A stretch of 25,702 bases of DNA, taken from a virus. Position numbers and translations under genes: made by a program. Positions within the stretch are counted from its first letter, which is position 1; each line of letters starts with the position of its first letter. Shown piece by piece: positions 1-25,702 of the stretch. Below the pieces are notes generated by a model, which was not told the origin of the DNA, searched no databases, and saw nothing but the letters and a program-made list of their open reading frames with translations. The stretch spans positions 1 to 25,702 of the IMG/VR virus record IMGVR_UViG_3300011244_000015; one strand, given 5' to 3'.

Positions 1-494
1 CCAAACGCCTGCGACCGCATCATGATCGCCGAGGCTTTGGTGATTCCCAACTCGTCCGCCACCAGCTCGATAGACTCGCCGTCAATCAGCGTTCGGATGG
101 CCACCCTGGCCTTTCGCTCGGAGAGGCGGCGATGCGCGAATGTTCGCAGCGCCTGAATGTCACCGCGGCGCAATCGAACGTCGCGCACTGGTGATCGGCT
201 CGGCTGGTCATCGGTCGTGAGCATCCCTTCCTCCACCGGTACCACGTCGCCTCCGCTCACCGCTCGCAGTCCCACGAGCCGGCCACTCACCGGAGCAACG
301 ATCCGGCAGAGGTAGTCGATCATCGCATAACGAGCGCGGGCCCAGGGGAACCGCTTCGCCGCGACGTACGCCAGATACCCCTCACTGACGAGGTCCTCGT
401 GCGTGATCCCGCATGGCATCGAACCGTCAGGCCAGTACTGGCGTTTGACGGTTGAAGCGATGCGTCCGAGCTGGTCAAGGTTGGGCGTATCCAT
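1..494 (-). CDS. sigma-70-like RNA polymerase sigma factor, partial (C-terminus beyond window)
   Basis: I translated this frame by hand from the ATG at 494; it stays open to the window edge (164 codons seen). Residues 32-65 resemble sigma region 2: HEDLVSEGYLAYVAAKRF is followed by RARYAMIDYLCR, matching the family pattern of an acidic DLV-x-EG segment and then F/Y-x-x-YA-x-x-x-I-x-x-x-x-R. Residues 124-164 look like region 4, a helix-turn-helix with ERKARVAIRTLIDGESIELV then ADELGITKASAIMMRSQAF. A short linker replaces region 3, as in small phage or ECF-type factors. By family role it would direct host RNA polymerase to specific promoters. It follows the late genes in the same direction after a 130-base gap, and I see no Shine-Dalgarno at the ATG, so it may be leaderless or coupled to a short upstream frame. 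A plain HTH regulator is the main alternative. Confidence 0.72.
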   Translation of the reverse strand, partial: MDTPNLDQLGRIASTVKRQYWPDGSMPCGITHEDLVSEGYLAYVAAKRFPWARARYAMIDYLCRIVAPVSGRLVGLRAVSGGDVVPVEEGMLTTDDQPSRSPVRDVRLRRGDIQALRTFAHRRLSERKARVAIRTLIDGESIELVADELGITKASAIMMRSQAF

Positions 495-497
495 GTG

Positions 498-581
498 TCA
501 ATGCGGGAGGGTCACTCCGCGCCTTGCGGTTGGTGGGCTGCCAGCCGAGCCGCCAAACAGTCGACGAAAAAGAATCCTCAT
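498..581 (-). other. possible 27-residue leader ORF in the gap before the sigma-like gene
   Basis: The gap 495-624 separates the membrane protein ending at 625 from the sigma-like gene. It holds one short frame, beginning MRILFRRLFGG and ending at TGA 500-498, three bases before the sigma-like ATG. No clear ribosome-binding site precedes it and its composition is arginine-rich, as expected by chance at this G+C. If real it would couple translation to the sigma-like gene. I found no convincing terminator or promoter in the gap. Confidence 0.2.
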
Positions 582-624
582 GAACCCGGGCCACGGACCG
601 TCCCCAACCTGACCACTCGAATTG

Positions 625-1161
625 TTAAGCGCGAAACTCTCTCCCGCGTGGGAGACGCAGACGCCCTTGGGGAAGGCTGAACGAGACCGTCACCGGGGGT
701 GTCACCTCGATGGTGATACTGATGCCATGCGACCGGAGCACCGGGCGGCATCGCGCCGCGGCGTCCGGCTCATACGTGATGTCCACGCTGTCGGCCGTTC
801 TGCGCCTGGCGATGAGGACCGGCGTCGCCAGGCCGACCGTATTCGGCGCGGCGTCCGTGCTAAAGATCGCGCAGGCGATCAGGCTGTCCGCGACGGTGCG
901 CGAACTCTGGATCACGCGGACGGCGGCGACCGTTAGGCTGTCCACCTGAAGGGTCCGCACCACTTCGCGCCGTGGCTCACACAGGTCGCCGATGCAGAAC
1001 GGTCCCATCTGCACGGTGGCTGGGGATTCGTTCGCCAGTCCGATCCGGTGCGCGAGGTGCGCCGCACCGACGCCGATCATCCCACCCACGAAGACGATGG
1101 CCGGGGTCGCGAGGAGGATGGCGACTAGCAGGCCGAGGACCAGCAGGACCTTACGCGTCAT
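625..1161 (-). CDS. membrane-anchored hypothetical protein
   Basis: I chose the ATG at 1161 because it overlaps the TGA of the preceding gene as ATGA; the longer frame upstream is only open sequence. The 178-residue product begins MTRKVLLVLGLLVAILL and continues hydrophobic to about residue 40, giving an N-terminal membrane anchor or uncleaved signal, then an exported domain. Cysteines appear as a close pair in GPFCIGDLCEP (about residues 54-60), with further cysteines near 95 and 136 that could form disulfides outside the cytoplasm. The C-terminal part is rich in beta-type residues and ends in a basic tail. I recognise no family. It is the last gene of the co-directional late cluster, directly after a secreted protein, so it may act with that protein at the cell surface. 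The stop is TAA at 627-625. Confidence 0.7.
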   Translation of the reverse strand: MTRKVLLVLGLLVAILLATPAIVFVGGMIGVGAAHLAHRIGLANESPATVQMGPFCIGDLCEPRREVVRTLQVDSLTVAAVRVIQSSRTVADSLIACAIFSTDAAPNTVGLATPVLIARRRTADSVDITYEPDAAARCRPVLRSHGISITIEVTPPVTVSFSLPQGRLRLPRGREFRA

Positions 1162-2489
1162 GGCTCCCTCCGCCACACGGAGGGCCACCACGCCGGCACT
1201 CCCTCGGCCGGGCCAAACATGTTGAGCTTGATCACCGTCCACTCGACCGGGTGCAGCGGGATCGTGAGGTCCTGCCGGCACAGCGTGCGGAGCGCGGCGC
1301 CCGTCTCCAGTCGCGGCGTGAGGCTCACGCTATCGGTGGATCCGTCCGTCGCCTTGATCGGGGTCGCGCCCACGGCGCGATCGCCCAGCAGGAATGAGCT
1401 GTCCGCCCGCATGATCGAGGCGCAGAGGATCGTCGGACCGCTCGCCACGTAGTTCGCGTGTCCGCTCGGCCAGAGGATCTTCGTGAACCAGTCGAAGGCA
1501 ACCGCGATGTTCGCGACCGGCGCCGGACCCACCGGTGGCCCGCGCATGATGACGGTCCTCGCGGCGGTCGCGCCGGTGGCGTTCCAGCGCGCGGTGATCG
1601 TGACCGAGCCACTTCTCTGCGGCGAGTGCACCTCAAAGTCCGTGGCGTTGTTGCGCTTCTCCGTCACGAACCCGGTGTCCCCGGAGACCAGGAACGTCAC
1701 GTTGCTCGTCGTGATCTCCTGCGCGATGCCGGCCGAGTTCATGACCGAGACCTTCACGACCGTCCAGTGATGGCAGACGCCACCCGTGATGCACGCGTCG
1801 TCGTTGGGGATGTACGAGATCGTGTCACGCGGCGCGGCCGTGAGCCCGATCATGTACGTCGCTTGCGGGGTGCGGAAATACCGGTCAGCGCTCTGAGGCG
1901 ACTGCTGCGTCGCGTTCACGGCCGTCACGTCCCAGCGATACCCGGTGGCCATGGCCAGAATGTTCGCCGGCACCGTGAACGAGGTTCCGCTCTGCGGCGC
2001 GCCGACACCCGTCGGACTCGGATACACGATGGCGCCCGTGTTGCCGTTGCGAATCGCCAGCACATATCCCGTCGCGCCGGTCACGGCGTTCCACGTGAAG
2101 TTGGACGGCGTGAGGTACGGCACTTCGGGACCGGGTGGTGTCGTCGCTCCAGGGCCGATGGTGATCGGAGCCGCCAACGGTGCCGGTGGTGGTGGAGGAG
2201 GAGGTGGTGGCGGAGTCGTGATCGGATGTGCGGAGAGGTGCTGGCTTTCGAGCGCGTTAATCCGATCGCGAAAGCGGCGGAGGTGGCCATCGCGCGCGTC
2301 TTGCCGTTTTCCCGTGCAGGTGCCACTGCTCGTCATCCGGCCGCCGCGGCAGCTCTCCCACCACAGCGAGTCGGTGTAGACCTTCACCGCGCGCAGGTGC
2401 GTCGAATCCGCCGGGGCCTGGGCAAATCCCAACCTGGTAGCAATTAGTAGCCCGATGGTACCGAGCGCCGCATAGATGGCTCTGGTCAT
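1158..2489 (-). CDS. secreted Pro-rich Ig/Fn3-like protein
   Basis: The 443-residue product starts MTRAIYAALG and has a typical Sec signal peptide: hydrophobic core at residues 4-20 and likely cleavage after AQA at 25. After a region with two cysteines (48 and 58) comes a run of ten prolines at 93-102 and a Pro/Gly linker. Residues about 125-208 look like a fibronectin type III fold (FTWNAVTGATGYVLAI, then GYRWDVTAVN), and about 245-315 like a bacterial Ig-like domain (VTFLVSGDTGF, GSVTITARWNATG). The rest, with more cysteines near 353 and 400, is unassigned. Its ATG overlaps the preceding stop as ATGA, so it belongs to the late cluster, yet a cleaved signal peptide argues against a role in the virion. 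It could be a cell-surface or host-modifying product, or a structural protein with a misleading hydrophobic start. Confidence 0.82.
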   Translation of the reverse strand: MTRAIYAALGTIGLLIATRLGFAQAPADSTHLRAVKVYTDSLWWESCRGGRMTSSGTCTGKRQDARDGHLRRFRDRINALESQHLSAHPITTPPPPPPPPPPAPLAAPITIGPGATTPPGPEVPYLTPSNFTWNAVTGATGYVLAIRNGNTGAIVYPSPTGVGAPQSGTSFTVPANILAMATGYRWDVTAVNATQQSPQSADRYFRTPQATYMIGLTAAPRDTISYIPNDDACITGGVCHHWTVVKVSVMNSAGIAQEITTSNVTFLVSGDTGFVTEKRNNATDFEVHSPQRSGSVTITARWNATGATAARTVIMRGPPVGPAPVANIAVAFDWFTKILWPSGHANYVASGPTILCASIMRADSSFLLGDRAVGATPIKATDGSTDSVSLTPRLETGAALRTLCRQDLTIPLHPVEWTVIKLNMFGPAEGVPAWWPSVWRREP

Positions 2490-2830
2490 TCGGTACCTCC
2501 CGGGTTCGTGTCCCGCTCCGTGGCGCGCAGCATCGCGTTGATGAGGTCGATCTCCAGCAGCGCGATGCGGAAGCGAATGAGCGCGGCGTCGCGGACAGCC
2601 ACATCACTGTTCTCTGACTCCACCTGTGCCGCGTCACGCTCCTCGCTCAACGCGTCGCGCCTGGCAAGCAATGGCTGTCGGGCGGCATTGTAGGCCGTGA
2701 GATCGCCGAGCTGCGTGTCTGTTAGCGAATCCTCCTGTGGCCATATCAAGCAGAGGGACTCGATCAATTGCGCCGTCTCCTCGTCAGGCGCGTAGATGGC
2801 CAGCGTAGTGCCATCGCGTTCGCATTGCAT
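2486..2830 (-). CDS. small helical hypothetical protein
   Basis: This 114-residue protein begins MQCERDGTTLAIYAPDEE. It has a short N-terminal segment with IESLCLIWPQ, then a long charged stretch from about residue 45 to 105 (LLARRDALSEERDAAQ, ALIRFRIALLEIDLINAM) likely to be helical or coiled-coil. There is no signal peptide or membrane segment. The start is supported by GAGGTG about ten bases upstream and by its position three bases after the stop of the spanin-like gene; its own stop overlaps the next start. Coiled-coil content next to a spanin-like gene suggests a lysis or envelope partner, but I recognise no family and assign no function. Confidence 0.72.
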   Translation of the reverse strand: MQCERDGTTLAIYAPDEETAQLIESLCLIWPQEDSLTDTQLGDLTAYNAARQPLLARRDALSEERDAAQVESENSDVAVRDAALIRFRIALLEIDLINAMLRATERDTNPGGTE

Positions 2831-2833
2831 TGG

Positions 2834-3556
2834 TTAAGCACCTCGTTTCAGGAGTTGGATCGCGTCGGCGCCGTACTTCACCGCGGCCGCGCCCAGGACC
2901 GCGCCCCCGACGAACGCGACCTTCCGCGTCACACAGGGGATGAGCTTCCACGGTCCCCAGCCACAGCGATCGCTCCCGGCTTCGACGCCGGCGGTGATCA
3001 CGGGTTGGCGCGTGTCCTCGCGGGCCAGGTGCGCGGTCACCGAGTCGATCGCCGTCAGGATCCGCTTCTTCTGCTCGCGCTCGATCGAGTCGGACCGCGC
3101 GCGCAGGAAGCCGACGCTATCGGCCAGGATTGACCGGGCCGCATCCGCAAGCGCGGCCGCGTTCACTGCGCCGGTGGCGGCATCGATCGACGCTTCCAAC
3201 CGAGCGCGCGGGACCATCGACGCAGTGTCTCTGGCGTGCTGACGTCGTACATCCGCGAGCTGCTCGGTCGCGCGATCGCGAATCGTGCGCGCCTGACCTG
3301 CGATGACAGCCGACCTTTCCGTCAGTGTGGCTATTGAATCGGCGTACCCTTTCACCTGCAGGTCGCCGAGTTCCCGCAGCATTCGTTCCTGTCGCAACTG
3401 GCTGCGCACCGCGTCGCGTTCCTCGCGCGACACCGCCAGCGAGTCGAGCGCGTCCCGCCTCAGTTGGCGATCGTCAGCGCTCGCCCCGCACTGGTACATG
3501 GAGAGCAGGACGGCCATGACGCCGATGATCGTGAAGACGATCTCGCGCCGCGTCAT
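2834..3556 (-). CDS. spanin-like membrane-anchored coiled-coil protein
   Basis: Start chosen at the ATG at 3556, which overlaps the previous TGA. The 240-residue product has an N-terminal hydrophobic segment (REIVFTIIGVMAVLLSMYQC, residues 4-23) and then about 160 residues of charged, heptad-like helix (for example RDAVRSQLRQERMLRELGDL). After cysteines in DRCGWGPWKLIPCVTRK comes a second hydrophobic stretch near the C-terminus (VAFVGGAVLGAAAVKYGADA). An anchor followed by periplasmic coiled coil is the architecture of Rz-type inner-membrane spanins, which join inner and outer membranes in the last step of lysis of Gram-negative hosts. The second hydrophobic segment is atypical for Rz and recalls single-protein spanins, though the N-terminal MYQC is a poor lipobox. 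I see no embedded Rz1-type lipoprotein gene. The neighbouring endolysin and holin candidates support a lysis role. Confidence 0.66.
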   Translation of the reverse strand: MTRREIVFTIIGVMAVLLSMYQCGASADDRQLRRDALDSLAVSREERDAVRSQLRQERMLRELGDLQVKGYADSIATLTERSAVIAGQARTIRDRATEQLADVRRQHARDTASMVPRARLEASIDAATGAVNAAALADAARSILADSVGFLRARSDSIEREQKKRILTAIDSVTAHLAREDTRQPVITAGVEAGSDRCGWGPWKLIPCVTRKVAFVGGAVLGAAAVKYGADAIQLLKRGA

Positions 3557-3804
3557 GCGTCCCTCCACACACCGGCCGTCAGCCACCCGTGATACAGGGC
3601 TTGTGTCGCGTCCTTGATGAGGATCGATGGCCAAACGGTGATCGTTCCGCCTGGATGTTCAGTGACCTGGTGTGCCTTCAGGTTCGCCACGTGGCCGTTG
3701 GGCGTGCACGCCCACCACTGGTCACCGTGGTACATGAACTCGCCCGAGCTGAGAACTTCAGGCCCGCCGCCGGCGGAGACGGTCCACACGCGTTCGCCCT
3801 TCAC
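3553..3804 (-). CDS. DUF6527-like small phage protein
   Basis: An 83-residue product starting with GTG at 3804, whose GTGA overlaps the stop of the preceding gene. It contains CTPNGHVANLKAHQ, EHPGGTITVWPSIL and LYHGWLTAGVWR. The order 'polar/Cys segment, HP-G-G-TITV-PSI, L-x-H-G-x-L-x-x-G-x-W' matches what I recall of the DUF6527 family, often found in phage genomes and thought to be a small beta domain of unknown role. There is no signal peptide or membrane segment. It lies between a permuted papain-like protein and the spanin-like gene, so it travels with lysis genes, but no function can be assigned. I judge the family from pattern memory only. Confidence 0.7.
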   Translation of the reverse strand: MKGERVWTVSAGGGPEVLSSGEFMYHGDQWWACTPNGHVANLKAHQVTEHPGGTITVWPSILIKDATQALYHGWLTAGVWRDA

Positions 3805-4391
3805 GCTGCCTCGTGGAGGAAGATCGGCCCATCGAGATTGACCGAATCATCCAGGAGCGCGCTATTGACGAAGTGCCCGGGCGCACACCGGAAGGCGAGC
3901 ATCCGCGGGATGGGCTCGAGCTCGAGCGCGCGGAGTCCGAGCAGCGCGAACTTCGAGCAGTTGAAGCGAAGGCGTTGCCGGCGTCCTTCCCGATCGCCCA
4001 CGAACCCGCGCACGATCGGCACGAACCGGAGGACGCTCCACCAATCGAAGCCCGCGCCGAGCCGCGCCTCACACCACAGTGCCAAGCGGATCGCGCGCAT
4101 CGCGCCAACGCCCTTCACCGGGAACCAATCGGTTCCGCCTGGCGCATGATCGGCGGCCATCGACCCCGCGACCCCGGTCCCCCACGAGGCCTCGTAGACC
4201 AGGTCGGACGGCGCCGCCGTGCCGATGCGCACCTTGACGTGCCAGTACTTCGAGCGCGTCGTCACTTTGATGCGACGCGGCAGCAATCCGCGGCCGTGTG
4301 AGAGCCCGACCCACCCCTTGAGCCGCGTGGGATCCATCTCCGCGAGCAGCAGTTGCGTCACGCGCATATCCGGCGTGGTGCGCTTCTTCAC
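3801..4391 (-). CDS. permuted NlpC/P60 (YiiX/YaeF-type) papain-like protein
   Basis: A 196-residue product from a GTG at 4391 that overlaps the endolysin stop as GTGA. In order: GWVGLSHGRGL near residues 26-35; SKYWHVKVRIG with a candidate catalytic His at 51; LVYEAS with a Glu at 68; WFPVKGV at 89-95; LGAGFDWWSVLRF at 111-123; and RFNCSKFALLGLRALE with a candidate nucleophile Cys at 145. A His in 'xxHV', a following acidic residue and a late 'NCSKF' Cys is the circularly permuted arrangement of the NlpC/P60 superfamily, whose members cleave or transfer amide or ester bonds. No signal peptide is seen. It directly follows a second Cys-His enzyme candidate; it could aid wall degradation or modify another target. 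Assignment is from motifs only. Confidence 0.68.
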   Translation of the reverse strand: MKKRTTPDMRVTQLLLAEMDPTRLKGWVGLSHGRGLLPRRIKVTTRSKYWHVKVRIGTAAPSDLVYEASWGTGVAGSMAADHAPGGTDWFPVKGVGAMRAIRLALWCEARLGAGFDWWSVLRFVPIVRGFVGDREGRRQRLRFNCSKFALLGLRALELEPIPRMLAFRCAPGHFVNSALLDDSVNLDGPIFLHEAA

Positions 4392-4930
4392 GCCGGCAGC
4401 TCCATCCAGGCGATGAACTGGTACTTCGTCGCGTCGGGTCGCTGCGTGCGCGGGTCCTTGTCCTCACCGCGCGTGAGCGCGTAGAACCCGTCGCCGTTGG
4501 CACTGCCATCGTCGTTGGAGTTTCCCTCGAGCGTGTTGAACGCACGCGCCCCGTACTCCGGCGCCAAGCTGTCGACGAAGCCGGTGTGGTAGGCGTCGAC
4601 GTCGGACCGCATGCAGAGGAAGACGTACCCGGGCGCTGGATTCGGCCGGAGGATCCCGTGCTGGCGTGCAAACTCGAGGAGGACGTCGCAGCTCCGCGTC
4701 TTCGGGAGTGGCCACCGGGCGCCGAGCATCAGCCGACCGACGTAGTACACGACGCTTGCGCACCACGCTTCTGGTGGCGTCCCGCCCGCGAACCGGATGA
4801 TGGCCTCCACGAACCGGCCCATGTTCTGGGAGGCCTCGCGGATCGGGAGGAGCATGCGCGCCGCGCGTCGCACGACGGTGCTGGGATCCAGGACCGCGGG
4901 CGCGAGCGGATCGGCAACGACGAACGGCAT
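4388..4930 (-). CDS. endolysin candidate, TIGR02594/CHAP-like Cys-His peptidase or amidase
   Basis: A 180-residue protein. The probable active site is Cys57 in PPEAWCASVVYYVGR, His115 in DAYHTGFVDS and a polar residue in FNTLEGNSND (131-140), followed by GDGFYALTR. A helical 'W-C-A' segment, then 'H-x-G' beta strand, then 'EGN' is the signature of the TIGR02594/CHAP group of peptidoglycan amidases and endopeptidases. PGYVFLCM (100-107) fits the strand usually before the His. No cell-wall-binding domain or signal peptide is visible, typical for a holin-dependent endolysin of a diderm host. It follows the holin candidate by three bases and precedes a permuted NlpC/P60-like protein. A TIGR02594 protein with a structural tail role is a less likely alternative. 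Confidence 0.8.
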   Translation of the reverse strand: MPFVVADPLAPAVLDPSTVVRRAARMLLPIREASQNMGRFVEAIIRFAGGTPPEAWCASVVYYVGRLMLGARWPLPKTRSCDVLLEFARQHGILRPNPAPGYVFLCMRSDVDAYHTGFVDSLAPEYGARAFNTLEGNSNDDGSANGDGFYALTRGEDKDPRTQRPDATKYQFIAWMELPA

Positions 4931-4933
4931 CGG

Positions 4934-5233
4934 CTATGGCTGCCCTTCGGGCAACACTGGCGCTGGCGGCGTCGCCTGTTCGCGCGCCGCGGCTTCGGCG
5001 GCGATCACCTCGGGGTCCGAGGTCGCGCGCTTTCCGAGGAGCACGCCGCCATCGACCACCGCCCACGCGGTGAGGAAGGTGAGCCAGGTGCCGAAATCCG
5101 GCAGCGACTCCGTCTCGCTCGTGAGGAACAGATAGCGAATCGCGGTCAGCACAAACGCAATCAGCGTCAGGCAGATCCGCAGCTGCGTCGTCGGCAGGGC
5201 CACGAGCCAGGCGTATCGCACCTTCGGACTCAT
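4934..5233 (-). CDS. putative holin, two transmembrane segments
   Basis: I chose the ATG at 5233 because it overlaps the upstream TGA (ATGA); the longer frame adds only MAPRAP. The 99-residue product has two hydrophobic helices, about 16-37 (TQLRICLTLIAFVLTAIRYL) and about 49-66 (TWLTFLTAWAVVDGGVLL), then a polar, Ala/Pro-rich tail with acidic and basic residues. Small size, two membrane segments, a charged tail and position directly before the endolysin candidate fit a class II type holin, which would make the lesions that release the endolysin. No sequence family is recognised, so the call rests on topology and context. The single-TM protein encoded just upstream could share this role or be an antiholin. 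Confidence 0.7.
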   Translation of the reverse strand: MSPKVRYAWLVALPTTQLRICLTLIAFVLTAIRYLFLTSETESLPDFGTWLTFLTAWAVVDGGVLLGKRATSDPEVIAAEAAAREQATPPAPVLPEGQP

Positions 5234-5667
5234 CGGAGCCCTCGGCGCCACTCGAGGATGACCTGGTTACACTCGGGTGGCACCGCGGCGGGGTCATTGC
5301 GCCGCGTGAACGTGCAAATCAGGTACGTCGAGAGCTTCTGGTTATCGGCGAGGTCATCGACGCGATCCGTTAGCGAAAGATCCGTCGCGCGGAGCTGCAG
5401 GTGCTCGATGCGTCCCAAGCTGTCGACCTGCGTGACGCGACCGTCCACGCGGCGCACATCGCGCGCGACCGGGCCGAGGGCTTGCGCGCTGATCCAACTC
5501 GCGCCGCTGGAAAGGACGATGGCGAACCCAAACAGCCATCGCTCGCGCTGAAAGCCACGCCAGATGCGCTTCAGCGTGATCTCGTCGCTGCGTCGACCAT
5601 CCGCGGCGATGTCGCCGCGGGTCGGGCGTTCGCCCGTTGACGACGACGCGTTAGGTGCGTCGTCCAT
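5230..5667 (-). CDS. single-pass membrane protein at head of lysis cluster
   Basis: Start taken as the ATG at 5667; a TTG at 5685 in the same frame is possible but lacks a ribosome-binding site. The 145-residue product has a polar, acidic N-terminal 30 residues and a basic segment (LKRIWRGFQRER). One membrane helix follows at about 44-62 (WLFGFAIVLSSGASWISAQ), then about 80 residues that look helical (VARDVRRVDGRVTQVDSLGR) and a C-terminal part with two cysteines (CTFTRRN and PPECNQ). With an N-in topology the C-terminal domain would be periplasmic. Its position before the holin candidate suggests a lysis regulator, antiholin or spanin partner, but no family is recognised. Its start lies at the foot of a 13-base inverted repeat that covers the ribosome-binding region. 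Confidence 0.7.
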   Translation of the reverse strand: MDDAPNASSSTGERPTRGDIAADGRRSDEITLKRIWRGFQRERWLFGFAIVLSSGASWISAQALGPVARDVRRVDGRVTQVDSLGRIEHLQLRATDLSLTDRVDDLADNQKLSTYLICTFTRRNDPAAVPPECNQVILEWRRGLR

Positions 5668-5669
5668 AT

Positions 5670-5742
5670 CGCCACTCAGCCGCAAGCACGAGACCGGTCC
5701 TCGGTATCGGATGGGTGGCCGCAGCGACCCGGCTGAGTGGCG
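5670..5742 (-). promoter_or_regulatory. 13-bp perfect inverted repeat over the ribosome-binding region of the lysis cluster
   Basis: On the + strand cgccactcagccg (5670-5682) is the exact reverse complement of cggctgagtggcg (5730-5742), with a 47-base loop. In the minus-strand transcript the second arm ends three bases before the ATG at 5667 and contains GAGTGG, the only Shine-Dalgarno-like stretch there. Pairing would hide it. The whole gap between fibre and lysis genes (5668-5825) holds no gene, no T-rich terminator and no promoter I can defend; this repeat is its only clear structure. Confidence 0.55.
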
Positions 5743-5825
5743 GCCTATTGAACTGCACGGAGCTTAAGACCTTCGATGCTTCTGCGCTACGTCATGGGTT
5801 GTCTCACGATTCCAAAACCGTCCGG

Positions 5826-8423
5826 CTACCGCTCCTTCGCTTGAAGAAAGCCCGCCAGCACCTGAACCGTATGGTCGCCGCTGTTCGAGCTTCTGGCGCC
5901 CTGGATCTGCAAGACACCAGCCGCCGACAGAACCACGATTCCCTTGAACCGCGCGATCCGGATCGCGGCGCCGCTGGCGGCGGTCGGGGCCGTCACCATT
6001 CCGCCAGAGGAAGAGACCGCACCACGCCACATGGTGTCGTCGCCTGCATCGCCTGACGGGATCTCAAACTCCACTACCCCGAACGCGAAGTTCGTGCAGG
6101 TGAAGCCTAACGCCAATCCAACAGACGGGTCAGCCGAGGTAAAACCGACCCACCCTTCGACATCATACAGCTCGTCCTCGAGGTCCAAGGCGAGGTCCGT
6201 GATGTCAGCCGGTGTGGTCGTGGAATCAAAGTCCTGCGGAGCGTCCGCCTCAGCGGTGAGTGGAGGATCGTCTCCATCGGTGATTTCCCACCGGCTGTGC
6301 GTGTGCGGCATCGGATCGTGGGCGGTGGTATCGTCCGACTGCCCGACCGCGACCACGAGCTTCTGGCTGAAACACTCCACATCGGCCGCATCCTCGGTCT
6401 CGAAGTAGAGACCCGCGTGACCGACATCGTACACGCTAATCTCGTCGTCGAAGGCGAAGACCGGGAACCAATCATGAAAGAGGCCGACCATCAGCCGGTT
6501 CTTCAGGATGCGGAACTCGAGGTTCCACTCCTCGCCGGTCGGCCATCCTGTGCGGATGGTTTCCCACTTGAGGTCGGTGTACACGCCGGCCACGATCTTG
6601 AAGATGCCCAGTTCCACGTCGCCGCCCGGCGCGAAGTAGAGCGCCGCGACGTAGTACGTCGTCGCGGCGGGAGCGGCCGAGAGGATGAGTCCAGCCCCGA
6701 TGTACCCGCCTGTCGGCGCCGCGTGGTACCGGACGACCGTGCGAGCCACCTTGTGTGCTTTCGCATTGCCGACCGCATTGCGGTACACACACAGCCCGAC
6801 GTCGTCCGCCCGCACCCCGAGACCATCGTCCGCGCCGACAATGTCGCCGGCGACGCCGGTCTGCTTCACCCACGTCCCACCCAGCGTCGCCGTCCGCGTC
6901 GTGAGGTTGGCGCCGGCCGCGAGCGCGAGGGTATCGCGCAGGAAGGCTGAGTCAATGACCCGCGTCACGCCTAACGTGTCGGCATAGGCCGTGGTCGCGA
7001 TTTTGGTCGAGTTGTCTCCCTGGCTCTGCGTCGGTGCCGTCGGGTTGCCCGTGAGCGCAGGCGAGGCGAGCGGCGCCTTGAGTGCCAGCGCCGTCGTCAT
7101 GGTCGCGGCGAAGTTGGCGTCGTCCCCGAACGCAGCGGCCAATTCGTCAAGCGTATCGAGCGCGCCGGGAGCCGCCGCAATCAAGGCTGCGTTGGCGGCA
7201 GCGACGAACGCGGTGGATGCTGCCTGCGTCGTGTTGGTCCCCGGTGCTGCGGTCGGGACGGTCGGTGTTCCTGTCAGGGCTGGTGACGCCAGCGCCGCCT
7301 TCGCGTCGAGCGCGGCCTGTAAGCCCGTCGTGCTGGCGATCGCGTGGACGCCGGTGCCAGCCGCATGTGCCGCGATCGCCGCCGCGTCCAGCGCGCTCAA
7401 TCCCGGAATCTGTTCGAGCATCACGAGGCTCGGGCTCATGCCCCGATCTTCGTAAGCAGCGATGCTGGTGATCACCACGTCGCCTTCGTCCGTGTCATCC
7501 ACCAGCGTGCTGATGATCCCGGTCTTTCCTGCTGTGAGCGTCGCAATGCCCGTCATCGCCGCCGCCCGCACACCGGCTACGATCAGGATGGCGTTCGCGC
7601 CGATCAGTCGCAGTTCGATGTCATACGTCTGGCCTGCGGTCGGCGCGGTGATGGGTGAACTCGCTGCACCACCAGCCACCACACCAGCAACGACCGAGAA
7701 GACGTTCCACGTCCACTGGTTCGCGCTCTGGTCGAAGTTGAGCGTCCCACCAACAAAGGTGTTCGCGCCAGACTGTGACCGTCCGACCACGCCGAGCGCG
7801 ACATCATTGTCGGTCGGGATCGCGTTGACCTTGATCTGCGCCTGTATCTGCCCATCGGCTACGGTCGGCAAGGCGGCGTTCTCGTACAACGCACTCCCAA
7901 CCCCTTCGGCTCGCACGCTCAATCCATCCGCCGCACCGACCAGATCCGCCGTATACCCGGACTTCTTCGCCCATGCACCACCCGACTCAGGCACTCTTGT
8001 CGTTAGGTTCGCGGTCGACACTAACGACAAGGAATCGCTGAGATAGCCACCTCGGCTCAGGTATCGCGCATCGCCAATAGCGAGTGTCGGGATACTCGTC
8101 GAGGCCGCGTCGCCAATCGCCCGCTTCGTGAAGGTGTCCGGGCCGGTCTGCTCCAACAAGCCATGCGACGCATCCAGGGCGGCCATCGCGGTGAGCGTGG
8201 CATCCAGCGCCTGCTTCGCGGCGAGATCGGTCACGAGGTTCGTCACCTGCGACTCGGCCACCGTCACCGGATCGGCACCTGCCACCGCGTGCTGTGATGC
8301 GTGAGCGGTCGTGGCGGCTGGAAGCTGCCCAGCCGGAACCTTGCCCGCGCCATCGAGTGAGGCAACCCCGTTCGGCTGACCTCGATGCTTCAACAGCGTC
8401 AGGATCGTATCGAGAAGAGCCAT
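5826..8423 (-). CDS. tail fibre / receptor-binding protein with duplicated module
   Basis: An 865-residue protein. The N-terminus carries fibre-type segments (NGVASLDGAGKVPAGQLPA at 18-36, HASQHAVAGADPVT at 41-54). Module 1 (about 127-328) and module 2 (about 488-692) are copies of one another: both contain NLTTR, then GG-x-W-x-K-x-[ST]G and VGA-DGL-VRA--VG--x-Y-NA, and are probably beta-sandwich lectin-like folds. Between them are two copies of a classic fibre repeat, LASPALTGTPTVPT (378-391) and LASPALTGNPTAPT (452-465), each followed by an NTTQ or NSTK and ATTA-type segment. The C-terminal domain (about 723-865) is homologous by eye to that of the capsid decoration protein at 22658-23518. 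It sits after the tail-tip genes and before lysis genes, the usual fibre position, and would contact the host surface. Confidence 0.88.
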   Translation of the reverse strand: MALLDTILTLLKHRGQPNGVASLDGAGKVPAGQLPAATTAHASQHAVAGADPVTVAESQVTNLVTDLAAKQALDATLTAMAALDASHGLLEQTGPDTFTKRAIGDAASTSIPTLAIGDARYLSRGGYLSDSLSLVSTANLTTRVPESGGAWAKKSGYTADLVGAADGLSVRAEGVGSALYENAALPTVADGQIQAQIKVNAIPTDNDVALGVVGRSQSGANTFVGGTLNFDQSANQWTWNVFSVVAGVVAGGAASSPITAPTAGQTYDIELRLIGANAILIVAGVRAAAMTGIATLTAGKTGIISTLVDDTDEGDVVITSIAAYEDRGMSPSLVMLEQIPGLSALDAAAIAAHAAGTGVHAIASTTGLQAALDAKAALASPALTGTPTVPTAAPGTNTTQAASTAFVAAANAALIAAAPGALDTLDELAAAFGDDANFAATMTTALALKAPLASPALTGNPTAPTQSQGDNSTKIATTAYADTLGVTRVIDSAFLRDTLALAAGANLTTRTATLGGTWVKQTGVAGDIVGADDGLGVRADDVGLCVYRNAVGNAKAHKVARTVVRYHAAPTGGYIGAGLILSAAPAATTYYVAALYFAPGGDVELGIFKIVAGVYTDLKWETIRTGWPTGEEWNLEFRILKNRLMVGLFHDWFPVFAFDDEISVYDVGHAGLYFETEDAADVECFSQKLVVAVGQSDDTTAHDPMPHTHSRWEITDGDDPPLTAEADAPQDFDSTTTPADITDLALDLEDELYDVEGWVGFTSADPSVGLALGFTCTNFAFGVVEFEIPSGDAGDDTMWRGAVSSSGGMVTAPTAASGAAIRIARFKGIVVLSAAGVLQIQGARSSNSGDHTVQVLAGFLQAKER

Positions 8424-8425
8424 CG

Positions 8426-8659
8426 TTAGGGTCCGGAAATGTCAACCGTTCCGTCCGCGTTTTGCACCAGACGGTGAATCAGCGTTGCTACATCGACAAT
8501 ACCGAAGGTGGCGCTGCCGAGCGCGTCCACCCATGCATCATGCGGCTCCGCGACCGCCGTCGCATACGCGCCACCACCAATGTCTTGCACGGTTAGTCCA
8601 CCCTGCCAGCCGCTCATCATCGCGAGGATCATCGTGCGCCCTGGGGCAAAGACACTCAT
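8426..8659 (-). CDS. small tail-associated hypothetical protein
   Basis: Start taken at the ATG at 8659 (MSVFAPGRTMILAMM), with GGGAG eight bases upstream; the longer frame upstream overlaps the previous gene and looks non-coding. The 77-residue product includes GWQGGLTVQDIGGGAYATAV, then AWVDALGSATFGIVDVATLI and a final segment HRLVQNADGTVDISGP. It is mildly hydrophobic but has no convincing membrane helix. Lying between a tail structural gene and the fibre, it may be a small baseplate, tail-tip or fibre-attachment protein. I recognise no family. Its TAA stop is separated from the fibre ATG by two bases. Confidence 0.68.
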   Translation of the reverse strand: MSVFAPGRTMILAMMSGWQGGLTVQDIGGGAYATAVAEPHDAWVDALGSATFGIVDVATLIHRLVQNADGTVDISGP

Positions 8660-8660
8660 G

Positions 8661-9908
8661 TCAGAGACTCCCCGGGACGAGGTCGAAATCCGGCATCTCG
8701 ATCCACGCTGCGAAATTGTAGGGCGGCGACGGTCCGTCAGGAGGGTTCGTGTCCGTGCCATCGAAGGGGAACTCGGTTATAAACCCGAGCGTGTCCTCCT
8801 GGCTCGTGAGGTGCACCTCGACGACGATGCGATCACCGAGCACGATCGCGAGATTGTCTCGGACGTCGATCGGCAAGGGCGACCCCGCCGAAGGGCCGGC
8901 GTCCGCGCTGGTGGCGGCGACGGCCGTCGTCGTCGCCGTGTACTGGCGCACGATCCCGACGCCGGGCCGAAACTGGAAGATCCAGGCCGACGTCCACGCA
9001 TTTCCTAACGATGGGTGCCCGCGGACCGTCCGGCGATGCAGGAGGGCCACGAACCGCCGGATGTTTTGCGTCCGGAGTGCTGGCGTCGAGAAGCGCCCAA
9101 CCGTCGACGCAAAGTTCGGCGGGGTCGCCCCGCTCGGGGCCGCGATCAGTCGCGCCGACGTCGCCGAGGTGGCGATGGCGCGCTTGAGCTGGTAGATCGT
9201 CGTCAGCGGCGTGATCGCGCTCGAGGATCCGGAATGGTGCAGCAGGGTCCCCGCCCCGCTCGCGGCCGTTCGGGGATTCTCTCCGTTGGGATTCATTACC
9301 GTGACGCTACCGATGGCCTGCGCCCCTTCCGCCATGGACGAGAGGTTCGCGCTGCTCGCGAGGTGGCGCAGGTACCACGGCACGAGCAGGGCCACGGGGA
9401 CGCCCGTGCGCCCGAACTCGAGCCCGACGTACCCGAAGGCGCCGTCCGTGACGCCATCGCCGCCGCGCACCGCGATGCCCCAGCACACGTCCGCACGCGC
9501 CGCGGTCGCCAGGTCGCGGAAGCCGCCGGCCTGCGGGCCGGTCAGGTTCATCGGCACGACCGGATCGTCCGCGAGCGCGCCGATCTGATCATCGGTCAGT
9601 CCGGCGATCTTCCAGGACGCCGCGTCCCACGGCGTTGCGGAGTAGATCGCCACGAACTCGGCGCCGTCCAGGGTCGCGGTCGTCGTGTGGATCACGCACC
9701 GCACCGCATCGAACGCGGTGGCATCAAACCAGCGCGCCACGTCGACGAACACGCGCGTGAACGCAGCTGGGACGTTCGTGAGCGGGATCGGGTTCGTGTG
9801 ATCGGAGTGGAACGCCAGCGGCACGTTCCCGATAAACGAGTCCGCGCCAAACGCCAGCTCCTTCGCCGAGCGGCCGTAGAACTCCTTGACGGGCGGCTTG
9901 GCGCTCAT
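8661..9908 (-). CDS. tail structural protein, unknown family
   Basis: I selected the ATG at 9908, which overlaps the TGA of the hub protein as ATGA. The 415-residue product starts MSAKPPVKEFYGRSAKE and looks globular and beta-rich, with no signal peptide or membrane segment. Notable stretches are FHSDHTNPIPLTNVPAAFTR, LTGPQAGGFRDLATAARADV, a Thr/Ser/Ala-rich part near the middle of the C-terminal half (QYTATTTAVAATSADAGPSA) and the end AAWIEMPDFDLVPG. I recognise no family. Position between a hub/tip protein with Fn3-like repeats and the fibre suggests a minor tail, upper baseplate or fibre-connector protein. Confidence 0.75.
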   Translation of the reverse strand: MSAKPPVKEFYGRSAKELAFGADSFIGNVPLAFHSDHTNPIPLTNVPAAFTRVFVDVARWFDATAFDAVRCVIHTTTATLDGAEFVAIYSATPWDAASWKIAGLTDDQIGALADDPVVPMNLTGPQAGGFRDLATAARADVCWGIAVRGGDGVTDGAFGYVGLEFGRTGVPVALLVPWYLRHLASSANLSSMAEGAQAIGSVTVMNPNGENPRTAASGAGTLLHHSGSSSAITPLTTIYQLKRAIATSATSARLIAAPSGATPPNFASTVGRFSTPALRTQNIRRFVALLHRRTVRGHPSLGNAWTSAWIFQFRPGVGIVRQYTATTTAVAATSADAGPSAGSPLPIDVRDNLAIVLGDRIVVEVHLTSQEDTLGFITEFPFDGTDTNPPDGPSPPYNFAAWIEMPDFDLVPGSL

Positions 9909-12900
9909 GCGACGTAGACTCCCCCGGCCCAATACTCAACGGCCGACGTGGCGATAATCTGGTCGAATGAGTTCCGCGCGTGCGCGCGATAGTACGCATC
10001 CTCGTCCGGGTCGCCGCCCGTCCAGCGGCCATTCAGGACCGCGCCTGACGAGTTGACTTCGGCCCAGCCGCTCACGCCGTCCGCTGACTTTTCGATCGTG
10101 ACCTCGATCGCCTGCGCGTTGTCACAGTCCCACGCGATCACGAGCTGCGGCAAGCCACTCGCGTCGTTCTGGACGCTGATGGTCAACACGGGCGGCGTGG
10201 TATCCGGGCCCCCCGGCGGTCCGATCCCGGCAAAGAACACAGGCACGGAGTGCAACCGCAGGGTGTCGTTGGCGTTCACGGCCTCGAGTCGGAACCACGC
10301 GGGCACGGCCGAGTTGTAGAGGAAGAAGTCGGACGGCGAGGGATTCGAGAAGCTGGGGATGGTCACCCAGGCGCTGACCCCATCGGCCGAGGCCTGCAAC
10401 CGCATGGCGCTGAACCACGAGATGTTCGAGTCGTAGTCAATCCGCATATGCGGGACGCCGAGCAGCAGTTGCACGGTGGGGCTGCCGGGCAGGATGATCG
10501 GCGGCGCATTGGGCACCGGCCCCGGGAGATTGCGCCACGCCACCGGCGCGCTCCACGCGAGGTCGCCGTTCACGACGTCTTCCGCGCGGAGCTGGTAGTG
10601 CGCGTCCGCGAGGTTCGCATACTCGAACTCGCCGATTAGCGTCGTGCTGGAATCGACGTCGGTATAGGTGATCCCGTCGGGGCTTCGCATCAGCACGACG
10701 TGATGCGCGAGGGCGACCGTGCACTGGTATTCGAGCCGCACCTTGTCGCCGGCGGCGTTGAGATACGGGGACCCGTTCACGAAGCGCAGCGCAGCGGCCG
10801 GTGGCGGTGGCTTCACCTTGACCTGCGTGAAGAACCGTTCGACGCTGAACGCCTGGATGCTGTCGTCCGCGTTCGCGACTCGCCAGCGGTACCAATTCGG
10901 GTGCCCGCTCGCGTGAACCATCTCGCCCGACACCGCGGTCGTGTTCAGCGGTCCGACAATATCGACCCACGGGTTGGCGCCGTCCGGTGAGACTTGCAGC
11001 GCCACCTTGGTCGCCCAGGCGCAGTTGTGGATGTACTGGGCCCGTACATGCACGTTGTTGAACGTTCCACCCACGCGGACCGCGTCCGGGGTCGGATCGA
11101 TCCAGACGACGGTATCGGCAGCTGGGGTCCCGGGTGGGACCGGAGGCGTCGGTGTGCTGGTCGAGAAGCGGGCGCCGGTGACGCCGCGCGTCCAGATGAA
11201 GGCGTCGTAGGTGTGCGTCAGCGACAGGTCGAGGTCTTTGTCGAGGAACGTCCACTGGCTCGTCGACTGATATCCGATGTAGATGGGCACGAGGACCATC
11301 CCGTTCCGCATGATGCAGAGATAGGACGGATGGTTGGGGTCGAGCGTGCCGACGTCGACGACGATCGTGTTCTGACCGAACGAGGTGGCGGTCGGGGTCG
11401 CCGTGACCGAGAGCCCGGTCACCACGCCGTCGACGATTGGCGCGATGTCCTTGGCTTGGACCGCTGCGCTGATGAACTCCGGCCCGGCCGCCCCGGCCCA
11501 ATTGTAGCCGATTGCGCGGATGCGCTTCCACCACAGCGGCCGCGTCGCGAACCCGACGAACGTATACCAATCCTGCAGCGAGGGCGACGGCTTGCTCTTG
11601 GAGACGACGATGGAGTTGAGGTTGCCGCCCGTCGATCGCACGAGGCCGGCGAGGGTCGAGGGGTTGCGCGCGATCTCCTGCAGCCGACCGGGCGGGCGAT
11701 AGAGTCGCCACGCGTGCGTGACCACGGAGACTTCAGGCACCCCGACCGGCGTGAACTCGAGTTCCTCCACGTAATAGTCGACGAACTGCGTGTTGGGCTC
11801 GAAGCCCGTCGGCAGCCAGAGCATCCCGTCGCCGGAGACGCCGCCCCAGACGGACTCTTCGCCGTGCAGCGCGCCGAACCCTGGCGCCGGCAGGACGGAT
11901 CCATCGGGCGCGCGGCCGGCCTTTCGGATCCAGTCGTTGTACGCCCCGGCCGGCTTGCCACGAGTGCGGAACGTGACGAGGCCATGCCCGTCCTGCCATG
12001 TGCGGATGATCTCGACGATGGCGAACGCCTGATCCTCGTCGTAGTGGACACTGTTCTCGGGGAACTCGATCAGGTCGCCCAGCTCGGCGAACCAGAGGTC
12101 GAACGTCGTGATGACGTGATCGACGAACGGCGTCGACAGGTCCGTCAGCATGCCCATCGCCATCTTCAGCGCCTCGGCCGGCGTGTCGATGTTCGACGAG
12201 CTTTCCTCGCTGACCTCCATGTACTTCACGACCTTGTAGACCGCGATCGACGAATCGTCCTGCACCGTCACCGAGTCGAGCGCGTTGCCCTTGAGCCGGT
12301 TCTTGAATCCGACCTTGATCCGGTTCCGGACGTTCAGGTCGCCGAACGACAGCTCATCCACCTTGAGATACTCGTCAGGCGGCAGCGTAAAGTCCGGCGC
12401 ATAGCCCGGGTCTCCGAGGAGCGGCCGCGTCCGGTCCGGATCGTAGAGGTACGGCCGCGAGACATCGCTATCGTCGAAGAAGAACCGGATGTCCCACGCG
12501 ATCTGCTGCACCAGGCCGCGCATGATGTCCCACAGGCTCCCACGCCCTAACGGGCGCTCGCGGAGCTGCCAGTCGGGTGAGGTCGGCACCTCGATCTGTG
12601 TAAGCGCGAGCGCGCCCATCGTGTTGTCCTGAATGATCTGGTGCAGCACGACTTCGAGGGCGACGCCGGTCTCACTGCCGTAGGACCGATCCTTCTCGAT
12701 GATGGTGTCGAGCAGGAGCGCGGCGCCGTCCCGGGCGTTGATCCCGATCTTCGCCCCGTCGTCGGTGGCCTTCGGCGTGTCCGTGGTGCCCTCGAACGCT
12801 TTGTGCCACGGATAGGACGGCGCCGCCGCGTGCGGCGTGCCGGTTCCGACCGAGATGCGGAAGCCACGGCCGCCGAACAGAATGGGGGAGTACGTGACGC

Positions 12901-13147
12901 CGTCGTCGCGCCGGTTCATCGTCGAATCGGTGCGCAGCGGATGCAGCGAGAGCGCCCCGTGGTCGGCGAGGAACGTGACCTGTGCGCTCGCCGTGTTCGT
13001 GTCCACTGACTCGCGGATGGAGTAGGACTCCAGGAACGCCGTGACGTCGATCCACGTCCCGTCCTCGTTCTGGATCTCGACCTTCTTGTGTTGACTGAAG
13101 GTCCCGCTGCCTAACAGCGTGCGCTCCCCCGCGTCATGCGTCCGCAT
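9905..13147 (-). CDS. tail hub/tip protein with C-terminal Fn3-like repeats
   Basis: A 1080-residue protein whose ATG directly follows the TAG of the previous gene. The N-terminal part (residues 17-110: FSQHKKVEIQNEDGTWIDVT, FLESYSIRESVDTNTASAQV) resembles the tail-hub domain of siphovirus minor tail proteins, and about 110-400 continues as a hub-like region (KAFEGTTDTPK, DGAALLLDTIIEK, NRIKVGFKN). The C-terminal third holds four Fn3-like repeats spaced roughly 90-105 residues, each marked by a version of S-x-DG-x-x-x-W-x-[ID]: QVSPDGANPWVDI, MRSPDGITYTDV, QASADGVSAWVTI and EKSADGVSGWAEV. Such repeats are common in phage tip proteins, where they are thought to bind carbohydrate or extend the tip. 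Gene order (tape measure, small protein, this gene, fibre) supports the role. Confidence 0.84.
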   Translation of the reverse strand: MRTHDAGERTLLGSGTFSQHKKVEIQNEDGTWIDVTAFLESYSIRESVDTNTASAQVTFLADHGALSLHPLRTDSTMNRRDDGVTYSPILFGGRGFRISVGTGTPHAAAPSYPWHKAFEGTTDTPKATDDGAKIGINARDGAALLLDTIIEKDRSYGSETGVALEVVLHQIIQDNTMGALALTQIEVPTSPDWQLRERPLGRGSLWDIMRGLVQQIAWDIRFFFDDSDVSRPYLYDPDRTRPLLGDPGYAPDFTLPPDEYLKVDELSFGDLNVRNRIKVGFKNRLKGNALDSVTVQDDSSIAVYKVVKYMEVSEESSSNIDTPAEALKMAMGMLTDLSTPFVDHVITTFDLWFAELGDLIEFPENSVHYDEDQAFAIVEIIRTWQDGHGLVTFRTRGKPAGAYNDWIRKAGRAPDGSVLPAPGFGALHGEESVWGGVSGDGMLWLPTGFEPNTQFVDYYVEELEFTPVGVPEVSVVTHAWRLYRPPGRLQEIARNPSTLAGLVRSTGGNLNSIVVSKSKPSPSLQDWYTFVGFATRPLWWKRIRAIGYNWAGAAGPEFISAAVQAKDIAPIVDGVVTGLSVTATPTATSFGQNTIVVDVGTLDPNHPSYLCIMRNGMVLVPIYIGYQSTSQWTFLDKDLDLSLTHTYDAFIWTRGVTGARFSTSTPTPPVPPGTPAADTVVWIDPTPDAVRVGGTFNNVHVRAQYIHNCAWATKVALQVSPDGANPWVDIVGPLNTTAVSGEMVHASGHPNWYRWRVANADDSIQAFSVERFFTQVKVKPPPPAAALRFVNGSPYLNAAGDKVRLEYQCTVALAHHVVLMRSPDGITYTDVDSSTTLIGEFEYANLADAHYQLRAEDVVNGDLAWSAPVAWRNLPGPVPNAPPIILPGSPTVQLLLGVPHMRIDYDSNISWFSAMRLQASADGVSAWVTIPSFSNPSPSDFFLYNSAVPAWFRLEAVNANDTLRLHSVPVFFAGIGPPGGPDTTPPVLTISVQNDASGLPQLVIAWDCDNAQAIEVTIEKSADGVSGWAEVNSSGAVLNGRWTGGDPDEDAYYRAHARNSFDQIIATSAVEYWAGGVYVA

Positions 13148-13495
13148 CTACAGGGTCGTGGTGAAGCGCAGGTTGTACGTGACGACGATCAACTGGCCCG
13201 CCGCGCCGACGTACTCCCACTCCACGATCTCGACCACGGCGGGAATGGCCGCGCCGCCGAACAGGTCGCCGCTGATGTTGTGGGGGAGCCCATCTCCTAA
13301 CGCGAGGAAGGCGCCCGCCGTCATGAAATTGAGGGGGAGCGTCTGCCACCCCATCGCGTCGGCGTACTGGTCGCGCGAGACCGCGCGGAGGTTGCCGGCG
13401 AACGCCCTGGCGATGTGGCCGACGTTCCTGACCTGAATCCGGGCGCTCCGGCTCTGCACGTATTCCGCGTTGCCATCAATCGTCATGAAGGCCAT
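13148..13495 (-). CDS. small tail protein, unknown family
   Basis: A 115-residue product (MAFMTIDGNAEYVQSRSA). GAGGA precedes the ATG at 13495, formed partly from the last codons of the tape measure gene; an internal ATG at 13486 is a second candidate. The sequence has RIQVRNVGHIARAFAGNLRA in the first half and AAIPAVVEIVEWEYVGAAGQ then LIVVTYNLRFTT at the end, consistent with a small alpha/beta protein finishing in strands. In siphoviruses the gene after the tape measure is usually the distal tail protein, but this is much shorter than typical distal tail proteins, so I only call it tail-associated. Confidence 0.7.
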   Translation of the reverse strand: MAFMTIDGNAEYVQSRSARIQVRNVGHIARAFAGNLRAVSRDQYADAMGWQTLPLNFMTAGAFLALGDGLPHNISGDLFGGAAIPAVVEIVEWEYVGAAGQLIVVTYNLRFTTTL

Positions 13496-13502
13496 GACGT
13501 CC

Positions 13503-16500
13503 TCAGTTGTCGAAGGACGACGACGCCGGCAACATCGGCGACACCGTGCTGCGGCGCCGCTTCGCGATCTCCTTGATTTCGTCGAACAGCTGTTCGCCCG
13601 ACTTATTCGCGCCGTTGATGCTGATGGGACCGAAGTAGTTCGAGGTCGTCATCTGCACGGGTGGCGGTGTCGTGGTGGTCGTGGGCGCTGGCAGCAGCGG
13701 CGCGCGGATCACGTGCGGGTTCGCCACCACGTCGGCCCGCGTCCCGTCGAAGGTGTGACCGAGCCGCACGGCCTCGGCGGCCGCGCCCCGCAACGCCTCG
13801 ATGAACTGTTCCGTCGCGGCCGGCACCAACCGGCTCTGCACGTCCAGGACGCCCACGAACCGCGCGGCCTCCGCCCCCATCAGCTCCGTGATGCGTTGGA
13901 TATCCCGGCCTTGTGCATCGAGAAACCCCGCGGCGTCGCTCGTCGCGCCACGGATCGCGTCGGCGATCACCCGGGCCTCGGCGTCGAGGAACTGGACGGT
14001 CTGCGTCGACGTGGCACCTAACGCGTCCGCGATCAACCGCGCCTGCGCGGGCAGGACGCGCGCGGACGCGTCGAGGACCTCGCCGAACCGGATGACGACC
14101 AACCCCGTGCCTCGCACGGCGTCGTCGAGCGCCGCCAGCGAGGCCGGGATCAACCGGCCCTGTTGCACGTCTGCCGGCGACAGCGTCTGGGTGACGGTCG
14201 GCGGGGTCGGCACCGGCGCCCGCACCACGTTCGGATTGAGCGTCAGCGTCACCGGGCTGGTGGCCTCGAAGCGATGGCGCGCGATTTTGAAGCCGGCCGG
14301 CACGTTGAGCAGCTCGCTCGTCACGGCGCTGGTCGCGTCCGCCATCGCGTCCATGCCGTCCAGCCAGGTGCGGATGATGTCCCGAACTTCCGTCGGCGCC
14401 AGGTCCTTGAACAACTCCGGATCCACCTTCCCACCGAGCCACGCGGTCAGGAACTCGTCGATCGCCTTCCGCACCTCGGCGGGCGCGCCGAAGTCGATGT
14501 TCGCGAAGAACTGCTTGAACAGATCCGGCGCGAACTGCTGGAACAGGTTCTTCGCGTCTGAGATCTGCTGCTGGCCCGTGTCCGCGATGCCGCGCGCGCG
14601 GTTCAGCAGCCCCTGCGCCTCACGCGCCTCCTCGAACGTGTCGCCGAACTTCACCGCCTCCGCGGCCGCGAGCCGGAGCTGTGCGGCGAACTGTGCCATC
14701 GCCTGCGGAATCAACCGGCCCTCGGAATCGAGGATGTCGATACCGGACTGCTTCGCGATGGCCGCCAGCTCGGTCATGTCGAGGCCGAGTCGGTTCATCT
14801 CGGACATGAGGAACGCGAACGATGTCTTGACCTCCGTGAAGTCGATCCGGCCGAGGAAATCCACCTCGGGTCGCGCTCGAGCAAAACGGTCGATCGCCGG
14901 CTGTAACGATTCGACGTTTGTCGCCAGGTCGAGGCGCTTCCCGATCGTGTTCGCGAACCCGCTCAACTCCACGCGCAACCGCGCCAGCTCCTCGTTGTTC
15001 GACCGGAGGATCCGGTTCCGTTCCTCCTCCTGCGGTGACGTCCCGATGACGCCCAGGCCCTGCAGGATGCTCCCGACGCCACCGATCAATCCGAGCGCGC
15101 CCGAGATCTTTGCGAAGGCTCCCGGCATTTGTAGCGAGGCCACCGCGTCGCCCAGTTGCAGCACCCCGTCAAGCGCCTTCCGCGCATTATCGCCGATGAG
15201 CCCCAGGTTGTCCGCGGTCTGCAACAGCCCGCGACCAGCGGTCGTGATCTGCCGGAGGTTCTCGGCCAAGCCCGACGCCGAGTCCTCGCCTTTCTTCAGG
15301 CCCTCGGTGATCCGCTTGATCTCGGCCATGATCGCGGCGTGCTGCGCGAAGTTGCCGTTCGCCAGCGCGATAGCGGCCGAGACACTGAGCGCGTATTGCT
15401 GCACCGCTTTCTCGGCGCGCTTCAGGTTCTTCTCCGCTTCCTTGATGGCCTTCGCATCGCCGCCGAGCTTCGCCAGATCCAGCTCGCCCTCGAACGACGC
15501 GACGCGCTTGACGGCGGCCTCGAAATTCCGGAGGTCGAAGTCACCGGTAAACAACTTCAGGGACACCGGCACTTCGATGTTCGGCAGGTCCTTCACGAAC
15601 CGCATGACCGCCATCGGTCCGCCGCCTAACACGGGGACGACGGGAATGAAGAACCGCTCCACCTTGGCCACGTCGTCGACCGCGTCACGGACCTGGACGG
15701 GATCGAGCTTCGCCTTGATAAACAGGAACCGCCGGAGGCGCATCAGCGACTGCAGCTCGTCGATCCCCTCCATCGACGTGAGCATGTCCCGCATGGCCAC
15801 CGCGGCCTCGCCGGTCTTGTCCTTCTCCTCGCCCAGGCGCTTCGAGATCCGGTCGTGCAATGCGAGGAGTTCGATCCCGACCTTGCGCTGCTGCACGTAG
15901 ACGTCGCCGAGTTCTTTCGGGCTCAGTGCCCTCGCCAACACCCCCGCCGAGCTGGCGCTCTCCTGGATCGCCCGGGTGAGCTGCTTGGCGGTGGCCACCG
16001 TGTTCTCGACGCTGTTCTTCAGCTTCTCGAAGTCTTCCTTCGCGAGCGTCGCGTCGCTCTTGCCTTCGACGCGGATCGGCTTCGGTAACTCCTTCGGGAG
16101 CTGTACCTTTCCGAGTTCGCCCATCGTCCGCAGCAGCGCCGTCTGCTGTTGGAGCAGTGTGTTGCGTTCTTTCTCCAAGTCGACGATGGCGCGCCGCTGT
16201 TTGAGGACGCCGCCGGGATCTTCCTGTGCGAACGGGCGCAGCAGCCCGCGCCGTACGTCGGCCAGTTCCCGATTCACCGTGTTCAAGCCACGCGTGAACT
16301 CCAGCGCGCCGGTCGTCTGGTTCCGGAACAGTTCGCCGGTCTCGAGCTTCTGCAGCTCGAACTCCAGCCCCTTCACGTTGACGGCCTTCACCATGTCCAG
16401 CACGCGCGCCTCGAACTCCTCCGAAGTCTTCTTCACTTCGTCGCGCGACTTGTTGAACATGTCGATGATCGCCGCCGTCGCGGCCGCGACGCCGGAGACG

Positions 16501-17381
16501 ATCAGCCCCTTCGGCCCGAAAAACGCGGCGAAGCTCGCGACACTCCGCAGCGCGGTGCGCAATCCCCCTTCCGCGGCCAGGCCACCGCGCGCGATCGCCT
16601 CGAGGCCGAAGCCCACGGCGATCGCCGCGCCGGACGCCTTCCGGCCCAACTGGGTGAACTCGCCGGTCTGCTTGTTGATGAACGCGAACGACCGCGTCGC
16701 TCCGTCCGTCTTCGCACGGACCTTATCGAGGGCGACGGCCGTGCCCGCGGCGCCAGCGGTGGCCGAGGAGAAGTCCGCCGTCGCGGTCGGCCGACTCGCC
16801 GCGGTGACCGCGACGAACTCCTTGCGGATACGCACCAGCTCGCGCTCAAGGGCGATGCGCCGTTCCAGCGGGACGTTGCTGGTCGCCAGCTCGCGCGACA
16901 CCTCCGCGTAGATCGTCCGGAGCCGGGTCAGGGACTCAGCCTGCGTGGTCACGTGCCGCGCACCTTCGGTCAGCAGACCGATTTGCGATCGCAGGGCGGC
17001 GTCCATCTGCGCCAGGCCCTTCGCTTCTTCGGACAGCTTGTGGATGACCGCCGCGGCAATCTCCATCGCCTCGACTTCCTGCAGCAGCGTATCCGTGCCG
17101 AGGTGCTTGAATTGATTACTGCTGGCGTCGAACACCACACCTAACGCCTGCATCTCGCGATGAACGTCCGCGATGGCGACGCCCATCGATCGCAGCGCGA
17201 CGACCGACGCTCGGGTTTCGTTCCCGATGTCGGGCAGATGGAACTTCGTGAACGCGCCGCCCGGGTTCAGCGCGCGGAACTCAGCGCCGAACCGTTGGAC
17301 CTCCTGCGCGCTGCCGCGCAGGCCACGAGTCAGCTCGGCGCCGTCGTAGCCTGCGCGGACAATGAGCGAGGCCGCGTCCAT
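13503..17381 (-). CDS. tail tape measure protein
   Basis: The longest gene, 1292 residues, in the canonical place right after the tail chaperone pair. It is helix-rich with many Ala, Glu, Arg and Lys. A hydrophobic stretch lies at about 260-311 (FAAFFGPKGLIVSGVAAATA), as expected of tape measures that insert in the host inner membrane. The N-terminus (MDAASLIVRAGYDGAELTRG) matches the usual 'I-x-x-x-x-D-x-x-x-x-x-x-x-L' start. Near the C-terminus a short motif recurs: LDSEGRLIPQ, QQGRLIPA, LDASARVLPA, LDAEARVIAD, LDAQGRDIQR, LDVQSRLVPA, mostly within residues 1070-1200. A second pair, NPNVVRAP and NPHVIRAP, flanks this region. Length predicts a long tail (roughly 190 nm by the 1.5 angstrom per residue rule). 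No lytic transglycosylase or peptidase motif was noticed. Confidence 0.93.
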   Translation of the reverse strand: MDAASLIVRAGYDGAELTRGLRGSAQEVQRFGAEFRALNPGGAFTKFHLPDIGNETRASVVALRSMGVAIADVHREMQALGVVFDASSNQFKHLGTDTLLQEVEAMEIAAAVIHKLSEEAKGLAQMDAALRSQIGLLTEGARHVTTQAESLTRLRTIYAEVSRELATSNVPLERRIALERELVRIRKEFVAVTAASRPTATADFSSATAGAAGTAVALDKVRAKTDGATRSFAFINKQTGEFTQLGRKASGAAIAVGFGLEAIARGGLAAEGGLRTALRSVASFAAFFGPKGLIVSGVAAATAAIIDMFNKSRDEVKKTSEEFEARVLDMVKAVNVKGLEFELQKLETGELFRNQTTGALEFTRGLNTVNRELADVRRGLLRPFAQEDPGGVLKQRRAIVDLEKERNTLLQQQTALLRTMGELGKVQLPKELPKPIRVEGKSDATLAKEDFEKLKNSVENTVATAKQLTRAIQESASSAGVLARALSPKELGDVYVQQRKVGIELLALHDRISKRLGEEKDKTGEAAVAMRDMLTSMEGIDELQSLMRLRRFLFIKAKLDPVQVRDAVDDVAKVERFFIPVVPVLGGGPMAVMRFVKDLPNIEVPVSLKLFTGDFDLRNFEAAVKRVASFEGELDLAKLGGDAKAIKEAEKNLKRAEKAVQQYALSVSAAIALANGNFAQHAAIMAEIKRITEGLKKGEDSASGLAENLRQITTAGRGLLQTADNLGLIGDNARKALDGVLQLGDAVASLQMPGAFAKISGALGLIGGVGSILQGLGVIGTSPQEEERNRILRSNNEELARLRVELSGFANTIGKRLDLATNVESLQPAIDRFARARPEVDFLGRIDFTEVKTSFAFLMSEMNRLGLDMTELAAIAKQSGIDILDSEGRLIPQAMAQFAAQLRLAAAEAVKFGDTFEEAREAQGLLNRARGIADTGQQQISDAKNLFQQFAPDLFKQFFANIDFGAPAEVRKAIDEFLTAWLGGKVDPELFKDLAPTEVRDIIRTWLDGMDAMADATSAVTSELLNVPAGFKIARHRFEATSPVTLTLNPNVVRAPVPTPPTVTQTLSPADVQQGRLIPASLAALDDAVRGTGLVVIRFGEVLDASARVLPAQARLIADALGATSTQTVQFLDAEARVIADAIRGATSDAAGFLDAQGRDIQRITELMGAEAARFVGVLDVQSRLVPAATEQFIEALRGAAAEAVRLGHTFDGTRADVVANPHVIRAPLLPAPTTTTTPPPVQMTTSNYFGPISINGANKSGEQLFDEIKEIAKRRRSTVSPMLPASSSFDN

Positions 17382-17384
17382 CCG

Positions 17385-18010
17385 TTACACCACGCCGGCG
17401 AGGTCGGCGTTCTTCGGATCGTGGTACCAGTTTCGCATCTCGAAGAACTGGAACCAATCCGAGAACTCGCGGCTCGACATGCGCGCTTCCAGCTCGGCGA
17501 CGGTCATCTTCAGCTCGAGGGCGAGCTGGAACTTGTTATAGAGCTCGGCTTCGCCGCTCCGGGTCCATCGTTTTTTTCCGTCACGTCCGCTTTCGAGAGT
17601 CCGGAGAGGCGCATCAGGTGCTTGGCGACGAAGTCCACCGGCGCCGGATCGAGGCCGTTGATGAATGGCTTCAGCTCGTCCAGGAACTTCTGATACTGCG
17701 TCCCATCCTCCGGCACGACGCCGAAGATCGGCTGGCCGTCGACGGGGTTGAAGCAGCCGTAGGCCAACAGGAGTGGATAGAAGACGTCGTAGATCGGCGT
17801 GGTGCTTTCGCCGGCGTAGCCGTCGCGCATGAGGCGCGAGCGAGCCCCGAGCATCATGCCGCGGAACTCGATCTCAATGCCCCAGGCATCGACGCGGTGG
17901 ACTTCTTTCTTGATCGGGGCGGTCTTGATCTTGTCGCGCAGCGCGAGCACGCCGCCGTTGGCTGGCGCGATGGGTGTGGCGGGGGCCGCGGGTTTCGTGG
18001 AGCTGGTCAT
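17385..18010 (-). CDS. tail assembly chaperone, -1 frameshift product (gpGT-like)
   Basis: This is the fusion made when ribosomes slip back one base on A_AAA_AAC at 17576-17570. The zero-frame codons run from 18010 through AAC at 17572-17570 (147 codons); reading then resumes at 17570 in the -1 frame for 61 more residues and ends at TAA 17387-17385, giving 208 residues. The added part begins RWTRSGEAELYNKFQLALEL, continues KMTVAELEARMSSREFSDWF and ends NADLAGVV. The segment 'L/MTV-x-EL-x-x-R-M-S-S-R-E-F-x-x-W' is typical of the T part of lambda-type G/GT chaperones. Such fusions load the tail tube protein onto the tape measure. It stops three bases before the tape measure ATG, again as in known systems. 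Confidence 0.88.
17510..18010 (-). CDS. tail assembly chaperone, zero-frame product (gpG-like)
   Basis: Start at the ATG 18010, chosen because GGAGGA lies just upstream; the longer in-frame extension overlaps a hairpin-rich gap and has atypical composition. The 166-residue product begins MTSSTKPAAPATPIAPANGG and contains VHRVDAWGIEIEFRGMM, YDVFYPLLLAYGCFNPVDGQ and a helical segment before the slippery site (VDFVAKHLMRLSGLSKADVT). After the slip site the zero frame gives a low-complexity Ser-rich tail ending SSSSPSS, which looks like readout of the other frame. Gene order (tube protein, this gene, tape measure) and the frameshift signal define the function as a G-type chaperone, which coats the tape measure protein during tail assembly and is absent from finished virions. 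Confidence 0.88.
   Translation of the reverse strand: MTSSTKPAAPATPIAPANGGVLALRDKIKTAPIKKEVHRVDAWGIEIEFRGMMLGARSRLMRDGYAGESTTPIYDVFYPLLLAYGCFNPVDGQPIFGVVPEDGTQYQKFLDELKPFINGLDPAPVDFVAKHLMRLSGLSKADVTEKNDGPGAAKPSSITSSSSPSS
17570..17576 (-). promoter_or_regulatory. programmed -1 ribosomal frameshift site A_AAA_AAC
   Basis: On the minus strand the chaperone reads ACG GAA AAA AAC GAT; the last A of GAA plus AAA AAC is the canonical X_XXY_YYZ heptamer, in the correct phase. It is the only such run at this gene and lies where the -1 frame opens into a conserved T-type sequence. The following GC-rich sequence (GGACCCGGAGCGGC) could support a stimulatory structure, though I do not see a perfect stem. 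Confidence 0.9.
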
Positions 18011-18042
18011 AGCGAATCTTCCTCCGGCGAGGAGTGAGGAGA

Positions 18043-18148
18043 GCGGCGCCGGAGTGACGCCGCCCACGGTGAGGCAGATAAAACGGGTTCGGGAACGCTC
18101 GTCGACGACTTCGCCGGGCCGCTCCGATGCGAGACGGACCATGGTCCG
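18043..18148 (-). other. hairpin-rich gap between tail tube gene and tail chaperone gene
   Basis: The gap 18011-18181 holds no gene I accept. It contains a perfect 14-base palindrome, cggaccatggtccg, at 18135-18148, soon after the tail tube stop, and a 6-bp stem with a 9-base loop (gcggcg at 18043-18048 with cgccgc at 18058-18063) shortly before the chaperone Shine-Dalgarno. No run of T follows either stem, so these are not classical intrinsic terminators. They may stabilise the abundant tube mRNA or lower chaperone expression. Confidence 0.45.
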
Positions 18149-18181
18149 CCCCTACGTCCCCTCCCCCGCAAAACTCGTTGG

Positions 18182-18607
18182 TTACTCGACGGGACCGGTG
18201 CCGACCGCCGTGGCGGTACCGGCGGCGCTGGCCTCGAACGTCTGCAACTGCAGACCGGCCGGCGTGGCGTTCGCCGTCTTCGAGCCGATGCGCACTTCCT
18301 GCTGGTAGCCGTTGGTGCCGTCGTGCAGGACCTGCACGAACACGGTCGTGTTGTTCTGCTCGGCCGCGTGCAGGAGATCCTGCCCCGAGTCGGCGACCGA
18401 CTTGTAGCCGCCGAACGCGAACGTGACTTCGCGCGGGCCTGGCACGCCGATCGACGGATCGAGGCCGAAGGCCGCGAACTGCTCGATCGTGCGGTTGGAA
18501 TTGCGCCCGTACGAGTTGATGTGCGACACCGGGACGTACGTGCCACCCGCCGTCGCACAGACCTTGATGCGGAAGTTGGCACCGACATGCGTGAGGCCGA
18601 CGGCCAT
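18182..18607 (-). CDS. major tail tube protein
   Basis: A 141-residue protein (MAVGLTHVGANFRIKVCATA) with GAGGA nine bases before the ATG. It contains VPVSHINSYGRNSNRTIEQF, IGVPGPREVTFAFGGYKSVA, DLLHAAEQNNTTVFVQVLHD, NGYQQEVRIGSKTANATPAG and a flexible Ala/Gly/Thr tail. The pattern 'I-x-x-x-x-x-x-R-x-x-x-x-x-x-x-F-x-x-x-x, then EVTF--GGY, then DxG--LL-A, then a beta-rich half' is typical of small siphovirus tube proteins that stack as hexamers around the tape measure. Position right before the frameshifting chaperone and the tape measure makes the call firm. The sequence itself I recognise only at fold level. A hairpin follows the gene. Confidence 0.85.
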   Translation of the reverse strand: MAVGLTHVGANFRIKVCATAGGTYVPVSHINSYGRNSNRTIEQFAAFGLDPSIGVPGPREVTFAFGGYKSVADSGQDLLHAAEQNNTTVFVQVLHDGTNGYQQEVRIGSKTANATPAGLQLQTFEASAAGTATAVGTGPVE

Positions 18608-18611
18608 GGAG

Positions 18612-18860
18612 CTATCCTCGTTTTGGTTTGGGGGATTCGGATGGCGCCGCAGCGATCGGCGTGGGATTCATCATGGTGAGGGTCGGCGAACCCTCCTGCT
18701 TCTTGCCCAGCTGGTGCGATGAGACCTGTAACTGCACTGCGCCCGCCGGCAGCGAGGGATCGCGCCCGATCGGCAGCAGGTTCGAGGGAAAGGCGGGCCG
18801 TCCCAATTCGACCGCGGGCGGCGCGGTTGGCTTGGCCTTCTTGGTTGGCTTCTTAGGCAC
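18612..18860 (-). CDS. small basic hypothetical protein before tail tube gene
   Basis: An 82-residue product if started at the GTG at 18860 (VPKKPTKKAKPTAPP), which overlaps the end of the preceding gene by eight bases and has GGAG seven bases upstream. The frame is open further upstream but that part overlaps the preceding gene. The N-terminus is Lys/Pro-rich and likely disordered; the middle has ELGRPAFPSNLLPIGRDPSL and GAVQLQVSSHQLGKKQEG; the end is basic (SPKPKRG). I recognise no family. Position among neck and tail genes suggests a tail completion or assembly accessory protein. Confidence 0.55.
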   Translation of the reverse strand: MPKKPTKKAKPTAPPAVELGRPAFPSNLLPIGRDPSLPAGAVQLQVSSHQLGKKQEGSPTLTMMNPTPIAAAPSESPKPKRG

Positions 18861-19173
18861 CGGGCGCTCCAGGTGGCTGTTGAGTGTCGCGAACCTTCCC
18901 GAAGAAGTCGGCTTCCGCTTCTGAGCGTGGCGGGCCACGTCGGGTCGGATCGTTAGGGAGTGGCGACGCGGTGATCGCCTCAAGCATCGCCAGCGTCGCG
19001 GCCGCCGCCTCGGCGCAGGCGTTGATCGTCGCAGCGGCCGCCGTGATCGCCGCGACCTGTGCCTTCGCGGCGTGCAACGCGATGGCGGCTGGTGATGTCG
19101 GGCGCGCCGTGAGGGCGGGCGTTGACGGCCCAGGCACCTCCGACTCAGTGAGCTTCAGGGGCGGAGTTCTCAT
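18853..19173 (-). CDS. Ala-rich helical hypothetical protein
   Basis: Start at the ATG 19173, whose ATGA overlaps the stop of the DUF3168-like gene. The 106-residue product has a Pro/Thr-rich N-terminus (MRTPPLKLTESEVPGPSTPA) and a central Ala-rich helix from about 30 to 72 (AIALHAAKAQVAAITAAAAT, INACAEAAAATLAMLEAITA). A polar tail follows with RSEAEADFFGKVRDTQQ. The central helix would be amphipathic and could oligomerise. There is no membrane-type segment. I recognise no family; it lies between tail terminator and tail tube genes, so a structural or assembly role is likely but unproven. Confidence 0.62.
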   Translation of the reverse strand: MRTPPLKLTESEVPGPSTPALTARPTSPAAIALHAAKAQVAAITAAAATINACAEAAAATLAMLEAITASPLPNDPTRRGPPRSEAEADFFGKVRDTQQPPGAPGA

Positions 19174-19601
19174 GCGAAACTCAGCGCCTGATAGCGCACG
19201 ATGCCGTGGCGGGTGAAGCCGTCGGCGTCGAGCACGTTGCCGAGCAGCGCGCACCGCCCGACCACATGCGACATGCCGGCGATGTTCAATCGCACGTTAT
19301 GCAGGAGGCGGTTGACCTCCTTGTAGATCTCATTCACCTGCTTCTGATCGGTCGGGTTCTCCGGCCGGGCGTCGTCGTCCGGCTTCGACCAGATGTGAAT
19401 GACCCACGCGTTGTCGTTTCCCGGGTTGCCGAAGGCCTCGAATGCGACCTCGGTCGGGCTGTCGATCGTGAGGTATGGGAACTGCGTGCCCTCGGGCGCC
19501 TTCGTGTCGTAGATGCGATCACCGATGAGCGCCGCCAGCGCCACGTCGACATCGAGCGCCGCGTGTATCCCCAGGTAGAGGGTGTCCACGACGGAACTCA
19601 T
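19170..19601 (-). CDS. DUF3168-like tail terminator/completion protein
   Basis: Start at the ATG 19601 (MSSVVDTLYLGIHAALDVDV); the long frame upstream overlaps the gp10-like gene and is rejected. The 143-residue product has a short helix, LIGDRIYDTKAPEGTQFPYL at 25-44, TIDSPTEV at 45-52, WVIHIWSK at 66-73, then QVNEIYKEVNRLLHN (88-102) and a strand-rich end. The order 'L-x-x-x-V-G-x-R-I-Y--P----PY-x-x-[IV]' then 'h-x-I-x-x-[WF]S' then a helix matches what I know of DUF3168 proteins, which cap tail tubes or join tails to necks. The gp10-like gene just upstream is the usual partner. Confidence 0.78.
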   Translation of the reverse strand: MSSVVDTLYLGIHAALDVDVALAALIGDRIYDTKAPEGTQFPYLTIDSPTEVAFEAFGNPGNDNAWVIHIWSKPDDDARPENPTDQKQVNEIYKEVNRLLHNVRLNIAGMSHVVGRCALLGNVLDADGFTRHGIVRYQALSFA

Positions 19602-19996
19602 TGCAGGCCGCTCCGGATGGCACTGCGCCGCACCGCGTCGACGAGGTCCGCGACGAACATCGGCTTCGCCTCGGCGTATGCCGGAAAGAGGCACGGCTGC
19701 GCCGGTGCGAACCGGGTGCCGAATTCGGTGAACACCGGATAGAACGCGAGCCCGGCCTGGATGAACTCCGTCTCGCGCCAGCCGACTTCGAAGCTGTAGC
19801 CCTGCTCGCCGTATTCGACGTTCAGGTGATCGCGCAGAAACCCGGTGTCGACCGGCGCAAAGAAGCGGGCCAGCCCCTTCGTGAACTCGCCGCTCTCCTG
19901 AACGACGCTACGCACTTCGGTCTGCAGCGTCTCGTCGAACGCGCGGAAGTTGGCGACCATCGCCTGCGTGTTGCGCACACTCAGCTCGAGTCTCAT
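19598..19996 (-). CDS. HK97 gp10-like neck/tail completion protein
   Basis: A 132-residue protein (MRLELSVRNTQAMVANFRAF). Hallmarks are a helical N-terminal half (ETLQTEVRSVVQESGEFTKG), then APVDTGFLRDHL around residues 47-58, YPVFTEFGT at 86-94 and PCLFPAYAEA at 101-110. 'P-x-D-T-G-x-L-R', 'Y---x-E-F-G-T' and 'P-x-L-x-P-A' are the three signatures of the HK97 gp10 family, which occupies the head-tail interface. The ATG overlaps the stop of the head closure gene by four bases. Confidence in the family is high. Confidence 0.88.
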   Translation of the reverse strand: MRLELSVRNTQAMVANFRAFDETLQTEVRSVVQESGEFTKGLARFFAPVDTGFLRDHLNVEYGEQGYSFEVGWRETEFIQAGLAFYPVFTEFGTRFAPAQPCLFPAYAEAKPMFVADLVDAVRRSAIRSGLQ

Positions 19997-20403
19997 CCGC
20001 TCACCTTCGTCGCGATCACCCGGCGGAGGAATTCGCCGGCGCGATCGATCGGGGCGACCTCGATGACCTGGAGGACGTGCGCAAACGCGACGTCGCCCGC
20101 CGCCGTGCGCGTGACCCCGGTGACCGTCAGGCGGTTCTTGCGCGTGACGTCCGCCCCGGCTTCGAACGCGACGATGTAGGCGGTCTGCGTCGTGAGCTGG
20201 GCCGCGATGAGCTGCTCCCGTTCCGCGTCACTGGCCTGCGAGAGCCGGCACGGGAGCGTGACCGTCGGCGTCCACGACGTGACGGGCGCGCGGCCACCAG
20301 GCTGCGGCGTCGTCACCGCGACCTCCACCACCGCCGAGTGCGGAAGGTTCTCCACGTTTTCGCGGCGCAGGTGCGCGAGCATGAGCGGGGCGGCGAGGTT
20401 CAT
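19993..20403 (-). CDS. head closure (stopper)-type protein
   Basis: Start taken at the ATG 20403 (MNLAAPLMLAHLRRENVENL), three bases after the stop of the upstream gene; the longer frame upstream overlaps that gene. The 136-residue product is beta-rich, with SAVVEVAVTTPQPG, SWTPTVTLPCRLSQASDAER, a helical linker REQLIAAQLT and strands TAYIVAFEAGADVTRKNRL, ending with AFAHVLQVIEVAPI. A small beta-barrel with 'P--CR--' followed by 'V-A-P-x-x-x-D-V--x-x-[DN]-R' resembles siphovirus head closure proteins that plug the portal. Gene order (connector, closure, gp10, terminator) agrees with this. A second ATG at residue 8 is possible. Confidence 0.72.
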   Translation of the reverse strand: MNLAAPLMLAHLRRENVENLPHSAVVEVAVTTPQPGGRAPVTSWTPTVTLPCRLSQASDAEREQLIAAQLTTQTAYIVAFEAGADVTRKNRLTVTGVTRTAAGDVAFAHVLQVIEVAPIDRAGEFLRRVIATKVSG

Positions 20404-20405
20404 CG

Positions 20406-20819
20406 CTAGTGCCGCAGCGATTGGAGCGTGCTCCAGCCGGAGCTCACGTCGTCTTCGTCTATCGCTGGCGCGGTGAGCTCCTCGAACGCCGCGAGCGCTT
20501 CGGCCGCCAGGTCCTTGAAGTTCTGGATCTGCGTGACCAGGAAGGATCCGCTGCCCTGGTCCTTGAGGTCGAGCGTGGACAGCGACGACGACATCCGGAT
20601 GAACTGCGCGTCGAACGCGCGGTGATACGCCCACTGCTTCGTCGCGGCATCGAGGTCCGAGCCTGCGCTGAGGCCGGCGGCCGTTCCCTTGGCGACACCC
20701 TCCGCGATGTACGCGGTCAGCCGCGCATCGAAGGCGACCGAGCCCTCGTCCGGCATCAGCAGGCTGGGCTCGAGCCGCCCACCGCCCGCGACCTTGAGGT
20801 CGTTCGCGACGACGCTCAT
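20406..20819 (-). CDS. putative head-tail connector/adaptor
   Basis: A 137-residue protein (MSVVANDLKVAGGGRLEPSL), its ATG overlapping the previous TGA. It is mainly helical: FDARLTAYIAEGVAKGTAAG, LDAATKQWAYHRAFDAQFIR, then TLDLKDQGSGSFLVTQIQNF and KDLAAEALAAFEELTAPA, finishing in an acidic segment IDEDDVSS. An all-helical protein placed between capsid and head closure genes is usually the portal adaptor of the gp6/gp15 type, which is the basis of this call; the sequence itself has no motif I can name. The segment with 'D-x-x-x-x-x-W-x-Y-H-x-A-F' looks similar to phage adaptor helices. Confidence 0.6.
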   Translation of the reverse strand: MSVVANDLKVAGGGRLEPSLLMPDEGSVAFDARLTAYIAEGVAKGTAAGLSAGSDLDAATKQWAYHRAFDAQFIRMSSSLSTLDLKDQGSGSFLVTQIQNFKDLAAEALAAFEELTAPAIDEDDVSSGWSTLQSLRH

Positions 20820-21013
20820 GCGTCCTCGTCCTCATCGTCGTCCTCGACCGACGTGGTCGACACCGCGGCGTCCAATGCCGCGACGAACCCGGAGCGATCG
20901 CTCTGGCCTAACGCGGCCGCGAGCGTCTCCGGTCCGCTGGTGCGTCCCAGGGCCTCGGGCCGTGTGTTTTCGTCTTCACGGCCCGAGGCGACCAGGGGAG
21001 AGGATCCCGACAT
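20816..21013 (-). CDS. small acidic hypothetical protein
   Basis: A 65-residue product (MSGSSPLVASGREDENTRPE) with a short helix (ETLAAALGQSDRSGFVAALD) and a C-terminal acidic run (SVEDDDEDEDA). The ATGA overlap with the next gene and its place in the head-to-neck run support it as a gene. There is no membrane segment. Small acidic proteins in this position are often capsid accessory or assembly proteins, but I assign no function. Confidence 0.62.
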   Translation of the reverse strand: MSGSSPLVASGREDENTRPEALGRTSGPETLAAALGQSDRSGFVAALDAAVSTTSVEDDDEDEDA

Positions 21014-21022
21014 GCGACGGCG

Positions 21023-21349
21023 TTACTCGTCGACGATCGGGTTGCCGTTGGCGTCCTGTGGCTCGCCCGCGGCATTGAGGGTGTAGCCACCCGGGCGCGT
21101 CTCATCGAGTCGACGCGCGGGCTTGGTGACATCCACCGACGTCGCGGTCGGTGCGGGAGTGGCTCCCGGTACCGCGGCCGTGCCGGTGTTGCCCACAACG
21201 GCAGCGGTACCGGTATTGTCCGTGACAGCGGCTGTTCCCGCAGGAGCCGCAGCAGCTGGCGGTGCCGATGCCGCTGGCCGTGCCCTCGAGGCGCGCGGCG
21301 CGGCCGGCTTCTTCGGTGCGGCGGGTGTGCCCTTCTTTTTGGCTGGCAT
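21023..21349 (-). CDS. Ala/Pro-rich hypothetical protein with short tandem repeats
   Basis: Start taken at the ATG 21349, with AGAGGA just upstream; the frame further upstream overlaps a hairpin. The 108-residue product has a basic Pro/Ala N-terminus (MPAKKKGTPAAPKKPAAPRA), an Ala-rich middle, three copies of GTAAV (GTAAVTDNT, GTAAVVGNT, GTAAVPGAT) and a C-terminal part RRLDETRPGGYTLNAAGEPQ then DANGNPIVDE. It is likely disordered apart from the end, which looks like a small folded motif. It follows the capsid gene, where head-protein cement or connector genes lie, but no function is assigned. Confidence 0.62.
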   Translation of the reverse strand: MPAKKKGTPAAPKKPAAPRASRARPAASAPPAAAAPAGTAAVTDNTGTAAVVGNTGTAAVPGATPAPTATSVDVTKPARRLDETRPGGYTLNAAGEPQDANGNPIVDE

Positions 21350-21371
21350 AACGAGTCCTCTGGATGAGTGG

Positions 21372-21402
21372 ACCCGTGGCGCCACGGTCGGACGCCACGG
21401 GT
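21372..21402 (-). terminator. 10-bp stem-loop after the major capsid gene
   Basis: On the + strand acccgtggcg (21372-21381) is perfectly complementary to cgccacgggt (21393-21402) with an 11-base loop. It lies 35 bases past the capsid stop in the transcript and before the next Shine-Dalgarno. No T-run follows, so it is a weak or factor-dependent terminator, or a 3' stabilising hairpin for the capsid mRNA. The rest of the 21350-21437 gap shows nothing else. Confidence 0.5.
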
Positions 21403-21437
21403 GATCTCCTCATGCGATGGTGCTGATCAGCGCCGAA

Positions 21438-22640
21438 CTAGCCGCTGATCGTCGGATCCTGGTACGAGGCGTTCGAGAACTGATAGACCGCGCCGTTGCC
21501 TCGGACCTTCACGCCGAAGCCGAACTGCGCGCGGTAGTACTTCACCTGCCAGGGATACAGATCGATCTCGGCGACGGAACGGAGCCCGCGCCCACCCGCG
21601 ACGCGTTCGCGGAACGCGATCGGCTTCGGCCCTTCCGTGTCGTAGCCGAACGCGTAGTTCGCGGTGCCCCACGGCTTCACCCAGATCTCGGCCGCGTCGT
21701 ACGTGCCGATCGCGCGGTTATCCAGCCGCGTGATATCGACCCGCTGCCCCATCTGGTTGGCGTGGCTGCCTAACACGAACCGCGGATCCGGATACGCCTG
21801 GAATCCGGAGAGCGCCCGCCACGCGGTTTCGTCAGCCTGGGCGATGACCGCGCGGACCTTCTGGCCATAGCCATGTTCGATCAGCGTCCGAACGAACGCC
21901 GTGGCGCCGACCGTGGTCAGCGTCGCCGTGGCCAGGAAGTGCGAGTGCGTCGACCCGTCGAACACTTCGCCATACGGGCCCTCCGGCATCTCCTCGCCGT
22001 CGCCGTTCCAGAAGCGCTTCACATCGAGGTTGATGTTCGGCGCCTGCAGGTGGTCGAAGTGCGTGTAGTTCGCCGACAGGAAGATCGCGCGCTTGAGTTC
22101 CGCCTGAACCTTCTTCAGGTGCGCCTTCTCGGCGGCCTGCGTCGCCCGCGCCATTTCGGCGACCGTGTGCTGCTCCAGCCAATCGCGGGTCCAGCCGATC
22201 GCATAGTGGAACTGCTTCAGCGGAAGCCCGCGGGCCACGATGCCACCCGGGCGCTGCGTGGGCGGCCGCGTGTTCTCGTCGCCCTCGACCATTTGGCCGG
22301 CATCGCTCGTGCCCTCACCGATCAGCCGTTCGGTGGAGGGTTCGGCGATCTCATTGAGGGCGTCCGCGAGCACCGCGTTATGCGCGGCGACGTCCGCCTG
22401 CAGGACGTCGTTCACCTGCGCGAGGTCCACCTCGCCACTCGCCGCGATACTCTCGTTCGCGAGCAGGGAGGCCATGTCCATCGTGCCGGTCTTGAGCGCG
22501 CCGACGAGCGCGAACCCGACCATCCAGTCGGGGACTGTCATGGCGTGGGTCGTCGACGGCACGGCCGCGACGATCGCCACGAGGAAACCGATCACCACCA
22601 GGGGGGGGACCAGCTTCCGGAATACGGATGCGTTGATCAT
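21438..22640 (-). CDS. major capsid protein (HK97-fold type)
   Basis: A 400-residue protein following scaffold and decoration genes. Capsid-like features are the long helix with EKAHLKKVQAELKRAIFLSA (about 170-190), FNGDGE-type loop sequence near 212, and a beta-rich C-terminal half with WVKPWGTANYAFGYDTEGPK, IAFRERVAGGRGLRSVAEID and LYPWQVKYYRAQFGFGVKVR, the last typical of capsid proteins. Unusually, residues 1-33 look like a Sec signal peptide (RKLVPPLVVIGFLVAIVAAV, then THA). The ATG at 22640 has GGAG 11 bases upstream, whereas the next ATG (residue 34) has none, and third positions through the hydrophobic part are nearly all G or C. A C8 run lies in codons 11-13, so an indel there could change the N-terminus. 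No protease gene is visible in the window. Confidence 0.85.
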   Translation of the reverse strand: MINASVFRKLVPPLVVIGFLVAIVAAVPSTTHAMTVPDWMVGFALVGALKTGTMDMASLLANESIAASGEVDLAQVNDVLQADVAAHNAVLADALNEIAEPSTERLIGEGTSDAGQMVEGDENTRPPTQRPGGIVARGLPLKQFHYAIGWTRDWLEQHTVAEMARATQAAEKAHLKKVQAELKRAIFLSANYTHFDHLQAPNINLDVKRFWNGDGEEMPEGPYGEVFDGSTHSHFLATATLTTVGATAFVRTLIEHGYGQKVRAVIAQADETAWRALSGFQAYPDPRFVLGSHANQMGQRVDITRLDNRAIGTYDAAEIWVKPWGTANYAFGYDTEGPKPIAFRERVAGGRGLRSVAEIDLYPWQVKYYRAQFGFGVKVRGNGAVYQFSNASYQDPTISG

Positions 22641-22657
22641 GGAAGTTGCGTCTCCGG

Positions 22658-23518
22658 TTAGGCGCGCTTGCGCACGGACAACTGCGAGTAGTCGATCGCG
22701 ATGGCGATGCTGCCCGCATCCGTCTCGCGAGCGGCTTGCATCTGGAGCGTGCCGGCGGCGCTCAGGACGAGCACGCCGCGCGCGGTGGCGAGCATCTTGG
22801 TGGCGGGGGCGTCTGTCGCACCGACGCTGCCGCCGGACGCGACGATGGAACCGCTGACCGAGGCGATCGGATCATCGGTCGGGATGTTGACTTGGATCGT
22901 GGCCCTCGAGAAGCCGGCCGAAACCACGGCCCCGATGGTGAGCCCGACGGTGGTAGCCGCCGAGAGGAACGACGTCATGAAGTCGATGTCGTAGGTGCCC
23001 GCGGCCAGGGCGATGCCGATGCCGGTGAGGTTGGCGAGCGTGGCGCTCGTGATCGACTGGGTTCCCCCGATGACCACGATCTCCCCGCCTCCGACTCCAC
23101 CACCGATGCCACCGAAGCCGGCGTCCGCGCGAATGTCCGTCGCGTTGATGACGGTCGCGACGCCGATCGGATCGCCCGCGCTGGGCGCCGTGTCGAGCAG
23201 GCCGGCCGTTGCCGGCGAGAGGTACAGCTTCGCGCCCGGCGTCATGCTGGTGCTGTAGCGGAACCGCGCGCCGGGACCTAACAACGTGACCGGCTGTCCG
23301 GCCTTCACGTTGGGGCGCGGATTCCATCCGTGCACCTTCGCGGCTTCGGCGCCGGCGGCCGCGCCGCTCGACTTCCACGCCTTGCCGTCGGACGCCTTGA
23401 GATAGCACGGCCCGATGCCCATGTCCTCGCCCGCGATGATGTCGCCCGAGATTTGCGGCAAGATGATCGCGTTGCTGGCATCGCTGCTGGCCGAGCTACT
23501 GCGAGTGACCAGTGTCAT
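22658..23518 (-). CDS. capsid decoration protein with fused C-terminal surface domain
   Basis: A 286-residue protein between scaffold and capsid genes, with AGGAG eight bases upstream. Residues 1-133 resemble the DUF2190/gpD-type decoration fold: SGDIIAGEDMGIGPCYLKAS, then AGQPVTLLGPGARFRY, MTPGAKLYLSPATAGLL and GDPIGVATVINATDIRA. A Gly-rich hinge (about 134-146) joins a second beta-rich domain (about 150-286) with AAGTYDIDFMTSFLSAATTV, GLTIGAVVSAGFSRATIQVN and GVLVLSAAGTLQMQAARETD, reminiscent of C1q/TNF-like surface domains. That second domain is repeated at the end of the tail fibre at 5826-8423. Decoration proteins bind at capsid three-fold sites, so this domain would be exposed on the head surface. 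Confidence 0.8.
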   Translation of the reverse strand: MTLVTRSSSASSDASNAIILPQISGDIIAGEDMGIGPCYLKASDGKAWKSSGAAAGAEAAKVHGWNPRPNVKAGQPVTLLGPGARFRYSTSMTPGAKLYLSPATAGLLDTAPSAGDPIGVATVINATDIRADAGFGGIGGGVGGGEIVVIGGTQSITSATLANLTGIGIALAAGTYDIDFMTSFLSAATTVGLTIGAVVSAGFSRATIQVNIPTDDPIASVSGSIVASGGSVGATDAPATKMLATARGVLVLSAAGTLQMQAARETDAGSIAIAIDYSQLSVRKRA

Positions 23519-23533
23519 GAGAAGTTCTCCTGT

Positions 23534-23548
23534 GCCGCGTCACGCGGC
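23534..23548 (-). other. short GC hairpin between scaffold and decoration genes
   Basis: gccgcg and cgcggc form a 6-bp stem with a tca loop in the 36-base gap 23519-23554. It sits three bases before the Shine-Dalgarno of the decoration gene. Without a T-run it is not a terminator; it may tune translation or protect the downstream mRNA. Confidence 0.4.
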
Positions 23549-23554
23549 GTGAGA

Positions 23555-24271
23555 TCAGAATGCGCCTGCTACGGAGTTGCGTTTGGTTTCCTTCACTTCC
23601 TCGGCGGTCTTCTGCGTGGATCCGCCGCCCTGCCCTGAACGGGACCCCGCCCCGCGGTCCGCGTTGGTGTTCACGAACTTCGCCGGCGCCGTCTTCGCGA
23701 CCTGCGCCGCGAGCAGAGCGACGGCGGCATCGTCAGTGTCGGCGTCGTACGAGTCGGTCGATCCCGGTTGCAACACGCTGATGCGGCCGTCGTCCCCGAC
23801 GACAAAGCGATCGGCGTACTTCGATGCCATCACTTCCCGCGCGTATTCGGGATCGACTTTGTGCTCGGTGCTCAGCAGCGTGACCAGGCGTTCGCGAGCG
23901 CCACGGGTGAGCGCGCCTTTCAACGTCTGATCCTTCGCCGCGAGCTGCGCGTCTTTCTCCTGCAGCTTCCGCGTGTGCTTCGCGGTCAGTTCCTGTTCGA
24001 CCTTCGCGACGTCGGGCGTCTTGGCCTTGAAGTCGTCGAACGCCGTCTGCAGCTCCTCGAGCTCCTGCTTCGTGGTCTCGAGCTGCCGCGTGAGGGTGGC
24101 AATGTCCCCATCCAACTGGCCCTTCTTCTTCCCCGCGCCGTACTGGACGAGTTCCTGGGCGACGTCACGCGTGTCCGCGTGTTCGCGCATTTTCTTCGCG
24201 ACTTCCTTCGCTTTGTCCGGATCGCCGCCGACAAATGCGGCGATCGCGACGAGAATCTCGTCGAGAGTCAT
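23555..24271 (-). CDS. phage head scaffold protein
   Basis: A 238-residue protein (MTLDEILVAIAAFVGGDPDK). Residues about 55-125 form a long coiled coil (ATLTRQLETTKQELEELQTA, AKVEQELTAKHTRKLQEKDA, QLAAKDQTLKGALT), followed by a helical domain (ARERLVTLLSTEHKVDPEYA, REVMASKYADRFVVGDDGR) and a disordered polar tail ending EVKETKRNSVAGAF. Coiled-coil core, small helical domain and flexible C-terminus placed immediately before decoration and capsid genes are the features of gp20-like scaffold proteins, which guide procapsid assembly and then leave. It has only a weak Shine-Dalgarno (GGAAG). The next upstream element is a tRNA, 141 bases away, so this gene may begin a separate transcript. Confidence 0.85.
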   Translation of the reverse strand: MTLDEILVAIAAFVGGDPDKAKEVAKKMREHADTRDVAQELVQYGAGKKKGQLDGDIATLTRQLETTKQELEELQTAFDDFKAKTPDVAKVEQELTAKHTRKLQEKDAQLAAKDQTLKGALTRGARERLVTLLSTEHKVDPEYAREVMASKYADRFVVGDDGRISVLQPGSTDSYDADTDDAAVALLAAQVAKTAPAKFVNTNADRGAGSRSGQGGGSTQKTAEEVKETKRNSVAGAF

Positions 24272-24412
24272 GGGATGCTTCCGTTGTTTGGGGGCGCCAC
24301 ACTGTGAGGAGCGGCCGTGGCGTGGCCGAGAAACTGCGGCAGGCGGCTGTGCTGCGCGGTGCGCCTGAAACCGAAGGCTGACGTTATCCTGCGCGGTACG
24401 TCAGAAACCGAG
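24272..24412 (-). other. gap between tRNA and scaffold gene with imperfect tandem repeat
   Basis: This stretch has no gene. It holds two copies of a 25-base unit (24350-24374 and 24387-24411 on the + strand) identical at 21 positions. Both share gcgcggt and gaaaccga cores. A further inverted repeat, ctgacgt (24378-24384) and acgtcag (24398-24404), spans the second copy. The second copy ends at the tRNA 3' flank. The region could hold operator sites or an RNA structure governing the head operon. I found no clear -10/-35 promoter. Confidence 0.5.
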
Positions 24413-24789
<377 letters not shown>

Positions 24790-24796
24790 CAGGCGA

Positions 24797-25327
24797 TCAG
24801 GGATCGTCGGGGTATGTCGCGCGCAACGCATGCGCCTTCGCGATGACGCGGTCCGGATGAAAAAACCGTCTCGGATCACCGTCCGCACCTTCGAGAACTA
24901 CGCCTTCATACGGCTCGACGGCCAACACGCGCAGCAACGATTCGGAGTACTCCCGAATCCGCTCGTCGTCCTCGGCGTCGCGCGCCAGACCCTCCGCGCG
25001 CAGCCGATCGGCATAGATCCGGAAGAAGTCGGTCACCATGTCGTACCGCATGGCATGATGCATGAACGCGCGATCGGGTAGCCGCTGTTCCTTACATCGC
25101 CGAGTGAGCCACCCGATGATGTACATGTAGAGGGAACCGTCACTGCCTTCGTCGTCTCGCCTAATGGCAAATGCGGACGCTTCCTGGATCATCGCGAGCA
25201 GATCTTCGTATGTCCAAGGGACGGTCCCGCGAGTCATTGCGTCCCAGTTCCGTTGGATCTCGGCCCGATCCTCGTCGCTGAGATCGATCTCTTCCTCGTC
25301 GTCGCGGCGATCGCCTTGCTCAGACAT
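24797..25327 (-). CDS. hypothetical protein, acidic N-terminus
   Basis: A 176-residue protein (MSEQGDRRDDEEEIDLSDED) whose ATG overlaps the stop of the small gene upstream. After an acidic 20-residue tail it is mainly helical: RAEIQRNWDAMTRGTVPWTY, EDLLAMIQEASAFAIRR, then SDGSLYMYIIGWLTRRCKEQ, AMRYDMVTDFFRIYADRLRA and EGLARDAEDDERIREYSESL, ending RFFHPDRVIAKAHALRATYP. There is no signal peptide or membrane segment. I recognise no family. Position between unidentified small genes and the tRNA/head region makes this a phage accessory gene, not a known structural one. Confidence 0.72.
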   Translation of the reverse strand: MSEQGDRRDDEEEIDLSDEDRAEIQRNWDAMTRGTVPWTYEDLLAMIQEASAFAIRRDDEGSDGSLYMYIIGWLTRRCKEQRLPDRAFMHHAMRYDMVTDFFRIYADRLRAEGLARDAEDDERIREYSESLLRVLAVEPYEGVVLEGADGDPRRFFHPDRVIAKAHALRATYPDDP

Positions 25328-25529
25328 CGACGACCACCCCGCAGTGGAAACAGATCTTCACGACGGATCCGGTGTCGTCACGGCGCCGGAGCGTGGCGAG
25401 GTGCTGGCACGGAACGATCGTGCCGCCCTCGGAGAGAATCTGGTGGACGAGACTCTCATCACCTACGCCGTGGGCGTGGACCATCGGTCGACGATCGGCG
25501 TCGTCGAGTTCCTGCGGGCGCTGTAGCAT
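25320..25529 (-). CDS. small Cys/His-containing hypothetical protein
   Basis: I chose the ATG at 25529 because AGGA lies upstream with good spacing; the frame is open to 25562 with a TTG start but that part overlaps a decayed duplicate. The 69-residue product (MLQRPQELDDADRRPMVHAH) has cysteines in PCQHLATLR and in KICFHCGVVVDV, so CxH and CxxC could bind a metal such as zinc. Its stop overlaps the next start by a few bases. I recognise no family, and at this size a chance frame cannot be excluded. Confidence 0.5.
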   Translation of the reverse strand: MLQRPQELDDADRRPMVHAHGVGDESLVHQILSEGGTIVPCQHLATLRRRDDTGSVVKICFHCGVVVDV

Positions 25530-25569
25530 TGCTATCCTGGCGTGGACCCGAGGAAGGTACAATTCGCGC

Positions 25570-25613
25570 GAACCGGACGCGATCCTTCAGTTGAACGGCT
25601 CGGTGAACATCAT
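25570..25613 (-). pseudogene. decayed duplicate of the 5' end of the SH3-like gene
   Basis: On the + strand 25570-25590 repeats 24751-24771 exactly (21 bases), and flanking bases stay similar with one missing base. In the minus strand the copy starts with ATGATG at 25613, overlapping the TGA of the previous gene, and reads MMFTEPFN then stops because of the one-base loss. If the base is restored it reads on as LKDRVRF, matching the intact gene at 24789. I read this as a broken gene copy. Confidence 0.55.
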
Positions 25614-25702
25614 GGAAACGCGTCTTCCTTCTCGATCTCCTTTAGGTCGGCGCGATCCGCGGCAAAGGACTCGGCCGTGATCAGCGAGATGCCTTCGATC
25701 TG
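25610..25702 (-). CDS. C-terminal end of an unidentified protein (start beyond window)
   Basis: The frame enters at the right edge and runs 30 codons to TGA at 25612-25610. It reads QIEGISLITAESFAADRADL then KEIEKEDAFP, a charged helix-like end. The stop overlaps an ATG as ATGATG, and codon third positions are mostly G or C, so it is likely real. Thirty residues are too few to name a family; being upstream of head genes, it could belong to a packaging, portal or accessory protein. Confidence 0.55.
   Translation of the reverse strand, partial: QIEGISLITAESFAADRADLKEIEKEDAFP

Follow-up and report, generated by a model that had tools for sequence, protein, structure and literature searches.

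Homologous C-terminal domains on the capsid cement protein and tail fibre of one virus, and exchangeable tips on the cement core

Phages known for head-borne adhesion include phi29, T4 and SPP1, and in such phages it is rarely testable whether head and tail recognise the same thing. A genome that carries one domain on both its cement protein and its fibre would allow the two copies to be compared directly. Such a case was proposed in a first-pass annotation of IMGVR_UViG_3300011244_000015, the record of an uncultured bacterial virus, whose 25,702 nucleotides are referred to here as the window. According to it, one domain forms the C-terminus of both the capsid decoration protein and the tail fibre; it would have been exchanged between head and fibre and would serve as a host- or mucus-binding module at both ends of the particle. 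The questions raised by this locus are whether the similarity is real, what kind of protein carries the domain on the head, and what it might do there.

The C-terminal match between head protein and fibre

In BLASTP, residues 157-285 of the decoration protein aligned with the end of the tail fibre, residues 734-865. Of the 135 aligned positions, 42 were identical (31%) and 73 positive, giving 55.1 bits and E = 1e-12. The aligned block stops one residue before the C-terminus of the decoration protein (286 aa) and exactly at that of the fibre (865 aa). With low-complexity masking on, no other pair from different genes reached E <= 0.05 among the 20 predicted gene products of the window, and a profile of the pair found no further match in the remaining ORFs of the window. 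The common C-terminal domain was thus confirmed, and a profile alignment, which the first-pass annotation had named as a check, agreed: hhalign on the two single sequences gave a probability of 95.9 (E = 6e-9). The gene coordinates it had given were also correct; both genes lie on the minus strand, which had not been noted before (Table 1).

Ala, Gly, Ser and Thr are abundant in both domains, which would fit a chance similarity of low-complexity sequences. However, the local score of the pair was 153, far over the highest of 2000 composition-preserving shuffles (66), and the match held under low-complexity masking (E = 1e-8 to 2e-9). The best conserved segment has the pattern GxxVLSAAGxLQxQxAR and reads GVLVLSAAGTLQMQAAR in the head copy and GIVVLSAAGVLQIQGAR in the fibre copy. 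The sharing would have been doubtful if no signal had been found outside this LSAAG segment, but with both segments masked the local score was still 91 against a shuffle maximum of 52 (global Z 9.4). The shuffle test and the masked BLASTP therefore refute chance, which we consider extremely improbable. Judged by their sequences, the two C-terminal domains are homologous, and their similarity is not compositional.

In the head protein, a Gly-rich hinge (GFGGIGGGVGGG) links the core to the C-terminal domain, as the earlier description had it. An AGGAG Shine-Dalgarno-like motif is found immediately 5′ of the ATG of the decoration gene, and this motif, together with the third-position GC of the C-terminal domain (0.91), indicates an ordinary coding sequence. 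PHROG tail fibre families match the other protein over residues about 340-509, with E values as low as 1.8e-37.

Table 1. Positions in the window of the two genes, their domains and the neighbouring head genes.
Feature	Position	Strand	Basis or context
Capsid decoration (cement) gene, 286 aa	22658..23518	-	ORF; between scaffold-like and major capsid genes
Cement core, residues 1-131, putative trimer	23126..23518	-	Homologues; profile match to HFTV1 capsid stabilization protein
Gly-rich hinge GFGGIGGGVGGG, residues 134-145	23084..23119	-	Sequence
Appended C-terminal domain, residues 146-286	22661..23083	-	Homology to fibre C-terminus; beta-sandwich predicted by AlphaFold2
BLAST-aligned portion of decoration C-terminal domain	22664-23050	-	
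GVLVLSAAGTLQMQAAR segment, best conserved part of head copy	22727..22777	-	
Tail fibre gene, 865 aa	5826..8423	-	PHROG tail fibre families
Fibre copy of shared domain, residues 734-865	5829..6224	-	BLASTP, shuffles; AlphaFold2; Foldseek
GIVVLSAAGVLQIQGAR segment of fibre copy	5892..5942	-	
Major capsid protein	21438..22640	-	phrog_3990 major head protein, E = 2.3e-37
Scaffold-like gene upstream of decoration gene	23555..24271	-	phrog_206 head scaffolding protein, E = 7e-9

A cement core with exchangeable tips

A related major capsid protein (MCP) was found in 16 virus contigs. The gene preceding the MCP gene encodes a relative of residues 1-131 of the decoration protein in 14 of these contigs. 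The products of these 14 genes are open frames of 134-182 aa, except for one of 274 aa. A cement-core profile built from 15 sequences matched the capsid stabilization protein of the haloarchaeal virus HFTV1 (8QSY, 9GS0) at E = 5.8e-6; the A2 cement profile aligned to 8QSY_JI over positions 19-119. Some of the homologues also weakly match Phage_cement_2 (PF09956, best E = 0.0016) and the head decoration family phrog_122. The window protein itself matched neither PF09956, in a Pfam search at E <= 1, nor phrog_122. The adjoining MCP gene, in the window as in 14 related contigs, and the profile match to the HFTV1 protein identify residues ~1-131, at the level of sequence, as a capsid cement domain of the HFTV1 capsid-stabilization type. 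The N-terminal half is therefore correctly called a decoration protein. In HFTV1, trimers of the capsid stabilization protein sit on the outside of the MCP trimers, and a DALI comparison found the protein structurally similar to the base of gp8.5, the head fibre of phi29 (PMC12494034). By analogy with HFTV1, the cement core of the window protein would form a trimer on the outer capsid face.

A wider scan found 31 homologues of the cement core outside the window. The nearest two (L002 and L003, 55% and 53% identical) both lack an extension. In total, 21 out of the 31 are stand-alone proteins that stop at the core, give or take a few residues, and the other ten are extended by 80-176 aa. These extensions fall into three mutually unrelated families, with seven members (L005, L066, L068, L069, L073, L074 and L075), two members (L070 and L072) and a single member (L067), respectively. 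The first-pass annotation had suggested looking for the shared domain on the decoration proteins of other phages, and this search came out negative: none of the 31 cement homologues carries it. The tip of L005, taken as a candidate relative of the window domain, proved to be a different extension (hhalign probability 0.2).

Since 21 of the 31 homologues end after the core and ten bear three unrelated extensions, the tip of the decoration protein is a swappable module. The cement core has at least four unrelated, interchangeable kinds of tip, the window's being the fourth. Such free swapping of tips in the cement family suggests that the surface of the head evolves as a platform for display. 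For the other tip kinds, no sharing between head and fibre was found in the nine contigs searched, which are mostly fragments.

The three other tip kinds have no good Pfam or PHROG matches; the kind of 80-92 aa is weakly like part of DUF7483.

Predicted fold and relatives of the shared domain

By sequence, the shared domain matched none of the families in Pfam, PHROG or the PDB, and in Pfam no family, Ig included, was found at E <= 10. AlphaFold2 was run on two-row alignments, with the head and fibre domains modelled separately and as monomers, and only one or two of the five models per job exceeded a mean pLDDT of 50. The fibre copy was predicted to be an eleven-strand beta-sandwich (pLDDT 64.7, pTM 0.60; one of five models good), and the head copy a beta-sandwich with the same strand order (pLDDT 68.1, pTM 0.61). 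The best conserved segment was modelled as a strand pair rather than a surface loop.

Foldseek search of the PDB with the fibre model returned the Photorhabdus TNF-like lectin PLTL first (E = 4.5e-4, TM 0.44-0.54), followed by birnavirus VP2 jelly rolls, BxpB/ExsF, the 4-1BB ligand (4-1BBL) and the BC2L-C lectin. Against the predicted viral structures of BFVD, its best matches were phage proteins, several of them with collagen repeats or tail-fibre names, at TM 0.57-0.72 within the top 25. The head-copy model had no PDB match at E <= 0.001. Its weak matches included the C-terminal domain of Bdellovibrio Bd2734, the phi812 spike knob and the TNF-family protein EDA-A2, and its TNF-like matches had TM 0.39-0.51. 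The models point, with moderate confidence, to a TNF/C1q-like jelly roll for the fibre copy, and the head copy is probably a jelly roll of the same TNF/C1q-like trimeric kind. An Ig-like fold of the Hoc type was rejected because no Ig family was matched in Pfam and Foldseek favours TNF-like folds for the fibre copy.

One of the BFVD matches, assigned by its protein length (607 aa), is very probably the collagen-like gp23 of Streptomyces phage Lannister, whose C-terminal domain is also found at the C-terminal end of other fibre-like proteins from Streptomyces phages. A sequence link to this type was tried and rejected: with phrog_24062, hhalign gave a probability of 1.2, which did not exceed the best among 30 shuffles, and most pairwise Z values with the Lannister-type TNF-like family were below 2. 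The kinship of the shared domain with the Lannister-type domain stays a fold-level resemblance between predicted structures.

In the Streptomyces phages Beuffert (L059 784-1860) and Belfort (L060 364-1863), the gene immediately upstream of that for the head-to-tail adaptor codes for a protein with a Lannister-type end, which is annotated as a minor tail or hypothetical protein. The cyanophage NATL1A-7 encodes a 184-aa protein just before its major head gene (L080 3581-4135, minus strand). Its length fits the BFVD entry E3SN78, which has TM 0.70 to the fibre domain model, and the protein could be a free-standing capsid knob. As a relative of the shared domain it was rejected, the match being one of fold only, with no sequence support.

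Searches for sequence relatives were negative throughout. Tblastn of the domain against phages and plasmids, up to E = 10, found no relative, while the lambda gpE positive control worked. Scanning of viral contigs with peptide patterns of the domain found none either, and a degenerate LSAAG DNA pattern gave 24 hits in viral contigs, of which 0 matched the domain profile. In 400 Chloroflexota genomes there were three chance-level hits, the best in a HipA-like ORF. No other head protein with the shared domain was found in the viral searches, so that no argument for selection can be drawn from recurrence.

Possible role at the two ends of the particle

We propose that the cement core docks on the capsid exterior as trimers and that the flexible Gly-rich hinge would raise the ~140-aa jelly-roll domain away from the capsid, where three head C-terminal domains could form a knob resembling the one on the trimeric fibre. 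Since cement and fibre are both expected to be trimers with free C-termini, the same trimeric knob fits both places. On the evidence of the models, the shared domain is probably a small, sticky, three-part knob. By analogy, it would most likely bind host-surface glycans or another surface polymer, and the phage would then carry binders of one type, weak but present in many copies, on its head and at its fibre tips. The model of the fibre copy is similar in fold to trimeric lectins of the TNF-like type and to the knobs of phage fibres, which makes a binding module a fair supposition. The TNF-like bacterial lectins among the Foldseek matches bind glycans according to their PDB entry titles, and the TNF-like head of Pam3 gp24 is described as part of the host-recognition region on a phage fibre (PMC9608196). 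This much of the earlier proposal of a binding module on both ends is in line with the fold, and mucus binding in particular found no support.

Head-borne adhesion has been described in several phages (PMC7602432) and is proposed for the HFTV1 turrets (PMC12494034). Adhesion by the head is plausible here only by analogy with phi29 gp8.5, T4 Hoc and these turrets, and binding at both ends of the particle would be the most likely reading. We put at about even the chance that the protein is a two-part cement protein displaying a trimeric TNF/C1q-like knob akin to the fibre tip, most likely as a surface binder. The more specific possibility that the homologous knobs are lectin-like, many on cement trimers and few on fibre tips, with head and tail binding the same class of ligand, is advanced only tentatively.

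The main rival to binding at both ends is a structural one, in which the domain would be a trimer clamp or folding aid that registers three chains and locks the trimer, at the C-terminal end of the fibre and over each three-fold site on the head. TNF/C1q-like heads nucleate trimers, and both proteins here are expected to be trimeric, the cement by way of HFTV1 and the fibre by its family. The best conserved segment being modelled within a strand pair also fits a clamp. However, 21 of the 31 relatives have the core without any such domain, which argues that it is not needed for trimers in this family, and the hinge uncouples the domain from the core, as would better suit a displayed head. We regard the clamp as possible, though rather doubtful.

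Another explanation is an old duplication within the phage, from fibre tip to head gene or the reverse, with little function beyond a larger decoration. Indeed, apart from the other copy, neither had a detectable sequence relative anywhere in the searches. Yet their 31% identity and their differing third-position GC (0.91 in the head copy, as in the cement core and the MCP; 0.74 in the fibre copy, as in the rest of its gene) rule out recent copying, and the exchange between head and fibre genes suggested at first was not borne out. Moreover, the other decoration proteins bear unrelated tips that were not found elsewhere in their own contigs, most of which are fragments, and this equally fits acquisition from a wider pool. 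As to origin, the sequences are compatible with an ancient duplication and also with independent acquisition of each copy from such a pool; a duplication of little functional consequence seems unlikely to us.

Among the closest known systems, HFTV1 gp18 is a profile relative of the window cement, its gene adjoins that of the major capsid protein gp19, and it forms trimers on MCP trimers (PMC12494034); however, it has 137 aa and no added C-terminal domain, and the proposed glycan-binding parts of HFTV1 are on the separate turret proteins gp30/gp31. The phi29 protein gp8.5, listed among host-adhesion decoration proteins (PMC7602432), likewise has a trimeric base and an extra part projecting from the head, but this projection is an alpha-helical coiled coil (PMC7602432) instead of a jelly roll that the tail also has. 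T4 Hoc and other Ig-like head proteins have a beta-sandwich adhesive domain type that, by a survey cited in PMC7602432, occurs across phages on both decoration proteins and tail fibres; unlike the window protein, Hoc has an Ig-like fold, is monomeric and has an unrelated capsid-binding domain. Pam3 gp24, P22-like tail needles and collagen-like fibre proteins such as Lannister gp23 have the fold that is predicted for the fibre copy, and the Lannister-type proteins also carry it at the C-terminus, where the fibre here has the shared domain. These phage knobs are, however, known on tails, and their sequence relationship to the window domain is not significant.

The kinds of part are thus already known: projecting tips on cement proteins, TNF-like knobs on fibres, and a domain class, the Ig-like one, on heads and tails alike. 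Within the reach of the searches made, two things are new: a single phage whose head cement and fibre have homologous C-terminal domains, and a cement core whose tips, of at least four kinds, are interchangeable. The sharing between head and fibre seems to combine known parts in a new way and not to represent a new type of system.

Within the tail fibre, residues about 127-281 are also duplicated at about 494-646, with 31.6% identity (E = 3e-22), and these copies (7581-8045 and 6486-6944, minus strand) flank the phage-tail repeat stretch. Downstream of the endolysin gene, the window encodes a 443-aa protein (1158-2489, minus strand) that has a proline-rich stretch as well as segments resembling Ig or fibronectin-type modules.
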